This document shows positions 1-64,000 of a DNA stretch of 64,000 nt, in pieces (the stretch's first letter is position 1; each line of letters opens with the position of its first letter). The notes beneath the pieces were generated by a model. The model was given only the letters and a program-made list of their open reading frames with translations, did not search any database and was not told where the DNA came from. The translations under genes and the position numbers were made by a program. This stretch comes from Anaerolineales bacterium. Lineage in GTDB: Bacteria; Chloroflexota; Anaerolineae; Aggregatilineales; UBA2796. Where the stretch lies: positions 1,178,001 to 1,242,000 of the forward strand of contig JABTTZ010000002.1 in NCBI GenBank assembly GCA_015075625.1. The letters are read 5' to 3'.

Positions 1-129
1 ACCCGGATGAAAATACGCAGTATCACTGAATCTCTTGGAGTAAGGGAATCAGAGGTATTGCGCAGTGCTATCATGTTTTTTTTGGATGAGTATTTTACTA
101 AAAGTAACGAATCTGGATCAGAAAAATGA
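1..129 (+). CDS. Partial small ribbon-helix-helix-like protein (5' end cut)
   Basis: The frame is open from the first base and stops at 127-129, giving 42 visible residues; the true start is outside the window or is the ATG at 7. The visible part includes SLGVRESEVLRSAI followed by FFLDEYF, which resembles the helix-turn-helix half of CopG/Arc ribbon-helix-helix proteins (a 'GVSESEVIREAI' type pattern). Proteins of this kind usually bind DNA as dimers and repress plasmid or toxin-antitoxin operons. Its stop overlaps the next start as ATGA, so the two are probably translated together. The family call rests on one short motif and is tentative. Confidence 0.45.
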   Translation, partial: TRMKIRSITESLGVRESEVLRSAIMFFLDEYFTKSNESGSEK

Positions 130-224
130 ACCACCTGCGGCACTCATTGAAACGCATCTATTGGACTCTGATTGCCGCACTGCTGACCGCGCTAGTGCTT
201 ATTCTCGCTGTGCTGTGGATGTGA
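126..224 (+). CDS. Tiny single-span membrane protein (32 aa)
   Basis: The ATG at 126 overlaps the previous stop (ATGA), a usual sign of translational coupling. The protein has a short basic N-terminus (MNHLRHSLKR) followed by about 20 hydrophobic residues rich in Leu, Ala and Val, so it should be a single-span inner-membrane peptide with its N-terminus inside. No family is recognised. Similar one-helix peptides recur at 1103 and 1974 in this element. They could be holin-like, toxin-like or accessory plasmid membrane peptides, but nothing in the sequence decides this. Confidence 0.45.
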   Translation: MNHLRHSLKRIYWTLIAALLTALVLILAVLWM

Positions 225-231
225 GTCGACA

Positions 232-272
232 CCAGCCCACAAGCCTCACGGGTGAGGGGGTTTGTGGGCTGG
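232..272 (+). terminator. Strong hairpin after the 32-aa gene
   Basis: An 11-bp perfect stem (CCAGCCCACAA with TTGTGGGCTGG) encloses a second 6-bp stem (CCTCAC with GTGAGG). It sits 7 bases after a stop codon and before the ribosome-binding site of the next gene. There is no U-run after it, so it may be a processing or stability element instead of a terminator. A related hairpin lies at 641-697. Confidence 0.5.
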
Positions 273-298
273 CATGGATTCATAAAGGAAAGAGGGAA

Positions 299-481
299 AT
301 GGCTACGAAAACTAAGGAATTGAACCGAACAATGCTGCGATTAGGGCAGGAATATGCCGAGCGCTGGGGACATGACTGGCGTTATCAGGGCGCCGAGATC
401 GTCTATTTCAAAGGACACTTCATGATCGTCAAAGGGACGGAAACACTCGCCACGAACCGCAGCGCGGATGTTCTGCACTGA
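299..481 (+). CDS. Small protein of unknown function (60 aa)
   Basis: The ATG at 299 follows a purine-rich ribosome-binding stretch (AAAGGAAAGAGGG). The upstream in-frame extension runs through the hairpin at 232-272 and is unlikely to be coding. The protein is charged, with an N-terminal helix (KELNRTMLRLGQEYAERWG) and a likely beta hairpin (IVYFKGHFMIVKG). No family is recognised. Its 3' end overlaps a helix-turn-helix-like reading frame by a few bases, and the two may once have been one gene. Confidence 0.5.
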   Translation: MATKTKELNRTMLRLGQEYAERWGHDWRYQGAEIVYFKGHFMIVKGTETLATNRSADVLH

Positions 482-639
482 TTGAGGAATATGGCTCAAT
501 TCGCCAAGCGGCGTTGGTCTTGAACGTCGCAGACAACACAGTGAAAGACTTCATGAAAAGGCGCGGGCTACGGGTCGTTTACAGGCGCGTGGCAACCGTG
601 CAACGGGGTGAAGGAATGATTCCCGGTGAGGACAAATGA
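478..639 (+). CDS. Helix-turn-helix-like frame without a standard start
   Basis: From about 478 to the stop at 637-639 the frame reads as a convincing helix-turn-helix: LIEEYGSIRQAALVLNVADN then TVKDFMKRRGLRV, like small DNA-binding domains that start with a 'YGSxRxAA' helix. There is no ATG, GTG or TTG in frame between the upstream stop at 373-375 and the motif, and only a CTG at 478 touches the previous gene's stop. Either it starts at CTG by coupling, or a frameshift near 475-481 split one longer gene (299-639). The helix-turn-helix reading is seen in the sequence; the rest is inference. Confidence 0.35.
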   Translation: MIEEYGSIRQAALVLNVADNTVKDFMKRRGLRVVYRRVATVQRGEGMIPGEDK

Positions 640-640
640 G

Positions 641-697
641 CCGCCACAAGCCCGCAAAACGAAGTTAGGGTGAGGGCGTTTTGTGGGCTTGCGGGGG
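641..697 (+). repeat. Long imperfect hairpin related to the one at 232
   Basis: Two ~21-base arms (641-661 and 677-697) pair with only a few mismatches around a GTTAGGGTGAGGG loop. The arms share the ACAAGCCC / GGGCTT.. theme and the GGTGAGGG loop with the hairpin at 232-272. It lies 1 base after the helix-turn-helix frame, so it is a terminator-like or processing element repeated within the mobile element. Confidence 0.45.
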
Positions 698-715
698 CGC
701 ATTTGAGGGATAACC

Positions 716-907
716 GTGACGGGCAACCTTAACAAATCAGGCATAGTCAAAGCACACCTACGGGGCAATGGGCTACTTCTTGAACTGAATTACTGGCAAG
801 GATCGCGGCGAGGACAACCCGATAGCACCCCACTAGTCGGTCATCATGTGAAAGGGAAAGCAGATTATGAACCAAGAGTTACCCGATACAACCGAAAAGG
901 AAATTGA
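716..907 (+). CDS. Possible small ORF (63 aa)
   Basis: A GTG at 716 follows GAGGGA at good spacing. The product is basic with no recognised motif (starts MTGNLNKSGIVKAHLRGNG). It overlaps the better-supported gene at 867 by 41 bases, which argues against it being real. Listed because the start signal is good and the space is otherwise empty. Confidence 0.25.
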   Translation: MTGNLNKSGIVKAHLRGNGLLLELNYWQGSRRGQPDSTPLVGHHVKGKADYEPRVTRYNRKGN

Positions 908-1106
908 GGAGGCGATGCCTGACACTGAGATTCATTTAGAATGGGAGTATCGGGGCTACACCTTCACACAACACTACGAGGAAGGCGATCCAGTCCATAC
1001 GCCCCCATCCGCCCGGCGGCGAGCGGCGGCGGCGGCGGCGTCCATTGCCGATCAATATGGACTTGTGTTATTTCGCCCGCCGCGCCGGAATGGACGCGAG
1101 GAATGA
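867..1106 (+). CDS. Small acidic protein of unknown function (79 aa)
   Basis: The ATG at 867 follows a GAAAGGGAAA ribosome-binding stretch. The N-terminal half is acidic (TTEKEIEEAMPDTEIHLEWE); the C-terminal half has an alanine run encoded by a GCG-rich tract (1019-1040) and ends in a basic tail. It overlaps the next gene as ATGA at 1103. No family is recognised. Its position in a chain of coupled small genes suggests it belongs to the element's own operon. Confidence 0.5.
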   Translation: MNQELPDTTEKEIEEAMPDTEIHLEWEYRGYTFTQHYEEGDPVHTPPSARRRAAAAAASIADQYGLVLFRPPRRNGREE

Positions 1107-1282
1107 TATTACCACAAATCATACTAACTCCGCTCATTGTCAGCCTAGGTATTACGCTTGGACTAATAATCGTCTCACGCATTTTCTCGGTATTCAGAAA
1201 GGCGTTCAGCGAGATGCCTAAGCGTGATCACTGGTTCACCGAAGACGGTGATGGGGGAGATCGATCTTCCGATAGAGATTGA
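1103..1282 (+). CDS. Small single-span membrane protein (59 aa)
   Basis: The ATG at 1103 overlaps the previous stop (ATGA). The protein begins with about 25 hydrophobic residues (MILPQIILTPLIVSLGITLG onward), followed by a basic stretch (SRIFSVFRKAF) and an acidic, Asp/Gly-rich tail. This is the layout of a one-helix membrane protein with a cytoplasmic tail. No family is recognised. It is the second of three tiny membrane genes in the element. Confidence 0.5.
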   Translation: MILPQIILTPLIVSLGITLGLIIVSRIFSVFRKAFSEMPKRDHWFTEDGDGGDRSSDRD

Positions 1283-1382
1283 TTTCGGAGAGGAAAAACC
1301 CAAACGGACGCAATGGCAACTTGTCAACAGAGCGTCACTTCAGGCAAGAAGACCGCTTTCATTTCCCTGTGAATTGGGTTAG
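1251..1382 (+). CDS. Possible small cytoplasmic ORF (43 aa)
   Basis: An ATG at 1251 opens a 43-residue frame whose start is MGEIDLPIEIDFGEEKPKRT. It overlaps the end of the previous gene by 32 bases in another frame and stops 8 bases before the exonuclease start. The composition looks coding (an acidic head, then Lys/Arg and polar residues), but the ribosome-binding site is weak and no family is recognised. A TTG-started frame over the same bases (1279-1488) runs into the exonuclease gene and is less likely. Confidence 0.35.
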   Translation: MGEIDLPIEIDFGEEKPKRTQWQLVNRASLQARRPLSFPCELG

Positions 1383-1390
1383 GAGGATTG

Positions 1391-1948
1391 ATGTCACTGG
1401 AAAGTTTGAAACTCTTGTGGGATGCACAAAATTTCGTCGTTCTGGACACAGAGACGACGGGGTTGGGTTGGGGTGCAGAAATTGTTGAGATCGCAATCAT
1501 AGACTACCGGGGAAACATCCTCCTCAATGGCCGTATACGCCCACAGAACGGAATCCCTGAGGACGCCGCACGAATTCACGGAATCAGGGATAAGGATGTC
1601 TCTGATTGCCCGTCGTGGCAGAAAATTTGTGGTGAGGTGAAGGACGCGCTGATAGATCGCGATGTGATCATTTACAACGCCAAATACGATGTAGAGATGC
1701 TGCAATCCTCCGATATGGTCTGCGGACTCAAAAACGGGTGGATCAGCATAGCGCACTATGAATGTGCGATGTTGGGATACGCAGAATTCAGAGGCGATTG
1801 GAACCACTATCACCGAAATTATCGATGGCACAAGCTGACTGAGGCAATAAGCCAGATGGGATTGCCACCGATCCACGCCCATTCCGCGCTTGGCGATTGC
1901 CAGATGACCCTCTCGCTCATGAACCATATTTTCGGAGATCACTCATGA
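1391..1948 (+). CDS. DnaQ-like 3'-5' exonuclease (DEDDh)
   Basis: A 185-residue protein with all three motifs of the DnaQ/RNase T exonuclease fold: ExoI VVLDTETTGLG near residue 17, ExoII IIYNAKYDVEML near residue 94, and ExoIII HSALGDCQMT near residue 166, giving the DEDDh set. It should remove nucleotides from 3' DNA ends with two metal ions, in proofreading, repair or processing of the element's DNA. The ATG at 1391 is chosen over an in-frame TTG one codon earlier because AGGAGG lies just upstream. It is a single-domain, stand-alone exonuclease of the length seen on plasmids and phages. Its place directly before small element genes suggests replication or maintenance of the element and not chromosomal proofreading. 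Confidence 0.85.
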   Translation: MSLESLKLLWDAQNFVVLDTETTGLGWGAEIVEIAIIDYRGNILLNGRIRPQNGIPEDAARIHGIRDKDVSDCPSWQKICGEVKDALIDRDVIIYNAKYDVEMLQSSDMVCGLKNGWISIAHYECAMLGYAEFRGDWNHYHRNYRWHKLTEAISQMGLPPIHAHSALGDCQMTLSLMNHIFGDHS

Positions 1949-1973
1949 AACCCCAAGAGCTGATGCTACATCG

Positions 1974-2051
1974 ATGCTCACCTTAATCGTATGGTGGATC
2001 GGCTTGAACGTCTTTTTGTTGGTTTGGTTCTGGACAGTATCAGATCGTTGA
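1974..2051 (+). CDS. Micro-ORF: 25-aa hydrophobic peptide
   Basis: The ATG at 1974 starts a 25-residue peptide (MLTLIVWWIGLNVFLLVWFW, then TVSDR) that is almost entirely one Trp-rich membrane helix with a polar end. There is no strong ribosome-binding site. It lies between the exonuclease and the gene at 2063, out of frame with both. The composition is unlikely to be chance, and it matches the other one-helix peptides of the element. Function unknown. Confidence 0.4.
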   Translation: MLTLIVWWIGLNVFLLVWFWTVSDR

Positions 2052-2062
2052 ATGGAGGAAAT

Positions 2063-2362
2063 ATGGCAATCGAAATTCTTTTACTACCCACATTTCGGAA
2101 AATGTCGCATCACGAAACCATCACGGCGACACTCGATCCGGTGCTTGACGAACGTTTTCAAGAGTCTATCCAAATTCGGGCAACCGAACTGAGTGATCGG
2201 CTTGAATCCGGGTGGCAGATCATCCATACCTCCCAATGTATGGATGCCACATCGGTGAACGTTGTATTTGTCCTGTATCGTGCGGATGCAAGCCTTGAAC
2301 TGGACGAAGTTCTTTTGCTGAACAGGGTATCGGAGATGGCAACATTGGAGGAGGAAATATGA
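2063..2362 (+). CDS. Small conserved-looking protein of unknown function (99 aa)
   Basis: The ATG at 2063 is preceded by TGGAGG at good spacing; an in-frame GTG at 1991 would overlap the micro-ORF and is less likely. The protein starts MAIEILLLPTFRKM and has mixed alpha/beta character with a central RATELSDRLESGWQIIHTS segment, ending in a Leu/Glu-rich helix. No domain is recognised. Its stop overlaps the start of the next gene (ATGA), so both are expected from one message. Confidence 0.55.
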   Translation: MAIEILLLPTFRKMSHHETITATLDPVLDERFQESIQIRATELSDRLESGWQIIHTSQCMDATSVNVVFVLYRADASLELDEVLLLNRVSEMATLEEEI

Positions 2363-2493
2363 ACCATACCCGCTGCCCGCGTTGTGGGAAGTTTTCCCGC
2401 AACTTGGATGTTCATCACGATCCGCCCCGATCTGCGGGCGGCGCGGGGGACAACGCACCGCCGCAAACGAGGCGAATTGGCGACGAAATCTGA
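2359..2493 (+). CDS. Short zinc-ribbon-like peptide (44 aa)
   Basis: The ATG at 2359 overlaps the previous stop and follows GGAGGAGGAAAT, a strong ribosome-binding site inside the upstream gene. It encodes CPRCGKF at residues 6-12 and a His pair (VHH) near residue 18, enough for one small zinc-binding knuckle, followed by a disordered Gly/Pro/Arg tail. Such peptides are usually nucleic-acid binding or partner-binding. Function is otherwise unknown. Confidence 0.45.
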   Translation: MNHTRCPRCGKFSRNLDVHHDPPRSAGGAGDNAPPQTRRIGDEI

Positions 2494-2580
2494 AACAATT
2501 CCGCGCCCAAAAACAACAAACTGAAAACTAGCACAGAACAACCGCCCGGTGCGCAAACGCCGGGCAACCAAGGAAACACT

Positions 2581-3951
2581 ATGACTGATTATACCACATC
2601 ATCAAATCCCGACGGGGAGTTACCCCTCGCAGATGAACGTGCTGTGAGCAGCCTCTTAGGATTTGTGGACTCCTACCCAGAAGATTTATACGTAAAAGTG
2701 TACCCCCGGCGCTTGCGCGATCTTATTCGGGGGATCGTCGCCACCGAACGGGCGAAGGGACATAGGAAATTCAAGGTGACGCGGGCAATGATCGCAGCGT
2801 TGGTTCTCTTGGGTTTTCGTGCCGACAAAAACGGCGAGTGTCACCCGGGATCGTGGACAAGCGCGGCAGAGGTGGGACTTGCCAGCGCGTCGGGCAGCCG
2901 CTACATGTATAAGCGCCTGAGAAGCGCTGGACTGGTATCTTGGGATTTTGACCACAACAAACGGAGTCGGCGCTTTCACGTTCCCCGAAATATCTTTGTT
3001 TTCGGGGTTGATTCTTACCGCGATCAAAACTTCGCTACAGGATCAGATCAAAACTTCGCTACAGGGTCACGACAAAACTTCGACGCAAACAAGAGTCATG
3101 GATTCAAGAACAAGAGTCATGAAGATGTGAACCCAACCAACCATGCGCGTAGCGCACTCCCTGTAGAAACCAATGCAGAAATTCAATCCCAAACCTACAC
3201 CCGCACGCAGGAAGTCTTATATCGCAAACTGAGACAGATCGGCGTCACCAATAAAGAATCGGCGATCATCGCCGTCCAGTACCACCCCCAAACCATCGAG
3301 TCAGCGATCACCGACGCAAACAGACTCGATCAGCAGGGCAAAATCAAATCATCAGTGGGCGCGTGGGTGCGGGCGACGGTTGCCCGCCGCGCCGGGGGTC
3401 AGCCGTTGTGGTATGACCTTGCTGGGCAATCCGCCGCCCGTCAACTGATGCAACTCATCCCCCTCACATCCCCTTCAACACCCTCTCTCACGACGCCCCC
3501 CGCGCCGCAATCAATGCACCCCTCAAGCGCAACCCCATCAAAATCCTCATCAGACCCCCTCATGAGCGCCCGCTACAAAGTGTTCGTTTCACTCAAACAA
3601 GCCGGAGTCCGTGCCACAGAAGCCGACCTTATCGCTCAACAGTGGACGCCTGAGGATGTGACTCAGGTGATCAACGAATCGGAGCGCGGGCAGGTCGCCA
3701 ACCGGGGCGCGTGGATTCGGCGCGTCCTGGAGCGCCGTTCGGGTCGTGAGATCGCCTACCCCTCGCCGTCCGAAATCATGAGACGACAGGCGGTGTTGGT
3801 GTCGATTGCAGACATGCCCACGCCCAACCCCTACCTCGCCAACCCGTATGACCGCTATGAGGCTGACGAGGACGATCAAGCCGAACGCCGGGCGATGCTC
3901 TTATGGGCAAACGGATTCGGTGAGCAGCCGGGCATGGACGCTGCGGACTAA
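2581..3951 (+). CDS. Plasmid/phage-type replication or DNA-binding protein with winged helix
   Basis: A 456-residue protein. Residues ~55-140 (from KFKVTRAMIAALVLLGF to the basic KRSRRFHVPRN) look like a winged helix-turn-helix. A short repeat (QNFATGS, DQNFATGS, RQNF) follows near residue 147. Two copies of a ~60-residue helical module then occupy ~214-276 and ~331-395; both have an aliphatic 'LxQxGV' start and a GAWVRATVARR / GAWIRRVLERR end. This layout is common in replication-associated helix-turn-helix proteins of plasmids and prophages, so I infer a role in starting element replication. The DNA between the modules is Pro/Ser/Thr-rich linker. The start at 2581 follows AAGGAAACACT. A GCCCGG/CCGGGC hairpin (2544-2565) lies 15 bases upstream and might be a control site. 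The replication role is inference from layout and neighbours. Confidence 0.55.
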   Translation: MTDYTTSSNPDGELPLADERAVSSLLGFVDSYPEDLYVKVYPRRLRDLIRGIVATERAKGHRKFKVTRAMIAALVLLGFRADKNGECHPGSWTSAAEVGLASASGSRYMYKRLRSAGLVSWDFDHNKRSRRFHVPRNIFVFGVDSYRDQNFATGSDQNFATGSRQNFDANKSHGFKNKSHEDVNPTNHARSALPVETNAEIQSQTYTRTQEVLYRKLRQIGVTNKESAIIAVQYHPQTIESAITDANRLDQQGKIKSSVGAWVRATVARRAGGQPLWYDLAGQSAARQLMQLIPLTSPSTPSLTTPPAPQSMHPSSATPSKSSSDPLMSARYKVFVSLKQAGVRATEADLIAQQWTPEDVTQVINESERGQVANRGAWIRRVLERRSGREIAYPSPSEIMRRQAVLVSIADMPTPNPYLANPYDRYEADEDDQAERRAMLLWANGFGEQPGMDAAD

Positions 3952-4010
3952 ACAAACGAGGGACGTATGAAAGGGATCAACCCGGTCACTCTACGCCTTA
4001 TGGCGCGGCG

Positions 4011-4050
4011 TGTCACAGATTGTCGGATAGTGTCACAGGATATGACAGGA
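4011..4050 (+). repeat. Four 10-bp phased repeats before parM (candidate parC/operator)
   Basis: Four consecutive 10-base units begin at 4011, 4021, 4031 and 4041: TGTCACAGAT, TGTCGGATAG, TGTCACAGGA, TATGACAGGA. Three start TGTC, and the spacing is one DNA turn. They end within the ribosome-binding region of the parM start chosen here (4060). ParR proteins bind short direct repeats upstream of parM in known ParMRC systems. The same bases can also be read as coding if parM starts at 3967. Confidence 0.45.
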
Positions 4051-4059
4051 GTAATCGAA

Positions 4060-5088
4060 ATGGGCAAGAAACAGACGGCAGCCAGAACCCTTCCCCATCC
4101 TACCGAAATTCAGGCTATCAGCCTTGATCTCGGAAATGGGTATTGCAACCTCATGGCAGATGGGGGCATATCAGCGGATTGGCGCTCCGTTCAGGGGCGG
4201 CTATCAGACGCCACTCGCTTCAACGATCTCCCATTTGATGACGTGATCAATATCAGCGGCGTATGGTGGGCGTTCGGAGCGGGGGCTTATACCTACGCTG
4301 CACGCTCCCTAGAAGACTTCCCCGCCACGAATCGTTACTTCAGCGAATGGTACAAGCGCCTCTTCACCTATGCTCTTCATCGCGCCTATGGGGTGCGGCT
4401 AGGCGAGGGCATTTTCTACCCCCGCGTGGTTTTGTCGATCCCGGCGGGCATTTTTGCCAATGAAGATGTCGTGCAGCGGGTTAAGGAATCCCTTGCGGGC
4501 GATTACCAGATCGGTACGACGCGGGGATCGGAACTCAGAGTAAAAATCGAAGATGGGAATCTCCAAATCATCCCAGAGGGTGCGGGGTCATACATTGCCA
4601 CTGCAACCCAAAATCAGATCGTGCAATCGGGATTGTGGTACGTGGGGGATGGGGGCTACCTCACTTTTGACGTGATCGCCTTTCGTGACGGCGACTACGC
4701 ACCAGATTTGTCGGTGAGCGACGCGGCGGCGGGAATGCGATATGTTGCAGCGGCGGTTTCGCGCAAGCTGCACGCGGCGGCGGGTAACGAGGTTCGCCCA
4801 GAAGACATTGATCCCTACCTCACCTGCGACGCGATCACTATCAACGGACGGGCATATCCCATCGGCGAACACCGGGCGACGGCGATCTGCCAATTGGTAG
4901 AACGAGTCGCCGGATTCATCACCCGTAGCATGTCCGGGCAAAACTTGACAGGGATCATCCTTACAGGCGGTGGTGCTGAGGTCTTGCGAACGGGCTTGGA
5001 GCAAGCCTTAGTACCCCTCACGGTGATCGTCGCCCCAAACCCACGCCGTGCCAACGTCTTGGGCGGTTTCGCCTTGATCGGAGGCTGA
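4060..5088 (+). CDS. parM: ParM-like actin-family ATPase (plasmid segregation)
   Basis: The chosen start at 4060 gives 342 residues, usual for ParM/Alp proteins. Actin-fold signatures are present: phosphate-1 loop ISLDLGNGYCNLM near residue 20, phosphate-2 loop YVGDGGYLTFDVIAF near 195, and the adenosine motif GIILTGGGAEVL near 300. Actin-like ATPases of this type form filaments that push plasmid copies apart, linked to DNA through ParR bound at parC. AGGAG lies 8 bases before the ATG at 4060. An in-frame ATG at 3967 also has a GAGGGA site but would add 31 residues encoded by the phased repeats. The next gene down is ParR-like, as in the parMR order. Distant relatives include archaeal/phage actin homologues; the segregation role rests on the pair. 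Confidence 0.75.
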   Translation: MGKKQTAARTLPHPTEIQAISLDLGNGYCNLMADGGISADWRSVQGRLSDATRFNDLPFDDVINISGVWWAFGAGAYTYAARSLEDFPATNRYFSEWYKRLFTYALHRAYGVRLGEGIFYPRVVLSIPAGIFANEDVVQRVKESLAGDYQIGTTRGSELRVKIEDGNLQIIPEGAGSYIATATQNQIVQSGLWYVGDGGYLTFDVIAFRDGDYAPDLSVSDAAAGMRYVAAAVSRKLHAAAGNEVRPEDIDPYLTCDAITINGRAYPIGEHRATAICQLVERVAGFITRSMSGQNLTGIILTGGGAEVLRTGLEQALVPLTVIVAPNPRRANVLGGFALIGG

Positions 5089-5137
5089 TCATGATCCAGA
5101 CAGAAGTTCGGACACCACGATGGACGAGGAGGTAATG

Positions 5138-5395
5138 ATGCTGAAACATTTTGGAGTCTATCTGAAAGATGAGGTAGACGCGGACTTGATTAAGTACCTC
5201 GCAGCGGCGGCGAAAGCTAACCGCGTCGGCGAAACCATCCGAGCAGCATTGCGGGCATACATGGGCGGGCAACGGGCGGCGGTAATCTCCCCAACGGTGA
5301 ACGCCGCCACCCCCGCTCCGGCGATGATCGCACCACCGTTGCCCGCGAGCGGCGAGGATGTGGTGAGTAAAGCGAAACGAGCGTTTTTCAAGTAA
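5138..5395 (+). CDS. parR: ParR-like ribbon-helix-helix adaptor (85 aa)
   Basis: The protein is small, with an N-terminal DNA-binding-like part (MLKHFGVYLKDEVDADLIKY then AAAAKANRVGETIRAALRAY), which reads as a ribbon-helix-helix or short helical domain, and a Pro/Ala-rich linker ending in a basic tail (VVSKAKRAFFK). ParR adaptors have this layout: a DNA-binding N-terminus and a flexible C-terminus that contacts the ParM filament. GAGGAGG lies 5 bases before the ATG at 5138, which decides the start; ATG 5135 would be too close. It follows parM by 49 bases, which hold a 14-codon leader frame (5091-5135). Assignment is by position and layout; sequence similarity to named ParR proteins was not tested. 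Confidence 0.55.
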   Translation: MLKHFGVYLKDEVDADLIKYLAAAAKANRVGETIRAALRAYMGGQRAAVISPTVNAATPAPAMIAPPLPASGEDVVSKAKRAFFK

Positions 5396-5398
5396 GCC

Positions 5399-6337
5399 AT
5401 GCTCACCCTCCAAACGGCGGTAGACGAATTTCAGGTGGCGAACGCAGCGGATGGGTTAAAGACCGCCACCATTGCATGGTATCGCGTTCGTCTCTCAAAA
5501 TTCGTATCGCATGTGGGAGGTGATTTTCACATTCAGGAGGTGACAACAAGCATGATAAGGGAATGGATCATCGTCTTGCGCGGGCGGGAAAAACTCTCAG
5601 CCGGGCATGGGTCGGGGCAAGTGAAAATTCATACCTTGCACGGTTATATGAGAGCATTGCGCCGCTTTTGGCGGTGGGCATGTTTGGAATATGACATTGC
5701 CCAGAACCCGATGGATCGGGTGAGGCTGCCCCAACGTCCGCGCCCTGAACCAAAAGCAATCTCTCTGGATGACTTACGGGCGATTTTCAATGCCTGCGAT
5801 GACAGTCCAGAAGGTCTCCGTGACCGGGCGCTCATCGCCTTTCTGTGCGATACAGGCTGCCGAGCGGGTGGGCTGCTGGGACTCACCGTTGAGGATTGCG
5901 ATCTGCAACACCTACGGGCGCGGGTTGTAGAGAAAGGGGATCGCCCCCGCATCGTGCCGTTCAGCACGTTCACCGCTTACCACCTCATCAAGTGGTTTGA
6001 GATGCGCCCTGCTGGAGGCGCTGTATTTTGCAGCCTGAAAAAGCGTCGGGGGCAGCCCCTAAGCTATTCGGGTCTTGCAAAGATTCTAGGACGGCTCAAA
6101 GAAAAGGCGGGTGTACAGGGGCGTGTAAACCCACACAGTTTCCGGCATGGGTTTGCCCGCGAATATGTGAGGAATGGGGGTGATCTGTCCTCATTGAGTA
6201 GGTTATTGGGGCATAGCGGGATTGGTGTCACAGCGGACTATTACGCGGTGTTCACCGAACCTGAACTTGCCGAATTCCATGCCAAATTTAGCCCGATAAG
6301 GAGTCTCAGTGAACACCATAGACCAGATAGCCCTTGA
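5399..6337 (+). CDS. Tyrosine recombinase/integrase (XerC/D-like)
   Basis: A 312-residue tyrosine recombinase. The N-terminal SAM-like core-binding domain (residues ~1-105) ends in RRFWRWACLEYDIAQNPMDR. The catalytic domain carries Arg155 (DTGCRAGGLL), Lys179 (VVEKGDRPR), His246 and Arg249 (HSFRH), His272 (LLGHS) and the nucleophile Tyr281 (ADYYAVF), so the active site is complete. It cuts and joins DNA through a covalent 3'-phosphotyrosine. It starts 3 bases after parR, so it may be co-transcribed with it. It lies about 440 bases from a tRNA-Cys gene, a common target of such enzymes, and probably integrates or resolves the element. A plasmid-dimer resolvase role is the alternative. Confidence 0.9.
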   Translation: MLTLQTAVDEFQVANAADGLKTATIAWYRVRLSKFVSHVGGDFHIQEVTTSMIREWIIVLRGREKLSAGHGSGQVKIHTLHGYMRALRRFWRWACLEYDIAQNPMDRVRLPQRPRPEPKAISLDDLRAIFNACDDSPEGLRDRALIAFLCDTGCRAGGLLGLTVEDCDLQHLRARVVEKGDRPRIVPFSTFTAYHLIKWFEMRPAGGAVFCSLKKRRGQPLSYSGLAKILGRLKEKAGVQGRVNPHSFRHGFAREYVRNGGDLSSLSRLLGHSGIGVTADYYAVFTEPELAEFHAKFSPIRSLSEHHRPDSP

Positions 6338-6533
6338 GTCTGATCATGAGGTAATCCTCAAATTGATCACCGAGGCGGAACGTCAGGACGGCTTACCCGT
6401 CGCCTTGATCATCGAGGATGGTGAGGTAAAGGTGGGGGTGATGAACTTCATTCCCGATAAGGAAGACTGGTTCACCACCCCGATACCATTGGAGGACTGG
6501 ATTGACAAAGAGCAGAAGGGAAGAAGAAAATGA
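6309..6533 (+). CDS. Small protein of unknown function (74 aa)
   Basis: A GTG at 6309 follows AGGAG (6300-6304) and overlaps the integrase 3' end by 29 bases. The product is acidic, with an N-terminal helix (DHEVILKLITEAERQDG) and a compact beta region (VALIIEDGEVKVGVMNFIP). It ends with a charged tail and overlaps the next gene by ATGA. No family is recognised. It probably belongs to the same transcript as the integrase. Confidence 0.5.
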   Translation: MNTIDQIALESDHEVILKLITEAERQDGLPVALIIEDGEVKVGVMNFIPDKEDWFTTPIPLEDWIDKEQKGRRK

Positions 6534-6742
6534 CCATAGAAACTGTGTGTTATGTCTGCGGTGTGGAGATGTTGTGCATAAATGGTCTATGTCCAGAGTG
6601 TACATTGCGGGAATTTATAGACCCCGGACACGCCTTTGCCGCTACCTTTGGATCGCTTACCCCCCTCCCCGAAAGGGATGACGACAAAGGGGATGATATT
6701 GACAAAGGGGATGATATTGACAAAGAGAAGGAAGGGGCTTAA
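6530..6742 (+). CDS. Small protein with a four-cysteine knuckle (70 aa)
   Basis: The ATG at 6530 overlaps the previous stop. Residues 7-25 contain CYVCGVEMLCINGLCPEC, a treble Cys arrangement likely to bind one zinc. The C-terminus is strongly acidic and repetitive (DDDKGDDIDKGDDIDKEKEG), encoded by an 18-bp tandem repeat at 6683-6725. It is the last gene before the tRNA, hence probably the last gene of the element. Function unknown. Confidence 0.5.
   Translation: MTIETVCYVCGVEMLCINGLCPECTLREFIDPGHAFAATFGSLTPLPERDDDKGDDIDKGDDIDKEKEGA
6683..6725 (+). repeat. 18-bp tandem repeat inside the terminal small gene
   Basis: The unit GACAAAGGGGATGATATT occurs twice in a row (6683-6700, 6701-6718) and is followed by seven bases of a third copy. 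Being a multiple of three, it only changes the number of D-K-G-D-D-I repeats, so copy number could vary without breaking the frame. Confidence 0.8.
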
Positions 6743-6772
6743 AATCCCATGACGTACCTGAAAAGGCTGCAC

Positions 6773-6844
6773 GGCGTCGTCGCCAAGTGGTAAGGCAAGG
6801 GTCTGCAAAACCCTTATTCGTGGGTTCGAATCCCACCGACGCCT
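6773..6844 (+). tRNA. tRNA-Cys (anticodon GCA)
   Basis: A 72-base cloverleaf. The acceptor stem GGCGTCG (6773-6779) pairs perfectly with CGACGCC (6837-6843), and the discriminator is T. The anticodon arm AGGGT-CTGCAAA-ACCCT gives anticodon GCA. The T arm contains GTGGG-TTCGAAT-CCCAC. CCA is not encoded. The gene is complete and lies 30 bases after the last small gene of the presumed integrated element, so it is the likely integration landmark. Confidence 0.95.
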
Positions 6845-6949
6845 TTGATCTCTTTCCCTTCCCTTTCAACGTCCTACGCTTCTCCCTTTTTGCCTAATAT
6901 GCCTATCTTTTCTTTAGTGCGATGGTACGCTGTTTGCCCTCACCCCCAA

Positions 6950-6974
6950 CCCCCTCCCCTTGCGGGGGAGGGGG
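6950..6974 (-). terminator. GC-rich hairpin downstream of proS
   Basis: CCCCCTCCCC (6950-6959) pairs perfectly with GGGGAGGGGG (6965-6974) around TTGCG. It lies between tRNA-Cys and the 3' end of proS and could stop transcription from either side, though no T-run follows. The sequence also resembles the 'accccctcccc...' boilerplate seen at 23735-23765 and 52680-52750, so it may be a dispersed repeat. Confidence 0.4.
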
Positions 6975-7040
6975 AAAGACCCTCTTCTGAAGGCTGCCCT
7001 TCGCAGACAGCCCTAAGCCCCCTCTAAGCCCTCTAAGACC

Positions 7041-8483
7041 CTAATACGCCTTGGCAAAGAGCGCCCGTTCTGTCGTCATTTTGCCAGTGACAATGCACGG
7101 ACCCGACCCGCCCTCTTGTTCCAGCGGGAAGCAGCGCGACACCGCCTGATTTTCCTCTTTGATCTTCGCCTCGGCGTCGGCATCGCCGCTGAACCATGTG
7201 GACGCCCAACCATCTTTCAAGATTTCGCGGAACTTCCCATAATCGCCCTCCACCGTGTGGATGTTCGCGTTGCGGAAGGTCGTCGCTTGTGCCAGCAGGT
7301 TCGCCTGAATCTCACGCAGAAGGTCGTTCACCCGCGCTAGAAGCCCCTCACGCGGGGCGAATTGTTTGCCCGCCTTCCCCGGCACATCGCGCCGCGCAAG
7401 GGCAGCGGTGTTGTTCTGCACATCTTTCGGACCCACCTCCAAGCGCAGGGGGACGCCGCGCATCTCCCAATCGTTGTACTTGAAACCGGGCGTCAATTCC
7501 TCACGGGTGTCAATTTTCACGCGCACGCCGCCAGCTTTCAACTCGGCAAAGACGGCATCTGCCGCCGCCATTACCGCGCTTTTTTCGCTGTCACTCTTGT
7601 AGATGGGGACGATAATCACCTGAATGGGGGCGAGGCGCGGCGGCAGGCGCAAGCCCTGATCATCGCCATGCGCCATGATGATCGCCCCGATGATGCGCGT
7701 GGACAGCCCCCAAGAGGTTGTCCAACAGTACTGCGTTTGGTTGTTCAAATCGGTGTATTTGATCTCGAAGGCTTTGGCGAAATTTTGCCCCAAGTTGTGG
7801 CTGGTGCCGCTTTGCAGGGCGCGTTTGTCGCCCATCATCGCTTCAATCGTGTAACTGCGCAGCGCGCCGGCAAATTTTTCTTGGTTGCTCTTGCGCCCCG
7901 GAATGACGGGGATCGCCGCTTCGTTCACGGCAAAATCGGTGTAAACGCCCAACATACGGAGCGTTTCTTCCTCTGCCTCTGCCTCGGTTGCGTGGGCGGT
8001 ATGCCCCTCTTGCCAGAGGAATTCCATCGTGCGGAGGAACAGGCGCGTGCGCATCTCCCAACGGACGACGTTCGCCCATTGGTTGATCAACAGCGGGAGA
8101 TCGCGGTAACTCTGAATCCAGTTGGCAAAGCTATGCCCGATGATCGTCTCCGAGGTGGGGCGGACGATTAGGCGTTGTTCAAGCTGTTCACCGCCGCCAA
8201 TGGTGACGACTGCCAATTCGGGGCTGAAGCCCTCGAAGTTCTCTTTTTCCCGCGTGATGAATTCCTCTGGGATAAAGAGGGGGAAATAGGCGTTCTGATG
8301 CCCTGTGTCTTTGAAGCGCTGGTCAAGCTCGCGTTGGACGTTTTCCCACAGGGCATAGCCATAGGGTTTGATGATCATGCACCCCCGCACAGGCGCATAA
8401 TCGGCAAGATCGGTGCGCTGGATCACGTCGGTGTACCAGCGGGAATAATCCTCGCTGCGCGGGGTAATCGCTTGTGATGACAC
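7041..8483 (-). CDS. proS: Prolyl-tRNA synthetase, archaeal/eukaryal type
   Basis: A 480-residue class II synthetase that charges tRNA-Pro with proline. Residues ~30-230 form the catalytic core: KPYGYALWENVQ, the motif 2 region RPTSETIIGHSFANWI with VVRWEMRTRLFLRTMEFLWQ, and the HTAHAT loop typical of this type. The class II motif 3 region is SWGLSTRIIGAIIMAHGD. An anticodon-binding domain follows (VIIVPIYKSDSEK...). The C-terminal domain ends in Tyr (LFAKAY), a mark of the archaeal/eukaryal type, and retains only some zinc cysteines. The bacterial-type editing insertion is absent, which fits the 480-residue length. It is on the minus strand next to tRNA-Cys with no obvious partner genes. Confidence 0.95.
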   Translation of the reverse strand: MSSQAITPRSEDYSRWYTDVIQRTDLADYAPVRGCMIIKPYGYALWENVQRELDQRFKDTGHQNAYFPLFIPEEFITREKENFEGFSPELAVVTIGGGEQLEQRLIVRPTSETIIGHSFANWIQSYRDLPLLINQWANVVRWEMRTRLFLRTMEFLWQEGHTAHATEAEAEEETLRMLGVYTDFAVNEAAIPVIPGRKSNQEKFAGALRSYTIEAMMGDKRALQSGTSHNLGQNFAKAFEIKYTDLNNQTQYCWTTSWGLSTRIIGAIIMAHGDDQGLRLPPRLAPIQVIIVPIYKSDSEKSAVMAAADAVFAELKAGGVRVKIDTREELTPGFKYNDWEMRGVPLRLEVGPKDVQNNTAALARRDVPGKAGKQFAPREGLLARVNDLLREIQANLLAQATTFRNANIHTVEGDYGKFREILKDGWASTWFSGDADAEAKIKEENQAVSRCFPLEQEGGSGPCIVTGKMTTERALFAKAY

Positions 8484-8559
8484 GGAAAGTCTCCCTCGGT
8501 AAAGGCTGCCGATGCGTCGTCATGATACACCGAGGAATGCCTTGCCGTGAAGGGCGGTG

Positions 8560-9378
8560 TTACAGGTCGCCGTCCTCTTCGCCGTCTTGCTCGTCCTCGG
8601 CAACACGGTAGAACAAGACGCGATCTCCGGCGGTGGAGACCCCCTGAAAGCGCTCCCGCGTCAGTTCGAGAATCTTCAACGAGAGGACGTAAGGCATTTG
8701 CCGAGGGAGGGGGGATTCCTGAATGAACATCGCCATTTTCGATTCGCCAGCAACACTGAGCCGATCCCCGCTGAAGGACCAATTCCCATGCATGTGCATG
8801 TGTACCCAAAGCCCCGTCAAATCGCTGATCTGGATTTCTGCCTCAGCGTCACGGTTGGGCTGAAAGGTGTATTCGGCAATGCCGCTCATGTAATGTTTGG
8901 GATTGTAGAATTTGACGAACCATTTCCCCGGCATCCATGAATCGACATCATATTCGGAGAGAATATCCTTGACGATCTTCGTGGGGTCAATGCCAAACAC
9001 GCTGAGCAGCCCTGTCACGCCGTCTTCGTAATCGGCAAGCCCAATGCGAAACTCTGGGTGCTTGCGCAGTTCGGCAAAGGCTTTCGTCAGCATCACCTCT
9101 TGGCGGCTGACACAGTAAAGCGGCTTCCCGCTGGCGAGGACGCGCTCCACTTCCTCGCGAAATTCCGGCGAGACAAGGGCGGCAGGCGAGACAAACACAA
9201 CAATTGAATCGGCATTGTGCATCCCCTCACGCATTGCCTCGCGGCGTTGTTCGGGGGTTAGCTCGCCCGTTGTGTCGGGGGCTTCGACAAAGACATCCAA
9301 ACCACGTTTCATCAGGTCAAGCGCCAAGCGGTGGGCGCTGCGGTTATCACCGGGAGCGTGGGCAATAAAGACGCGCAT
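8560..9378 (-). CDS. TIR-domain protein with a lipocalin-like C-terminal part
   Basis: A 272-residue protein. Residues 1-~130 read as a TIR fold: the strand MRVFIAHAPGDNRSA, a helix LALDLMKRGLDVFVEA, then HNADSIVVFVSPAALVSPEF and EEVERVLASGKPLYCVSRQE. TIR domains in bacteria either act as NAD-cleaving effectors or as adaptors. The rest (~150-272) has alternating strands with a WFVKFYNPKHYMSGIAEY segment and GLWVHMHMHGNWSFSGDRL, which resembles a small beta-barrel. No signal peptide or membrane span is present. It stands alone, with 76 bases to proS and a 243-base gap upstream shared with the histidine kinase gene. A defence function is possible but no defence genes are next to it. Confidence 0.65.
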   Translation of the reverse strand: MRVFIAHAPGDNRSAHRLALDLMKRGLDVFVEAPDTTGELTPEQRREAMREGMHNADSIVVFVSPAALVSPEFREEVERVLASGKPLYCVSRQEVMLTKAFAELRKHPEFRIGLADYEDGVTGLLSVFGIDPTKIVKDILSEYDVDSWMPGKWFVKFYNPKHYMSGIAEYTFQPNRDAEAEIQISDLTGLWVHMHMHGNWSFSGDRLSVAGESKMAMFIQESPLPRQMPYVLSLKILELTRERFQGVSTAGDRVLFYRVAEDEQDGEEDGDL

Positions 9379-9534
9379 TCAGGGCAGACTCCTTTGTTGA
9401 TCAAGGGTTTACGATAGGTCGGGTTTCCGTCTTAAGGGCGTTGGAAACTCGTTTGTGCCAAATCACAAAACCATCTCAGATCCATTTTGGATAGTTTTGA
9501 TCTATGAAATTTTCCCGAAGATTCGGCAAGATGC

Positions 9535-9564
9535 ATAACAGTCCCTTCAGAAATCGATTATACT
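9535..9564 (+). promoter_or_regulatory. Candidate promoter for the histidine kinase operon
   Basis: ATAACA (9535-9540) and TATACT (9559-9564) are separated by 18 bases. The -10 matches the consensus in five of six places and the -35 in four of six. It lies about 57 bases upstream of the kinase start in an AT-richer gap. Prediction by eye only. Confidence 0.4.
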
Positions 9565-9621
9565 ATTGTCACCGGGCTAAGGATTTTATAGGCGGCGCTT
9601 CGCGTCCCAAGAGCAACGATT

Positions 9622-11058
9622 ATGACTTATGAAAGCGCGTCTCACGATTACGATTTTACCAAGCAAACACGGGTAGACCGCCTTTCCATCCTGTGGAAAG
9701 TGACTGTGGGCGGGGCGGGGCTGCTCCTCTGGCTGGCGTTGATTATGTCCGCCTTGCAGCAGGCAGTTGTCCTTGAAGTGCTGCTGCCGATTGGGATTGT
9801 CATTGGCGGCTCGCTGCTGTGCGGAACATTCCTACGGCGGGGGCGTTATGATGTGGCGGGGTGGGTTTACACACTAGGGATTATGGCGGCGGTGGCACTT
9901 ATGATCCTCCCGCCGACGGGTCCTAGTGCCATCCGCCGCGATCTGATCCCCTTCATCTTGCCCATCGTCATTTTGCTGGTGGGGCTGCTCCTTTCAGCAC
10001 GCAGCACGCTCATAGCCCTGGCGCTGGCGCTGGCTATCGTCATTATCATCCCTTCGCTTGGCTCACCCTTTCGGATGGAGGGGCATCAGGCGTTCGCCGT
10101 CGTCTTGATCCTTGTGGCGGCGGGGTTGGCACTGCAAACGGCAGGGGAAATTTACGGGATTGCCGAGTGGGCGCTCGCCAGTTATGGGAAGGAGCGCAAG
10201 ATCAAAGAGCAGTTGTTTGATACCCAAGAAGAAGTCCAGCGCAGCTACATCCGCCAGAAAGTCCTTGCCGACGACCTAAAGCAGTTGAATTTTGACCTTG
10301 AGGCGGCGAAGGCAGCGGCGATTGAGGCAAAGAACTTCCGAGGGCAGTTCCTCGCCAACATGAGCCATGAACTGCGCACGCCCTTGAATGCCATCATCGG
10401 CTTTAGCGAGACGATGCTCAACTTCCCGATGATGTACAACAATACCTCGCTCCCTGATGCCTACCGCACCGACCTGACCCAGATTTTCACCAGCGGCAAG
10501 CACTTGCTCCAACTGATCAACGACATTCTCGACCTGTCGCGGGTGGACGCCGGAAAACTCGATATTGAGATCGAACCCGTCTCCCTTGATACGGTCTTTC
10601 GCGGTGTGTTGGAAACGGCGCAAGGGTTGGTGGCAGGCAAGCCCATCCAGATCAAACGGGAAACGCCCTCCGTCCTACCCGATGTCCTCGCGGACCCGCT
10701 CCGTATTCGGCAGGTCATTTTGAACCTGATGAGCAACGCCTCCAAATTCACCGATTCTGGGGAGGTTACCTTAGGCGCACGCGATAACGGCGATGGCAAC
10801 GTCCTCGTCTGGATACGAGACACGGGTATCGGCATTGCCCCCCAAGATATTGGGAAGATTTGGGAGGAATTCCGGCAAGGCTCGGCAGGACGCCAAAAAG
10901 GACGTGCTGGCTCAGGCTTGGGCTTGGCAATCTCTAAACAACTGCTCAATTTGATGAATGGCAAAATCTGGGCGGAGAGCGAACTTGGCAAGGGGAGCGT
11001 TTTTTATTTCACTTTGCCCATCTACCAACCGGAAGCCGTCGCTGCCCAGCAAGGCTGA
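9622..11058 (+). CDS. Membrane histidine kinase
   Basis: A 478-residue sensor kinase. About six hydrophobic spans fill residues ~25-180 with only short loops, so it probably senses through the membrane and not through an outside domain. A coiled-coil region (~190-235) leads to a HisKA domain with His249 in FLANMSHELRTPLNAIIGF, then an ATPase domain with VILNLMSNASKFTDSG (N box), WIRDTGIGIAPQD (G1) and GSGLGLAISKQLLNLM (G2). It would autophosphorylate His249 and pass the phosphate to a receiver. The two receiver genes directly downstream (29 and 141 bases away) are the natural partners. The start at 9622 agrees with the promoter candidate upstream. Confidence 0.9.
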   Translation: MTYESASHDYDFTKQTRVDRLSILWKVTVGGAGLLLWLALIMSALQQAVVLEVLLPIGIVIGGSLLCGTFLRRGRYDVAGWVYTLGIMAAVALMILPPTGPSAIRRDLIPFILPIVILLVGLLLSARSTLIALALALAIVIIIPSLGSPFRMEGHQAFAVVLILVAAGLALQTAGEIYGIAEWALASYGKERKIKEQLFDTQEEVQRSYIRQKVLADDLKQLNFDLEAAKAAAIEAKNFRGQFLANMSHELRTPLNAIIGFSETMLNFPMMYNNTSLPDAYRTDLTQIFTSGKHLLQLINDILDLSRVDAGKLDIEIEPVSLDTVFRGVLETAQGLVAGKPIQIKRETPSVLPDVLADPLRIRQVILNLMSNASKFTDSGEVTLGARDNGDGNVLVWIRDTGIGIAPQDIGKIWEEFRQGSAGRQKGRAGSGLGLAISKQLLNLMNGKIWAESELGKGSVFYFTLPIYQPEAVAAQQG

Positions 11059-11087
11059 GAATCGGAAGTCACACGGGGTACAGGCTC

Positions 11088-11948
11088 ATGCGAATTGCCT
11101 ACGTAGAAGATAACCCGACGAATCTCGCCCTTGTCGAGCGGATTGTGAAAATGGCGAATCACTCCGTCGTTTCCTACACGGAGGGCGAGATTGCCCTCGA
11201 ATCGCTCAAGCGCGAGGTGTTTGACCTCATCCTGATGGATGTTGAATTGGCGGGGGTGATCAATGGGCTGGAGGTTGTGCGTCAATTGCGCTCGCACGGC
11301 TTAAAGACGCCCATTGTCGCCGTGACTGCCTACGCCATGATGGGCGACCGCGATAAATGCCTTGCCGCAGGCTGCAACGACTATCTGCCCAAGCCGCTGC
11401 CGATCTCGGATTTCATCGCGCTCTTGGCACGCTATGAGGCGATTTTAAAGACGCAAGGGGACGCCCCTCAGGGGGATACGAACGCCGCCCCTCGGCGGGG
11501 GACGGGTCCGCTTACGACCCGCAGCGCCGCGCCATCCTCCAAGCAGTTCCCAACGCCAACAGCCGCCGCCGCGCCCCCTGCTGCGCCAACCGCTGAGGTT
11601 GCCACGCCGCCGTCCGCCACCCCCCCGCCAACGGGGAGTGAGTTGCCCGCTGCACCTGTGACGGCAATGCCCGCCGCCGCTGTGCCAACGCCAACAACGC
11701 CAACTATAGCGGGAGAGAACAGCGCCGCCTCAGGTACGCCAGCGCCCGCAGCATCAGTTCCAACACCGCTGACACCACCCTCAGAGGTGACTCCCCCTGT
11801 TGCAGCATCGCCAACCCCAGAGCCAGTGGCTGCACCAGCACCGCCGCCAGTGGCATCTGTATCGCCAGTGGTGGCAACAGCCACCGACGCACCGAAATCA
11901 GAAAAGATTGAAGTGAAAGCGCCAGAAAGCCCCGCTTCGCCCGGGTAA
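11088..11948 (+). CDS. Response regulator with a long Ala/Pro/Thr-rich tail
   Basis: Residues 1-~125 are a receiver domain: acidic pocket YVEDN, phosphoacceptor Asp51 in LILMDVEL, the Thr in VAVTAYA and Lys in DYLPKPLP. No output domain follows. Residues ~130-286 are low-complexity Ala, Pro, Thr and Ser with few charges until the last 20 residues (SEKIEVKAPESPASPG). It starts 29 bases after the kinase, so it is probably its partner. REC-only proteins of this kind pass phosphate on or act through protein contacts. The long tail is unusual and probably disordered. No signal peptide, so it should be cytoplasmic. Confidence 0.85.
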   Translation: MRIAYVEDNPTNLALVERIVKMANHSVVSYTEGEIALESLKREVFDLILMDVELAGVINGLEVVRQLRSHGLKTPIVAVTAYAMMGDRDKCLAAGCNDYLPKPLPISDFIALLARYEAILKTQGDAPQGDTNAAPRRGTGPLTTRSAAPSSKQFPTPTAAAAPPAAPTAEVATPPSATPPPTGSELPAAPVTAMPAAAVPTPTTPTIAGENSAASGTPAPAASVPTPLTPPSEVTPPVAASPTPEPVAAPAPPPVASVSPVVATATDAPKSEKIEVKAPESPASPG

Positions 11949-12089
11949 GTTCTTTTGATATGGGACGCATTCTTACCGATGTGTCCCTCAGCACAGGCAA
12001 AATAATGAAAACGCGCCCATTGAGGTGTCTTGGAACTGTCTTTCAAAACGCATAGTTAAATTGTTCAAACGCTTTCTTTGGAGAGACCG

Positions 12090-12953
12090 ATGATCACTAT
12101 TCAAGCCGGGTACGCCGTCGTCATCGATGATGAACCCGCCAACCGTGATTTTCTAGAACGCCTGCTGCAAATGGCGGGATTTAAGGTTTTTGGCGCGGGG
12201 ACGGCGGCTGAAGGGCTGTCGAAAGCGCGAGCAGTACCCCAATTAGCCCTCGCCCTTGTCGATCAGGAACTCCCCGACGCCCTCGGTATTGATCTGATCC
12301 AGCAAATGCGCGACGAAAACCCTGAAGCCATTTTGATCATGGCGACGATGCATGATGACCGCACCCTAATTGATCGTGCCTTTGGTGTGGGCATTGATGT
12401 GTTCCTTGTCAAACCACACGGCTTTATGGAACTGTTCAAGCGCTTGCAAGCCGTCGATAACGATGTGACCCTGCTGCGCCAGATGGTCATTGACCAATAC
12501 GGTCCGCGTCCCTATCGCGGCGCACGGACGCCCGCCACCGCACCCACGCTCCCTACGGGCATTGGGGTGGTCAAAACAACAACCAGCACCGTCCCTGTTG
12601 TACCGATTACGGACGTGCCCCTTAGCACACCGCGCCCCGCCATCCCTACGGCAAATATTGCCGCGCCGTCGTCTGCGCCCGTTGCCGCCGTGAACGCCAT
12701 AAGTGCAACCCCAACATCGGCTGCTGCGCCCGCCTCCGTCAAAGAGGTATCTAACGAGTCCGCAAAAGAGGCGAACGGACATCCGGCACCCTCGGCAGTT
12801 GCGCCCGCTTCGGCAGAGACACCCACAGGAGGGGCATCGGGTTCGGGATCGACAGTGGTCAGTGCGCCGCCAATGTACGCCATTCTGCCTTCGCTGCCAA
12901 CATCGGCGCTGACGCCAACACCCCCCATGACAGGAAGTACCCCAACAGGGTAA
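12090..12953 (+). CDS. Second response regulator with a disordered tail
   Basis: A receiver domain fills residues ~8-125: VVIDDEPANR, phosphoacceptor Asp58 in LALVDQELPD, Thr/Met MATMHDD, and Lys in DVFLVKPHGF. After ~145 the chain is Pro/Ala/Ser/Thr-rich to the end at residue 287, as in the regulator just upstream, although the receivers differ. The ATG at 12090 is preferred to an in-frame TTG at 12078 because TTGGAGAG lies just before it. A 141-base gap with no strong terminator separates it from the first regulator. It probably works in the same phosphorelay. Confidence 0.85.
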   Translation: MITIQAGYAVVIDDEPANRDFLERLLQMAGFKVFGAGTAAEGLSKARAVPQLALALVDQELPDALGIDLIQQMRDENPEAILIMATMHDDRTLIDRAFGVGIDVFLVKPHGFMELFKRLQAVDNDVTLLRQMVIDQYGPRPYRGARTPATAPTLPTGIGVVKTTTSTVPVVPITDVPLSTPRPAIPTANIAAPSSAPVAAVNAISATPTSAAAPASVKEVSNESAKEANGHPAPSAVAPASAETPTGGASGSGSTVVSAPPMYAILPSLPTSALTPTPPMTGSTPTG

Positions 12954-12989
12954 ACTTCCCATCAATGGTCGTGTTGTTGAAGGTTATTC

Positions 12990-14072
12990 GTGCGCGATAA
13001 ACGTCCTGTTGATGAACTTTCGATTGCCGAGTTAGAGCGTGTCCTCGCCCTCAAAAAGCGCGAGGAGCGGTTGAATCGTCTTCAGCAAGGGGAGCGAGCG
13101 GCACGGCGCGTCGCACCCGTGCGCCCTGTTGAGGAAGACGAGGAGCGGGAACGCCTTGCCCCTGATCTCGCCCTGAATACGCCCCGCTATGATGACGGTG
13201 CGGCTGAACATGCGGCAGCGCCCCCCCCACCGCCCAAACGTCGCCGCCGTCCCCTAAAGGAAACCGAGGACACCCCCCAATTTGAGGATGATGTAGAGGC
13301 ATGGCTGGATGAGTCACCGCCGGACATTAATTGGCGCGTGTGGTGGAATCGCGGCTTGCTGCTGGTGGAGGTAGCGGCGGTAATCGGCTTGATCGCCCTT
13401 TTTGTGGGGCTTTTCCAGAGCTTTCAAGACATCACGGCGAAGTCGGCGGCAATTCAGCAAGATTATGAGGCAACGGCACGCGCCCAATACATTCCCCCAA
13501 CACCGACCTCTGTGTTCAGTATTGCCACCGTTGTCCTCCCTACGGGGCATACTTTCCGCGAAGGGGAAGCCATTTTTAACCTAGAGGAAGTCCCCGCCGC
13601 TTACCGCGATCAGTTTGCCTCCTACACGGCACAACTGCCCGTGACGCGCCCCACACCAAGCCCCGAAGCGCCAATCCGCATCCGTATTCCAAAACTGAAT
13701 GTCGATAGTGCTGTTGTTGCCGGCGATGATTGGGAGGCGCTCAAATTAGGTGTGGGGCATCATTTGGGCAGCGTTAATCCCGGACAAGCCGGGAACATGG
13801 TGCTTTCTGCCCACAATGATATTTATGGGGAAATTTTCCGCCACCTTGATCAACTTTCCGTTGGCGATGAAATCATCGTCAGCACACGGACGCGAGATTA
13901 CACCTATGTGGTTCAGTCTGGCGCGGATGCACGGGGGTATACGATTGTCCTGCCAACGGATACATGGGTGTTAAGCTCTAGCGCCACCGTCCGCCAAGTG
14001 ACGCTCATTTCCTGCTACCCCTACCGCGTTGATGACAAGCGGATCGTCGTTTTTGCCACCCTGCGGGGGTAA
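12990..14072 (+). CDS. Sortase (class D/E-like) with a long cytoplasmic N-terminus
   Basis: A 360-residue protein. The first ~110 residues are charged (SIAELERVLALKKREERLNR), suggesting a coiled cytoplasmic region, then one membrane span near 118-140 (LLLVEVAAVIGLIALFVGLF). The outside part is a sortase: PIRIRIPKLNVDSAVV, catalytic His in MVLSAHNDIYG, catalytic Cys in TLISCYPY and Arg in DDKRIVVF. Sortases cut a sorting motif and join proteins to the cell surface. No protein with a clear LPXTG-type tail was seen in this window, so the substrate is unknown. It starts with GTG 36 bases after the second regulator, which suggests co-transcription with the kinase cluster. Confidence 0.85.
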   Translation: MRDKRPVDELSIAELERVLALKKREERLNRLQQGERAARRVAPVRPVEEDEERERLAPDLALNTPRYDDGAAEHAAAPPPPPKRRRRPLKETEDTPQFEDDVEAWLDESPPDINWRVWWNRGLLLVEVAAVIGLIALFVGLFQSFQDITAKSAAIQQDYEATARAQYIPPTPTSVFSIATVVLPTGHTFREGEAIFNLEEVPAAYRDQFASYTAQLPVTRPTPSPEAPIRIRIPKLNVDSAVVAGDDWEALKLGVGHHLGSVNPGQAGNMVLSAHNDIYGEIFRHLDQLSVGDEIIVSTRTRDYTYVVQSGADARGYTIVLPTDTWVLSSSATVRQVTLISCYPYRVDDKRIVVFATLRG

Positions 14073-14129
14073 TTCACTTCGAGGTTGTTGGGGCTTGGGG
14101 TTCTTTTACAAATCGTTGTGACGGACACC

Positions 14130-14286
14130 TACAGCATTTTTCAACGAGATTGACCCTCAGTGGTTGACAGCCCCGCTTATCACGATATACTTGGTGATGG
14201 GCAGGCGGTGGCGATCAAGGGAAACGAACGACGCCCGTCCTTCTTGTAAGAAGGCTGGTTGCAGTCCAACCAGTGAGGGTACTGCA
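14130..14286. repeat. Copy A of a ~157-bp repeat with inverted ends
   Basis: This block matches 14795-14954 in about nine of ten positions and has the same orientation. Inside it, ACCCTCAGTGGTTG (14153-14166) and CAACCAGTGAGGGT (14267-14280) are inverted repeats with one mismatch. The block fills most of the gap between the sortase gene and the FtsB-like gene. It has a MITE-like shape but contains no complete gene. Confidence 0.75.
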
Positions 14287-14293
14287 ATAGGAA

Positions 14294-14809
14294 TCAATTC
14301 CCCGGCGCGGGCGAATCGAAGAACAGCCCCCACCACAGATCAACGTTAGAAACGTCCGGCTCGCGGGTCAGTTCAAAGGCGGGCGGGGTGGGGGTGGCAA
14401 AGGGGACAGCCGTCTGTTTAGGAGGGACGGGGATGATCAGCCGTTCATTCGCTTTCACCATATTGCCGCGCTGCCGCGCCCACGCTTCGACATAAGCATC
14501 GCTGCTGACATAGCCAAGTTCGGCGTGAAGTGCCGTCGCTTGCGCCTCCAACGTCTTGATCTGCCGATCCAACTCTGCCCGTTCCCGTGTGATGTTCCGT
14601 CCAGCGGCAATCCGCCCGCTGAAGTTGATCGCCAAGAGCAGGCTAATCGCCAAGATGGAGCCAAAGACAATCTGAATACTGCTGAGCAGCGGACGCCCAC
14701 CCTTTGGCTTCGATTTTGAGAGCGCGGGCGAGGATACCCCTTCCCCACGCGCTGCGGGACGGCTTTTTTCCGACGTTTCTGCCGCATTTGCGCTTACAGC
14801 ATTTTTCAA
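14294..14809 (-). CDS. FtsB/DivIC-like septum formation protein
   Basis: A 171-residue protein. A basic, disordered N-terminus (~1-40) is followed by one membrane span (IQIVFGSILAISLLLAINF) and a coiled coil (GRNITRERAELDRQIKTLEA), then ELGYVSSDAYVEAWARQRGN and MVKANERLIIPVP. This is the pattern of the FtsB/DivIC family, which links division proteins at the septum from the outside of the membrane. The only usable in-frame start is a TTG at 14809, which lies inside repeat copy B, with GGGGG upstream also in the repeat. The stop is 8 bases from copy A. So the repeats bracket the whole gene and may supply its translation start. Confidence 0.7.
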   Translation of the reverse strand: MKNAVSANAAETSEKSRPAARGEGVSSPALSKSKPKGGRPLLSSIQIVFGSILAISLLLAINFSGRIAAGRNITRERAELDRQIKTLEAQATALHAELGYVSSDAYVEAWARQRGNMVKANERLIIPVPPKQTAVPFATPTPPAFELTREPDVSNVDLWWGLFFDSPAPGN

Positions 14810-14954
14810 CGAGATTAACCCCCTCAGTGGTTGACAGCCCCGCTTATCACAATATACGTGCCGATGGGCAGGCGGTGGTGATCAAGGGAAAACGGACGAC
14901 GCCCGTCCTTCTAGTAAGAAGGCTGGTTGTAGTCCAACCAGTGAGGGTACTGCA
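14795..14954. repeat. Copy B of the ~157-bp repeat
   Basis: Second copy, 665 bases from copy A and in the same direction. It carries the start codon of the FtsB-like gene (14809, minus) at one end and the last ~24 codons of the beta-propeller gene (stop 14882-14884, minus) at the other. Compared with copy A it has two extra C bases near 14820, which on the minus strand make a GGGGG stretch ahead of the TTG start. Confidence 0.75.
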
Positions 14955-16654
14955 TTGATCCATCCGAGCAGCACCACCTGTCCACCTAAGCGCCCGGTCA
15001 GGTTGCGGATAGCCGCTCCCCGACTGTTTGCCAAATACACATCAAAGCGTCCATCGGTATTGCCCGTGCCGCCGCTGACCCCAGTAAAGGCGATGATGCT
15101 GCCATCAGGGGAGATGAACGGGCTGCACGCGCCCGGATTTGCTGCTGGCGGGCGTGTCACCCCTTGCAAAGAGCGCTCAAGGCTGATCAAGCCAAAGGGG
15201 CAGGCGCTGTTCCGTCCGGCAAGGGCAAGACGCGATCCATCTGGTGACCACGCAGCGGCAAAAGCAAAACGCGGGAAGGCAAATGCCGTTGTGCGGGCGA
15301 TTTCCGTCCCGTTGGCATCGCGCACGACCAGCGCCGAATCCGCTCCCAACTCTTGATAGACAACGTAACTACCATCGGCTGTCCATGTTTCGCGGGCAAT
15401 CTGAATGCCGTTGGGGGCGGTGCTGGTGATTGGACGGGTGACGCCGCGCTGGACATCGGCAATGTAAAGTGTAGACCCCGACGAGGGGGTGCTGCGATCC
15501 CCACCAACAAGGGAGAGCATCGCACTATTGATCCACGTTGGCGGCTGGCGCACCCACACATCCGCCAGTTTTATGATCAGCCCACTGGCAAGATCAAGCA
15601 GGTAGGGGTTTCCCCCATCGGGGGCGAAAGCATCGGGCGTATAGCACGATCCGGGCGCGTTGGGCGTCCACGTTGGACAAAAGGCGCGATCTGAGACGAA
15701 AGCGAGGTAGCGCCCATCGGGGGAGAAACGCCCCCAAAAATCATACGCCCCGTGCTGTGTCAGATTACGGAAATTCGTCCCATCAGGACCGACGGCAAAA
15801 ATATCAACATCGTAGGCGGTGGGCAAGACGAGGGCGATCTGCCGACCATCGGGTGACCATGACGGCTCGTCCAAAATGCTGCGCGGATTGAGCGTCTCCA
15901 GCGCAAAAAGGCGGATGCTGATCCCGTTGCGAATGTCCAACGCATACAAGCCGCTGCGCCCCGTTTCTTCCAAAAAGTAGGCGATATATGCCCCGTCGGG
16001 CGACCAGAAAATCCGCCCGCTGGTTGTCGCCGGAAGTTCCGTCACGGTGTAGATTTGCCCACCATCGGGCGAGGCGATGTTGACCGTCGTCACATTGCTG
16101 CCAGCAACAGGTGTCCCAGGTTGAAGCGTCCCCTCTTTGGGGCTTGTGTTGGCAAAGGCAAGCCATAGCTGCCCAATGCCGTTCACCACAGCCGGATCAA
16201 TGGTGACGCGGGCGAATTGATCAATCGCCAACCCGACGGTTGCTTGGGGGGCGACGGTGGGAAAGGGCGTGTTTGTGACTGTGGGCGTCAGACTCGGCGT
16301 GAAGGTGGCGCTTGGCGTCAGGGTGGCGGTGGGCGTTGCCGAGGGCGAGGGTGTGAGCGTGATCGTTGCCGTCAGGGTGGCGGTTGGGGTGCGGCTTGCC
16401 GTTGGTGTCTGGCTAGGTGTCAGGGTGAGCGTGGGGGGGTGTGTTTCGGTGGGCAGCGGGGAGGGCGTCACCAGCACCGCTACCGCCCCATTGCCCATCA
16501 GATTACAGGCGCACAAGGCGAGCATTACCGCCGCCGCCGCCCCAAACAGGGTGGGCAGCGTTGGGCGTTGGCTGCGCCCCGTCGGAGTGTGGGCGGGGGC
16601 GATCCGCGTGGATCGCCCTTTGCCTTTGGGGAGAATCATACCGAGCAAGGGCAA
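14882..16654 (-). CDS. Beta-propeller (TolB/WD40-like) lipoprotein
   Basis: A 590-residue secreted protein. The N-terminal region has a hydrophobic signal ending in a lipobox (ALCAC near residue 50), so it should be a membrane-anchored lipoprotein; the first ~30 residues are poorly signal-like and a later Met may be the true start. Residues ~65-140 are Thr/Pro/Ser-rich linker (TPTATLT-type repeats). The rest holds PD40-type repeats: FWSPDGAYIAYF, SWSPDGRQIALV, RFSPDGRYLAFVSDR, AWSPDGSRLALAG, FISPDGSIIAFTG. The function is probably binding or scaffolding outside the cell. The last ~24 residues are encoded by repeat B, so the original C-terminus has been replaced. It begins 5 bases after lon ends. 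Confidence 0.8.
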   Translation of the reverse strand: MPLLGMILPKGKGRSTRIAPAHTPTGRSQRPTLPTLFGAAAAVMLALCACNLMGNGAVAVLVTPSPLPTETHPPTLTLTPSQTPTASRTPTATLTATITLTPSPSATPTATLTPSATFTPSLTPTVTNTPFPTVAPQATVGLAIDQFARVTIDPAVVNGIGQLWLAFANTSPKEGTLQPGTPVAGSNVTTVNIASPDGGQIYTVTELPATTSGRIFWSPDGAYIAYFLEETGRSGLYALDIRNGISIRLFALETLNPRSILDEPSWSPDGRQIALVLPTAYDVDIFAVGPDGTNFRNLTQHGAYDFWGRFSPDGRYLAFVSDRAFCPTWTPNAPGSCYTPDAFAPDGGNPYLLDLASGLIIKLADVWVRQPPTWINSAMLSLVGGDRSTPSSGSTLYIADVQRGVTRPITSTAPNGIQIARETWTADGSYVVYQELGADSALVVRDANGTEIARTTAFAFPRFAFAAAWSPDGSRLALAGRNSACPFGLISLERSLQGVTRPPAANPGACSPFISPDGSIIAFTGVSGGTGNTDGRFDVYLANSRGAAIRNLTGRLGGQVVLLGWINAVPSLVGLQPAFLLEGRASSVFP

Positions 16655-16659
16655 GGGGG

Positions 16660-19173
16660 CTACCCTTCTGCCGTCGCCGGAGGGGTGGCGGGCGGGCGCT
16701 TGCGCGGCGTGCGTTTTGTGGCGGGCGTCTTTTTCTCGCCATTTGTCGGTGGTTTCTTTGCCGCACGCGGCTTGCGGGCGGGCTTTTCCAGCGGCGCCGG
16801 GTCGGGCGTCACATAGAGGGCATAGCGCAAGACCTCATCCATCGTCGTCACGGGGAAGATGGTCATTTCCGCCAAGACCTTTTTCGGGATGTGAACAAGG
16901 TCTTTCTGATTCCGTTCGGGGATGATCATCCGCCGAATGCCGGCGCGGTGGGCGGCAAGAAGTTTTTCTTTGATCCCGCCGACGGGCAAGACACGCCCAC
17001 GCAGGGTGATTTCCCCTGTCAGGGTGAGGTTGCTGTGCGCCTTGCGACGGGTGAAGGCGGAGATAAGCGCCGTCGCAATCGTGATACCCGCCGAGGGTCC
17101 GTCTTTGTGGACGGCAGCTTCCGGCAGGTGAACGTGAATATCGGTCTTATCGAAGCGAACTTCCTTGATACCGAGGTCTTTGGCGCGGCTGCGCATGTAG
17201 CTCATCGAGGCTTGGATCGATTCCTGCATGACATCCCCAAGCTGTCCGGTGAGGGTGAGCGTCCCCTTGCCGTTCATGAGCGTGACCTCAATTGGCATGA
17301 TGTCGCCGCCGCCTTCTGTCCACGCCACACCGGTGACGACGCCAACCTGATCGTGATCTTCCGCTTTGCTGCCCAAGAATTCGGCGGGTCCCAAATAGCG
17401 GCTGAGCGTCTCTGCGGTGATTTTTTTGGGAATACGCTTGCCTTCTGCCAGGCGCCGCGCCAATTTGCGACAGATGGTTGCCACCTGCCGATCCAGGTTG
17501 CGGACGCCCGCCTCGTAGGTGTATTCGCGGATCATCCCCCGAATCGCTGCTTCTTCAAAGTGAACATCCCCTTCGGGCAGCCCGTGCTGCTCCATCTGGC
17601 GTAGGAGGATGAAACGGCGGGCAATCTCTAGCTTTTCTTCTTCGGTATAGCCGCTGAACTCAATGACTTCCATCCGGTCTAGCAGCGCGGGGGGGATGGG
17701 ATCAAGCGAGTTCGCCGTTGTCACGAACATGACCTTCGAGAGGTCGTAAGGGACTTCGAGGTAGTGATCGGAAAAGGCGTAGTTCTGCTCTGGGTCAAGA
17801 ACTTCCAATAACGCCGAGGCGGGGTCACCGCGAAAATCTTGCCCAAGTTTATCGATCTCATCGAGCATGAACACGGGATTGATCGTCCCAGCGCGGCGGA
17901 TGGTTTGCAAAACACGCCCCGGCAGCGCCCCGATATAGGTGCGGCGGTGTCCGCGAATCTCCGCTTCATCGCGGACGCCCCCCAAACTGACGCGGACGAA
18001 TTCCCGCCCTAGCGCTTTGGCAATGCTGCGCCCTAAGGAGGTTTTCCCCGTTCCGGGGGGTCCGACAAAACAGAGGATGGGACTTTTCATCTTTTCAGGG
18101 GCAAGTTTGCGCACGGCAATATGTTCGAGAATACGCTCTTTTGCCTTCGGCAGCCCAAAGTGATCTTCTTCAAGGACTTTCGCCGCGTAGGTTATATCGA
18201 GCTTGTCCTCCGTCGCCTTTGTCCAGGGGAGTTCCACCAGCCAATCGACATAAGTGCGGATAATGCCAACCTCTGGCGCCATGGGGGGCATCATGGCAAG
18301 GCGATCCAATTCTTTCGTCGCCTTCGTTTGAATATCCGGCGGCATCCCGACGGTTTCGATCTTGCGACGCAGTTCGTCCACATCCTGCTGGAAAGGGTCG
18401 CCCTCGCCCAATTCGTTTTGGATCACGCGCATTTGTTCACGGAGGTACGCCTCGCGTTGGTTGCGATCCGCCTCCATCTGAACTTGGGCGTTGATCTCCT
18501 CCTCAATTTCGAGGACGTTCAATTCTCGCCCTAAAACTTCACTCACCCGCGCCAATCGATCACGGGAATCAAAGAGTTCGAGGAATTCTTGGCGTTCGTC
18601 CAGGCTCAAGTTGAGGGTGCTGATGATCAAATCTGCCAGCCAGCCCGGTTCGCTGATGTTCATGGCGTAGATCAGCGCCTCCTCTGGGAGGTTGCGGTTG
18701 ATCTGGATGCATTTCTCGAACATCGTTGTCACTGCCCGCATTAGCCCATCGACAGCAGGCGAACGGGGGACGCGCCCTTGGATGGGGCGTGCCTTCACCA
18801 TCAGAAAGCGCTCGCCTTTGGTGATTTCAACAACCTTTACCCGCCGCCGCCCCTGCGCCAAGACGCTGATCGAGTTATCGGGCATCTTCATCAGCCGTCC
18901 AAGGGCAATCTCTGTCCCTACGGAGTAGAGATCATCGGGGGTTGGGTCGTTTTGGTCGGGGTCAAGCTGCCCTACACCAATGACGGTTTTCCCCTGTTTC
19001 TGCGCCTCTTTGATCGCCTCTAAGGTGCGTTCGCGCCCAATGAACAGCGGGGTGACCATATTCGGGTAGAGAACCAGCCCACGTAAGGGGACGAGAATTG
19101 CCTCAATGAAGCCGTCTTTATCGGGCTTGGCATTGCGAATATTGTGAAAATCATTCATTTCGGGTCGCTGCAT
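16660..19173 (-). CDS. lon: ATP-dependent protease Lon
   Basis: An 837-residue LonA protease that unfolds and degrades damaged and regulatory proteins in the cytoplasm. In order: the N-terminal LON domain ([20 protein letters not shown]), a coiled region, an AAA+ domain with Walker A GPPGTGKT at 371-378 and Walker [12 protein letters not shown], and the protease domain with Ser694 in KDGPSAGIT and Lys ~737 in [10 protein letters not shown]. The final ~45 residues are a Lys/Arg/Pro-rich tail ([20 protein letters not shown]) not found in the common Lon core; it may be a DNA- or RNA-binding extension. A second Met at residue 6 is an alternative start. Its end is 5 bases from the start of the propeller gene, and folC ends 4 bases after the lon start in the same direction. 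Confidence 0.97.
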
Positions 19174-19177
19174 GGCG

Positions 19178-20593
19178 CTACCTTACCTTGTTATCGTCGT
19201 GCGTGATTCGTGCTGTGTTTTGCCGTGTTTTGACAATGGGTTCATCAAGATAGGACGCACGAGCAGGTGTCAACTTTAGGACAGTGCGTGCCTCCCCAAC
19301 GACGGAAAGGGATCCGGTGACGCAGACTAAATCGTCGGGGCGAGTGGCGAGGGACTCGGCATATGCCAACGCTTCCGCCGCCGCCGAACGGGATTCAATT
19401 GTCCCCGTAAAGCCGCTTTCGCGGGCAAACGCCACCAAATCGGCGGTAGCGAAAGCACGGGGCGTGATCGCCTCCATCACAATGAGATGATCTGTAATCG
19501 GGAGTAAATGGGCAAACATGCCGCGCACATCTTTATCTTTAAGCGCCCCAAAGATCAGCATCCGCCGTTTAGCGTTGGGAAAATTCGTCAGCAAGGCATG
19601 ACGCAGGCGGTCTGCCGAGGCGCTGTTATGGGCAACATCAAGGACAAGCCAGGGGGTGCGGCGCACCACCTCTAAACGCCCCGCCCAGTTCACAAGGGCT
19701 AAGCCGCGCTGAACCGCCTCTGGTGAAGGGGACAGAGCGCCCAATTGAGAGAGTGTCGCCAGCGCCACCGCGCCGTTTAACGCCTGATGTGCGCCCAAGA
19801 GCGGCGTCCAATAGGGTGTTGGTGGGCTGCCGGGGCGGTTGGCGGTGAAGGCTTGCCCATACTCATCGCTGCCCGTTGGAGAAAAAAGAAGATCATCGCC
19901 AACGACGGTGAGCGGCGCGTTTCGTTCAGCGGCAATACGGCGGATCACCGCCAGGGCTTCTTCCGGCTGGGGTGCGCTGACGACAGGGACGCCGGCTTTG
20001 ATGATACCCGCCTTCTCAAAGGCGATCTCGGCAAGGGTGTTTCCCAACAGATGCATGTGATCGTAACTGAGGCTGGTGATTGTGCTGACGAGCGGCGCAC
20101 GGACGATATTCGTGGCGTCTAAACGCCCGCCCAAACCCACCTCAATAACTGCCACATCGACCTTTGCCTCGGCAAAATAAAGGAAAGCTATGGCGGTGAT
20201 CACTTCAAACCACGTCAACCCTGGGATCGATTCAATCACCGGGCGCAGCCGTGTGACGAGATCGGCAAGGGTGGCGGGGGGAATCAATGCGCCATTGATC
20301 TGAAAGCGCTCCCGAAAATCTTGCAGATGGGGGGAGGAATACAACCCCACCCGCACCCCAGACATTGCCAATGCGCTGGCAGACATGGCGCTGACCGACC
20401 CCTTACCCTTTGTGCCAGTGAGGTGCAGAATAGGGAAGGTTTCTTGCGGGTTGCCAAAGGCGCTTAACAAGGCACGGGGGCGATCCAAGCTCACGACATC
20501 CGGCGCATAACGATCTGGGCGCTGGAGTTCGTAATTGATCAACCCATAGAGGTAGTCAAGGGCGTCGTCATAGGTAAGCGTCATGAGCGTCAT
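19178..20593 (-). CDS. folC: Folylpolyglutamate synthase / dihydrofolate synthase
   Basis: A 471-residue Mur-ligase-family enzyme that adds glutamate to folates (and may join glutamate to dihydropteroate). The ATP loop is [14 protein letters not shown] near residue 55; [29 protein letters not shown] and [15 protein letters not shown] are family motifs. The ATG at 20593 is chosen because AAGGAC lies upstream and the family start ([12 protein letters not shown]) follows; an in-frame extension to 20656 lacks similarity. It lies 4 bases upstream of lon in the same direction, so the two are co-transcribed. It is divergent from the regulator at 20829. Confidence 0.93.
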
Positions 20594-20652
20594 TGGGGCG
20601 TCCTTACCGCGCCCGTGAAGTTTAGGTATCTTAACCGCACATAGAGGCGGAC

Positions 20653-20698
20653 ACAAGTAAGAACACTGTTAGCGAACGCCGTGTGTTCTTCCACTTGT
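20653..20698. repeat. Long hairpin between folC and the REC gene
   Basis: ACAAGT (20653-20658) and AAGAACAC (20659-20666) pair with GTGTTCTT (20683-20690) and ACTTGT (20693-20698): 14 pairs with a two-base bulge and a 16-base loop. It lies between divergent genes, so it is not a simple terminator of either; it may be an operator or part of a transcript leader. Confidence 0.5.
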
Positions 20699-20750
20699 TA
20701 AGAAACCTCTATACTCCTGAAATATGTTTGGGAGATTCAAACCGAACGAT

Positions 20751-20780
20751 TTAGGGTATCTTGAAGGTAGAATTAGGGTA
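20751..20780. promoter_or_regulatory. Direct repeats TTAGGGTA, 22 bp apart
   Basis: TTAGGGTA occurs at 20751-20758 and 20773-20780, a spacing of about two helical turns, directly upstream of the REC gene. TACAAT at 20779-20784 overlaps the second copy and could be a -10 box. The arrangement suggests a dimeric regulator site at a promoter. Seen by eye; unproven. Confidence 0.35.
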
Positions 20781-20828
20781 CAATTCTGGTAGCACAGCAG
20801 CAACGCGAACAGCTAGGGGCAATATGCT

Positions 20829-21200
20829 ATGACGCAACGACGTGTTCTTGTGGTCGATGATGACCCCGCAATCCGCCTTGTGACGAAACGTATGTTGAAA
20901 AACATGCAATGTGAAGCTTATGAGGCAAAAGATGGTGTAGAGGGCGAACGCCTTGCCAATGAACTTTTACCTGATTTGGTTCTCTTAGACATTATGATGC
21001 CCCTTCAGGATGGCTACGAAACCTGTGCGCGGCTGCGAAGAGGTGGGTATATGGGGCGTATTGTCCTCTTTAGCGCCCTCATGCGTGATAACGAACGCAA
21101 TCGGGCAAAGGTTGCTGGCGCTACAGGCTACATTCAAAAACCAGTGACCCGCGAAGAATTAGAGCAGTATCTTGAGGGTTTCACCGAACCCCAAGTGTAG
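20829..21200 (+). CDS. Single-domain response regulator
   Basis: A 123-residue stand-alone receiver: VLVVDDDPAIR, phosphoacceptor Asp54 in LVLLDIMMP, Ser in LFSAL and Lys in GYIQKPVTREEL. There is no output domain. Such CheY-like proteins act through protein contacts or phosphorelays. No kinase gene is next to it, so its partner is not known from this window. The start at 20829 has AGGGGCAATATGCT upstream. Divergent folC and lon lie on the other side of a hairpin-containing gap. Confidence 0.9.
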   Translation: MTQRRVLVVDDDPAIRLVTKRMLKNMQCEAYEAKDGVEGERLANELLPDLVLLDIMMPLQDGYETCARLRRGGYMGRIVLFSALMRDNERNRAKVAGATGYIQKPVTREELEQYLEGFTEPQV

Positions 21201-21230
21201 CGCTAGGGTGTAACAAAAAAATTTCCTTCT

Positions 21231-21256
21231 AAGCCCCGCGCTTTAGCACGGGGGCG
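21231..21256 (+). repeat. Fragment of the dispersed GC-rich hairpin family
   Basis: An AAGCCCC start and a CTTTAGCnCGGGGGCGG core match half of the two-hairpin repeat described at 23593. It sits between the 3' ends of two convergent genes and could act as a terminator for both. Confidence 0.5.
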
Positions 21257-21274
21257 GGGGGGAATCAGATCGCC

Positions 21275-22123
21275 CTAATTAGGTTCTTCCACCACCAAGA
21301 GTGGAATCGAGGCGGCGATCTCATCGGGGATCATCGTATAAGCCCGCGCCACCCACACGTATTCCCCCTCATATAGGACAAACAGCCAGGCGCCCGTTGC
21401 CTCTCGCGCCAAGACACGCAGCACCGTTCCAGAAGGAATCTGCCCCAAATAGGTTTCTTGGCTAATCACGGGTTGGGAACGGTAATTGAGCAGGACGTAG
21501 TTTTGTGTCCGCAGTTTGAAATCCGGCGGCAGCACCAGCATTGGCTGTCCCCCCAGTGAGCGCAAGTAGGTGAAGGACGTTGCCGGAAGGGTGGGCAGCG
21601 GCGTCACATTGGCTTTCGGGGGAAGCGGTGTCTCCTGTGGGGGAAAGACCACCCCAGACGTATTCTTTGAAGGTGGGGGGACGGGAATCCCGCAGAGTTC
21701 TCCCGAAAAGGTATAGGCATAGCCATCCCCGTAGAGTTGGAGCAGAGCCGATGGCAGCGCCGAGAGGGAACGCCCATTCAGCGCATTCACGGTGATCGGC
21801 GTCCCTAGCCCCTGGGCTTTTGCCAATGCATCGACAATTTGCGCTTGGGAGGCGGTGAACAGGTATTGCCCAACACTGGCGTAAATGCCCCACACCTCTA
21901 CCGACCCGCCCGCCCGACAGTAGCCCGCGATGGTTGCCAGCGCGTCCGCCGGATTCACCCGTCCATCAATTTCTAGAAAATGGGTGCAAATCTCGTTTCC
22001 CAACTCGTCACGGCAGCGATCCCGCGTGGGGGATTGTGCCTGTGTGGGGTATCTGCCCCCGCCGAGGGCGAATGTCCCAATCAGAAGGGCAGCGAGGAGT
22101 CCGGCTAAGACAAGTCGTTTCAT
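21275..22123 (-). CDS. Secreted protein with a C-terminal SH3-like region
   Basis: A 282-residue protein with a typical signal peptide (MKRLVLAGLLAALLIGTFAL, then a cut near residue 30, YPTQAQS). The first half contains four Cys in regions such as RCRDELGNEICTHF and a CRAGGSVEVWGIY segment. A Pro-rich linker (~150-185) follows. The last ~90 residues (TYLGQIPSGTVLRVLAREAT then GAWLFVLYEGEYVWVAR) look like a bacterial SH3 fold. It is probably an outside protein of the cell envelope. The family is not recognised by name. It is convergent with the REC gene and divergent from ppaC. Confidence 0.6.
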   Translation of the reverse strand: MKRLVLAGLLAALLIGTFALGGGRYPTQAQSPTRDRCRDELGNEICTHFLEIDGRVNPADALATIAGYCRAGGSVEVWGIYASVGQYLFTASQAQIVDALAKAQGLGTPITVNALNGRSLSALPSALLQLYGDGYAYTFSGELCGIPVPPPSKNTSGVVFPPQETPLPPKANVTPLPTLPATSFTYLRSLGGQPMLVLPPDFKLRTQNYVLLNYRSQPVISQETYLGQIPSGTVLRVLAREATGAWLFVLYEGEYVWVARAYTMIPDEIAASIPLLVVEEPN

Positions 22124-22235
22124 CCGTGTGGCAATCCTATCCTTTTTCGTCCATCTCAGATTAGAATCATAGCCTAAGCCAATCAGGATGTGTAGGGCGA
22201 TTGCTCAATCATAGGGAGAAAGTAGGAAACTCATT

Positions 22236-23582
22236 GTGGATAAACCGCTGAGCAGCGAGCCGATTTTGGTCATTGGACACCGCAACCCAGACACCGACGC
22301 CATTGCCTCGGCGGTAGGTTATGCGTGGGTGTTGAACGGGGGCGAAGGCGGGCGTTACAGCCCCGGACGAACGGGCGAGGTCAACCCGCAAACGGCGTAT
22401 GTCTTGAAACGCTTCGGGGTAGAGCCGCCGCCCCTTGTGGGGGATGTGTGGGGGCGGGTGGGGGCAATCATTGAGCGAATTCCCCCGCTTGACGAGGGGG
22501 CAACCCTGCTGACCGCCATTCAGACGATTGCCAAGACGCGGCGTTCTGTCCCGATTCATAACGCGGCGGGCATCCCCGTCGGCATTGTCTCTGGGGCGGG
22601 GCTGTTTGGCAGCCTTGCCGAAGCGCTTAGCTCTACCTCGGTGATCGCCCTCGCCAACACACTAGGCAGTCCGGCGGAGCAGACCGTTGACCCCGGCGGT
22701 GTCATGCTGAAGGCGAATGAACGCATCCGCGATGTGATTGCCCAAGCAATGCGTGCCGATCAGGATGAATTCATCATCACCGATGAGGAAGGGCGCTATG
22801 CTGGCATGTGCCGCAAATCGGCGCTGCTTGCCCCGCCGCGCCGGAAGGTGGTCATGGTCGATCATAACGAACTTGGGCAGGCGGTCCCGGGTTTAGAGGA
22901 CGCCGAGATCGTGGAGGTGTTGGATCACCACCGTTTGGACACGATGCCGACGGCGATGCCCATCCGTTTCCTGATCGAACCCGTCGGCTGCTGCGCAACC
23001 CTTGTTGCTGAGCGGGGGTTGGAGCGCGGGCTGACCTTTCCCGCCCCGATTGCCGGCTTGCTGTTATGTGCGATTCTCTCCGATACACTCGTTTTTCGTT
23101 CGCCCACAACCACCGAGCGGGATCGCGCCGCCGCTGGAAAACTGGCGGCAATGGCGGGCTTGAGCGGCGAGACAGCGATCTACGACTTGGGCGAGGCGAT
23201 GTTGGCGGCGGGCGCTGGCATGGGCGGACGGGTGGCGGCGGAGATGATCAACGCTGATCTAAAATTTTACGAGGTGGGCGGGGGCAGGGTGGGCATTGCC
23301 CAGGTGGAGACGGCAAACCTCAGCGAGATTGCCGATCACCTTGCCGCGCTGCGCAGCGCCCTAGAGGATTTGAGCCAAACGCGAGAACTGGCGATGAGTA
23401 TGCTCATGGTGACCGATGTCGTGCGCGGCAACAGCCGTTTGATCGTCGCCGCCCCGTCGCGGCTGATCGCCTCGCTGCCTTACGTCCGCTTGGACGATGG
23501 GACGTTGGACGCGCCCGGATTGGTGTCTCGGAAGAAGCAACTTCTGCCGGTGGTGTTGGGGGCGCTTTCGCAGGTAGTCTAG
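22236..23582 (+). CDS. ppaC: Family II inorganic pyrophosphatase with CBS domains
   Basis: A 448-residue DHH-family enzyme that splits pyrophosphate with Mn2+/Co2+. DHH motifs: GHRNPDTDAIAS (residues ~10-22), MVDHNE (~205), EVLDHHR (~228), AILSDT (~275). The C-terminal DHHA2 part has SRKKQLLPVV. Between the first two motifs lie two CBS-like segments (~75-195) with VPIHNAAGIPVGIVS and EFIITDEEGRYAGMC, so the enzyme is probably regulated by adenine nucleotides as known CBS-pyrophosphatases are. The DRTGG domain found in longer members is absent. GTG at 22236 is the start; AGTAGGAAAC lies upstream. Confidence 0.9.
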   Translation: MDKPLSSEPILVIGHRNPDTDAIASAVGYAWVLNGGEGGRYSPGRTGEVNPQTAYVLKRFGVEPPPLVGDVWGRVGAIIERIPPLDEGATLLTAIQTIAKTRRSVPIHNAAGIPVGIVSGAGLFGSLAEALSSTSVIALANTLGSPAEQTVDPGGVMLKANERIRDVIAQAMRADQDEFIITDEEGRYAGMCRKSALLAPPRRKVVMVDHNELGQAVPGLEDAEIVEVLDHHRLDTMPTAMPIRFLIEPVGCCATLVAERGLERGLTFPAPIAGLLLCAILSDTLVFRSPTTTERDRAAAGKLAAMAGLSGETAIYDLGEAMLAAGAGMGGRVAAEMINADLKFYEVGGGRVGIAQVETANLSEIADHLAALRSALEDLSQTRELAMSMLMVTDVVRGNSRLIVAAPSRLIASLPYVRLDDGTLDAPGLVSRKKQLLPVVLGALSQVV

Positions 23583-23592
23583 CCTTTCCCCC

Positions 23593-23645
23593 ACTAGCCC
23601 GCCGCTAAAGCAGCGGGCTAGTGCTGACCGCCCCGTTGGGGCTTA
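23593..23645 (+). repeat. Two-hairpin intergenic repeat (copy a)
   Basis: TAGCCCGCCGCTAAAGCAGCGGGCTA forms one hairpin and a following CCGCCCCGTTGGGGCTT forms the second. Whole or half copies occur at 21231, 23809, 30708, 34740, 45095, 49559, 52611, 58967, 59047 and 63513, in both directions. Always between genes. Here it follows ppaC and may terminate it. Confidence 0.75.
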
Positions 23646-23654
23646 GGATAAATA

Positions 23655-23785
23655 ACTCACCTTACGCAGTTGGGTTTGTTCACCCCGTATTCGTCGAAAG
23701 GGGCAGTTTGAGGGCCAAAAGTGCAGATTCCTCCCGCGTGGCGGGAGAGGGGGTTAGGGGGTGAGGGTCTGTGCCTAAGGTGAGT
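23655..23785. repeat. 131-bp island with inverted ends, MITE-like
   Basis: ACTCACCTTA (23655-23664) is perfectly inverted at 23776-23785 (TAAGGTGAGT), and similar bases flank both sides (AAATA next to each). Inside are a CTCCCGC/GCGGGAG hairpin and a GGGGGTTAGGGGGTGAGGG tract. It holds no gene. It fills the middle of the 362-base gene-free stretch 23583-23944, whose remainder is two copies of the hairpin repeat plus ~85 unremarkable bases. Confidence 0.55.
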
Positions 23786-23808
23786 AAATAACAGTGGTCT
23801 GTTTTTCC

Positions 23809-23858
23809 AAGCCCCGAAAGGGCGGCTAGTCCTAGCGCGTGGGCTTTCGCCCCGCCCC
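23809..23858 (-). repeat. Two-hairpin intergenic repeat (copy b)
   Basis: AAGCCCCGAAAGGGCGGCTAG then CCTAGCGCGTGGGCTTTCGC, the same design as the copy at 23593 but reversed. The second arm is degenerate. It precedes the 3' end of the minus-strand gene at 23945. Confidence 0.65.
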
Positions 23859-23944
23859 ATTCCCGGCATCCTGTAGGGGCGCACGGTATCCGCCATTTGC
23901 CCGCCTGTGGGGAATGGCGGATAGGGGTTCTTCCTAATCGACGG

Positions 23945-24370
23945 CTAGGGCGTACCGTCCTCGTCCTCTGGTGGTTCGACGTCTTGCCTTGCGCTTGATT
24001 GTGGTCTGAGCGCCGCCAAAACCTCCGGCGAGATGGTGAACGCTGTGCTAAGGCGGTGCTGCGGGGCAAGGCGATCCTCGTAGTAAAGCGCCGCCTCCGC
24101 CTTGTAGTCCCCAAAGGGGGAACTGACCCCCCGAATGTGAACGGTGAATTCCATCGCCTTATGCATCGTCTCAATGATGCTCATCTCCGCGATACGATCC
24201 TCCCCCCGCCATACCTCAAGCTCAAGACTGGGGCGCTCTTGAAAGGGCGTCACGTTGAGGGTGATCTTCACCCGCCACCCATCAGGGTAGGGCGTCGCCG
24301 TGAGGGATTCAATGCGAATCGCACTGCGGGCTTGGGGGACATCGTGCTGATCAAAAAACGAAATGTTCAT
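23945..24370 (-). CDS. Conserved-looking protein of unknown function (141 aa)
   Basis: A 141-residue protein with mostly beta character: IRIESLTATPYPDGWRVKIT, LELEVWRGEDRIAEMSIIE, FTVHIRGVSSPFGDYKAE, then AALYYEDRLAPQHR. It looks like an immunoglobulin- or C2-like sandwich. The tail is acidic (DVEPPEDEDGTP). No signal peptide, so it should be cytoplasmic. It begins 29 bases after the SbnI-like gene on the same strand, so they are likely one operon. No function is assigned. Confidence 0.6.
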   Translation of the reverse strand: MNISFFDQHDVPQARSAIRIESLTATPYPDGWRVKITLNVTPFQERPSLELEVWRGEDRIAEMSIIETMHKAMEFTVHIRGVSSPFGDYKAEAALYYEDRLAPQHRLSTAFTISPEVLAALRPQSSARQDVEPPEDEDGTP

Positions 24371-24399
24371 CGTGCTTTCTTTGCCTAATGACAGCGAGA

Positions 24400-25263
24400 T
24401 TACTCATCAAACAGGTACGTCGGTTCGGCGTAGTAGCGGATGCGTTTGGCGGCGGTGCGCTCTTGAACCCACAGTTGAAGGGCAGCATTTTTCGCCTCTA
24501 ACGTCTCGCCATCGTCACGCAGTGCGCTGAGCGGGTAGTGCAGACGCATTGCCCGTCCATAGATGATATGGCGGCTGATTCCGGGTGGAAGGTGAACGCC
24601 ATCCCGCGCCGCCACGACGATTTCTGGTGGTTCGTAGCGGGGAAAGACAATGATCGCCACTGCATCGGGGTACAGCTTTCGCGCTGTGCTAAGCTGATCG
24701 GTATTGATGCGGTTGAGAACCCCGCGTGTTTTATAGGCATCGACAATCTCGTTGAGAACCCGCGTCCGGTCTGCGAGGGTCACTGCCTCTGCTGCCAGTG
24801 TATAGGCGCGGTTATCGGCAAGGACGGTATACGCCAAGACCTCTCGCCGCGCCAGTGCCGCCCGCGCCGTGAGCAAATCCATCCCGTTCAGCGTTAGGGC
24901 GGGGACTTCACGCAGCCGCCGCAGAAACTCGAACCACGACATGCCGCTGACGATGTGATGCCACGTCTCTAATTTGACAAACCCCGATTCGTAATCGACC
25001 ACTTGGACGAGGATATAGGGGTAACCAAGTGTTTTGAGGCAGTGGTGGCGGTTTGCCCCATCCAAAATGACGTAGCGTTCATCGTCCATGGGGGCGACGA
25101 TGGGCGGGTTGAGCCAGACGCCGCTTGCCTCAATCCGTTTGATCAACGGCGCGGAGCGCTGATCGTCGTGGATTTCGTGGGGGACAAGCGACCCGATGGG
25201 GACAATGCGCAAATCGGGCAGCACCTCGCGGGGGGTAGGGTCGTGCGGGGCTGGATTGACCAT
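24400..25263 (-). CDS. SbnI/SerK-like ParB-fold protein (possible free-serine kinase)
   Basis: A 287-residue protein with the ParB/sulfiredoxin fold. VPIGSLVPHEIHDD carries Glu30, in the place of the catalytic Glu of SbnI and SerK; RYVILDGANRHHCLKTLGYP matches the 'DGxHR' nucleotide-binding motif; the C-terminal region (GISRHIIYGRAMRLHYPLSA then IRYYAEPTYLFDE) follows the staphylococcal SbnI pattern. SbnI and SerK phosphorylate free L-serine to O-phosphoserine. Here no siderophore or cysteine genes adjoin, so the product's use is unknown. It is followed by the unknown gene at 23945 in the same operon. The family call is by recalled motif and end similarity. Confidence 0.65.
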   Translation of the reverse strand: MVNPAPHDPTPREVLPDLRIVPIGSLVPHEIHDDQRSAPLIKRIEASGVWLNPPIVAPMDDERYVILDGANRHHCLKTLGYPYILVQVVDYESGFVKLETWHHIVSGMSWFEFLRRLREVPALTLNGMDLLTARAALARREVLAYTVLADNRAYTLAAEAVTLADRTRVLNEIVDAYKTRGVLNRINTDQLSTARKLYPDAVAIIVFPRYEPPEIVVAARDGVHLPPGISRHIIYGRAMRLHYPLSALRDDGETLEAKNAALQLWVQERTAAKRIRYYAEPTYLFDE

Positions 25264-25356
25264 AAAAAATCTTCTTTCCTATCAAAAATGTGCCGAAAAC
25301 GCCTCTAAATGTACCTCATTCAGGGGTAGGATGCAGAGAATTCGCCAATCACCGTA

Positions 25357-25369
25357 AACAGTTACTGTT
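25357..25369. promoter_or_regulatory. Small palindrome AACAGT-T-ACTGTT upstream of the opp operon
   Basis: A perfect 6-1-6 palindrome, 142 bases before the oppD start and 94 after the divergent SbnI-like start. It could be an operator for either gene. Chance occurrence cannot be excluded. Confidence 0.3.
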
Positions 25370-25448
25370 CACCGCCCTTTTCGGGAAACCCCTTGCGGGG
25401 TATGGCGGGGCGCATTAAAATCCGCCAACCATCCGAAATGGTAATTCC

Positions 25449-25489
25449 TGCATGTTTCTAAAAGTATTCATACTTAGTCGCTACATGCA
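25449..25489 (+). promoter_or_regulatory. Nested inverted repeat in the oppD leader
   Basis: TGCATGT (25449-25455) and ACATGCA (25483-25489) flank a second palindrome AAGTAT-TC-ATACTT (25462-25475). It ends 21 bases before the TTG start and just before the AAGGAG site. It could be a protein-binding site or a leader hairpin that controls the operon. Confidence 0.4.
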
Positions 25490-25510
25490 ATCCAGCAAGG
25501 AGTAGTTACA

Positions 25511-26509
25511 TTGGCTGTTTTGATGGAGGTCAAAGACCTCACGACGCGGTTTCATACCCAAGAGGGGGAAGTCTACGCCGTTAATGGGATTAGTTACACC
25601 CTAAACGAAGGCGAAACCCTCGGCATTGTAGGAGAGAGCGGCAGCGGCAAAAGCGTTCAATCCCTCTCCATCCTCGGTCTGATCCCAAGCCCACCGGGAA
25701 AAATTGAAGCGGGGACAGTTCTCTTTCGTGGGCGCGATCTGCTAAAACTTTCCAAAGAGGAAATGCGCAAGGTACGCGGCGCAGAGATCGCCATGATCTT
25801 CCAAGACCCAATGACCTCGCTCAACCCCGTTCTGACGGTGGGTAAACAGATTACCGAGGCGCTTCAACTGCACCTCGGTATGAACATCAAACAGGCGCGT
25901 GACCGTGCCGCCGAACTCTTGGCGATGGTCGGTATTCCGCTTGCCGCCAAACGCCTTGACGATTACCCCCATCAATTTTCCGGCGGGATGCGCCAACGGG
26001 CGATGATCGCTATGGCGCTTTCGTGCAACCCCCAACTGCTCATTGCCGACGAACCGACAACGGCGTTGGATGTGACCATTCAGGCGCAGATCACCGACCT
26101 TGTGAAGCGCCTGCGCGATAAATTGGGGATGGCGATGATTTGGATCACCCATGACCTCGGCGTGATCGCGGGCTTGGCAGATACCATTCAGGTTATGTAT
26201 GGGGGGACGATTGTCGAACGCGGACCCGTCACCGAAATTTTCAAAGACACCCGTCATCCCTATACACTTGGGCTGCGGGGGTCGATCCCGCGCATTGACA
26301 AACGCGGTGAGCGGCTGACGCCCATTGAAGGCTCGCCGCCGGATATGCGCAAGAAGCCTGTGGGCTGCCCCTTTGCCCCGCGCTGTGTGTTCAAAGTTGA
26401 TAAATGCGAAACCGAGACGCCCCTCCTTTTGCCTGTTGAAGGCGGGAAAGCCAACCATTTCGCCGCGTGCCACGTTGATATTCGACAGGGAGTTCCGAGC
26501 CGTGCTTAA
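25511..26509 (+). CDS. oppD: Oligopeptide ABC transporter ATPase OppD
   Basis: A 332-residue ABC ATPase of the OppD/DppD type. Walker A is [12 protein letters not shown]-loop [14 protein letters not shown], signature [15 protein letters not shown], Walker [15 protein letters not shown] and the His switch WITHDLGVI. The C-terminal oligopeptide-type extension has the four Cys needed for an iron-sulfur or zinc site ([20 protein letters not shown] and FAACHVD). It powers uptake of peptides or related solutes together with OppF. The TTG at 25511 is chosen because AAGGAG lies 8 bases before it; an ATG at 25523 is the alternative. It overlaps oppF by 8 bases. Confidence 0.95.
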
Positions 26510-27527
26510 CCCAACACCTACCACCACCACACGCCCCCCGATTGAGGAAGGGACGAAGCCGCTGCTGCGCGTCCGGGGATTGAAGAAACACTTTCCGATT
26601 ACAGCAGGGTTCATCATCCAGCGCGAGGTCGGCGCGATCAAAGCCGTTGATGGGCTGGATTTTGATGTCTACAAAGGTGAAACGCTTGGCTTGGTGGGCG
26701 AGAGCGGCTGCGGAAAATCAACCACCGGACGCACCATCCTTCAGCTTTACCGCCCAACAGCGGGCAGCGTCCAATTTGATGGGGTTGAACTTGCCACGAT
26801 GAAGGGCGAGACACTGCGCAAAATGCGCCGCAACATGCAGATGATTTTCCAAGACCCTTATGCCAGCCTGAATCCGCGTATGTCTGTTGGACGGATCATC
26901 TCTGAGCCGCTCTTTGTTCACAACATCGGGACGCCGAAGGAACGCATGGATCGCGTTCAATTCCTGATGGAAAAAGTGGGCTTGAACCCCTATTACGTCA
27001 ATCGCTATCCGCATGAGTTTTCCGGTGGGCAGCGCCAGCGTATTGGGATTGCCCGCGCCCTTGCCCTCAGTCCTTCGCTGATTGTCGCTGACGAGCCGAT
27101 TTCCGCCCTCGATGTCTCGATTCAGGCGCAGGTTGTCAATCTTTTGCAAGACCTTCAAAAAGAATTCAACCTCACTTACGTCTTTATTGCCCATGATCTG
27201 AGTATGGTGCGCCACATCTGTAACCGTGTGGCGGTGATGTATCTAGGCAAGATTGTCGAGATAGGACCCTCCGACGAGGTGTACTCCAACCCGCGCCATC
27301 CCTATACACAGGCGCTGCTCTCCGCCGTCCCCGTTCCCGATCCCGAATCGGAGGCAGACCGGCTGCGGATCATCTTGCGTGGGGATGTGCCAAGTCCAGC
27401 GAATCCGCCCGTTGGCTGCAACTTCAACACGCGCTGCCCCGTCGCCATCGAATCGTGCTTCCGCGATGAGCCGGAACTGCGTGAGGTTGCGCCTGGGCAT
27501 TGGGTCGCTTGCCATTTGGCATCCTAA
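26502..27527 (+). CDS. oppF: Oligopeptide ABC transporter ATPase OppF
   Basis: A 341-residue ABC ATPase, the second ATPase of the transporter. Walker [14 protein letters not shown]-loop [14 protein letters not shown], signature [17 protein letters not shown], Walker [15 protein letters not shown] and His switch FIAHDLSMV are complete. The C-terminal Cys extension is present ([20 protein letters not shown] and VACHLAS). GTG at 26502 (AGGGAG upstream) overlaps the end of oppD by 8 bases; a longer in-frame opening from 26325 runs antisense-like through oppD and has no family sequence. A 118-base gap separates it from oppC. Confidence 0.93.
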
Positions 27528-27645
27528 GCCACTATCCTTAATCACAAGGGGGCAATCCGCACCCTAACCAATGCATCGGATGCGGATCACCCCCCACCTG
27601 CTGGCTGGTTCGACTCGCGTGTTCGTCTAATGGAAAGGCAGCCCT

Positions 27646-28671
27646 ATGGCGGTGGCATCCTCGGCAAAACCCGTCTCACTTCGTCAGGAAGAAGTCAAGA
27701 CCCGAACCCCCCTCGGTGACGCATGGCAGCAGTTCAAGCGCCATAAACTCGCCGTGCTGTCGCTCATCTTCATTGTCCTTTTGCTCACGGTCTCCATTGG
27801 CGCAGATTTTCTGAAATCAGTGGGCTTTGTGGACGACCCCATCTTTCAGCACAAGGGGAAGGGGATGTCCTACGCCGACCCCATGACCTGCACCCAAGAC
27901 ATTCGCCGTCTAAACCCCCAGTGGTGTTTCGTCGCCGGAACGGATAGTTTGGGACGGGATGTTTTTAGCCGTGTGGTGTATGGCTCGCGGGTGTCGCTGG
28001 CGGTGGGGCTGGTTGGGGCGGCAACAAGCATGTTCCTCGGCGTCATGTATGGCTTGATTGCCGGCTATTACGGCGGGCAGATTGATAACCTGATGATGCG
28101 CTTTGTCGATTTTATGTACGCTTTTCCCGACCTTGCCTTCATCATCTTGATCCAAACCTTTGTCAAATCGGTTGCCGCCGAACCGGATAAAGCATCGCCT
28201 ATTTTTCGGGGGTTAATCGCCCTTGACCGTTCGATGGGCGGGCTGTTCTTCCTGTTCATCGTCATTGGGATGCTCAGTTGGATCGGGGTGGCGCGGCTGG
28301 CACGGGGGCAGACGCTCTCCGCCAAAAACCGCGAATATGTGGAGGCTGCCCGTGCGATGGGCGCCAAAAACCGCCGTATTATCATTTTTCACGTGCTGCC
28401 CAACATTATGGGACCCCTTGTGGTGGTTGCCTGCACAGCCATTCCCGGCTTTATCTTCACCGAGGCGGCGCTGAGCTATTTAGGAATTGGGATCAACCCG
28501 CCAACCCCCAGTTGGGGGGCGATGATCCAAGACGCCCAAACGCGGGGCTTTGGCTCTGCGCCCCATTTGATCCTTGCGCCTGGGTTGGTCTTTGTAGCAA
28601 CTGTTTTGGCGTTCAATTTCCTCGGTGATGGTCTGCGTGATGCTCTTGATCCAAGTCTGCGGGGAAGCTAA
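27646..28671 (+). CDS. oppC: Oligopeptide ABC transporter permease OppC
   Basis: A 341-residue inner-membrane permease. After a cytoplasmic N-terminus (GDAWQQFKRHKLAVLSLIFI) come about six membrane spans with a large first outside loop that includes FVAGTDSLGRDVFSRVVYGS, typical of OppC/DppC. The EAA loop that contacts the ATPases is EYVEAARAMGAKNRRIIIFH. It pairs with OppB to form the channel. It starts 118 bases after oppF, in a gap with no clear promoter or terminator, and is followed after 6 bases by a lipoprotein gene. Confidence 0.93.
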   Translation: MAVASSAKPVSLRQEEVKTRTPLGDAWQQFKRHKLAVLSLIFIVLLLTVSIGADFLKSVGFVDDPIFQHKGKGMSYADPMTCTQDIRRLNPQWCFVAGTDSLGRDVFSRVVYGSRVSLAVGLVGAATSMFLGVMYGLIAGYYGGQIDNLMMRFVDFMYAFPDLAFIILIQTFVKSVAAEPDKASPIFRGLIALDRSMGGLFFLFIVIGMLSWIGVARLARGQTLSAKNREYVEAARAMGAKNRRIIIFHVLPNIMGPLVVVACTAIPGFIFTEAALSYLGIGINPPTPSWGAMIQDAQTRGFGSAPHLILAPGLVFVATVLAFNFLGDGLRDALDPSLRGS

Positions 28672-28677
28672 CCAACG

Positions 28678-29328
28678 ATGCTCTTGAAACCGCTGTTTCT
28701 AAAACCAACGAAATACCAAGCCACCCTTGCGCTCTCCTTTGCCCTGACAATGCTGCTGAGCGCGATTCTTGCCTGTACTGCCAACGACAGGCTGTTTATC
28801 ACCCTCACAGACACGCCCATCCCCTCGCTAACGCCCACCCCGCTTGCCCTCGATACGAAGTTCAAGATTGGCGATACCGCCGTTCTGATCAACATTTCGG
28901 AAATGGTTGCCGTCTCCCTGCCGCCCCAAGCGGGTCCGTTCCGTCCAGGGATTCCCGGCGCCAGTACGTGTTTCCCCAATACGAATGTGAAAGTGTTGGA
29001 TATTTCAAAGAACCCTAGCGACCCCTCCGATCCCCTGATTTACTACAAGGTACAGTGTCAGGGGGAGGGGTGGGCAGCCGAAGTGAACCTTGCCAAATAC
29101 AAGCGCGGCGATAAACCCTCGGTGTCGGCAAGCGAGGGAGCGCCACTCTACAGCGTCCCCGATGCCAGCACCGCCCCGCTAGGCGATTGTAAAGAAAACA
29201 CCACGGTGACCGTCTTGAAATCGACCCGCAACCAGTTTGACGACGACGACCCTCTCGTTTATGTTGAGGTCGCCTGCGGGGTTCAGCAAGGCTACCTTCT
29301 GGAAAGTACCTTGAAGGCAGGGAGTTAG
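28678..29328 (+). CDS. Lipoprotein with paired SH3-like domains, inside the opp operon
   Basis: A 216-residue lipoprotein. Signal ends in lipobox SAILAC near residue 34, then a Thr/Pro linker (TDTPIPSLTPTP). Two ~70-residue domains follow, one from KFKIGDTAVLINIS to PLIYYKVQCQGEGWA and another from SVSASEGAPLYSVPD to PLVYVEVACGVQQGYL. They look like two repeats of one SH3-like fold, each ending in a Cys-containing 'YYKVQC/VEVAC' strand. It is too short and of the wrong fold for an OppA-type binding protein. Its place between oppC (6 bases) and oppB (4 bases) implies co-translation, so it may help at the outer face. Function unknown. Confidence 0.65.
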   Translation: MLLKPLFLKPTKYQATLALSFALTMLLSAILACTANDRLFITLTDTPIPSLTPTPLALDTKFKIGDTAVLINISEMVAVSLPPQAGPFRPGIPGASTCFPNTNVKVLDISKNPSDPSDPLIYYKVQCQGEGWAAEVNLAKYKRGDKPSVSASEGAPLYSVPDASTAPLGDCKENTTVTVLKSTRNQFDDDDPLVYVEVACGVQQGYLLESTLKAGS

Positions 29329-29332
29329 CGCC

Positions 29333-30613
29333 ATGATCGACTCGATCTTGCGTGGGCTGCTTTCCACGCTCAAATTGTTCACCGGCGTAGGGATGATCAA
29401 GTTTGTCTTGCGCCGAATTTTGGTCGCCCTTCCCGTCCTCTTTGGGATTATTCTGATCAACTATGGGTTGATGCGTGCCGTCCCCGGCGGACCGTTCGAT
29501 AACACGGGATCAAAAAGCCGTTCGGCGCGGGATATCGCCCTGCTGAACGCCCGTTTTGGGCTGGATATGCCCTTTCTGCTGAATTTGCCGAGCGATGGGA
29601 AAAGCCCTGACGATGGCAAGACGTTAGTTGTCCGCTCCGATGCGCTGCCCGATTGCGAGATGCTGCGGCGCGGCGTTTCCCCTGCCGATCAAGTGGTGCA
29701 GCCGATTGAGGATGTCTACGAGGGCTGGCAGCTTGTGCGCGGCGTCACCGAACGGAAGGAATCTACCGAGCAGTTCGAGGGCAAGGCAACGCGCTGCTTA
29801 GAAAGCCGTAACGTCCTTTACTCTGATCTGTTCCGCAGCCAGTTTTTTCAATATCTGAACAACGTCATGCGTGGAGATTTTGGTCCCTCGATGGCGGCGA
29901 ACAAGCAGTTCCGCTCTGTGACGGAAATCATTGGCGATCTGATGCCCACCTCCTTCCGCTTGGGGATGTATTCCGTCCTCATCGGCTTCCTCATTGGCGT
30001 CCCTCTTGGCGTGCTGACCGCCGTCTACCGCAACACCTCGGTGGATTACACCATCACCTTTTTGGTCGTCGTCGTCGGGGCAATTCCAACGCTCATCTTA
30101 GGACCCGCCCTGATCATCATCTTCGTGAACAAGTTAGGTATCCTGCCGGGGGTGAACCCCACCGTTTGGCGAAATCCGAATCTCTTTGACCCAGAGTTTC
30201 TCAGCCGGGCAATTCTGCCGATCATGGTCTTGGGGACGGGGCTGGCAACCGGCTTAGCGCGGCTGACCCGCGCCAGTTTGCTGCAAGTGATGCGCGATGA
30301 TTATATCCGCACAGCGCGGGCAAAGGGCTTGAAAGAGCGCGTCGTCATCTACCTTCACGCCCTGAAGAACGCTTTGATTCCCGTCGTCACCATTTTGGGT
30401 CCGCTGGTTGCTGGGGCGGTCACGGGTTCGCTCATCGTGGAGCGGATTTTCGCCGTACCCGGCTTGGGCAGCACCTTTGTCGATTCCATTGCGGCGCGGG
30501 ACTACACCCTTTTGGTGGGAGTCACTATCTTCTACTCGGTGCTGCTCATTTTGGGGAACATCATGGTCGATGTCATGTACACATGGCTTGACCCGCGCAT
30601 CCGCTTTGAGTAG
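29333..30613 (+). CDS. oppB: Oligopeptide ABC transporter permease OppB
   Basis: A 426-residue permease of OppB/DppB type. The N-terminal span is followed by the OppB-specific GIILINYGLMRAVPGGPFDN, a long outside loop (~70-195), then spans from SFRLGMYSVLIGFLIGVPLG onward. The EAA loop is DYIRTARAKGLKERVVIYLH and the end is DVMYTWLDPRIRFE. The outside loop is larger than in typical OppB (~310 residues total), about 100 residues extra. Start at 29333 (GGAG upstream); ATG 29393 is an alternative that begins directly at the membrane span. It closes the operon; no OppA gene is present in the window. Confidence 0.92.
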   Translation: MIDSILRGLLSTLKLFTGVGMIKFVLRRILVALPVLFGIILINYGLMRAVPGGPFDNTGSKSRSARDIALLNARFGLDMPFLLNLPSDGKSPDDGKTLVVRSDALPDCEMLRRGVSPADQVVQPIEDVYEGWQLVRGVTERKESTEQFEGKATRCLESRNVLYSDLFRSQFFQYLNNVMRGDFGPSMAANKQFRSVTEIIGDLMPTSFRLGMYSVLIGFLIGVPLGVLTAVYRNTSVDYTITFLVVVVGAIPTLILGPALIIIFVNKLGILPGVNPTVWRNPNLFDPEFLSRAILPIMVLGTGLATGLARLTRASLLQVMRDDYIRTARAKGLKERVVIYLHALKNALIPVVTILGPLVAGAVTGSLIVERIFAVPGLGSTFVDSIAARDYTLLVGVTIFYSVLLILGNIMVDVMYTWLDPRIRFE

Positions 30614-30707
30614 GCTGTGTGTGCAATCCGTCCCCAATGATAAAGGTCAGACGGGCGCCCAAGGAGCGTCCCTACGGGGTGCGTGGCAAGGGGGTGGGCA
30701 TCTCACC

Positions 30708-30754
30708 AAGCCCCAAAGGGGTGATCCATTTAGCCCGCTGCTTTAGCGGCGGAC
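30708..30754 (-). repeat. Two-hairpin intergenic repeat (copy c)
   Basis: AAGCCCCAAAGGGGTGATCC then TTTAGCCCGCTGCTTTAGCGGCGG. Same family as the copy at 23593, in the opposite direction. It follows oppB and may end the opp transcript. Confidence 0.7.
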
Positions 30755-30794
30755 GCAGACTCGTACTTACAAGGCTACAGGCAAGAGCTAACGA

Positions 30795-31571
30795 ATGAGC
30801 ATGATGGGCGAGATAACACCGAATGGCAATCCCCGTATCCCGATTGAGGAATACGGCGAGCATTACTTCCAAAGCCATAACTACGCAGATCGCCCCTTGG
30901 GGCGCTTTAGCATGTATTGGTTCGCCCGCCGCTACTATGCCGCCCTAGTGCGCCGCTATGCGCCGAAGGGGGGCGGGCAATTGCTGGAGATGGGCTGTGG
31001 GTTGGGTCACCTGATCGGCTTGCTTCAGGATGACTTCGACTGCGTGGGGATAGACCTTGCCGAATACGCCGTCCACGAGACGCGCAAAAACGCCCCCCGC
31101 GCCCGCGCTATGGTGCAAAGCGCCGATGATCTCTCGATCTTCAAAGATGGCGAATTCGCCGTTGTCGTCGCCTTACACCTTGTCGAACACCTGCCCGATC
31201 CCCAGCAGACGCTCCACGAGGTCTACCGCATCCTCAAGCCGGGGGGCTTGCTGCTCTATGCCACGCCGAACCCAATTTACCCGCTGCGCCGTCTGAAAGA
31301 CCCCTTCACTGATGCAATCGGCAAAGACCCCACCCATATCAATGTGCAAGCGCCAGCCGAATGGCGCACATGGACAAAGGACGCGGGCTTCCGTATTTTG
31401 CGGCACTTTGGCGATGGTTTGTGGGATGTCCCCTACGTAAAAGGGATTCCAACAAAACTCCAATTCGCCCTCTTTGGTCTGCCGGCGCTGCTTCAGGTGC
31501 TTACCCAGACAACGCTTACCCCTCGTTCGCTTGGCGTGAACCAAATTGTGATTGCCCGACGACACGGCTAA
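30795..31571 (+). CDS. Class I SAM-dependent methyltransferase
   Basis: A 258-residue methyltransferase of the UbiE/COQ5-like Rossmann group. Motif I is LLEMGCGLGHLIGLL (SAM binding), a loop with CVGIDLAEYAVHE (motif II acidic residue), then VVVALHLVEHLPDPQQTLHE and YRILKPGGLLLYATPNP (motif III). The substrate is not given by the sequence; the family acts on small molecules, lipids, sugars or quinones. The N-terminus has a Tyr/Phe-rich region (YGEHYFQSHNY) like some sugar or lipid methyltransferases near glycan genes. It overlaps an upstream in-frame opening of the subtilase; the true subtilase start is 31 bases after its stop. Confidence 0.85.
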   Translation: MSMMGEITPNGNPRIPIEEYGEHYFQSHNYADRPLGRFSMYWFARRYYAALVRRYAPKGGGQLLEMGCGLGHLIGLLQDDFDCVGIDLAEYAVHETRKNAPRARAMVQSADDLSIFKDGEFAVVVALHLVEHLPDPQQTLHEVYRILKPGGLLLYATPNPIYPLRRLKDPFTDAIGKDPTHINVQAPAEWRTWTKDAGFRILRHFGDGLWDVPYVKGIPTKLQFALFGLPALLQVLTQTTLTPRSLGVNQIVIARRHG

Positions 31572-31602
31572 GACGAGAAGTGAGATCATCATTACCCTGC
31601 CC

Positions 31603-32742
31603 ATGTTTCAGCCTAATTACCCACACACCGACAGCACCTTTACCCTGCACCCCGTTGTGGAAAGGATCAACGCCCCGCCGGAATTCACCGGACGAGGCGT
31701 GGTCATGGCGTTCATCGATTCTGGCTTTTCCCCTCACCCAGAAATTTTGGATCGCGTCCTTGCCCATGTAGACGCCACAACGGAGCGGATCATCGAGCGC
31801 ACACGCTATTTCCATGACCGCGATTTCTCGTGGCACGGGCAAATGACGAGCGTGATCGCGGCGGGCGATGGGCGCACCTCGCAAGGGCGGCTCTATCGGG
31901 GTATTGCCCCCGACACAAAATTAATCCTGATCAAAGTGAGCAACTTGCAAGGGCGGATCAAAGAGCCGGACATTTTGCGGGGGATGCGTTGGCTGCTGCG
32001 ACATCATGCCCGCTTTGGGGTGCGGGTGGTAAATGTCTCGGTAGGCGGCGACGATCCGAATGATGATCCCGATTATGCCCTTCACCGTGCCGTCCACGAT
32101 CTGCATAAGGCAGGGATGGTCGTCACGATTGCGGCGGGGAACGCGAACGCCCACAGTTTAGTGCCGCCCGCCAGCGCCCCCGAAGCGATCACCGTCGGCG
32201 GTTACGACGACCACAACCAATTGGATCGGACGCAGTGGACGCTCTACCACCATAACTATGGGACGGCATACGACAAGACCGCCAAACCGGAAGTTTCCGC
32301 GCTGGCGGCGTGGGTTGCCTCGCCCATCCTACCCGGTTCCAGCATGGCGCGGGAGGCGCGTTGGCTGGCAATGATGCTGCGGGCGCGGGACAAGGCGACC
32401 ATCGATCAGATGCTCCTCTCTGGCTATGGCGATCTCAGCCTTTCGCGGGGGCAAGCCTTCAAGCCCGATGAAAAGACCTACGCTCTGCTCCAAGCACGGA
32501 TCAACGCGCACAAAATCATCGATTCCACCCATCAGCATGTGGATGGCACGTCTGTTTCGGCGGCGGTGGTAGCGGGCGTGGCGGCGCTCATGATTGAGGC
32601 AAATCCTCGTCTGACACCAACGGCAATCAAAGAGATTCTGATGGCGACGGCAGCGCCGCTCCCCAACATACCTGTTCAGCGCCAAAACGCCGGCGTGATT
32701 GATGCGGCTGCCGCCGTGCGTGCGGCAAAGAGGGACGCTTAG
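31603..32742 (+). CDS. Subtilisin-like serine protease (S8), intracellular
   Basis: A 379-residue S8 protease from the ATG at 31603. Catalytic triad: Asp39 (AFIDSGFSPHPE), His78 (WHGQMTSVIAAGDG), Ser317 (DGTSVSAAVVAGVAALM), and the oxyanion Asn180 (VTIAAGNANA). No signal peptide and no long pro-domain are visible, so it is probably cytoplasmic or secreted by an unknown route. There is an insertion between residues ~215 and 310 (HHNYGTAYDKTAKPEVSALA with REARWLAMMLRARDKATIDQ) longer than in common subtilisins. An in-frame TTG at 31552 would add 17 residues over the methyltransferase end. The stop lies in the loop of a 7-bp hairpin. Confidence 0.9.
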   Translation: MFQPNYPHTDSTFTLHPVVERINAPPEFTGRGVVMAFIDSGFSPHPEILDRVLAHVDATTERIIERTRYFHDRDFSWHGQMTSVIAAGDGRTSQGRLYRGIAPDTKLILIKVSNLQGRIKEPDILRGMRWLLRHHARFGVRVVNVSVGGDDPNDDPDYALHRAVHDLHKAGMVVTIAAGNANAHSLVPPASAPEAITVGGYDDHNQLDRTQWTLYHHNYGTAYDKTAKPEVSALAAWVASPILPGSSMAREARWLAMMLRARDKATIDQMLLSGYGDLSLSRGQAFKPDEKTYALLQARINAHKIIDSTHQHVDGTSVSAAVVAGVAALMIEANPRLTPTAIKEILMATAAPLPNIPVQRQNAGVIDAAAAVRAAKRDA

Positions 32743-32782
32743 AGCGTCCGTACCATGATGATCCCCGCCCTAATGGGCGGGG
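32733..32782 (+). terminator. Two hairpins after the subtilase gene
   Basis: GGACGCT (32733-32739) pairs with AGCGTCC (32743-32749), with the TAG stop codon of the subtilase gene as its three-base loop. CCCCGCCC (32763-32770) pairs perfectly with GGGCGGGG (32775-32782) around TAAT. The second is the stronger terminator candidate, although no T-run follows directly. A degenerate half-copy of the intergenic repeat (AGCCCGACGCTAAAGCGCCGGGG) follows at 32814-32836. Confidence 0.5.
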
Positions 32783-32974
32783 CTGAGATCAGGGAAAGAT
32801 TAAACCTTGTTTTTAGCCCGACGCTAAAGCGCCGGGGACATACGCAGAGAGACGCACGCACTTAATCCGCCTATGAAAACGTCACGGGGGTGACTTTTAC
32901 AAGTTATTTATGGGCAGTCAGCCGCCCCTTTTGAGATCATTGATCCAGCAATAAGACCCTAGGGGAAAGACTTT

Positions 32975-33460
32975 ATGACGAACAATGATCAACTGCACCC
33001 CCAAACCCCTGCGCCAGAGGTTGTCCTCTCCAATGACAAAGGCGAGCGCGTCTCCTTGAGCAATTACAAAGGGCAAAAAACGCTCATTGTCTTTTTTATG
33101 CGGGCGTTTAACTGTATGCAGTGTCGCCAATTTGTGAAGAAAATGGCAGAAAATGCGCCCCCCCTTGCTGCCAAGAATATTCAATCTATTGTCATTGGAC
33201 CCGGCACACGGCAAGAGGCAGAACGGCTTGTTCGGTCTTTGAACACACCGCCCGAACTCGTTGTCCTTCATGATACCGATGGTGAGGCGTACAACACCTT
33301 CTCGCTGGATAAGGCGTTCCTCTCCCTTGTTCAGAAAAGCGGGTTATTCCTCATTGACCAAGAAGGAATTTTGCAAAGCGCCATTATCACGGCGAACGCT
33401 AACCGCTGGATTTCTGGGCGAGCGTTGGAAGACCTGAAAAAAGAGCTTGCCAACACCTAG
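32975..33460 (+). CDS. Peroxiredoxin-like thioredoxin-fold protein
   Basis: A 161-residue AhpC/TSA-family protein. The fold starts APEVVLSNDKGERVSLSNYK; the active-site region is FFMRAFNCMQCRQFVKKM, so the usual CxxC pair Cys-Met-Gln-Cys replaces the TxxC of standard peroxiredoxins. LFLIDQEGILQSAIITAN is the later conserved strand. It probably reduces peroxides or disulfides in the cytoplasm; no signal peptide is visible. Regulation cannot be read. It lies alone, 232 bases after the subtilase (that gap holds hairpins only), and 15 bases before the glycosyltransferase gene. Confidence 0.75.
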   Translation: MTNNDQLHPQTPAPEVVLSNDKGERVSLSNYKGQKTLIVFFMRAFNCMQCRQFVKKMAENAPPLAAKNIQSIVIGPGTRQEAERLVRSLNTPPELVVLHDTDGEAYNTFSLDKAFLSLVQKSGLFLIDQEGILQSAIITANANRWISGRALEDLKKELANT

Positions 33461-33475
33461 CCGCTGTCACTGATC

Positions 33476-34717
33476 ATGCCGCCGCGCCGATCTATTGCCG
33501 TTGTCCATCCCTCCTTTGCCGAACGGGGGGGGGCGGAACAGTACCTGATCAATGGATTGACGGGGTTGGCGAGGCGTGGTCACCGGGTCGATCTCTACAC
33601 CGCCGCCTATGATCACGCCTACTTCCCCGATCCTTCGTCTCTCGGCGTTCGGCTGATCCTACTTGGCGGGCGCGGCTACCATCAGGGGTTCGTCGGGCTG
33701 CTGGCGATGCGCCGAACGCTGCGTGAGCGGCTCAGCGCCTATGACGCCGTGATCGCGGTGAATTTTCCCGCCCCGCTGTGGGTGGCGGCGCTCCCCCGTC
33801 GGGTGCGGGTGGTGTGGCTTTGCTTTGAGCCAAAGCGCAACCTGTATCCCGCCATTCTCTATGCTGATGCCCCCAATTTCGGCGCACACGGCTACCGCAC
33901 GGCGCATGATCCCCTCTATCAGGGGTGGTGGGGACGGCTGCGCCTGCTGCGCGATCCCCATGTTTTGCTGCCCTATGGGGTCCGTTCAGCGCTCCAACGC
34001 ACCCTTGATCAGCGGGCTGCCCGTCGCCCCGATGTGATCCTCACCCCAACACCCTACATGGCGGGGAAGATCAGAGCAATTTATGCACCGAAGGCGGCGG
34101 TGATTCCTATTTGGGCGGGAATGGACGCCCCGCCTTTAACAGTTTCAAAGAAGGCTCAGCCCGACGCATTGATCCTCATCCCCACCCGCCTTGAGCCGAT
34201 CAAAAATGTGATCACGGCGATCCGTGCCGTGAAGCAGCTTGCCGAGACGGGGGAGTTGGGCGGGTTTCGCGTGGTGATCCTCGGCACGGGGAGCGAGGAA
34301 GCCTTGCTGCGGGCGGAGGTCACCTCCTTAGGGTTGGGGGCGGCTGTCCAATTCAGCGGGTTCGTCTCGGACACTGAGCGCGACGACTGGTATGATCGGG
34401 CGGCGTTCGTCGTCTACCCACCGCTTGCCGAACCGTTTGGGATGCCCGTTGTCGAGGCGGGCTGGCGCGGGCGAGCGGTGATCGCGGCGGATCGGGGGGG
34501 GACGGCGGATGTGATCGTTGATGGCGTCACTGGACGGCTTGTCCCTATGACAGACGTTCAGGCGCTGGCGGGGGCGATCCGTGAATGGATCATCTCGCCC
34601 GATCTGCCAGAGCGCATGGGCGAAGCGGCACGGACACAGATTGCTGAACGATGTAATTTTCACACGTGGGTAACGCAGATTGAATCCGCTTTAAGTGACG
34701 GCGTACAACCTCACTAG
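33476..34717 (+). CDS. Glycosyltransferase family 4 protein
   Basis: A 413-residue GT-B-fold transferase. The N-terminal domain has the acceptor-side glycine loop HPSFAERGGAEQYLINGL; the C-terminal domain has ILIPTRLEPIKNVITAIRAV, VVILGTGSEEALL, VQFSGFVSDTERDDWY and the donor-binding E-x7-E type motif AEPFGMPVVEAGWRG. It moves a sugar from a nucleotide sugar to an envelope glycan or lipid; the sugar is unknown. It begins 15 bases after the peroxiredoxin-like gene. No other glycan genes adjoin on this strand, but an O-antigen-ligase-like gene lies 1 kb away on the other strand. Confidence 0.88.
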   Translation: MPPRRSIAVVHPSFAERGGAEQYLINGLTGLARRGHRVDLYTAAYDHAYFPDPSSLGVRLILLGGRGYHQGFVGLLAMRRTLRERLSAYDAVIAVNFPAPLWVAALPRRVRVVWLCFEPKRNLYPAILYADAPNFGAHGYRTAHDPLYQGWWGRLRLLRDPHVLLPYGVRSALQRTLDQRAARRPDVILTPTPYMAGKIRAIYAPKAAVIPIWAGMDAPPLTVSKKAQPDALILIPTRLEPIKNVITAIRAVKQLAETGELGGFRVVILGTGSEEALLRAEVTSLGLGAAVQFSGFVSDTERDDWYDRAAFVVYPPLAEPFGMPVVEAGWRGRAVIAADRGGTADVIVDGVTGRLVPMTDVQALAGAIREWIISPDLPERMGEAARTQIAERCNFHTWVTQIESALSDGVQPH

Positions 34718-34739
34718 ATTCTATGGCGATGGGGTTTCT

Positions 34740-34789
34740 AAGCCCCGAAAGGGTGGTCAATCTTAGCCCGCTGCTTTAGCGGCGGGCGC
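34740..34789 (-). repeat. Two-hairpin intergenic repeat (copy d)
   Basis: AAGCCCCGAAAGGGTGGTCAAT then TTAGCCCGCTGCTTTAGCGGC. It lies between the convergent 3' ends of the glycosyltransferase and permease genes, where it may stop both transcripts. Confidence 0.7.
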
Positions 34790-34812
34790 ACACGAGCGCA
34801 TACCCTGCGCCC

Positions 34813-35748
34813 CTACTCCACCACAGACCCTCTAAGGCGCGGGTCGGCTAAGAGGGCGATACCCTCGGCAGCCATCCCCGCAATCCCATAAACGATAGCG
34901 CTCAAAACGACCACCCCGCCGACAACGGGCATGTCCTGATCGTTCACCGCGCCGAGCAACACTTGCCCAATGCCCGGACGAACGAAAATCATCTCAGTGA
35001 CGACGGCGCCGCCGATCAAAAACCCCCATTGGAGTGCGGCAGCAGAAGCAATCAGCCCGATTGCCATGCGGAACATATGCCGCCGCCGGATTATTCCTTC
35101 GCCCAAGCCTTTGCCCCGCGCCGTCATGACGAACGTCGCCAGGCGCATCTCGCGCAGTGCCGCCGCTGTGATCTGGGCAATGCCCCCCGCGCCCGCAACG
35201 CCCAAGACCAAACTCGGCAGAATCAGAAAACGGAGATCAGAGCCGTTCCCCGTTGAAGGCAGCCAGCGCAATCGGACGGCGATCCAGTAAATGGCAAGCG
35301 TCCCCGACCAATAGACGGGCGTCGCCAGCGCAAGGATGGCGGCGAGGGATGCCCCCCAACGCACCGCCCGCCGTTCGGAGAGCGCCGCCGCCATGCCGAG
35401 GCTGATCCCCACCGTCAGGGTGACGAGCAGTGCCGCACCCGCCAAGAGGAGGGTCGCTCCCAATGGTTCGCGCAGCATATCCAACACCGGACGCCCCGTG
35501 ATCAGCGAGATACCCAGATCACCCCGCGCTAGATTCGCCACCAAACGGAGGTATTGAACAAGGGGCGGATCAGCTAAACCGAGCGCCTGCCGTCGCGCCT
35601 CAATTTGGTTGGCGGTTGCCCCGCTGGCGGCAAGGCGTGCCGTGATCGCATCGCTGGGGATAAGGCAAGAGAGAAGGAAGGCGAAGGTTGCCGCTAACCA
35701 AACTGTCACCAGCAGCCGAGCAAGGCGGCGCAGAAGAAAAGACAGCAT
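34813..35748 (-). CDS. Orphan DppB/OppB-type ABC permease
   Basis: A 311-residue membrane permease of the peptide/nickel transporter type, with the family start MLSFLLRRLARLLVTVWLAA, then FLLSCLIPSDAITARL (in place of the OppB 'vPGDP' region), QALGLADPPLVQYLRLVANL and GDLGISLITGRPV. About six spans follow. The EAA-type loop is LATFVMTARGKGLGEGIIRR. The end is LLADPRLRG, as in DppB. It is not part of the opp operon at 25511. No partner permease, ATPase or binding protein lies next to it, so the partner must be elsewhere or the gene is a relic. ATG 35748 is chosen because the in-frame extension to 35865 lacks family sequence. It lies 38 bases after the ligase gene. Confidence 0.85.
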   Translation of the reverse strand: MLSFLLRRLARLLVTVWLAATFAFLLSCLIPSDAITARLAASGATANQIEARRQALGLADPPLVQYLRLVANLARGDLGISLITGRPVLDMLREPLGATLLLAGAALLVTLTVGISLGMAAALSERRAVRWGASLAAILALATPVYWSGTLAIYWIAVRLRWLPSTGNGSDLRFLILPSLVLGVAGAGGIAQITAAALREMRLATFVMTARGKGLGEGIIRRRHMFRMAIGLIASAAALQWGFLIGGAVVTEMIFVRPGIGQVLLGAVNDQDMPVVGGVVVLSAIVYGIAGMAAEGIALLADPRLRGSVVE

Positions 35749-35786
35749 AGCCCGTTTTCCCGCCGTAAATGTGTTGTAGGCGTATC

Positions 35787-37115
35787 CTAATAAGTCGGCG
35801 TCGTGGGGGGATGCTTCCTTCCAGCGTGTCCTTGCTGCGTTGTCTGTATCCCCATCAGCCCCCACGCTAAGAATACCATCGGAAGAATGGCGTGTGGGTA
35901 GTGATCGATCAGCCCAATGGCAAGCAGTGCCGCCGCCCCCGCCGCCACACCAATGGCATAGGGGTCACGCGCCCGCTGCCAGCCCGCCCATCCCCCGCTG
36001 ATGACAGCCCCTCCCCACAACCCTAACCCGATTAGCCCTAACTCAGCGGCGATGAGTAAGGGGACGTTGTGGACGTTTTGCGCTTGGAGGGTGCGGTAGG
36101 GCGAACGAAGCAGCCAATCGCGTGCCTCCCAGGGGAACGCCCCCACACCCACACCTTGCAGCGGCTTTTGGGCAATCAGATCGGCGGCAATCTCAATGAA
36201 AATACGGCGATCTGTCGTAGAGCGCAGTTCTGTCGTTTCCCCGCCAACACCCGCCCGCGCCAAGAGAAAGGGGGTGTACCCGACGACAAAGAGAAGTCCC
36301 ACCACGCCAAGAGCGCCGCCCGCAAGGGCAAGCCGCCGCGTAGCAAGGCGTGGCGCACCCCGCCGCCGCATGGCAAGGCAGATGAGCGCCATCCCACCGA
36401 GGAACGCCACCCACGCCCCCCGACTAAAGGTGAGGCACAGCGCCCCAAAGACGACCCCTGCGCACAGCACGCGGACGATTCCCCACCAGCGGGGAAGGGC
36501 GGGCGATTCCCCGCCGTACAGCCACGCCGTCATTGCCAAAAGCCCCACCGTTAGGTAGCCAGCAATCACGTTGGGATGGATCGTCAGCCCATAGGGGCGC
36601 AGCCAAACCGCCCCTCCCGCCCGAAGGATGCTCATCCCTTTGAAGCCGCTGCGCAGTTCAAATTCCCCGAAAAGGGTCAGCCCTACGGGGTGCTGAAGAA
36701 GCGCCTGAGCGATCACGATCACGGCTTGAAAGAGCGCTCCGGCAATGAGAACATGCGCCGCCCGACGCGGCGGGTAGGGGGCGCAGGCGGCAACAACGGC
36801 AAACAGAAAGACCAGCAAAAACTGCCCGCCCGCTGTGGCGCTTTGGGTGGGATAGCGCGACCATGTTGGGGAGAACATCCCCCACAGGGCAAACATCCCC
36901 AGAAAAAGAAGCATAATCCCTTTCCCGCCGCCAATGGAGGCGGAAAATCCGGGGAAGCCCGCCCCCCCCCACGCAAGCAAGGCGGCGAAGACAAGAAAGG
37001 TGATTAGAAAACCGAGGTAATAGGGTTGGCGCGGCAGTTCTGGCGGGCGCAGCCACCAGCCGGCAAGGAGAAGAACAGCATCCAGCGCGAAAAACAATCC
37101 GCGTTGGGCGATCAC
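35787..37115 (-). CDS. O-antigen-ligase-like polytopic membrane protein (Wzy/WaaL family)
   Basis: A 442-residue protein with about ten to twelve membrane spans. The large outside loop between the later spans holds ELRSTTDRRIFIEIAADLIA, then QKPLQGVGVGAFPWEARDWL and QNVHNVPLLIAAELGLIGLG, the Arg-rich and His-containing signature of the O-antigen ligase/polymerase family, so it probably links or polymerises glycans outside the membrane. Start is GTG at 37115, overlapping the regulator stop (GTGA), which suggests strict coupling to the two-component genes. Substrate unknown; no glycan operon is close on this strand, but a GT4 gene is 1 kb away. Confidence 0.8.
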   Translation of the reverse strand: MIAQRGLFFALDAVLLLAGWWLRPPELPRQPYYLGFLITFLVFAALLAWGGAGFPGFSASIGGGKGIMLLFLGMFALWGMFSPTWSRYPTQSATAGGQFLLVFLFAVVAACAPYPPRRAAHVLIAGALFQAVIVIAQALLQHPVGLTLFGEFELRSGFKGMSILRAGGAVWLRPYGLTIHPNVIAGYLTVGLLAMTAWLYGGESPALPRWWGIVRVLCAGVVFGALCLTFSRGAWVAFLGGMALICLAMRRRGAPRLATRRLALAGGALGVVGLLFVVGYTPFLLARAGVGGETTELRSTTDRRIFIEIAADLIAQKPLQGVGVGAFPWEARDWLLRSPYRTLQAQNVHNVPLLIAAELGLIGLGLWGGAVISGGWAGWQRARDPYAIGVAAGAAALLAIGLIDHYPHAILPMVFLAWGLMGIQTTQQGHAGRKHPPTTPTY

Positions 37116-37501
37116 ACCCCACCTAGCAAGACGCGCCGCACCTCGCCAACGAAGGCTGTCATATCAAGCGGCTTAGAAAAGTAGCCAGCAAAGCCAGATC
37201 GCAGCGCTTTTAATGCCAGATCGGGGGCGTGAAACCCCGTCACGGCAAAACAGGGGATGTCTTTCGTGGTGGGATCGTGCTGAAGGCGATTAAACAGAGT
37301 CCAACCATCCATACCCGGCAGGGCAAGATCGAGAATGACAACACGGTAGGTATGTTCGCTGAGGCGCTCAAGGGCTTCTTCGGCGGAATGGGCAAACGAT
37401 GCCTCAAGGTGGTGGTGACGAAGGATGCGCCTAATGACCTCTTGCCCGTCAGCATCGTCCTCTACGATCAAGATTTGGGGATGGCGAGATGGTTCTGTCA
37501 T
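37112..37501 (-). CDS. Single-domain response regulator
   Basis: A 129-residue receiver: ILIVEDDADGQEV, phosphoacceptor Asp in VVILDLALPGMDGW near residue 57, Thr in FAVTGF, and Lys in GYFSKPLD. No output domain. The gene overlaps the upstream receiver by 4 bases and the downstream ligase gene by 4 bases, so all are made from one message. It is likely one of two receivers served by the Cache kinase encoded upstream. Confidence 0.88.
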   Translation of the reverse strand: MTEPSRHPQILIVEDDADGQEVIRRILRHHHLEASFAHSAEEALERLSEHTYRVVILDLALPGMDGWTLFNRLQHDPTTKDIPCFAVTGFHAPDLALKALRSGFAGYFSKPLDMTAFVGEVRRVLLGGV

Positions 37502-37947
37502 GGTGTACCACTTTCTGTCCGCAGCATATCAAAGCCGGGAATATCAATCAATAAATTCAAAAGCTCACCCATAAAGGTTGCCGCCGTGAGCGGTTTGGTC
37601 AGGTAATTATGAAAGCCAGCGGCAATCGCCCGCGTCCGATCTTCTAGAAGGGCATGAGCTGTCAGGGCGATCACTGGAATATCGCGTAGGGTGTCATCCA
37701 TTTTGAGGATGGTAATCACCCCCCACCCATCCAGTTCCGGCATAGAGAGATCGCAAATCACAAAACGAGGACGCACCTCACGAATACGCTCAATGCCTTC
37801 CATCCCATTTTGAGCAGTGGTCACTGCTGAGCCGTAATAGCGCAAGATGCGCGTTGCCACTTCAAGGCTATCCGGTTCATCATCAATGACAACGACCTTC
37901 CACCCCATAAGCACTGTTTTTGAAATCGCCATCCTGGTTTTCCCCAT
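37498..37947 (-). CDS. Single-domain response regulator
   Basis: A 149-residue receiver with a short N-terminal extension: VVVIDDEPDSLEVA, phosphoacceptor Asp in FVICDLSMPELDGWG, Thr in IALTAHALL, and Lys in NYLTKPLTA. No output domain. Two in-frame ATG codons (37947, 37932) are possible; the longer is given, and GGGGAAAACCAGG precedes the second. It follows the Cache kinase gene by 38 bases and overlaps the next receiver by 4. Confidence 0.87.
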   Translation of the reverse strand: MGKTRMAISKTVLMGWKVVVIDDEPDSLEVATRILRYYGSAVTTAQNGMEGIERIREVRPRFVICDLSMPELDGWGVITILKMDDTLRDIPVIALTAHALLEDRTRAIAAGFHNYLTKPLTAATFMGELLNLLIDIPGFDMLRTESGTP

Positions 37948-37985
37948 CCATTTTTAGACGCATACCTGTACCACCAGCAGCGGGA

Positions 37986-39830
37986 TTACGTGGCTGCTGT
38001 CTTTTCCAACTGGGTAGGTGTGGCAGGCTTTAAGGGAAGGGTTACAGTGAAGATGCTGCCTACTCCTATCGCGCTGTGAAGGGTGATTGTCCCTCCCAAC
38101 AATTTAGTCAACCGCTGACAGATCGCTAACCCCAAGCCCGTACCGCCAAACTGCCGGCGGGTAGAACCATCAACCTGCCGAAATTCTTCAAAAATAATGG
38201 TGTGGGCGTGCGGTGGAATTCCGATCCCTGTATCTTCCACTTGGATCATAAATTGATCCGTCCCAAGATGATTTATTCTGAGGGTGACTTTCCCCTCTTT
38301 GGTGAATTTGATCGCGTTGGAGAGCAAGTTGCGGGCGATTTTTGTTAGGTGTTCGCCATCGGAAAGAATCATATCAGGGAGGGTTGGATCGAGGAACACC
38401 TCAAGTGCCAGATGCTTGTCTTTAGCAAGGATTTCATGCTGGGTCACCCAGATATCGACCAGTGCCGAAAGGGACTGTGGACTTTCGATCATATCCATCC
38501 GTCCTGCCTCAATGCGGGAGAGATCAAGAAAATCGCTGATCATTTCTCGGAGTGAGGCAGCGTTCACACCGACCCGTGTGATCATGTGTCGGGCATCGTC
38601 GTCCATCTCGCCGCCCATCCCTTCAAGGAGAATACTGGTGAAGCCTAAAATCGCGTTTAGGGGTGTCCGAAATTCATGGGACATGGTGGAGACGAATTCC
38701 GCCTTCAGACGGGAGCTTTCATCGGCTTTGTTGCGTGCATAAATCAATTGTTCAGTGCGCATCTGCAAGCGCTCTGCCATGCTGTTGAGGATATTCGCCA
38801 GCAGCCCAATCTCATTTTGCTGCGGATTTGAAAGGGTAATCCGCGTATCAAGGCTTTCTTCGCGGAATTTCTCCACACCCTTGCGCAGTTCGCGTAGGGG
38901 GCGGACGATGCTGGTTTCGGTAAAGCGGTGATGCCGCACAAGGAGTGTCCCCACAACGACAAAGCCGATCAAATACAGGATCGTCGTCCCCAACGAACTT
39001 TGAATCGCCATCCCTAATGGCTGCTCCACAATGACATACCAGGGAACGGTTTTCATACGAGCAGCATAAGCAAGGGCTAATTCACCCTCAAAGCCCTGAA
39101 TCAGATTAAAAGCACGGGGTATCCCTAACTCTTGAGGGGTCTGCCCGATGCGGTCAGCCACATTGACCCCTTCCAAGACGAGCTCAATATCACGGTAAAT
39201 GAGGAGTCGCCCATCGCCTTGTGCCACATAGCCCAACCGGTTATCCACCTCGCGGATGCTGGCGACGTTGCTCCACAACCCTGTAATATCGATGCGGGCG
39301 ATCAGCGCCGCATAAATTTTGTCGTCTTCGTTGTCAATAGGGACAACAATATCGACCATTGGGGCGCCGAGATCAGTGTAAACACCACTGACATAGGTCT
39401 GCCGCTTTTGGATGGTCTCTTTCCATGGGATGGGGATGCGGACGTTCACCTGTCCGCGCCCGCTGCGGCGGCGGTCTGCCACCACCGTCCCATTGAGGTT
39501 GGCAATGCGCAGCGAGGTGATCACCGGAATACGAATGATCGTATCGCGCAGTGCCAAATCCACCGCCGGAGCAACCACCAACCCATCGCTGACCGCCTTC
39601 AGGTCACCATCCACCCGTGCCAAAAATTCATCAAACTCGGCGACCACTGTCCGCGAGAGGTTAATCACATTGGCATGGGCGTTCAGAAATTTGGAGATCG
39701 TGTCTGTGATGATCCCCAAGATCAACGCCAAAATTGCCACAATGGTGATCAGCCGCGCACGACTGGAAAGCTGTTCCGCCAGTCGTGTTTGTAAGCCCTC
39801 TTGGGGAGGTAATGTGGGTTGGGTCTTCAT
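37986..39830 (-). CDS. Cache-domain histidine kinase
   Basis: A 614-residue sensor kinase. Span 1 (LITIVAILALILGIITDTIS) and span 2 near 285-305 (IQSSLGTTILYLIGFVVVGTLLV) enclose a ~240-residue outside dCache-like domain (AFNLIQGFEGELALAYAAR, APMVDIVVPIDNEDDKIYAA). A HAMP region with ETSIVRPLRELRKGVEKF follows. HisKA has His385 in STMSHEFRTPLNAILGF; the ATPase domain has IARNLLSNAIKFTKEG, VEDTGIGIPPHA and GGTGLGLAICQRLTKLL. It detects a small outside ligand and signals to the two receivers directly downstream, with which it forms an operon. Confidence 0.93.
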   Translation of the reverse strand: MKTQPTLPPQEGLQTRLAEQLSSRARLITIVAILALILGIITDTISKFLNAHANVINLSRTVVAEFDEFLARVDGDLKAVSDGLVVAPAVDLALRDTIIRIPVITSLRIANLNGTVVADRRRSGRGQVNVRIPIPWKETIQKRQTYVSGVYTDLGAPMVDIVVPIDNEDDKIYAALIARIDITGLWSNVASIREVDNRLGYVAQGDGRLLIYRDIELVLEGVNVADRIGQTPQELGIPRAFNLIQGFEGELALAYAARMKTVPWYVIVEQPLGMAIQSSLGTTILYLIGFVVVGTLLVRHHRFTETSIVRPLRELRKGVEKFREESLDTRITLSNPQQNEIGLLANILNSMAERLQMRTEQLIYARNKADESSRLKAEFVSTMSHEFRTPLNAILGFTSILLEGMGGEMDDDARHMITRVGVNAASLREMISDFLDLSRIEAGRMDMIESPQSLSALVDIWVTQHEILAKDKHLALEVFLDPTLPDMILSDGEHLTKIARNLLSNAIKFTKEGKVTLRINHLGTDQFMIQVEDTGIGIPPHAHTIIFEEFRQVDGSTRRQFGGTGLGLAICQRLTKLLGGTITLHSAIGVGSIFTVTLPLKPATPTQLEKTAAT

Positions 39831-39869
39831 GCCCCTACTATAACATAAAAGTCGTCGTCATATTACCAA

Positions 39870-40586
39870 TCAGCCTCGCCCCGCCCGCACCGAAAGAATT
39901 TGTCCATCCACCAGAGTGAACACGCGCTCCATTTGTTCGGCAATGCTTGGATCATGGGTGACGACCACAACCGTAGTCCCCATCTGCTTTTGAATATCTG
40001 CCAATGCCTGAAGGACAACCCCCCCTGCCTCGCTATCAAGGTTGCCGGTCGGTTCATCGGCAAGCAGCAGCGGGGGGTTGTTTGCCAGCGCACGGGCAAT
40101 GGCAACGCGCTGCTGCTGCCCGCCGGAAAGCTGTGCCGGGCGGTGGCGAAGGCGATCCCCCAAGCCAAGCTGCCCCAAAAGGTCTTTTGCCCGTTTGCGC
40201 GGGTTAAACTGCCGCCGGCGGGCAAATTCCAATGGGAGCATCACGTTTTCTAGCGCAGTGAGCGTTGGGACGAGGTTGAAAAACTGAAAGACGAACCCAA
40301 TTTTTTCATTGCGGATTTCCGTCAGCCGCCCCTCGGAAAGACGGGAAATATCAACCCCATCAATCTCAATCATCCCCTTTGTTGGTGAATCCAACCCGCC
40401 CAACAGACCAAGTAGAGTCGATTTTCCGCTGCCAGAGGGTCCGATGATGCTCACCCGTTCGCCGCGATGGATGTCGAGGGTGACTCCGCGCACGGCGTGG
40501 ATCACTTCCGCCCCAAGCGAGAGGTCTTTCGTCAGATCACGGGCGCGAAGGATGGCTGTTGGGCGGCTGCCGTTTTGGGTTGTCAT
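39870..40586 (-). CDS. LolD/MacB-type ABC transporter ATPase
   Basis: A 238-residue ABC ATPase: Walker [22 protein letters not shown]-loop [20 protein letters not shown], signature [15 protein letters not shown], Walker [15 protein letters not shown], His switch [11 protein letters not shown]. This type pairs with MacB/FtsX-like permeases that act on lipoproteins or small molecules at the outer face. No such permease is in the window. It lies 97 bases downstream of the cytochrome gene and 39 bases from the Cache kinase on the same strand, so it may belong to either transcript. Confidence 0.85.
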
Positions 40587-40682
40587 AGAATCGTATTACT
40601 TTCTGTTTGCTGGTAATGGGCGTAGGGCGTTAAGGTGAAATACGCGCTAAGGCGTCTTTCGTTTCAACGGCTCACAAGAGAA

Positions 40683-42557
40683 TCAGGACTTATCCCTAGC
40701 CTCAAGCGCCGCCCGCCGCGATTCGTAGTCCTCGTCGCTGAGCCGCCCTGTCGCCCGCAGCCGTTCCAATGCTGCCAATGCCGCCGCCACTTGCCCGCTG
40801 TGATCGACGCTTTCGGTGATTTGATCGCGGCGGTTCATCAGCAAAATGATCCCCGCAGTCCCCCCCAAAAGAAACGCCATGAGGGTGATCACGATGGCAA
40901 GGACGGGGCGCTGGTCGTTGGTCTCCCCTCGTATGACGACGAAACTGAGCGTTCCGCCGCCGCTGATTGGCTCTCGAAGATCGTAGCGATCATACACCCC
41001 TGTATTCAGAGCGATGGGCGTTCCGGCAAGGAAACGCGGATCGCGAATCGCCGCCCGACCCTCGCCGGGGACATTCACCCCCAGTTCCGCCAGACGGTAG
41101 GGGATGGGCATATCAAGCGCCACCTCAGCGCCGGTCTCCAGCAAAAATTGAAATTGAAGCGTCGCGGCGACGCCCATCGGCAGCGTAGTGGTGCTGAGAA
41201 TGGCAGGCGAATCACCACCAACAAGGGTGAATTGTTCCGCCTGATCCGCGCTTAGGTTGACTCCCGTTGCCTCACGTGGGAGCGGCAGCCGAAAGGTGAT
41301 CGCCCGCCCATCCGCACCCCGTTCGCGGCTCTGGTAAAGGCGATCCCCCACCGTCCGATAGCGCAGGGCAACCTCCACCAGCGCCCGATCCCCTCCGATA
41401 AAATCAATGAACAGACGGGCGATCTCAATCTCTACCACGGCGGGATCGTCCGTCAGATCATAGAGGGGGAGAACTAGATCAAGGCTATCGCCACTGGGCG
41501 GGGCGGGACGGGGCGTCCCAATTTGGGTGATGCCGTTGTATGCCGCCGAGACAACGTAAATGTAGCCGCCCTGACGGGGGACGTTGGGGAAGCTGAAGGC
41601 GCCCGCTGCATCGCTTTTCCTCTCAAGGCGGGTCACCGCCTGAAAGCCCTGCTCCGTTGGGGTGATCACTTCCAACTGGAGGGGCAGCCCTTCACCCAAG
41701 CTCAGCGCTGCCCCGGCTGTCCCCGCCGTGATTTTCCCGCGCACCGTGAGCGACGCATCGGAGAATGGCGGCGCGGTGGGCGCGGCAGTGGGCGGGGGCA
41801 GACTGACATCTTCGGTGGCGGCGGGGAGCGGTAGGCTTTCGGCGCTTCCCCCGCCAATGACCTCCACATGATCCCAGGCGAGGGAGCGCGTGTAGGCAGC
41901 CACCGCCCATCGCTGATCCTCGCTGAGGGTGTCGCTGAAGGCGTGACCTTCAACGCCGCTGATCCCCACCGTGATGCGCCGGAAAAGCGCCGTATCGCTC
42001 AGTGTAATCAGCGTTGCCGCGTCGCTGAAATCGGGCATTGTCTTGCCGGAAGCGGCTTTCCCCCCTGCGCCATGACATGCCGCGCACGTTTGCGCCCATA
42101 CCGCCGCCCCCGTCTGGAGCATCGTCGCCTTGTATTGAAGGGCATAAGCATAGTTCGTCACCTCCCAACGAGCTTGCTCATCCAGCCGTCCGTTCCAGGC
42201 GGGCATCAGACACTCGCGTGTGCCGTTGTTTCCGTTCGTAGTCATGGCAAACCACGCCAAAATCGTTTTACTGCGGTTGGCGGTAGGGTCGGCAAGGCGC
42301 GGCATAGGGCAAGTGAACGCCCCCGCCGTAAGCCCATCACCCAAGCCCGCCACCCCATGACACGCTGCGCAGCCCTGCTCCCCGCCAAAAATTGCCGCCG
42401 CCCGCGCTAAATCAATGCGTCCGCTAGGGCGTCCCACATCGGGGGGGGGCGTCGGGGTGATGGTGGGGAGCGGCGCGGTGACGACGATAGGCGGCTCGTT
42501 TGCCAGCCCGCAGGACGTAAGAAGAAGGGCGAGAAGAATGCCCCAAAGACGCCTCAC
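40683..42557 (-). CDS. Di-haem c-type cytochrome lipoprotein with C-terminal SHOCT-like part
   Basis: A 624-residue lipoprotein. Signal ends in lipobox LLLTSCG (Cys ~16), then a Thr/Pro linker. Two c-type haem sites follow: GCAACHGVAGLGDG near residue 62 and CAACHGAGGKAASGKTMPD near residue 155, each with later Met residues as possible ligands. Then comes a carboxypeptidase-regulatory-like beta region (LTVRGKITAGTAGAALSLGE to AAGAFSFPNVPRQGGYIYVV), a large beta domain, one membrane span (VLAIVITLMAFLLGGTAGII) and a SHOCT-like ALERLRATGRLSDEDYESRR tail. So it is anchored at both ends with haems outside. It may carry electrons to or from the globin-bearing partner encoded just before it, which overlaps by 4 bases. 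Confidence 0.8.
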   Translation of the reverse strand: MRRLWGILLALLLTSCGLANEPPIVVTAPLPTITPTPPPDVGRPSGRIDLARAAAIFGGEQGCAACHGVAGLGDGLTAGAFTCPMPRLADPTANRSKTILAWFAMTTNGNNGTRECLMPAWNGRLDEQARWEVTNYAYALQYKATMLQTGAAVWAQTCAACHGAGGKAASGKTMPDFSDAATLITLSDTALFRRITVGISGVEGHAFSDTLSEDQRWAVAAYTRSLAWDHVEVIGGGSAESLPLPAATEDVSLPPPTAAPTAPPFSDASLTVRGKITAGTAGAALSLGEGLPLQLEVITPTEQGFQAVTRLERKSDAAGAFSFPNVPRQGGYIYVVSAAYNGITQIGTPRPAPPSGDSLDLVLPLYDLTDDPAVVEIEIARLFIDFIGGDRALVEVALRYRTVGDRLYQSRERGADGRAITFRLPLPREATGVNLSADQAEQFTLVGGDSPAILSTTTLPMGVAATLQFQFLLETGAEVALDMPIPYRLAELGVNVPGEGRAAIRDPRFLAGTPIALNTGVYDRYDLREPISGGGTLSFVVIRGETNDQRPVLAIVITLMAFLLGGTAGIILLMNRRDQITESVDHSGQVAAALAALERLRATGRLSDEDYESRRAALEARDKS

Positions 42558-42985
42558 GCGTCCGCGCCCATGCTGTTATAGGCATCACTCATGACGGCTT
42601 CCATATGCCGATAGACTTCGCGCCAAGCCTGATCGATGGTTGATGTAAATCCCTCACCGAGGCATGTTTTCACCGCGTAGATGAGCGCCTCGCCGCCAGC
42701 ACGAAAATCCGCCAGATGGACGCCGTAGCTGCTGTGTCGTTCGGCAAGGGCGTGAATCATCGGCGTCGCCCGCTCCCAATCATCAATGCTGCGGATGATC
42801 ATCGTCAGCAGTTGGATGAATTTTGCTTTTTGGAGTTTCATATCCTCCTTGAACAGATCACGCAGCAAGGGGTTGATCTCGAACAATTTCTGATAAAAGT
42901 GGGTGGAAGCGCAGTCAGGATCGCGCATAAGCTCCATAAACGAGGAAATCACAGCAATGGTTTGTTCGGAAGGAAGTGCTGTCAC
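42554..42985 (-). CDS. Single-domain bacterial globin
   Basis: A 143-residue globin resembling Vitreoscilla haemoglobin and the globin part of flavohaemoproteins. Key positions are kept: B10 Tyr31 (STHFYQKLFEINPL), E7 Gln52 (MKLQKAKFIQLL) and proximal His84 (ALAERHSSYGV). Such proteins bind oxygen or nitric oxide, and Tyr-B10/Gln-E7 is common in NO-dioxygenase globins. There is no reductase domain, so an electron donor is needed. The stop overlaps the start of the cytochrome gene (ATGA), so the two are translationally coupled. Its start follows the lectin-like gene after 21 bases. Confidence 0.85.
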   Translation of the reverse strand: MTALPSEQTIAVISSFMELMRDPDCASTHFYQKLFEINPLLRDLFKEDMKLQKAKFIQLLTMIIRSIDDWERATPMIHALAERHSSYGVHLADFRAGGEALIYAVKTCLGEGFTSTIDQAWREVYRHMEAVMSDAYNSMGADA

Positions 42986-43006
42986 AGAATGACTCCTTGT
43001 ATCTCC

Positions 43007-44596
43007 TTAACGTATGCCCTCGAAGGGCGTCACGCTTTGCAGCCATACGCGGCTAAAAAGACACACAGTGCGTGCCTTCTCATAATTATAAGCAGCGACG
43101 CTCACCACGCCTTCCCCTTGGGTGGCGTTGGCATGGATCACCCGTTCCCCATTGACATAGACAACCAACCCATTGCCAATGGCAACGATCAGAACGCGAT
43201 TTGTCGCCTCGTTTTCGCGGCGCACGGCGGGGAACAGGTCATAGGTGGCGAACCGTGTCTCCTCTGCCGATTCTTGCCGCGCCCCAACGCCCCCCTGTCT
43301 ATCGAGGTGGACAAAGGTGAAATCGCGGCTTGTCACCGCCCGAAATTTGAAAGCACAGGCGGTATTCTCGCTATCCGTCTGCCACGAGACGGCTGCCCCA
43401 TAGATCAGATCGCGGGTTGTCTCGCCACGCCCTAAGGGGGTAAAGACAATCCCCCCAGGGAGGCTGTTTGTCACATATGCCTCTGGGATGGCAAAGCGCG
43501 ATTGAAGGCTGCTGGAAAACATCCTCGCCGCCCGTAACTCAGTGAGGATCGCTTCTGGTGTACCTTCCCATGCTATAAGCGAGAGCGGCGGCTCGATGGG
43601 TGCGGCGGCAGGGGGCTGTTCGGGCGCTTGGCTGAGAATGATCCCATCAAAACTGACCGCCGCGCGGGTTGCCTCCCCATCCGTCCCTACAAGGACACCC
43701 ACCAAGCCGCCCTCTGGGTAGCTTTCATCGGCAACCTCAAAGATCGGCGCCCCATTCACAAAGAGCGTGAAGGTTTCCCCCACCGCCCGCATTCCCAAAG
43801 TGAAGGTTTCCGAAAGCGGTGTTGGCAGCGGACGCCAGCCCCGAATCGTCGTTAGGATGCTGTGGGTACTTTTGGCAAAGCGCCAGCGCCCGTTGGAATC
43901 GACACTAAAGACATACCCGTTCAGTCGCTCACCACCACTGCCCTGAGCGCTCCCCCGAAAAATCAGCCCGCTGACCCACCGCCCATTACGCGGATCAGGG
44001 GTCATCGTCGCTTCGTAGTAGCCATCGCGGATTGGGGGTAAATCGCCCGCTTCTGTCCAAGCGAAGGAGTCCACCCCTTGAATAGTCACCGTCAGCCGCC
44101 CGCCGCCAATCACTGCCGACGCCGCCGAAGTCCGCCACACGCGAAAGCGGCTGGTGGCGGTTGGATCGAACGTCTCGGCAAAGGTCACCATCCCAAACCC
44201 AGGGGAGAGTGTCAAAGCGAATTCCCCCTGTGTGCTGGCGAATTCTGGGGCAGCGGCAACGACCACCGTGTACAGCCCATCGGCGGGAAGTTCGGCGTCG
44301 TCAATGCCCGCTGTGCGGTAGCTAGGGTATGTCCCCTCGACAATCACCGCCCCATCAGCGGCAAGCAGCCGCAGAGAAGGGATAAGATCGCCGCTGATTG
44401 CCATTGCTCGAAGGGAAAGCCGCGTCCCGCCGCGCCCCTCAATATGCCAACGGGAGTCGCCGCCGGCGGGAATCATCCCCCGCACGGCTTGTAGCGCTGT
44501 GAGCGGGGGCGGTTGGGCAGCCGTTGGGGATGTGTCTAACCACCCCATCGCGCCAGCGCCGATTATAAAACAAAAAAACCATCGCCAACGTCTCAT
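43007..44596 (-). CDS. Secreted protein with lectin-like (LamG/DUF1080-type) domains
   Basis: A 529-residue protein. Signal peptide MRRWRWFFCFIIGAGAMGWL ends near residue 30 (TAAQPPP). The first part (~40-155) has beta structure with LSLRAMAISGDLIPSLRLLA and DGLYTVVVAAAPEFA. Two concanavalin-like domains follow: one from FAETFDPTATSRFRVW to FTLGMRAVGETFTLFVNGAP, the second from VSWQTDSENTACAFKFRAV to VLIVAIGNGLVVYVNGERVI. This fold often binds glycans or serves as a carrier domain. ATG 44596 is the signal-peptide start; an in-frame opening to 44818 has no signal sequence. It is the first gene of the minus-strand run containing the globin and cytochrome. Confidence 0.7.
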   Translation of the reverse strand: MRRWRWFFCFIIGAGAMGWLDTSPTAAQPPPLTALQAVRGMIPAGGDSRWHIEGRGGTRLSLRAMAISGDLIPSLRLLAADGAVIVEGTYPSYRTAGIDDAELPADGLYTVVVAAAPEFASTQGEFALTLSPGFGMVTFAETFDPTATSRFRVWRTSAASAVIGGGRLTVTIQGVDSFAWTEAGDLPPIRDGYYEATMTPDPRNGRWVSGLIFRGSAQGSGGERLNGYVFSVDSNGRWRFAKSTHSILTTIRGWRPLPTPLSETFTLGMRAVGETFTLFVNGAPIFEVADESYPEGGLVGVLVGTDGEATRAAVSFDGIILSQAPEQPPAAAPIEPPLSLIAWEGTPEAILTELRAARMFSSSLQSRFAIPEAYVTNSLPGGIVFTPLGRGETTRDLIYGAAVSWQTDSENTACAFKFRAVTSRDFTFVHLDRQGGVGARQESAEETRFATYDLFPAVRRENEATNRVLIVAIGNGLVVYVNGERVIHANATQGEGVVSVAAYNYEKARTVCLFSRVWLQSVTPFEGIR

Positions 44597-44637
44597 AGGT
44601 GGGGGATTATAGCGCACCCTCGTGAGTTTGCGCTGTG

Positions 44638-44646
44638 TGGTACAAT
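44638..44646 (+). promoter_or_regulatory. Extended -10 promoter candidate (TGGTACAAT)
   Basis: TG-n-TACAAT, 45 bases before the FHA gene start, with no good -35. Very similar boxes precede recG (49711) and the glycosidase gene (60379), so it is likely a real local promoter form. Confidence 0.45.
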
Positions 44647-44690
44647 GCCCAATTAAACTACCCAAACATGAATTCACCAGATGAGGGGTT

Positions 44691-45065
44691 GTGAGCCGAG
44701 AACGTTTCAGCATCACCTTCATGAGCGGACCGCTTGACGGAAAAACGATGGAATGGACTGTTCCTTCCACTACCAAACCGTTCGTCCTCCCTATTGGACG
44801 GGCAGAGGGAAGTGCCATTCATATTGGCTATGATTCGCAAGTCTCCCGCATCCATGCCAATGTGATTTACGCGATAGTCGATGATTTATTTTTCTTAGAA
44901 GACCTCGGCAGCCGGAATGGAACACATCTAGGACAGGTACGTATTCCCCAAAACGAACGTGTCCCACTGATCATTGGCGAACTGTTCCGCATTGGGCGAA
45001 CATGGCTGCGTATAGACCCCGAAACCGTTGAGTATGAGGACGATTTCGATGATATACCCTTTTAA
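44691..45065 (+). CDS. FHA-domain protein
   Basis: A 124-residue protein that is one forkhead-associated domain: LPIGRAEGSAIHIGYDSQV then SRIHANVIYAIVDDLFFLED and LGSRNGTHLGQVRI carry the conserved GR, SR..H and NGT. FHA domains bind phospho-threonine peptides, so it probably docks to a Ser/Thr-phosphorylated partner. The tail is acidic (EYEDDFDDIPF). Start is GTG at 44691, 95 bases from the divergent lectin-like gene. No Ser/Thr kinase gene is present in the window. Confidence 0.88.
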   Translation: MSRERFSITFMSGPLDGKTMEWTVPSTTKPFVLPIGRAEGSAIHIGYDSQVSRIHANVIYAIVDDLFFLEDLGSRNGTHLGQVRIPQNERVPLIIGELFRIGRTWLRIDPETVEYEDDFDDIPF

Positions 45066-45094
45066 CTGCTCCCATACGCGAAAGCATATAGGCT

Positions 45095-45119
45095 GAAAGC
45101 AGCCGCCCTTCAGGGCTTA
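45095..45119 (-). repeat. Half copy of the intergenic repeat
   Basis: GAAAGCAGCCGCCCTTCAGG then GCTTA: one arm set of the two-hairpin family. It lies between the FHA gene and the membrane-protein gene. Confidence 0.45.
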
Positions 45120-45242
45120 GGAGGCAAAATACCACATCCATTTTGCCCCTTTTTTACCCCTCTCCCAAAGGGACGAGGCGGCAAGTGTGTGACGTGTAGA
45201 GAAGGAACACGCGAAGGAAAGGAAAAGGGGGAATCCATATCA

Positions 45243-46361
45243 TTGGAAGGCTTTTTGACGCAAACCATCCGCCGTCGCGCTCGCAATGAATTCATCATCG
45301 GGGTTGTTATCCTCATCGGCGTGATCGCAGCCGTCGTCATCTTTCGGCGCTACCTTGTCAACTTTGTGCGCGGGGCGCAGCCCTACACGCCTAGCCAAGT
45401 TGCCGCCATTCAAAACCCGGAGGAAGGACTCACCTATTGGGTGACGACGACGGGGGCGGCTGCCTATGAAACGGGCTGGGAATTGATCTCCCGCAGTTCC
45501 CGCAGCGGCACAGAGCGCGTCGATGGGCATTATATAGCCCTTGATATGGGCGGACAACTGCTGCTTGTCTATGTCAATGGCAAAGCGCCCGATCCTCTCC
45601 CCACCACGTATACCGGCACGTTGGAGACGATTCCCGCCAACGTTCAAAGCGAGGTGATGGAGAGCATTTTCCGCGACGATCCCACCCTTCGTCAGGCGTT
45701 TTTGCCCTTCATGATGAACACCCGCGATTTTCGTGGTTCGGGCATTCTTGGCTTAATACTTGGCGGCATTATGGGCGCGGTGGGCATTGTCTCGATTGTG
45801 CGCGGCATCACTCACAGCGCTACACCCTTTGCCCATTCGGCAATGAAATCCCTCCAACGGTTCGGTATACCGGAACAGGTTGCCCCCTCGGTGGATGCCG
45901 AGATGGGCGCTCCCCACACCACGATTGGCGGGACGCACATCACTCCCCATTGGGTGGTGGTCAACACGAATGGCACATTGCAAATTACGAAACTGAGCGA
46001 TATCGTGTGGGTCTATCTCACCGTGACGCAGCACCGCACAAACGGGATTCCCACCGGAAAAAGCTATGAGGGCGTCGTTTTTGACAAACACAAGGTACGC
46101 ATTGCCCTGAAGGGAAATAAAGAACAGATTGAGGCGGCGCTCATGGCGGTGGGCAAGGGAGCATCCTACGCCATTTTTGGCTACAACAAAGCCATTGAGG
46201 AGATTTGGAAACGCCGCCCAGAGGCGCTCATTGCCGAGGTTGCCCGCCGCCAAGCTGAAAACAAGGATACGACAAGCGCCAATCCCGCCGATGCTGCCGG
46301 TGGCGCTCCTTCGGTAAGCCTGATCGAGTCGTTGGGTGGTGGGGAGCGCTTGACGGGATAA
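45243..46361 (+). CDS. Two-span membrane protein of unknown function
   Basis: A 372-residue protein with two membrane spans, near 12-34 (FIIGVVILIGVIAAVVIFRR) and ~175-200 (ILGLILGGIMGAVGIVSIVR). Between them is an outside-facing domain (~40-160); after the second is a cytoplasmic domain with VVVNTNGTLQITKLSDIVWV then YLTVTQHRTNGIPTGKSYEG, like a PH-type fold, and a Glu/Ala-rich tail. A TTG at 45243 is used because GGGGGAA lies upstream and the family-like sequence starts there; a GTG at 45189 is the alternative. It precedes a small lipoprotein gene by 61 bases. No function is assigned. Confidence 0.55.
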   Translation: MEGFLTQTIRRRARNEFIIGVVILIGVIAAVVIFRRYLVNFVRGAQPYTPSQVAAIQNPEEGLTYWVTTTGAAAYETGWELISRSSRSGTERVDGHYIALDMGGQLLLVYVNGKAPDPLPTTYTGTLETIPANVQSEVMESIFRDDPTLRQAFLPFMMNTRDFRGSGILGLILGGIMGAVGIVSIVRGITHSATPFAHSAMKSLQRFGIPEQVAPSVDAEMGAPHTTIGGTHITPHWVVVNTNGTLQITKLSDIVWVYLTVTQHRTNGIPTGKSYEGVVFDKHKVRIALKGNKEQIEAALMAVGKGASYAIFGYNKAIEEIWKRRPEALIAEVARRQAENKDTTSANPADAAGGAPSVSLIESLGGGERLTG

Positions 46362-46422
46362 TCATGGAGATTAATCACAGGTGATCACCGCCAGTAAACC
46401 AGTCTATGGAGAAAAACGAACA

Positions 46423-46821
46423 ATGAATCGTGCGAAAGCTGTCCTTGTGGTGCTGATGATCCTCAGCACCCTGCTGATTGGCTGTTCCAACACGCCCTCG
46501 TTGGTTGGCGTGTGGTGTCCGACGAAACAGCAGCTCCAACAAGGCAGCACACTCACCGATATGCCGCTGGATGTTGCCAGCCGCACCGAATACACCGCCG
46601 ATGGCTTGTTTTACTCTGGCGATAGCACAAACCGCCGCTTGAACACGGGGAAATATCAGCTTTTGGACGGCGGGAAAAGCGTTCTCTTGAGCTATGTTTC
46701 CGGTCCGAATGCCGGACGAGAGACGATTTTCGAGCTCACCATCAATGGTGACACGGCGATCTCGCGGGGGACGCGGACGGATGGTACAACCGTCCTAGTC
46801 ACCTCGGCACGCTGCAACTGA
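46423..46821 (+). CDS. Small lipoprotein (132 aa)
   Basis: A signal peptide (MNRAKAVLVVLMILSTLLIG) ends with lipobox LIGCS, so Cys ~21 is lipidated. The mature part is a small beta-rich fold: LVGVWCPTKQQLQQG, TEYTADGLFYSGDSTNRRLN, TGKYQLLDGGKSVLLSYVSG, and an end with TVLVTSARC. Three Cys in the mature part include one at the lipobox. This looks like the lipocalin-like 'DUF' folds that bind small molecules at the membrane. Not recognised by name. It follows the membrane gene at 45243 and precedes cofE by 45 bases. Confidence 0.6.
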   Translation: MNRAKAVLVVLMILSTLLIGCSNTPSLVGVWCPTKQQLQQGSTLTDMPLDVASRTEYTADGLFYSGDSTNRRLNTGKYQLLDGGKSVLLSYVSGPNAGRETIFELTINGDTAISRGTRTDGTTVLVTSARCN

Positions 46822-46866
46822 AACGAAAGACTAAAAAATCATGCCTATAGGCGAGGATGATCAACC

Positions 46867-47631
46867 ATGATCACCATCACTCCCATCCCCGCTATCCCGC
46901 TCATCCAAGCGGGGGACGATCTCCCCGCGCTGATTGCCGACGCGCTGCAAAACGCTGGAATCATCCTTGAAAATGGGGATGTCCTTGTGATCACCTCGAA
47001 GATCGTGGCGAAGGCAGAGGGGCGCTTCGTTGACCTGCGGACGGTGACGCCCTCTCCCCGCGCCGAGGAAATCGCCAGCGCAACAGGCAAAGACCCGCGC
47101 CTTGTGGAAGTTGCCCTCGGTGAAATTCAAGAGATCAGCCGGATGCGGATGGGCGTCCTGATCACCCGCCACCGCTTGGGTTTTGTCTCGGCAAACGCGG
47201 GGATTGATCATTCCAACGTTGGCACAGAGGGCGAGGAGGTGATCCTCTTGCTGCCTACCGACCCCGACGGCGCGGCGCGACGCTTGCGAGAGGGCATCGC
47301 CGCCCGCTTGGGCAACGCTCCGGCAGTGATCATCAGCGATACGCACGGACGCCCGCACCGCTTAGGAAATGTTGGCGTGGCGGTCGGCGTGGCGGGCATA
47401 CCCGCTCTGCTTGACCTGCGCGGGCGGGCGGATTTATTTGGGCGGAAATTGCAGTACACCGATGTGGGCGTGGCGGATGAGCTTGCCGCCGCGGCTGATC
47501 TCGTCAGTGGGCAAGCGGGCGAAGGGCTGCCCGTGACCTTGATTCGCGGCTATCGCCCGCCCGAAGGCACGCCAGAGGATGGACGCGCCGCCGACCTCTA
47601 CCGTCCGCTGGCTATGGACTTGTTCCGCTGA
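46867..47631 (+). CDS. cofE: Coenzyme F420:L-glutamate ligase
   Basis: A 254-residue CofE/FbiB-N type enzyme that adds glutamates to F420-0 with GTP. Motifs: ITPIPAIPLIQAGDDLPALI, DVLVITSKIVAKAEGRFVDL, RHRLGFVSANAGIDHSNVG, VIISDTHGRPHRLGNVGVAV and RKLQYTDVGVADELAAAADL, GQAGEGLPVTLIRGY are the family's conserved stretches. It makes the polyglutamate tail of the deazaflavin F420, used by F420-dependent oxidoreductases. No other F420 genes lie in the window. It has AGGCGAGGATG upstream and is followed by a Crp/Fnr gene after 13 bases, so co-transcription is likely. Confidence 0.93.
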   Translation: MITITPIPAIPLIQAGDDLPALIADALQNAGIILENGDVLVITSKIVAKAEGRFVDLRTVTPSPRAEEIASATGKDPRLVEVALGEIQEISRMRMGVLITRHRLGFVSANAGIDHSNVGTEGEEVILLLPTDPDGAARRLREGIAARLGNAPAVIISDTHGRPHRLGNVGVAVGVAGIPALLDLRGRADLFGRKLQYTDVGVADELAAAADLVSGQAGEGLPVTLIRGYRPPEGTPEDGRAADLYRPLAMDLFR

Positions 47632-47644
47632 GAGGTATTTTCTG

Positions 47645-48346
47645 GTGGGAACTCTCGCCGAGGCATTCGTCGCCTCAGAATTTTTTACCGATCTCAGCCC
47701 GCCCACCCGCCAACGCCTTATTGAATCCGCCCGCCCCCGCACCTTTCAGGCTGGGGAACTCCTTTTTGTGGAGGGCGAGTCGGCGGCATCCTTCTTTTTG
47801 GTCATCAGTGGGCGGGTGCGGCTGATCCAGCACAGCCTGAGCGGAAAAGACACCACGCTGGCGATCTTTGTCCCCGGCGATGTGATCGCCTTTGTTGTTG
47901 CCCTGACGGGGGATCGTTATCCGGGCAGCGCCGAGGCGCTGGAAGCCGTCACCGCCGCCCAAGTCCCCGGCACGATTCTGTGGACGGTCTTGGCGGAGTG
48001 TCCGGCGCTCGCCCTACGGGCGCTGAAGATAACGGCTACCCGTCTGCACGAGGCTTATGAACGCATCCGTGAACTGAGCGCTGAACGTGTTCAACAGCGG
48101 ATTGCCCGCACTCTGCTGCGCTTGGCGCAAAAGGTGGGTGTTCCAGAGCCAAACGGGGCGCTCCGTTTGGAGATGCGCCTGAGCCGGCAAGATTTGGCGC
48201 AGATGAACGGCACAACACTGGAGAGTGTCAGCCGGACGTTGAGCGCGTGGGAGACAACGGGTATCGTCAGCATCGGACGGGAGTGGGTGACTCTGTTGAA
48301 GCCCCACGAACTGACCGGTTTAGCCGAGGATATGCCACACCAATGA
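47645..48346 (+). CDS. Crp/Fnr-family transcription regulator
   Basis: A 233-residue regulator. Residues ~10-130 are a cyclic-nucleotide-type beta barrel: FTDLSPPTRQRLIESARPRT, ELLFVEGESAASFFLVISGR, VRLIQHSLSGKDTTLAIFVP. A dimer helix follows (ALKITATRLHEAYERIRELS) and a winged helix-turn-helix (LRLEMRLSRQDLAQMNGTTL then ESVSRTLSAWETTGIVSIGR). There are no N-terminal Fnr Cys residues, so it is not an iron-sulfur oxygen sensor of the Fnr kind. Start is GTG at 47645, preceded by GAGAGGTATTTTCTG. It follows cofE by 13 bases and may regulate the same operon. Confidence 0.9.
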   Translation: MGTLAEAFVASEFFTDLSPPTRQRLIESARPRTFQAGELLFVEGESAASFFLVISGRVRLIQHSLSGKDTTLAIFVPGDVIAFVVALTGDRYPGSAEALEAVTAAQVPGTILWTVLAECPALALRALKITATRLHEAYERIRELSAERVQQRIARTLLRLAQKVGVPEPNGALRLEMRLSRQDLAQMNGTTLESVSRTLSAWETTGIVSIGREWVTLLKPHELTGLAEDMPHQ

Positions 48347-48392
48347 GAGGGACTTTATATTATATACACGCCGCACCGTCCTCCCCCACACG

Positions 48393-48803
48393 GTGAGTCG
48401 AGGCGTCTTTGGGGGCGTTTTAGGGGGACTATTCAGCCGTATCGTCATCGGGGCATTCTATGGTCAGTCGCCATTTACGGTTGTCCCCCTCCGCTTTTTC
48501 TAGGGGGGGATTCTTGGCGGCGGCGTTGGGGCGTGTATGGGTGTAGCACTGGCGTTTGTCTCTCTGGTATTCTTTCGCCCTATTCGTAACAAAACCATCT
48601 ACCGCATGGTGATGGCAGTGATGGGGTTCATTGTTACGTTTGCCTGTCTGACGCTCTTTACACGAAATTTTATCATCGCCTGGCTTGCCGAATTTTGGGC
48701 GGGGGTCTTTCCCACCCTGTGGGATTCCTGTCTTGCCATCCTGCTGAGTCAGCTTGTTGTCAAAATCTATATTCACCAATGGAGTGTTCCACGCAAACCA
48801 TGA
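48393..48803 (+). pseudogene. Membrane protein gene split by an in-frame amber stop
   Basis: From a GTG at 48393 to the stop at 48801-48803 the frame is open except for one TAG at 48501-48503 (codon 37). Both sides read as membrane protein: MSRGVFGGVLGGLFSRIVIG before it, and after it GGILGGGVGACMGVALAFVS, then about 60 residues with three spans (MVMAVMGFIVTFACLTLF and others). Gly-zipper patterns flank the stop, so the two parts were one gene. The 3' part can restart at ATG 48537 (88 aa). The 5' start has a poor ribosome-binding site. Its end overlaps the next gene start (ATGA). Confidence 0.45.
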
Positions 48804-49525
48804 TCGCCATCACCTTTACCCTTGAGTCGGGCGAAACTCATTCCGGGGAGATGGATGCCCTTGCCATTGTCCACGAGGCGATGGAAAAATTCCTGCCGGA
48901 AGGGTTCATGCACAACCAGCGGATCAGCATCTACGAGCCAACCTCTGGCGATTTGATCTACCCTGATATGTTTATTGGAGAAATTGCCGAGCATTATGGT
49001 GCGGCGGCTTTGAAGATCGTCGCCAAAAGGCTGGACGCCGCTACCGAGCGCCACTGGCGCAATGTCGGCTTTGACCACCTTGCCCTGACGATGGCAGACC
49101 GCAAGGCGGCGGTGGATTTCTTTGCACGGGGGCTAGGGATGCAAATCATCCGTGACGATTCACATATATCCGTTGTCACAACGGGGAATACCTCGCTCTT
49201 TTTCTTTGATGCCGAGCCGGGCAAGCCCCTTACCGATGGGATTCCAAGCCGGATTCATCACCTCGGCTTCGTGGTGGACGATCTAGAGGCTGCCTATGCC
49301 CACTTGCGACGCAGCTTTCCCAATTTTGCTTCAGCCTTCACCCTTTTGGAGCGGTTGGAGCGCTGGTCGCTTTATGGACGCGTCGCCTTTGGGGAGATGG
49401 CGTTTCTTATCCAGCTTTCGGAGATCAAGCCCGATTTTCGGGGCTTTGACGATCCGCGCCTGTATGCCGACATCATGTACAACTATGCCAGCCGCCATTA
49501 TGGGGTGCGCTTTATGCCGGGCTAA
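48800..49525 (+). CDS. VOC (glyoxalase/bleomycin-resistance fold) protein
   Basis: A 241-residue protein. An N-terminal helical/beta region (~1-90; MEKFLPEGFMHNQRISIYEP) precedes a vicinal-oxygen-chelate domain: FDHLALTMADRKAAVDFFAR then GLGMQIIRDDSHISVVTTGN; RIHHLGFVVDDLEAAYAHLR; VAFGEMAFLIQLSEIKPDFR. His and Glu at these places can form a metal site. Related enzymes are dioxygenases, glyoxalases and resistance proteins; which is unclear. The ATG at 48800 overlaps the stop of the interrupted membrane gene, so it may be co-translated with it. Confidence 0.75.
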   Translation: MIAITFTLESGETHSGEMDALAIVHEAMEKFLPEGFMHNQRISIYEPTSGDLIYPDMFIGEIAEHYGAAALKIVAKRLDAATERHWRNVGFDHLALTMADRKAAVDFFARGLGMQIIRDDSHISVVTTGNTSLFFFDAEPGKPLTDGIPSRIHHLGFVVDDLEAAYAHLRRSFPNFASAFTLLERLERWSLYGRVAFGEMAFLIQLSEIKPDFRGFDDPRLYADIMYNYASRHYGVRFMPG

Positions 49526-49558
49526 GGCTCAGCGTGGGCGGACGCACACAGGTAGAAC

Positions 49559-49605
49559 GCCGGGCTAAAGCCCCCGCGCTAGGAATAACCACCCCTTCGG
49601 GGTTT
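49559..49605 (+). repeat. Two-hairpin intergenic repeat (copy e)
   Basis: AACGCCGGGCTAAAGCCCCC then GCGCTAGGAATAACCACCCC and TTCGGGGTTT. The copy is degenerate in the first hairpin. It follows the VOC gene. Confidence 0.6.
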
Positions 49606-49710
49606 GGAAATCCCAATGGCGCATCGGTAGAGGCGCGTGGTATGCGCCCGCCCCCGCCTTAAATAACGATGTTGAAATCAGAGAAAACACTCGTTCTATT
49701 CGCTCTTTCC

Positions 49711-49719
49711 TGTTACAAT
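49711..49719 (+). promoter_or_regulatory. Extended -10 promoter candidate upstream of recG
   Basis: TGTTACAAT fits TG-n-TACAAT, 56 bases before the recG start. No convincing -35. The same box type is seen at 44638 and 60379. Confidence 0.4.
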
Positions 49720-49774
49720 TGGCGCGAGATAACCAGATAACGTCAGCGATGAATGGTAAAGGCGCATAGATACA

Positions 49775-52570
49775 ATGCCCTCGGCACTTGAAACCCTCGT
49801 CAAAATTCTGAAGCTAGAACAACAAAATGACTGCGATGGGACGGCGTTGATCGGCGGACTCTCTGGCTTTCACGCCTTTGCCGAAAACTGGGCGCGGGAT
49901 GCCCACACCCAAGCGAAAAAGCCTGAACATCACAGCCTTGTCGATGAGTTGTCCGAGTCAATCCGCCGCTATGCGCAGATGCCCGATAGCAGGGAACGCG
50001 CCGCCTTGATCCGGCACATGTTAGGGCGAATCATGGGGCGCATCCCCCCGCCAGCAGAGACCCCGACAGCAGCCACCGCTACCGCCCCAGCACAAACAGC
50101 CTCACCACCAGAACGAAAACCCTTTCCCAAGCGGGATTTGCCCCCTGCCGGGGGAAAACTCGCCTTTCCCAAACAGGGTGAGGGTCAGCCAAACCGCCCT
50201 TCTCCACAAAACGCGCCGAAGGAGGGTAAGGAAAGGAAAGAGGGTAAAGACAGCGCTCCCCACCATGGCAAACCCTCCACCCCGCAGCGAACACAAGGGC
50301 AGACTGAGGCACGGGGAAATCATGGGTTCAACCGCATTGAAGAGAGCATCTCGTTTCAGAATGATGATCCCGATGCCCCTGCCATCTTCGCCAACCACGA
50401 GGGATCAACACCAAGGAGCGAGCCGCGTTTAGCCCGTCCGCCGCGTGCGTCGCGCCCCCCGCGTGACCCACAGGAGGAAGCGTCCTTTTACGAACGCCTT
50501 TCCCTACCTGTGATCGGGATCAAGGGTATCGGACCGAAAATTGGCGAAAAGCTCTCAGCGTTGGGGCTGGAGAGCATTCGCGATTGGCTCTATTTTTTTC
50601 CTCGGCAGTATGTGGACTACACGCAACTGCTCCCCTTGCGACGAGTGCAGCCCAACCAACAGGTGACGGTACTAGGAACGGTGCGCAGCGCGGCAATCAT
50701 CAAAGGGCGGCGCGGCGTCGATGTCTTGAATGTCACCCTTGATGATGGCACAGGGACGATCACTGCCTCATTTTTTGGGCAGCCTTACCTGATGAGCAAA
50801 TTCCAGCGTGGGACACAGGTTGTCTTTAGCGGAAAGACGGGGATTTATCTAGGGCGGGTGACCATGGATAACCCAGAATGGGAGCCCATCGAGCAAGAGG
50901 CGCTCCACACCCGACGAATTATCCCCATCTACCCTCTGACGAAAGGCTTATCGGCGCACTCGATGCGCCGTCTGAGCGCAAAGGTGATCGAGACGCACAC
51001 TGCCGATATGCCCGATTATATGCCGCTCCCCATCTTGGAGCGCCTCGCCCTTTCCGATCTCTCTTGGGCGCTTCGGCAGTTGCACGCGCCGGATTCGTGG
51101 GAGGCGCTTGACCACGCCCGCCGGCGGGTGGCGTTTGATGACCTGCTGATGCTCCAAGTGGGGATGCTGCGCAACCGCCGCACATGGCAATCGCTGCCGG
51201 GGATCGCGCTGCCGGTTGCCCATACGTGGTTGTACACGATCTCTGGGGCGTTCCCCTTCGCGCCGACAAACGCCCAAAAACGCGCCATTGATGCGATTCG
51301 AGCGGACATGGCTAAGCCCATCCCGATGAACCGCCTCTTGCAGGGGGATGTTGGGTCGGGGAAAACACTGGTCGCCACTGTCGCCTTGCTCATTGCCGTT
51401 TCCGGGCGGGCGCAGGGGGCGATCATGGCGCCAACAAGCATCCTTGCCGAACAGCACTACAAGAGCATCAGCCGCCTTATCGCTGGAATCTTGGTGGGAA
51501 TCGGGCTGCCAGAAAAAGCAATTCGCGTCGCCTTACTGACGGGGGCAACGCCCGCCGCCGAACGCGCCGCTATCTTAGCCGGCTTGCGGGAGGGGACGAT
51601 TCACATTGCGATTGGGACACATGCCCTGATTCAAGAGGGGGTGAACTTTGCCCGTTTGGGCGTGGCGATCATTGATGAGCAGCACCGTTTTGGCGTGGAG
51701 CAGCGCGGAAAACTACGCGGGAAAGGCGAGAATCCCCATCTGCTGGTGATGACCGCCACACCGATTCCGCGTACATTGGCATGGACGCGCTATGCTGACC
51801 TTGATCTGACTATCCTAGATGAACTCCCGCCGGGGCGGACACCGATCACAACAAAAGTGATCTCCCCAAACCACCGCGAATACAGCTATAACTTCATCCG
51901 CAGCCAAATCCGCTTAGGGCGGCAGGCATTCATCGTCTACCCCCTTATAGAGGCGGATGCTGAAAAGGGCGAGAAGGATTTGGCAAAGGCGGCGGTGGCT
52001 GAGTATGAGCGCCTTAGCCAAGAGATTTTTCCCAACCTGCGGCTTGGGCTGCTGCACGGACGGCTTTCCCCAACGCAAAAAGATGCCGTGATGGATTCCT
52101 TCAATCGCGGCGAGCTTGATATTCTCGTTTCGACCACAGTGATTGAGGTGGGCATTGATGTGCCTAACGCTAATGTTATCCTCATTGAGGGAGCGTATCG
52201 CTTCGGGCTGGCGCAGCTCCATCAACTGCGGGGGCGCGTGGGGCGCGGCGAATATTCTGGCTTCTGTATGCTGGTCGATGAAGAAACGCCCTCTGAACGA
52301 CTTGCCGTGATGGAGGAAGTCACCGATGGGTTTCGCCTTGCCGAGATCGATTGGGAACAGCGCGGGGCGGGCGAACTGCTTGGCACACGGCAAAGTGGGC
52401 GCGGCTTCGAGATGGGCAGTTTTATGAACGCCCACGTCGTGGAACTGGCACAGTTGGAGGCACGCACACTCTATGCCGAAGACCCCGACCTCGAACTACC
52501 TGAACATGCGTTGCTGCGTGCGGAGATTGAGCGTATCTTTGGCAAGGCAGCCCCCACCGATGTGAGCTAA
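49775..52570 (+). CDS. recG: ATP-dependent DNA helicase RecG
   Basis: A 931-residue RecG, the helicase that rewinds stalled replication forks. The first ~90 residues (ALETLVKILKLEQQNDCDGT, LSESIRRYAQMPDSRERAAL) are a helical domain as in some bacterial RecG proteins, followed by ~140 Pro/Gly/Lys-rich linker residues. The wedge domain starts near 240 (LPVIGIKGIGPKIGEKLSAL). Walker A GDVGSGKT starts at residue 524; IIDEQHRFGVEQR (DEQH box) and MTATPIPRTLAW are helicase motifs; IEVGIDVPNANVILIEGAYR and GRVGRGEYSGFC lie in the second RecA fold. Total length is about 230-250 residues more than E. coli RecG, all from the N-terminus. Confidence 0.95.
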   Translation: MPSALETLVKILKLEQQNDCDGTALIGGLSGFHAFAENWARDAHTQAKKPEHHSLVDELSESIRRYAQMPDSRERAALIRHMLGRIMGRIPPPAETPTAATATAPAQTASPPERKPFPKRDLPPAGGKLAFPKQGEGQPNRPSPQNAPKEGKERKEGKDSAPHHGKPSTPQRTQGQTEARGNHGFNRIEESISFQNDDPDAPAIFANHEGSTPRSEPRLARPPRASRPPRDPQEEASFYERLSLPVIGIKGIGPKIGEKLSALGLESIRDWLYFFPRQYVDYTQLLPLRRVQPNQQVTVLGTVRSAAIIKGRRGVDVLNVTLDDGTGTITASFFGQPYLMSKFQRGTQVVFSGKTGIYLGRVTMDNPEWEPIEQEALHTRRIIPIYPLTKGLSAHSMRRLSAKVIETHTADMPDYMPLPILERLALSDLSWALRQLHAPDSWEALDHARRRVAFDDLLMLQVGMLRNRRTWQSLPGIALPVAHTWLYTISGAFPFAPTNAQKRAIDAIRADMAKPIPMNRLLQGDVGSGKTLVATVALLIAVSGRAQGAIMAPTSILAEQHYKSISRLIAGILVGIGLPEKAIRVALLTGATPAAERAAILAGLREGTIHIAIGTHALIQEGVNFARLGVAIIDEQHRFGVEQRGKLRGKGENPHLLVMTATPIPRTLAWTRYADLDLTILDELPPGRTPITTKVISPNHREYSYNFIRSQIRLGRQAFIVYPLIEADAEKGEKDLAKAAVAEYERLSQEIFPNLRLGLLHGRLSPTQKDAVMDSFNRGELDILVSTTVIEVGIDVPNANVILIEGAYRFGLAQLHQLRGRVGRGEYSGFCMLVDEETPSERLAVMEEVTDGFRLAEIDWEQRGAGELLGTRQSGRGFEMGSFMNAHVVELAQLEARTLYAEDPDLELPEHALLRAEIERIFGKAAPTDVS

Positions 52571-52596
52571 GGGGGCGCGCACTCAGGTGCGCCCCC
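52571..52596 (+). terminator. Terminator-like hairpin after recG
   Basis: GGGGGCGCGCAC pairs with GTGCGCCCCC around TCAG, with a two-base bulge. It begins directly after the recG stop. No T-run follows, so it may act with the repeat at 52611. Confidence 0.6.
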
Positions 52597-52610
52597 GCTG
52601 TTCCGCCTGT

Positions 52611-52659
52611 CGCCCGCCACTAAAGCAGCGGGCTAGGAGTAACCACCCCTTCGGGGCTT
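52611..52659 (+). repeat. Two-hairpin intergenic repeat (copy f)
   Basis: CGCCCGCCACTAAAGCAGCG then GGCTAGGAGTAACCACCCCT and TCGGGGCTT. The best match to the copy at 23593. It is in the 480-base gap 52571-53050. The rest of that gap holds a GC-rich stretch (52680-52750), AT-richer sequence and the livK promoter, with no gene visible. Confidence 0.7.
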
Positions 52660-52941
52660 GCCCCCACCCCATGACAGAGACGGGGACTCTCTTCCCCTTT
52701 CCCTGTCTACGGGGAAAGGCGACTGCTGCGCAGTAACCGGGGGGGATAGGGGTTCTGAGCCAAACACATCAACTCAGCCAAGTTGGTCACTTTTGAGTTT
52801 ACCCCTTCTTGGTCGGTATTCTTTTTTCTATTTGCGGACACGCCGCCTTTCAGCCCCGCACCCATTGCCCCGTGATGACCCCCCGTTGATCTTGTCGAAA
52901 CTGCCCAAATTTTTCCTAATCTTTTTTGGAAGATGACTTTC

Positions 52942-52970
52942 TTGACAGCGCATTATGATTCGTTTATATT
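52942..52970 (+). promoter_or_regulatory. livK: Consensus promoter of the liv operon
   Basis: TTGACA (52942-52947), 17 bases, TATATT (52965-52970). The -35 is perfect and the -10 matches in five of six places. It lies 80 bases before the livK start, with an expected start near 52977 and a leader that includes GAGGGAGA as the ribosome-binding site. Confidence 0.75.
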
Positions 52971-53050
52971 TGCCCCCACAACAGGCAGAATAACTGCTTG
53001 TGTTTATGGTTCACACCAAAAACTTTCCTAAACTGAGGGAGACCTGTCTG

Positions 53051-54292
53051 ATGAAAGTATCTAAACTTTTTGCGATTGCTCTTGTCGTGGCATTGTTGGG
53101 GATGGGCTTTGCTGCCGCTCCTGCCGCTGCCCAAGATGCGAAGGTGATCAAGATTGCTTCGCACAGCCCGCTCTCTGGTGGTCAGGCGCTGCTTGGCACA
53201 GCCATTCGTAACGGCGTTGAACTTGCCGTCGAACAATTGAAGCAGCCCCTCATCGATGCTGGTTTCACCGTTGAATTCGTCCCCTTTGATGATCAAGCAA
53301 CCCCCGATGTCGGCGTTTCCAACGCCCAGAACATTGTCAACGATCCGGCGATCCTCGCCCTCGTTGGTCACCTGAACTCTGGCGTGGCGATTCCCTCCTC
53401 GGAAGTGTATAACCGCGCTGATTTGGCGATGGTCAGCCCCGCCAACACGAACGTCAAGGTGACGGATCGCGGCTACCCAACAGTCAACCGCGTTTGCGGG
53501 CGTGACGACGCGCAAGGCGCGGCGGGTGCGCAGTATGCCCTTGAGACGCTCAATGCCAAGACCGTTTACGTCGTCCATGACAAGACCGCCTACGGCGAAG
53601 GTGTGGCCACCTTCTTCCGCGATGCGATGCTTGCCGGTGGTGCAGAAGTCCTCGGCTTTGAAGGCACGACGGAAACCTCCAACTTCGATGCGATCATTAC
53701 CCCCATCGAAAGCGCCAACCCCGATTTGATCTACTTCGGCGGCATCTACAACCAAGCCGCTGTGTTCTTCAAGCAGGCACGCGATAAGGGTGTCGAGTCG
53801 CAGTTCATGGGTCCCGATGGTATGGATGGCTCTGACCTGACCAAGATCGCTGGCGAAGCCGTCGTTGGCTTGGTCTACACCAGCGCTGCTGGTCCCGCCT
53901 CGATCTACCCCGCCGCTGCGCAGTTCATTGTTGACTACGAAGCCAAGTTCGGGATCAAGCCGGAAGCCTACGCTGCGGAAGGCTATGCCTCTGCCCAGAT
54001 CGTCATGGCTGCCCTGACCCAACTGATCAGCGAGAACGGTGGCGCACTGCCGACCCGTGCCGATGTAGCGAAGGCCGTCCGTGCGACAGCCGATTTTGAG
54101 ACGATCATCGGGAAGATCAGCTTCGATGCGAATGGCGACCCAAAAGTGGCGACCTACTACATCCTCTCAGTCAAGGATGCCGATCCCGCCAAATGGGGCG
54201 AGAACGAATTGATCAGCTCCGTCACGGCTCCTTCACCCTTGACGGCTGCCGAGATGATGGAAATGACGCCGGAGCCGACCAAGAGCAACTAA
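53051..54292 (+). CDS. livK: Branched-chain amino acid binding protein
   Basis: A 413-residue periplasmic-binding protein of the LivK (type I) family. The signal peptide is MKVSKLFAIALVVALLGMGF with cleavage near AAAPAAAQ, no lipobox Cys. The domain shows KVIKIASHSPLSGGQALLGT, ELAVEQLKQPLIDAGFTVEF, ALVGHLNSGVAIPSSEVYNR then VCGRDDAQGAAGAQYALETL, and DGMDGSDLTKIAGEAVVGLV. ATG 53051 is chosen because GAGGGAGA precedes it and a signal peptide follows. It binds branched-chain or other amino acids outside the membrane for LivHMGF. A hairpin after it may make its message more abundant. Confidence 0.92.
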   Translation: MKVSKLFAIALVVALLGMGFAAAPAAAQDAKVIKIASHSPLSGGQALLGTAIRNGVELAVEQLKQPLIDAGFTVEFVPFDDQATPDVGVSNAQNIVNDPAILALVGHLNSGVAIPSSEVYNRADLAMVSPANTNVKVTDRGYPTVNRVCGRDDAQGAAGAQYALETLNAKTVYVVHDKTAYGEGVATFFRDAMLAGGAEVLGFEGTTETSNFDAIITPIESANPDLIYFGGIYNQAAVFFKQARDKGVESQFMGPDGMDGSDLTKIAGEAVVGLVYTSAAGPASIYPAAAQFIVDYEAKFGIKPEAYAAEGYASAQIVMAALTQLISENGGALPTRADVAKAVRATADFETIIGKISFDANGDPKVATYYILSVKDADPAKWGENELISSVTAPSPLTAAEMMEMTPEPTKSN

Positions 54293-54347
54293 CCCTCACC
54301 CTAAGGGGCTAACGCTCAGTGTCGCTTTAGGCGATCTGTAAGGTATA

Positions 54348-54375
54348 GGGGAGACGCACAACAAGGCGTCTCCCC
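54348..54375 (+). terminator. Perfect hairpin between livK and livH
   Basis: GGGGAGACGC (54348-54357) pairs perfectly with GCGTCTCCCC (54366-54375) around an eight-base loop, followed by TTT. Such partial terminators after binding-protein genes let more binding protein than channel be made. Confidence 0.7.
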
Positions 54376-54411
54376 TTTCATATCCGCACTCTCGACGGAG
54401 TTAAAGACACC

Positions 54412-55617
54412 ATGCCCGCGTCGCAACGCGCTTTAAATTGGATAGTTCAGTATATTTTGAGACCGCTTGGACAAATACTGCTTTTTGTTGTGCTGTCCTC
54501 GGTGGTTATGTCGCTGGTTGCTATTGGGATCAGCCTGCTGCTGCGCTCAGATTGGCACGGGATCGACCTCCTGCGAGTGCGTCCCCGAACGGATTTGTTC
54601 GAGACAACGCTTAGGCTGCTCCCGAACATCTTGGTCGATGGCATCTCAGTTGGCTTTTTGTATGCCGTCATCGCCCTCGGCTATACGATGGTCTATGGCG
54701 TCTTACGCTTCATCAACTTCGCCCACAGCGAGATTTTCATGGTTGGTGGGGTGATTGGCTTTGAAGTCTTGATGCTGCTCAATCACGGGGCGGAAGGCGG
54801 CGCATTAGAATCGCTCTCCCCGGTGTTGGTCATCTTGGCGATGCTCCTCGCCGCAATGCTCTTTTCCGGTGGGCTGGCGGTGGTCGTGGAGCGTGTTGCC
54901 TATAAGCCGCTGCGTAACGCCCCCAAGCTCGTCCCGCTCATCTCCGCTATCGGCGTCTCGCTGCTCCTCCAAGACCTCGTGCGGGCAACGCAGGAACTTC
55001 GCCGGGGAGCCTTTAATATGCCGTACCCGCTCGATGATTTCATGAAATTTGCGGCTGTTAACCGCCAGGGGAAGGCAATTCAAGTTCCCTTTTTGCAGCA
55101 GCGCGTCCCCCTCATTGGCGATGTCTCGACAAATATGACAACCGTCGTCATCGTCATCTCGGCCATCTTGATGGTCTTGGCGCTGAACTACTTTGTGAAC
55201 GCCACGAAACTCGGCAAGGGTATTCGCGCCGTCTCCCAAGATCAAACCACCGCCTCCCTGATGGGGATCAACGTGAATCAGATGATTACCCTCACCTTTC
55301 TGATTGGTGGTGCGCTTGGCGGCGCGGCGGGCGTCTTGTTTGGCTTGAAGGTGAGCAACATCTCTCCCTATATTGGGTTTGCGCCCGGCTTGAAGGCGTT
55401 CACCGCCGCTGTTTTGGGCGGTATTGGGAACATCACGGGGGCGCTTTTGGGGGGCTTGCTCCTCGGCTTGATTGAGGCGTTTTTCTCCTCACTGCTGCCC
55501 TCCTTCCCGGCACTTGGCACGGGGTACACTGATATTTTTGCCTTTTCGGTCTTGATTCTCGTCTTGTTATTCCGTCCCTCAGGGTTGCTCGGCAAGCGGG
55601 AGGACGAAAAAGTCTAA
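54412..55617 (+). CDS. livH: Branched-chain amino acid ABC permease LivH
   Basis: A 401-residue permease. An N-terminal span and long first region (~1-80) precede the LivH core, NILVDGISVGFLYAVIALGY, TMVYGVLRFINFAHSEIFMV and GLAVVVERVAYKPLRNAPKL, the hallmark sequences. The EAA-like loop is GIRAVSQDQTTASLMGINVN. It ends in GREDEKV-like charged residues. It stops in TAATG, so livM begins on its last base. It forms the channel with LivM. ATG 54412 is preceded by GGAG at longer spacing. Confidence 0.93.
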   Translation: MPASQRALNWIVQYILRPLGQILLFVVLSSVVMSLVAIGISLLLRSDWHGIDLLRVRPRTDLFETTLRLLPNILVDGISVGFLYAVIALGYTMVYGVLRFINFAHSEIFMVGGVIGFEVLMLLNHGAEGGALESLSPVLVILAMLLAAMLFSGGLAVVVERVAYKPLRNAPKLVPLISAIGVSLLLQDLVRATQELRRGAFNMPYPLDDFMKFAAVNRQGKAIQVPFLQQRVPLIGDVSTNMTTVVIVISAILMVLALNYFVNATKLGKGIRAVSQDQTTASLMGINVNQMITLTFLIGGALGGAAGVLFGLKVSNISPYIGFAPGLKAFTAAVLGGIGNITGALLGGLLLGLIEAFFSSLLPSFPALGTGYTDIFAFSVLILVLLFRPSGLLGKREDEKV

Positions 55618-57428
55618 TGACACTCCAACCGTCTACTATAAGCACGTCGTCCGTTATTTTTGAGCGGCGCAGCCTCGTTTTTTACGGGATCGTCCTGATT
55701 CTCGCTTTCTTGCTCATGCCCTTGCTAAGTCCCTCCGTACAGGGCTTGGGCAATGTCACCGGGCGCGAGATGTACAGTGTGGCATTTGGGGGGCTGGCGG
55801 CGCTTGTCTTTCTTGTGCCGGTGGCGGGCGTCCTTGCTCTGATCGCACGCTTCCTTCTCCGCGAAGGGGAGAAACCCTCACTGGTGGAGAACGTGATTAC
55901 GATTGCTGGCGGGATTGCTGTTGGCTATGCCCTCATTGCCCTTCAGACCCTTCTGACGCGGGCAAATGGCGATGTGGGTGTTGCTCTCAACTCGGCGGGG
56001 ATGGGCATCTGGGTGACGCTGATCATCGGGCTTGCCCTGCTTGGCACACGGGTTGCCCCGCGCATGAGCTTTGCCTTCGGGTGGATAGCCTTCGCCTTTG
56101 TCTTTATGCAGTTCCTCCGGCGCGATATGCAGTTGTTCTCCTTCTGGGCGGCAGTTGCCTTTCCGATGCTGATGATCTCGCCCTTTTTCGTCCTTGATAT
56201 GCCCATCAAAGGCTGGACAAAAGTGGTCATCTGCCTGCTGGTGACGCTCATCTTGCTGCCGCTGATCGGGATTAAAGACACCACCTTCCTCAACATCCTA
56301 ATCGACATCAGCATCTACGGTGTTATGGCCGTGGGGCTGAACATCGTGATCGGCTTTGCGGGCTTGCTCGATCTGGGCTATATCGCCTTTTTCGCTGTCG
56401 GTGCATACCTGTGGGGCATGGTCACTTCGACACAGGGCGACACGATCTTTCAGGTGAATGGGGCGTTGGTCTCCCCCAACGCGATCTGGCTGTTCCTCTT
56501 TTTGGGGGTGATTGCGGCGGGTGTGGCCGGTATTCTGCTTGGCTTGCCCGTCTTGCGTCTGCGGGGGGATTACCTTGCCATTGTGACGCTTGGCTTTGGG
56601 GAGATCATCAAAACGCTCGTCAGCAATTTGGGGAACGTCTCCAGCAGCCCACTGACGAAGATCAACCTGACCGGCGGGGCGCAGGGGCTGCCGGGCATCC
56701 CGCATCCCGACTTTCCCCAATTTCTCTATGACATTGTGCGCTCAGTGGCAGAATTAATTGGCAGGCGCGATCTGACCAGTTCACAGTTGGATGGCATTGT
56801 CTTGCAAGTTGCCTTCTATGGCTTATCGCTCTTTATTGGGGTCCTGGCGGTGGTGGTCACGGCGCGGCTGGATAACAGCGCCATTGGGCGGGCGTGGACG
56901 GCAATCCGCGAGGACGATGTGGCAGCGCAGGCGATGGGCATTCCGCGTGTGCGGATGAAACTGCTGGCGTTTGCGATGGGTGCGTCGTTTGCCGGGGCGA
57001 TGGGTGTGATCTTTGCTACGAAGCAAACGTTTATCGACCCCAAAAGCATTGAGTTCACGAAATCGATTCTGATCCTCGTGATCGTCATCGTCGGCGGGAT
57101 GGGGAGTATTCGGGGGGTACTGTTAGGGGCGGTGGTCGTCACCTTGCTCAATCAGTTGATCCTGCCCTTCTTCTCCCTTCAGGTGAATACGCTCAAAAAC
57201 GCCAAGTACATCATCCCGATCATCCAGTTGGAGTTTGAAAAGTGGCCTGCCGCCCTTTCTCCTGAACGCTATCAGCAGTTCGTCTTTGGGCTGCTGCTGA
57301 TCATCATGATGATCTTCCGCCCAGAGGGCATTTTTCCGGCAAAGCGACGCAAACTGGAAATGCACAGCGAAGACGAGCCAGAGATCGTTCCCGCTGCCAC
57401 GCCCGCCAACACGGCACCGGGCGCCTAA
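55617..57428 (+). CDS. livM: Branched-chain amino acid ABC permease LivM
   Basis: A 603-residue permease, longer than E. coli LivM (425). The first ~220 residues hold five or so extra spans without clear family sequence. The LivM core begins near 225 (INIVIGFAGLLDLGYIAFFA), then GDYLAIVTLGFGEIIKTLVS and NLGNVSSSPLTKINLTGG, GAMGVIFATKQTFIDPKSIE, and GMGSIRGVLLGAVVVTLLNQ. The EAA-like loop is WTAIREDDVAAQAMGIPRVR. It ends with an acidic tail (HSEDEPEIVPAATPANTAPG). It begins on the livH stop (TAATG). Confidence 0.93.
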   Translation: MTLQPSTISTSSVIFERRSLVFYGIVLILAFLLMPLLSPSVQGLGNVTGREMYSVAFGGLAALVFLVPVAGVLALIARFLLREGEKPSLVENVITIAGGIAVGYALIALQTLLTRANGDVGVALNSAGMGIWVTLIIGLALLGTRVAPRMSFAFGWIAFAFVFMQFLRRDMQLFSFWAAVAFPMLMISPFFVLDMPIKGWTKVVICLLVTLILLPLIGIKDTTFLNILIDISIYGVMAVGLNIVIGFAGLLDLGYIAFFAVGAYLWGMVTSTQGDTIFQVNGALVSPNAIWLFLFLGVIAAGVAGILLGLPVLRLRGDYLAIVTLGFGEIIKTLVSNLGNVSSSPLTKINLTGGAQGLPGIPHPDFPQFLYDIVRSVAELIGRRDLTSSQLDGIVLQVAFYGLSLFIGVLAVVVTARLDNSAIGRAWTAIREDDVAAQAMGIPRVRMKLLAFAMGASFAGAMGVIFATKQTFIDPKSIEFTKSILILVIVIVGGMGSIRGVLLGAVVVTLLNQLILPFFSLQVNTLKNAKYIIPIIQLEFEKWPAALSPERYQQFVFGLLLIIMMIFRPEGIFPAKRRKLEMHSEDEPEIVPAATPANTAPGA

Positions 57429-57437
57429 CAGGGAGAG

Positions 57438-58211
57438 ATGACTATGCTGCTTCAAGTAAATAACGCGATCAAACGCTTTGGCGGTCTCACCGCAGTGCAA
57501 GGGGTGACCTATGCTATTGCGCCGCAGACCATCAATGCGATTATCGGACCCAACGGGGCGGGTAAGACGACCTTTTTCAACCTGATCACCGGCATTTACC
57601 GTGCCGATGAAGGGACAATCACCCTGAATGGGCGTTCGCTGATCGGCTTGCGCCCAGACCAAATCAACCGTCAGGGCATTTCACGCACCTTTCAGAATAT
57701 TCGCCTGTTCGGGGCGATGTCGGTCATTGAAAATGTCTTGGTGGGAATGCACACCCGCCTGCGGATCGACCTGCTCTCCACGATGATGCGCCTGCCCTGG
57801 TTTACCAAACAGGAGCGCAGCGCCCAGAAAAAAGCGGAAGAACTCCTCGATTTTGTGGGGCTTTTAGAAAAATCGAACGAGATTGCTCGCAATCTGCCCT
57901 ATGGCGATCAGCGGCGCTTGGAGATCGCCCGCGCCCTCGCCAGTGACCCCAAGCTGCTGCTCCTGGATGAGCCGACGGCGGGCATGAACCCCAACGAGAG
58001 CGTTGAGGCAATGGGTTTGTTCCGCCGTGTGCGGGATGAACGAAAGGTGACCGTACTCATGATTGAACACGATATGCGCGTGGTTATGGGCATATCCGAG
58101 TACATCACCGTGTTGGATTATGGGCAGAAAATTGCCGAGGGAGCGCCCGACGAGGTGCGCAAAAACCCCCGTGTGATTGAAGCCTATTTAGGACGTGGCT
58201 CCGAACATTAA
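57438..58211 (+). CDS. livG: Branched-chain amino acid ABC ATPase LivG
   Basis: A 257-residue ATPase. Walker A IGPNGAGKTTFFNLITGIYR, signature PYGDQRRLEIARALAS (LivG has the D-Q-R-R form), Walker B LLLLDEPTAGMNPNESVEAM, His switch LMIEHDMRVVMGISEYITVL. It is the larger of the two ATPases, with the long helical insertion typical of LivG (MHTRLRIDLLSTMMRLPWFT). It begins 9 bases after livM and is followed by livF after 18 bases. Confidence 0.95.
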   Translation: MTMLLQVNNAIKRFGGLTAVQGVTYAIAPQTINAIIGPNGAGKTTFFNLITGIYRADEGTITLNGRSLIGLRPDQINRQGISRTFQNIRLFGAMSVIENVLVGMHTRLRIDLLSTMMRLPWFTKQERSAQKKAEELLDFVGLLEKSNEIARNLPYGDQRRLEIARALASDPKLLLLDEPTAGMNPNESVEAMGLFRRVRDERKVTVLMIEHDMRVVMGISEYITVLDYGQKIAEGAPDEVRKNPRVIEAYLGRGSEH

Positions 58212-58229
58212 CCGTACAGGATGTGAGAC

Positions 58230-58940
58230 ATGGCGCTGCTTCAGTTAGAGAACATACACACCTACTACGGGCATATCCACGCCCTAAAGGGAATTTCCCT
58301 TGAGGTCAACGAGGGGGAAGTCGTCACCCTCATTGGCGCGAACGGGGCGGGGAAAAGCACCACCTTGCGGACGATCAGCGGAATGGTGCGCCCCCGCAGC
58401 GGGACAGTGCGCTACGATGGAAAGACGCTCAATAACATCCCCCCCCACCTGATCACCCGCATGGGGGTGGGGCATGTTCCCGAAGGGCGACGTATCTTCC
58501 CGAAATTGACTGTACGGGAAAACCTTGAGATGGGGGCGTTCACTATCCCCCGCAGCGAGGTTCAAAAACGGATTGATCAAACCTTTGTGTTGTTTCCGCG
58601 CATTCGCGAACGCCTTGATCAGCTTGGCGGGACGCTCTCTGGCGGCGAACAACAAATGCTGGCAATGGCGCGGGGGTTGATCCTTGCCCCCAAAATTCTG
58701 CTCCTCGATGAACCCTCAATGGGGCTTGCCCCGGTGCTGGTTGAGGCGATCTTTGACATCATCCGCACCCTTCATGCGCAGGGAACGACGATCCTCTTGG
58801 TGGAGCAGAACGCACGCATGGCGCTGCAAGTGGCAGATCGCGGCTATGTCCTGCAATCGGGGCAAATTGTCATGGGGGACTCGGCAGAGGTGCTGCAAAA
58901 CAGCGAGATCGTCCGTAAGGCGTATCTTGGCGAGGAATAA
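58230..58940 (+). CDS. livF: Branched-chain amino acid ABC ATPase LivF
   Basis: A 236-residue ATPase, the last gene of the operon. Walker A IGANGAGKSTTLRTISGMVR, Q-loop region VPEGRRIFPKLTVRENLEMG, signature LSGGEQQMLAMARGLI, Walker B LLLDEPSMGLAPVLVEAIFD, His switch LLVEQNARMALQVADRGYVL. Works with LivG at the LivHM channel. The operon order livK-H-M-G-F is the usual one. Confidence 0.95.
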   Translation: MALLQLENIHTYYGHIHALKGISLEVNEGEVVTLIGANGAGKSTTLRTISGMVRPRSGTVRYDGKTLNNIPPHLITRMGVGHVPEGRRIFPKLTVRENLEMGAFTIPRSEVQKRIDQTFVLFPRIRERLDQLGGTLSGGEQQMLAMARGLILAPKILLLDEPSMGLAPVLVEAIFDIIRTLHAQGTTILLVEQNARMALQVADRGYVLQSGQIVMGDSAEVLQNSEIVRKAYLGEE

Positions 58941-58966
58941 GGGAAAGAGGGTGGCGTGGGGCTCAA

Positions 58967-59095
58967 GCTAGGAATAACGACCCCTGCGGGGCTTGGGAAC
59001 ACAGACCCCCGTGTGACCCCTGTATGTGATTGCTCCCTTTGTTTTTAAGCCCCAACGGGGCGGCTGCTTTCAGCCCGCTGCTTTAGCGGCGGGCG
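58967..59095. repeat. Two copies of the intergenic repeat after livF
   Basis: A half copy at 58967-58994 (GCTAGGAATAACGACCCCTG then CGGGGCTT) and a full reversed copy at 59047-59095 (AAGCCCCAACGGGGCGGCTG, then CAGCCCGCTGCTTTAGCGGC). They lie between convergent livF and the HAD gene and could terminate both. Confidence 0.65.
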
Positions 59096-59126
59096 TATAC
59101 GCTGCGCCCTTACAGAGAACGCTCCC

Positions 59127-60359
59127 CTACAGCAAGTCCCGCTCCACCAACGCCGCCCGTACTTGCGCAGGCGATTGGCAGACGATACACGGCAGCCCCA
59201 CCGATTCCGCCGCCTCTGTATTTCGGCGCAGATCATCAACGAGGATCGCCTCACCCGGGCGGACGCCCAACCGCTCTACGGTCAGATGGTAGATTGCCAC
59301 CTCTGGCTTTGCCATCCCCACTGCCGCTGAACTGACGACATCATCAAACAACCCTTTCAGCCGTTCATCCCGTTCTAGCCATGGCGCCATCTCTAACTGC
59401 CAAGCGTTGCTGAGGACGCCGATTTTTACCTCGCCGCGCTGCTTTAACGCCTGCACAATAGCAAGCATCTCTGGGTGAATCCCTTCCCGACCCACGAAAT
59501 AGGCGTCGTGGAGGCGCTCTCGCTCGGCTGGATCGTTGATCCCCAACGAGTGAAAGATCGTTTCTAGGTAACTCTCAAATGAGATCGCCCCCACTTTCAC
59601 CTGTTCCCATGCCTCGCTTTGATGAATCAACGCGCCGAGGTCTTTCCCGCTAAGTCCATAGGGTGCGGCTAATGCCTCACGGTGTGCCTCCCATACCGCC
59701 GCGTCGGGCGGAATATCAAGGACATTGCCGTAATCGAAAATGACCGCTTTCGTTCGTTCGGTACGGTGCGGCTCAATGGCAGCGGCGACATCCATCCCTG
59801 GACGGTAGAGGTATGCCGCCATGCCCACCGCCCGCGCCCCATCGACATTTGCCGTGTTGTCATCGATGAACACACATTCGGGCGTGCTGCACCCTAGCCG
59901 TTCGGCAATCATCCGATAGGCGGTGGGATCGGGCTTCATCACCCCCGTCTGTGCCGAGATCAGAACGGCATCGAAACACTCGTAAATGGCAAGCTGCGCC
60001 CGCAGTTTTTGCTCTAGGGTAGTCGCATCGTTGCTCAGCAGCCCAACGCGCAGCCCCTCTGCCCGCAAGCGCTGAATCAGGGCGATCAAGGTCTGATCAA
60101 GGACATCCCCGGCAAAGTAATCCTGCTGCAACTCCGCCAGCGTCTCTGGGGTCAGGGCGAGACGCTCCCGAATCGCTTCCCAGTAGGACTCAACGCTGCG
60201 TGTTCCCGCTTGCGCCTCAATCCATACCGCGCTGCCATGCACAATCTGTTCCAATTCGCCCGCCGCTAAGTTCAGGCGGGCTTCCCACGCCTGACGCTTG
60301 CTCCGATCTTCGGTGCGCATCAGCACACCGCCAAAATCAAAGACCACCGCACGAATCAT
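59127..60359 (-). CDS. Tandem HAD-like hydrolase (two domains)
   Basis: A 410-residue protein made of two HAD-superfamily domains. The first (~1-205) has RAVVFDFGGVLMRTED (motif I), VGLLSNDATTLEQKLR (motif II), Lys in GVMKPDPTAYRMIAERLG (motif III) and CVFIDDNTANVDGARAV (motif IV). The second (~207-410) has KAVIFDYGNVLDIPPDAAVW, IGVLSNAWQLEM, GMAKPEVAIYHLTVERLG and AILVDDLRRNTEAAESVGL. In both the second motif-I Asp is Gly (DFGG, DYGN), as in the YihX-like/epoxide-hydrolase-N group. Phosphatase activity is likely but the substrate is unknown. The ATG at 60359 starts directly at the domain. Divergent from the glycosidase gene. Confidence 0.85.
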   Translation of the reverse strand: MIRAVVFDFGGVLMRTEDRSKRQAWEARLNLAAGELEQIVHGSAVWIEAQAGTRSVESYWEAIRERLALTPETLAELQQDYFAGDVLDQTLIALIQRLRAEGLRVGLLSNDATTLEQKLRAQLAIYECFDAVLISAQTGVMKPDPTAYRMIAERLGCSTPECVFIDDNTANVDGARAVGMAAYLYRPGMDVAAAIEPHRTERTKAVIFDYGNVLDIPPDAAVWEAHREALAAPYGLSGKDLGALIHQSEAWEQVKVGAISFESYLETIFHSLGINDPAERERLHDAYFVGREGIHPEMLAIVQALKQRGEVKIGVLSNAWQLEMAPWLERDERLKGLFDDVVSSAAVGMAKPEVAIYHLTVERLGVRPGEAILVDDLRRNTEAAESVGLPCIVCQSPAQVRAALVERDLL

Positions 60360-60378
60360 CCGTTGTTTCCCTTTCGTT

Positions 60379-60387
60379 TGGTACAAT
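60379..60387 (+). promoter_or_regulatory. Extended -10 promoter candidate (TGGTACAAT)
   Basis: TGGTACAAT, 36 bases before the glycosidase start and inside the 64-base divergent gap. Identical to the box at 44638. Confidence 0.45.
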
Positions 60388-60423
60388 CAACCTCGCTCCA
60401 CACGAGGAAAGGCAAATAGCCAC

Positions 60424-62565
60424 ATGGCGACAAAAACCTACCGCTGCATCGTGAATGCCTTAAACATCCGCACTGAGCCGCGCACCGCCGACCAATTCAA
60501 AACTCCAGAGATGATCAAACGAGGTGAGACGATCACCATTGATGACGCAACACTCACCGAAAATGACGGCTTTCTCTGGGCGCGGCATAGTCGGGGCTGG
60601 TCGGCGGTGGGGTCGCTGGATGGGCGCTTTCTCTTTCTGAGCGATACGCTGTCCTTTCGCGCGCCGTTTTGGGGAATCAACATTGACCCCAACAACCCCC
60701 GCGCCAACCCTACCGCCCCCGCCCTCACAAACAGCGCCTGGGTGCGTTTTGTCTTTCACGTTCACAGCCGCCGCGAAAGTTTGGCGCAGGCGTTCGCCTT
60801 CTACGATCCGATCATTCAGGGCTACGTTCGCGCTGGCACAAACGTCCTTCTAGTGCTGCTCCAAGATACCTACGGCGGCAATGCTCCCTGGCTCAGCGGT
60901 GGCTCGTGGGATGAGTATGCGCGTGGGTTCGCCACCACCGCCCAAGAGATCGCTCGCCATTACAAGGGCGTCGTCGGTGCGTATCAGGTTTGGAATGAGG
61001 TCGATGTCAGCGGTGAGCCAACCTCCATCTTCATCGAACCCGCCTATTATAGCAAACTGCTGTCCGCGCTCTCACGGGCGATCAGCACTGCCGATCCCGC
61101 CGCATTGGTTATCAGCAGTGGGTTGGCGTCGCCACTCAGCAATGCGCTGAGCTACCTGCGCGAGGTGCGTAAACAGCTTGGCGGGTCGCTGCCCATCGAT
61201 GGCATTGGTATTCACCCCTACGCCCATGTCCCCCCGCCAACGGGCTCGGGACCTTTCCCCACCTGGGCAAATTTGGAAACCTATCTGGCGCAGTTTCAGG
61301 ACAGCTTCCCCGGCGTTCCCTTGTGGATCACGGAGATCGGCGTCCCCCGCGTCAACGTGGAGGATCGGGCGCTGTGGACGCGGATCGCCCAGTATATGGA
61401 AAACGTCGCTCTCTATCTGCGCGACAAGCAAGCCCACAGTGTGCGGGCAATCACGTGGTTTGCGTGGAGCGATCCAATGGACTCCGCCGGAATCACCAAC
61501 GCCGATCAGCAGCCGAAAGGGGCGATCTACAACACCTATTTCAAAAGCACTCACGCCGCCCTGCCGACGATCTACACGCCAAATCCCACCCCGCTTGATG
61601 GTGAGATCGCCCTGACGCATAGTGCCGGCACAACACTTCCTGATGGGACGGTGGATGCCCTTGCCGCAAGGCTGCGGACGACAGCGCCAAACGTTCGAGG
61701 GCTGATCCTGAAGGGCAGCCGGGGGGTCACGTTCTTCCCCCCCAACACAAACGCGCCGGGGGTTGCCTCGGTGGGGGACTATGCGGGATGGGCGGCGGCG
61801 CTCTCCCCCGCCCGCGTCCGTATTCATGCCTGGCACGAGGTGGTTGGCAGCGATGCAGCAAAAGAGACAACTCTGCTTATCAACACGGCGCAAGCGGCGG
61901 GCGTCCGTTCGATCATCCTCGATCTCGTCAGCGGCTCGGTGACGCTCAGCACCTCAGCGGCAATCCGCGCCTTCATGAACGGGCTGCGGCGGGCGCTCCC
62001 CGGCGGCTACCCTCTCGGCGTCAGTTTCAGCGGACGCGCCGACCAGATCAGCGCCCTGAATGTTGCCGAATGGTTTCCCTTTATCGATTTTATGCTTCCC
62101 AAACTGGCATGGGTCACCGACGACGCCGACCCGCTGACGGCACTACGCACAACCTTTGCCGCCTTGCGAACGCTCCGTAAGCCGATTCTCCCCATCCTTC
62201 AGGTGGGCGATGGCAAGCTGACTCGCGCTGCCGCCCGCTTTGCAACGGATGGCAGCGGATCGCCAGGGGTGGGCTTCAGCAATGCGCTGGCGGCGGGCGA
62301 TCTGGCGGTGGTGCGGGGAGTGGTGATCCCCGGTAACGCCGGCTACATGGCGCGGCGCGTCCTTGCCACGCAAACCATCGCGACGACGACGCTGCGGGTA
62401 CGGGCGCTCCCCATCGCCACCGCCGAAGCAATTGATACCCTAAATGCGGGCGAACGGGTCGATATATTAGAGACGCGCTCCCTCCCGCCGCTGGAGTGGG
62501 TGCGCCACCCACGCGGGTGGTCAGTGGCGCGGAACACGGCGACGGGCGAGGTCTTTTTGCGCTAG
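60424..62565 (+). CDS. Double-TIM-barrel glycosidase-like protein with SH3-type ends
   Basis: A 713-residue protein from the ATG at 60424 (GAGGAAAGGC upstream). N-terminal SH3-like domain (residues ~1-75, MATKTYRCIVNALNIRTEPR). Then a TIM-barrel of the GH-A clan type with the likely acid/base Glu192 in GAYQVWNEVDVSG and nucleophile Glu304 in LWITEIGVPRVN, 112 residues apart. A second barrel-like domain (~415-640) has VRGLILKGSRGVTFF, RVRIHAWHEVVGS and RSIILDLVSGSVTLS but no seen catalytic pair. A C-terminal SH3-like domain (RVRALPIATAEAIDTLNAGE) follows. No signal peptide is visible, which is odd for a cell-wall type enzyme. Substrate unknown. Confidence 0.7.
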   Translation: MATKTYRCIVNALNIRTEPRTADQFKTPEMIKRGETITIDDATLTENDGFLWARHSRGWSAVGSLDGRFLFLSDTLSFRAPFWGINIDPNNPRANPTAPALTNSAWVRFVFHVHSRRESLAQAFAFYDPIIQGYVRAGTNVLLVLLQDTYGGNAPWLSGGSWDEYARGFATTAQEIARHYKGVVGAYQVWNEVDVSGEPTSIFIEPAYYSKLLSALSRAISTADPAALVISSGLASPLSNALSYLREVRKQLGGSLPIDGIGIHPYAHVPPPTGSGPFPTWANLETYLAQFQDSFPGVPLWITEIGVPRVNVEDRALWTRIAQYMENVALYLRDKQAHSVRAITWFAWSDPMDSAGITNADQQPKGAIYNTYFKSTHAALPTIYTPNPTPLDGEIALTHSAGTTLPDGTVDALAARLRTTAPNVRGLILKGSRGVTFFPPNTNAPGVASVGDYAGWAAALSPARVRIHAWHEVVGSDAAKETTLLINTAQAAGVRSIILDLVSGSVTLSTSAAIRAFMNGLRRALPGGYPLGVSFSGRADQISALNVAEWFPFIDFMLPKLAWVTDDADPLTALRTTFAALRTLRKPILPILQVGDGKLTRAAARFATDGSGSPGVGFSNALAAGDLAVVRGVVIPGNAGYMARRVLATQTIATTTLRVRALPIATAEAIDTLNAGERVDILETRSLPPLEWVRHPRGWSVARNTATGEVFLR

Positions 62566-62791
62566 GCATTCACGAAAGGAGACCGATTGGGGAGGAAACA
62601 CCCTCAATCGATGATCTCTCCCCATCTACAGGTACAGGTTTGGCTAAACAGCAGCGAGGGCATGTTGACATACACACCGTAAACATTCCCCCTCATTGTT
62701 CTGGTGAATTTTTTGTAGAATAGGGCGTAATGAATTCCCAAGAGCGGAATCCTAACCCATTTTTCACCCACAGGTGTATCGCAGACCTTTT

Positions 62792-63502
62792 ATGGATCAA
62801 CCACAACCTCGGCTTTACCGCTACATCGATTTCATCACCGCCTCATTTGTGGCGGTGTTGATCATCAGCAACATCGCCTCTACAAAAACAGTCATCATCG
62901 GCTCGCTAACCTTTGACGGGGGGACGGTGATTTTTCCCCTCGCTTATATTTTTGGCGACGTTCTGACGGAGGTGTACGGCTACAAACGCGCCCGCCGCGT
63001 GATCTGGACGGGCTTCTTGTGGATCATCGTCACCGCTGGCGTCCTCGCCATAATCGACGCCCTACCGCCCGAACCATTTTGGAATCAGATTGAAGGGATT
63101 ACGGGCTTCACCAAAGGGCAAGGCTTTAGCCTGATTTTAGGGCAGGCGCCGCGTATCGTCCTCGGCAGTCTGATCGCCTACTTCGCCGGAGAGTTCACGA
63201 ATTCGTTCATTTTGGCAAAGATGAAGATTGCCACAAAGGGACGGGCGCTCTGGACGCGCACGATTGGCTCTACGCTAGTGGGGCAGTTCGTGGATACCTC
63301 GGTGTTCTTGGTCGTCGCTTTCTACGGGGTGTTTCCCAACGAGGTTCTGCTCACCATCTTTGTCTCAAACTACATCTTCAAAGTCTCGGTAGAGGCACTG
63401 TTCACGCCGGTGACGTATGCCGCTGTACGCTTCTTGAAACGCGCCGAGGCGGAAGATTACTACGACACCAAGACGAATTTCAACCCCTTTGCCTTGCGCT
63501 AA
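62792..63502 (+). CDS. yhhQ: Queuosine precursor transporter YhhQ
   Basis: A 236-residue membrane protein of the YhhQ/VUT family with about six spans. The start YRYIDFITASFVAVLIISNI, SLTFDGGTVIFPLAYIFGDV then LTEVYGYKRARRVIWTGFLW, ARIVLGSLIAYFAGEFTNSF-like and GSTLVGQFVDTSVFLVVAF are conserved family regions. It imports the queuosine precursor preQ0/preQ1 for tRNA modification. GTG at 62774 and ATG at 62792 are both possible; neither has a strong ribosome-binding site. I looked for a preQ1 aptamer in the 226-base gap 62566-62791 and found none; the gap has no gene. Confidence 0.88.
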   Translation: MDQPQPRLYRYIDFITASFVAVLIISNIASTKTVIIGSLTFDGGTVIFPLAYIFGDVLTEVYGYKRARRVIWTGFLWIIVTAGVLAIIDALPPEPFWNQIEGITGFTKGQGFSLILGQAPRIVLGSLIAYFAGEFTNSFILAKMKIATKGRALWTRTIGSTLVGQFVDTSVFLVVAFYGVFPNEVLLTIFVSNYIFKVSVEALFTPVTYAAVRFLKRAEAEDYYDTKTNFNPFALR

Positions 63503-63602
63503 TAAGGGCAGACGCACCTCCGGCGTCTCTACAGGGATGCGGGAGGTGCGGCGCTAAAGCCCGCATTCTGAAAGGGTCGGGCGGACGTGCTGTAGCGCGT
63601 CA

Positions 63603-64000
63603 CTACTCTCCCATAATCAAAGCGAACATGAGCGGCGCACAGATCGTCGCATCCGATTCGATGATGTAGCGCGGCGTGTCGATCCCCAATTTTCCCCACG
63701 TGATTTTCTCATTGGGGACTGCCCCAGAGTACGATCCGTAGCTTGTGGTCGAATCGCTGATCTGACAGAAGTAGCCCCATAGTGGCGTGTCGCGCCGCCC
63801 CAAATCTTGATGGAGCATAGGGACGACACAGATCGGGAAGTCTCCGGCAATGCCCCCCCCAATTTGGAAGAACCCAATAGATGTTTTCGGCGCGGTTTGC
63901 GTATACCAGTCGGCAAGGGTGATCATGTATTCGATCCCCGTGCGGACGGTATGTACGTTCTTGATCTCACCCGTGATGCAGTGAGCAGCGTACATGTTGC
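63603..64000 (-). CDS. Deoxyhypusine-synthase-like protein (partial)
   Basis: The C-terminal ~132 residues of a deoxyhypusine synthase homologue; the 5' part is beyond the window. Visible: GFFQIGGGIAGDFPICVVPM (NAD-binding glycine region), TTSYGSYSGAVPNEKITWGK with the active-site-type Lys in ITWGKL (WGK, as in the eukaryal enzyme), and IIESDATICAPLMFAL. True eukaryal/archaeal enzymes modify eIF5A with spermidine. Bacteria lack eIF5A, and known bacterial relatives make homospermidine or have unclear roles. The first Met seen (63995) may be internal. A separate minus-strand gene; 100 bases with a degenerate repeat separate it from yhhQ. Confidence 0.8.
   Translation of the reverse strand, partial: NMYAAHCITGEIKNVHTVRTGIEYMITLADWYTQTAPKTSIGFFQIGGGIAGDFPICVVPMLHQDLGRRDTPLWGYFCQISDSTTSYGSYSGAVPNEKITWGKLGIDTPRYIIESDATICAPLMFALIMGE

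Follow-up and report, generated by a model that had tools for sequence, protein, structure and literature searches.

The window, as we call the whole 64,000-nucleotide stretch of DNA analysed here, carries on its plus strand a ParM-like actin gene (4060-5088), followed by the gene for a 91-aa ParR-like protein (5120-5395; 85 aa from start 5138) and by that for a tyrosine integrase (5399-6337; PF00589, E 3e-32; PHROG 1). Beyond the integrase, repeat comparison identified a 94-bp attachment repeat (6716-6809) that includes the 5′ half of a tRNA-Cys gene (6773-6844). Since an identical copy lies 20.3 kb leftward (G000:C2:1164404-1164497), the repeat array that concerns us here, just before the ParM-like gene, sits inside a 20.4-kb integrated element. 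A third attachment-like copy, 98% alike and 1.2 kb past the left end of the element (G000:C2:1163188-1163281), is perhaps the relic of an earlier insertion. The element contains helix-turn-helix (HTH) genes and may be virus-like; its left part (locus L011, G000:C2:1162001-1181600) encodes a fusion of an FtsK-type ATPase with a phosphoribosyltransferase domain, a laminin-G protein and a product similar to tape-measure proteins (PHROG 58, E 6e-7). On the other side of the array, an open reading frame on the plus strand (2581-3951) encodes a 456-aa protein of unknown family (Pfam and NCBIfam gave none at E ≤ 1). Within this gene, 24-bp direct repeats at 3021-3082 (2.6 copies, TRF score 103) encode DQNFATGS repeats and could be iterons or a linker repeat. 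The sole contig matched in a genome-contig search, ‘Anaerolineaceae bacterium HKUEN02’, is 100% identical to the window over 477-6063. Its identity ends abruptly at window position 477 (position 2511 of L002), where the flanks differ, as if modules had been exchanged between related elements.

An earlier note on this DNA had named the first gene of the operon parM, and we can uphold this identification: the product matches the PHROG 691 partition protein (E 3e-19) as well as PF21522, a three-sequence profile finds the solved ParMs 6izr and 6ixw (E 2e-8 and 3e-8), and a ParR-like gene follows. Residues D54, G56, D228, G230, T233 and G334-336 are invariant in eight ParM sequences. Judged by these comparisons, the gene would provide the ParM actin-like ATPase expected of a type II (ParMRC) partition system. 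Its reading frame is open from ATG 4060 back to ATG 3967, and on sequence grounds we favour the downstream start. A likely Shine-Dalgarno sequence, AGGAG (4047-4051, plus strand), is situated 8 nt 5′ of ATG 4060, and an extension like 3967-4059 is absent from both of the closely related loci L003 and L004. Further, in 58 of 77 related parM loci (duplicates included) the frame is interrupted by a stop no more than 53 codons from the first nucleotide-binding motif, which leaves no room there for such an extension. Protein-level conservation of 3967-4059, which the earlier note had held to speak against a DNA site, was thus not seen.

The product of 5120-5395 is likely, if not proven, to be a ribbon-helix-helix ParR. 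The structural model that we used, built from 26 sequences (pLDDT 72, pTM 0.42; an earlier three-sequence model had a pLDDT of 58), consists of an extended stretch with no strand assigned in the monomer, two helices (15-26 and 30-42, pLDDT about 90) and then a loose linker leading to a C-terminal helix (72-84), for which the pLDDT is only about 50-63. When a profile of 23 downstream genes from related parM loci was compared with solved structures, the 24 rows returned included the ribbon-helix-helix protein NikR (E 0.002), 2q2k (E 0.011) and 2jd3 StbB (E 0.59); we take 2q2k to be the ParR of pSK41 and 2jd3 that of pB171. The top row of this comparison was an unrelated ‘circular tendon repeat protein’ (2e-6) with no stretch passing singly, and many weak rows were unfitting. 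The protein of the window, together with its counterparts from L003 and L004, aligned to the same profile over 37 columns (60% in hhalign). Searches with the model gave no significant match in Foldseek (best E 3.2) and none worth naming in VIA-align, and Pfam placed no domain on the protein (best E 0.17).

Positions 4011-4050, just before parM on the plus strand, consist of four abutting 10-base units (TGTCACAGAT TGTCGGATAG TGTCACAGGA TATGACAGGA), of which three start with TGTC, as the earlier note had described and as both the sequence and a tandem scan confirm. Their mean pairwise identity is 0.60, and in a scan of the whole 64-kb window the array is the sole place where four tandem 10-base units reach at least this value. 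With periods of 8-13 all counted, seven places reach 0.60, so that the array is rare, not unheard of. In the 250 bp 5′ of parM, none of 100 mononucleotide shuffles matched the array score at period 10 with 3, 4 or 5 units, these being the best rows among the 45 period/unit combinations tried. The three-unit core, TGTCR-N5-TGTCR-N5-TGTCR, has one occurrence in the 4.68-Mb genome. It is the spacing that is unusual; the plain count of TGTC/GACA in the 180 bp 5′ of parM was equalled by 82 of 2000 shuffles and is not strong alone, and the array is not one of the seven places in the window where the same 5-mer recurs exactly, four times or more, within 40 bp. Within the 20.4-kb element no further cluster of at least three TGTCA/TGACA within 60 bp was found; another cluster of at least four TGTC in 60 bp does occur elsewhere in the element, which counts against reading the array as a parC.

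Closer inspection of the layout changes the description of the repeat: the array is better read as three direct half-sites plus one inverted half-site, with the fourth unit fitting better in the inverted orientation. The direct half-sites are TGTCA (4011-4015), TGTCG with one mismatch (4021-4025) and TGTCA (4031-4035), all on the plus strand, and the minus-strand half-site, which reads TGACA on the plus strand (4043-4047), starts at +32 from the first, an offset that is equal in L003. A pentamer repeated at +10 and +20, with at most one mismatch overall, together with an exact inverted copy is present once in the 64 kb when both strands and any inverted offset from +25 to +40 are allowed. With the offset fixed at 32, the layout has one match in L003 (inside L012) and none in L004, L005, L030, L011, L013, L014 or L015. 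The reading as four equal direct repeats is corrected accordingly. Half-sites three and four form an exact hyphenated palindrome, TGTCA-N7-TGACA (4031-4047), and the last half-site runs into AGGAG 4047-4051. With the likely parM start at 4060, the array overlaps the likely ribosome-binding site. Judged by sequence, these would be the repeats adjoining parM that are expected of the parC of a type II (ParMRC) system.

The two nearest relatives, L003 (genome G008; ParM 42% identical) and L004 (ParM 30% identical, same genus), have the same order of parM followed by a small gene, and in L004 an integrase-like ORF, recognised by eye, comes directly after it. In L003 an array again abuts the 5′ side of parM (TAACTTATGG TAACTGATGA TAACTGAGGA TAAGTTATGA, identity 0.78), with half-sites TAACT at 0, 10 and 20 and inverted AGTTA at 32, thus with the geometry of the window in different letters. 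An in-frame TAA lies 6 nt 5′ of the ATG, so the L003 array is not coding. The G008 genome, which is about 85% complete, has the core of this array at a single site, and we therefore rejected membership in a genome-wide TAACTGA repeat family. That L003 keeps the layout and not the letters would be expected of a DNA site changing together with its binding protein. The earlier note had proposed to look for units kept while codons drift; what was kept in L003 is the layout, in changed letters and in non-coding sequence, and the HKUEN02 contig, being 100% identical, leaves drift unreadable. L004, the third member of this closest group, has no 10-bp array before parM, which counts against the parC reading. 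It carries four exact GCACA/TGTGC within 36 bp in another order, the sole such place in its 13.6-kb contig, a pattern that was sought after the fact and was reached by 2 of 2000 shuffles.

Among more distant loci, L092 (G150) has 16 TGTCA/TGACA in both directions over about 150 bp (20-165 bp before the ParM-like gene). They share their core with the window array and are a candidate for a large parC. In L094 the repeated unit is TGTCGG, as in the second unit of the window; L093, a relative of both, showed no TGTC enrichment (count reached by 1553 of 2000 shuffles). The window’s own genome encodes another ParM-like protein (L030/L037, G000:C1:305879-306895), accompanied by a ParR-like gene; here the neighbours resemble response-regulator genes by eye and a weaker 10-bp array precedes the ParM-like gene.

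Searching with the window’s ParM (P0001) gave matches in 3 of the 11 family genomes (E 1e-3) and in 6 of the 154 order genomes (1e-6), its own genome counted in both, and the one match among 400 genomes sampled from the phylum (1e-10) was that genome itself. A three-ParM profile (P0001 entered twice) matched in 6 of 396 genomes of a class sample at 1e-12 and an eight-ParM profile in 49 of 154 genomes of the order at 1e-10. Viral contigs yielded no relative with P0001, the three-ParM alignment (P0001 entered twice) or the L003 ParM, nor did phages with P0001; plasmids gave six distant ParM/StbA matches of 24-27% identity. From part of the eight-ParM-profile rows and the rows of the P0001 and three-ParM searches we sampled 82 parM loci, in 70 of which (duplicates included) a downstream ORF was picked by a rule that missed the known genes in L003 and L030 and took the wrong frame in L004. 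We removed five duplicates, three loci for which no start had been picked (L087, L093 and L094) and L044, whose start lay too close to the contig end; 73 loci were then counted. Arrays of four 10-base units with identity of at least 0.50 were present in 6 of 73 parM upstream stretches and in 12 of 1047 control stretches from the same loci (Fisher 6e-4); at 0.55 or above the numbers were 4 of 73 (window, L003, L030 and L051) and 2 of 1047 (2e-4), leaving 69 of the 73 below this score, and at 0.60 or above 2 of 73 and 0 of 1047 (4e-3). A 5-mer repeated exactly, at least four times within 40 bp, was seen in 5 of 73 against 26 of 2052 controls (Fisher 0.004), and the window is absent from those five owing to its one half-site mismatch. 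All these Fisher values are rough, as the 73 include many close relatives. Grouped at 70% identity, the ParMs fell into 16 clusters, each represented by a single locus. Period 10 scored best in 5 of the 16, and z exceeded 4 in just three, the window, L003 and L005. For the largest cluster, of 54 loci, the representative has no array; L030 and L051 were not cluster representatives. With so few loci and clusters carrying it, the 10-bp array is a feature of a few lineages.

The closest parallel among known systems is srpC, where the srpM gene of an integrative element is preceded by four repeats in direct and inverted orientation. The srpMRC system of the SXT/R391 ICEs shares with our locus a parM-like gene with a small DNA-binding partner downstream, residence on an integrative element, and four short direct and inverted repeats before srpM, near its Shine-Dalgarno sequence (PMC4489591). 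It differs in that srpC has 13-bp repeats in a 251-bp region and in that SrpR, compared here by its published description, is reported there to be without homology to known ParRs (PMC4489591). In pB171 and R1, parC likewise consists of direct repeats (10 bp and 11 bp, respectively) before parM that are bound by a ribbon-helix-helix ParR, which in R1 represses the operon; in R1, however, ten repeats flank the promoter, whereas the window has four half-sites, the last inverted (PMC9426499; PMC5016525). The ParR-bound site of pCW3 parMRC from Clostridium perfringens is described as four direct repeats before parM, as such similar to ours, but the repeats are of 17 bp and plasmid-borne (PMC9426499), and the pSK41 ParR system is given as having 20-bp repeats (PMC5016525; PMC9426499; PMC4489591). 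The TAACTGA repeats of Beggiatoaceae resemble the L003 array in having that heptamer before a start codon; in Beggiatoaceae they are heptamer direct repeats with many sets per genome, in contrast to the period of 10 and the one genome site of L003 (PMC4679880).

We consider it fairly probable that 4011-4047 is a compact parC and operator bound by the ParR-like protein of 5120-5395, with ParR repressing parMR and ParM separating copies of the element. The computations show the array and that it is unique, how the genes are ordered, that L003 repeats the layout with other letters, and to which family the ParM belongs; that ParR binds here, that it represses its own operon and that the element is partitioned we infer from them. 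Mechanistically, ParR dimers would load cooperatively, side by side, on the four half-sites along one DNA face. Bound across the parM ribosome-binding site, ParR would repress parMR expression, and the bound protein would form a seed whose C-terminal tails may contact ParM filaments. ParM would then separate element copies when the element is excised or replicating. Four half-sites are few for a centromere, which counts against the parC part of this reading. Against the reading as a whole speak the absence of a 10-bp array from most sampled parM clusters, the lack of TGTC enrichment in L093, the failure of Foldseek, VIA-align and Pfam to give a significant match for the ParR-like protein, and the missing plus-strand promoter described below.

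The same small number of half-sites would suit a site that acts as an operator only, at which ParR or ParM-ParR represses the operon while the centromere lies elsewhere or no DNA partition takes place. The overlap with the ribosome-binding site, the absence of such arrays from most sampled parM loci and, according to PMC12270681, the possibility that some chromosomal ParMs have other roles all agree with this explanation. We nevertheless regard it as unlikely, if deserving of some weight: the element is without a second TGTCA/TGACA cluster, the relative L092 has a large array at the equivalent place, and the 251-bp srpC region, with its four 13-bp repeats, is reported to have been needed for plasmid stabilisation (PMC4489591). 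A promoter scan found no plus-strand promoter in the window stretch and none in L003. It did return a promoter-like match on the minus strand at 3988-4016 (GTGACA, 17 nt, TAGAGT; 0.2 expected), the first hexamer of which overlaps half-site 1.

This overlap, the HTH genes of the element and the exact palindrome at 4031-4047 could be taken to mean that another regulator, of the host or the element and unconnected with ParR, uses TGTCA-N7-TGACA as a palindromic operator. We find this improbable, because the palindrome leaves half-sites 1 and 2 unexplained and the layout recurs before the L003 parM in other letters; moreover, it occurs at three places in the genome against 3.0 expected, so that no regulon is visible, and a host regulon on it was rejected. 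Very improbable, in our estimation, is that the array is parM coding sequence from 3967, its repeats due to chance or codon constraints. The frame is indeed open from 3967 with a plausible Shine-Dalgarno sequence, and the codon score of 3967-4059, although only at the 8th percentile of true coding stretches, is above 74% of stop-free off-frame stretches, a value that places it in neither class clearly. Yet the stretch containing the array (4009-4059) has a score of -0.11, close to the average of off-frame stretches (-0.14; coding stretches average 0.17), the L003 array lies outside the gene with an in-frame stop just before its ATG, and both the early stops in related loci and the position of AGGAG speak for the start at 4060. 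Finally, TGTCA-CAGGATA-TGACA could pair as an RNA hairpin, and the L003 loop is similar (GAGGATA). We rejected this candidate where folding was no better than in shuffles, namely for the 70-nt window stretch (z 0.41), its 31-nt piece (z -0.25) and the 61-nt L003 stretch (z 0.73); a 26-nt L003 piece, chosen as an inverted repeat, folds at z -5.0 and L004 at z -1.9, and we keep a hairpin at the array as a minor possibility.

Returning to the ParR-bound parC and operator, a broader proposal can be attached to it, which we put forward tentatively and with more doubt than conviction. The locus may represent a minimal 37-bp centromere-operator of fixed layout, in which three direct half-sites follow each other one helical turn apart and an inverted one stands at +32, and whose letters have been exchanged between sister elements. 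With geometry kept while letters are exchanged, partition specificity and incompatibility would evolve by swapping of ParR half-sites, and integrated elements of Chloroflexota might be partitioned as replicating plasmids after excision. In the titles and abstract beginnings of the openly licensed literature, we found no ParMRC centromere in Chloroflexota. If our reading is true, ParMRC segregation with a very small centromere site would operate on integrative elements in a phylum that has been little studied. The sites of the window and L003, equal in geometry and different in letters, would lend themselves readily to testing how the specificity of ParR changes, and sites of this kind could aid the recognition of elements that replicate outside the chromosome.
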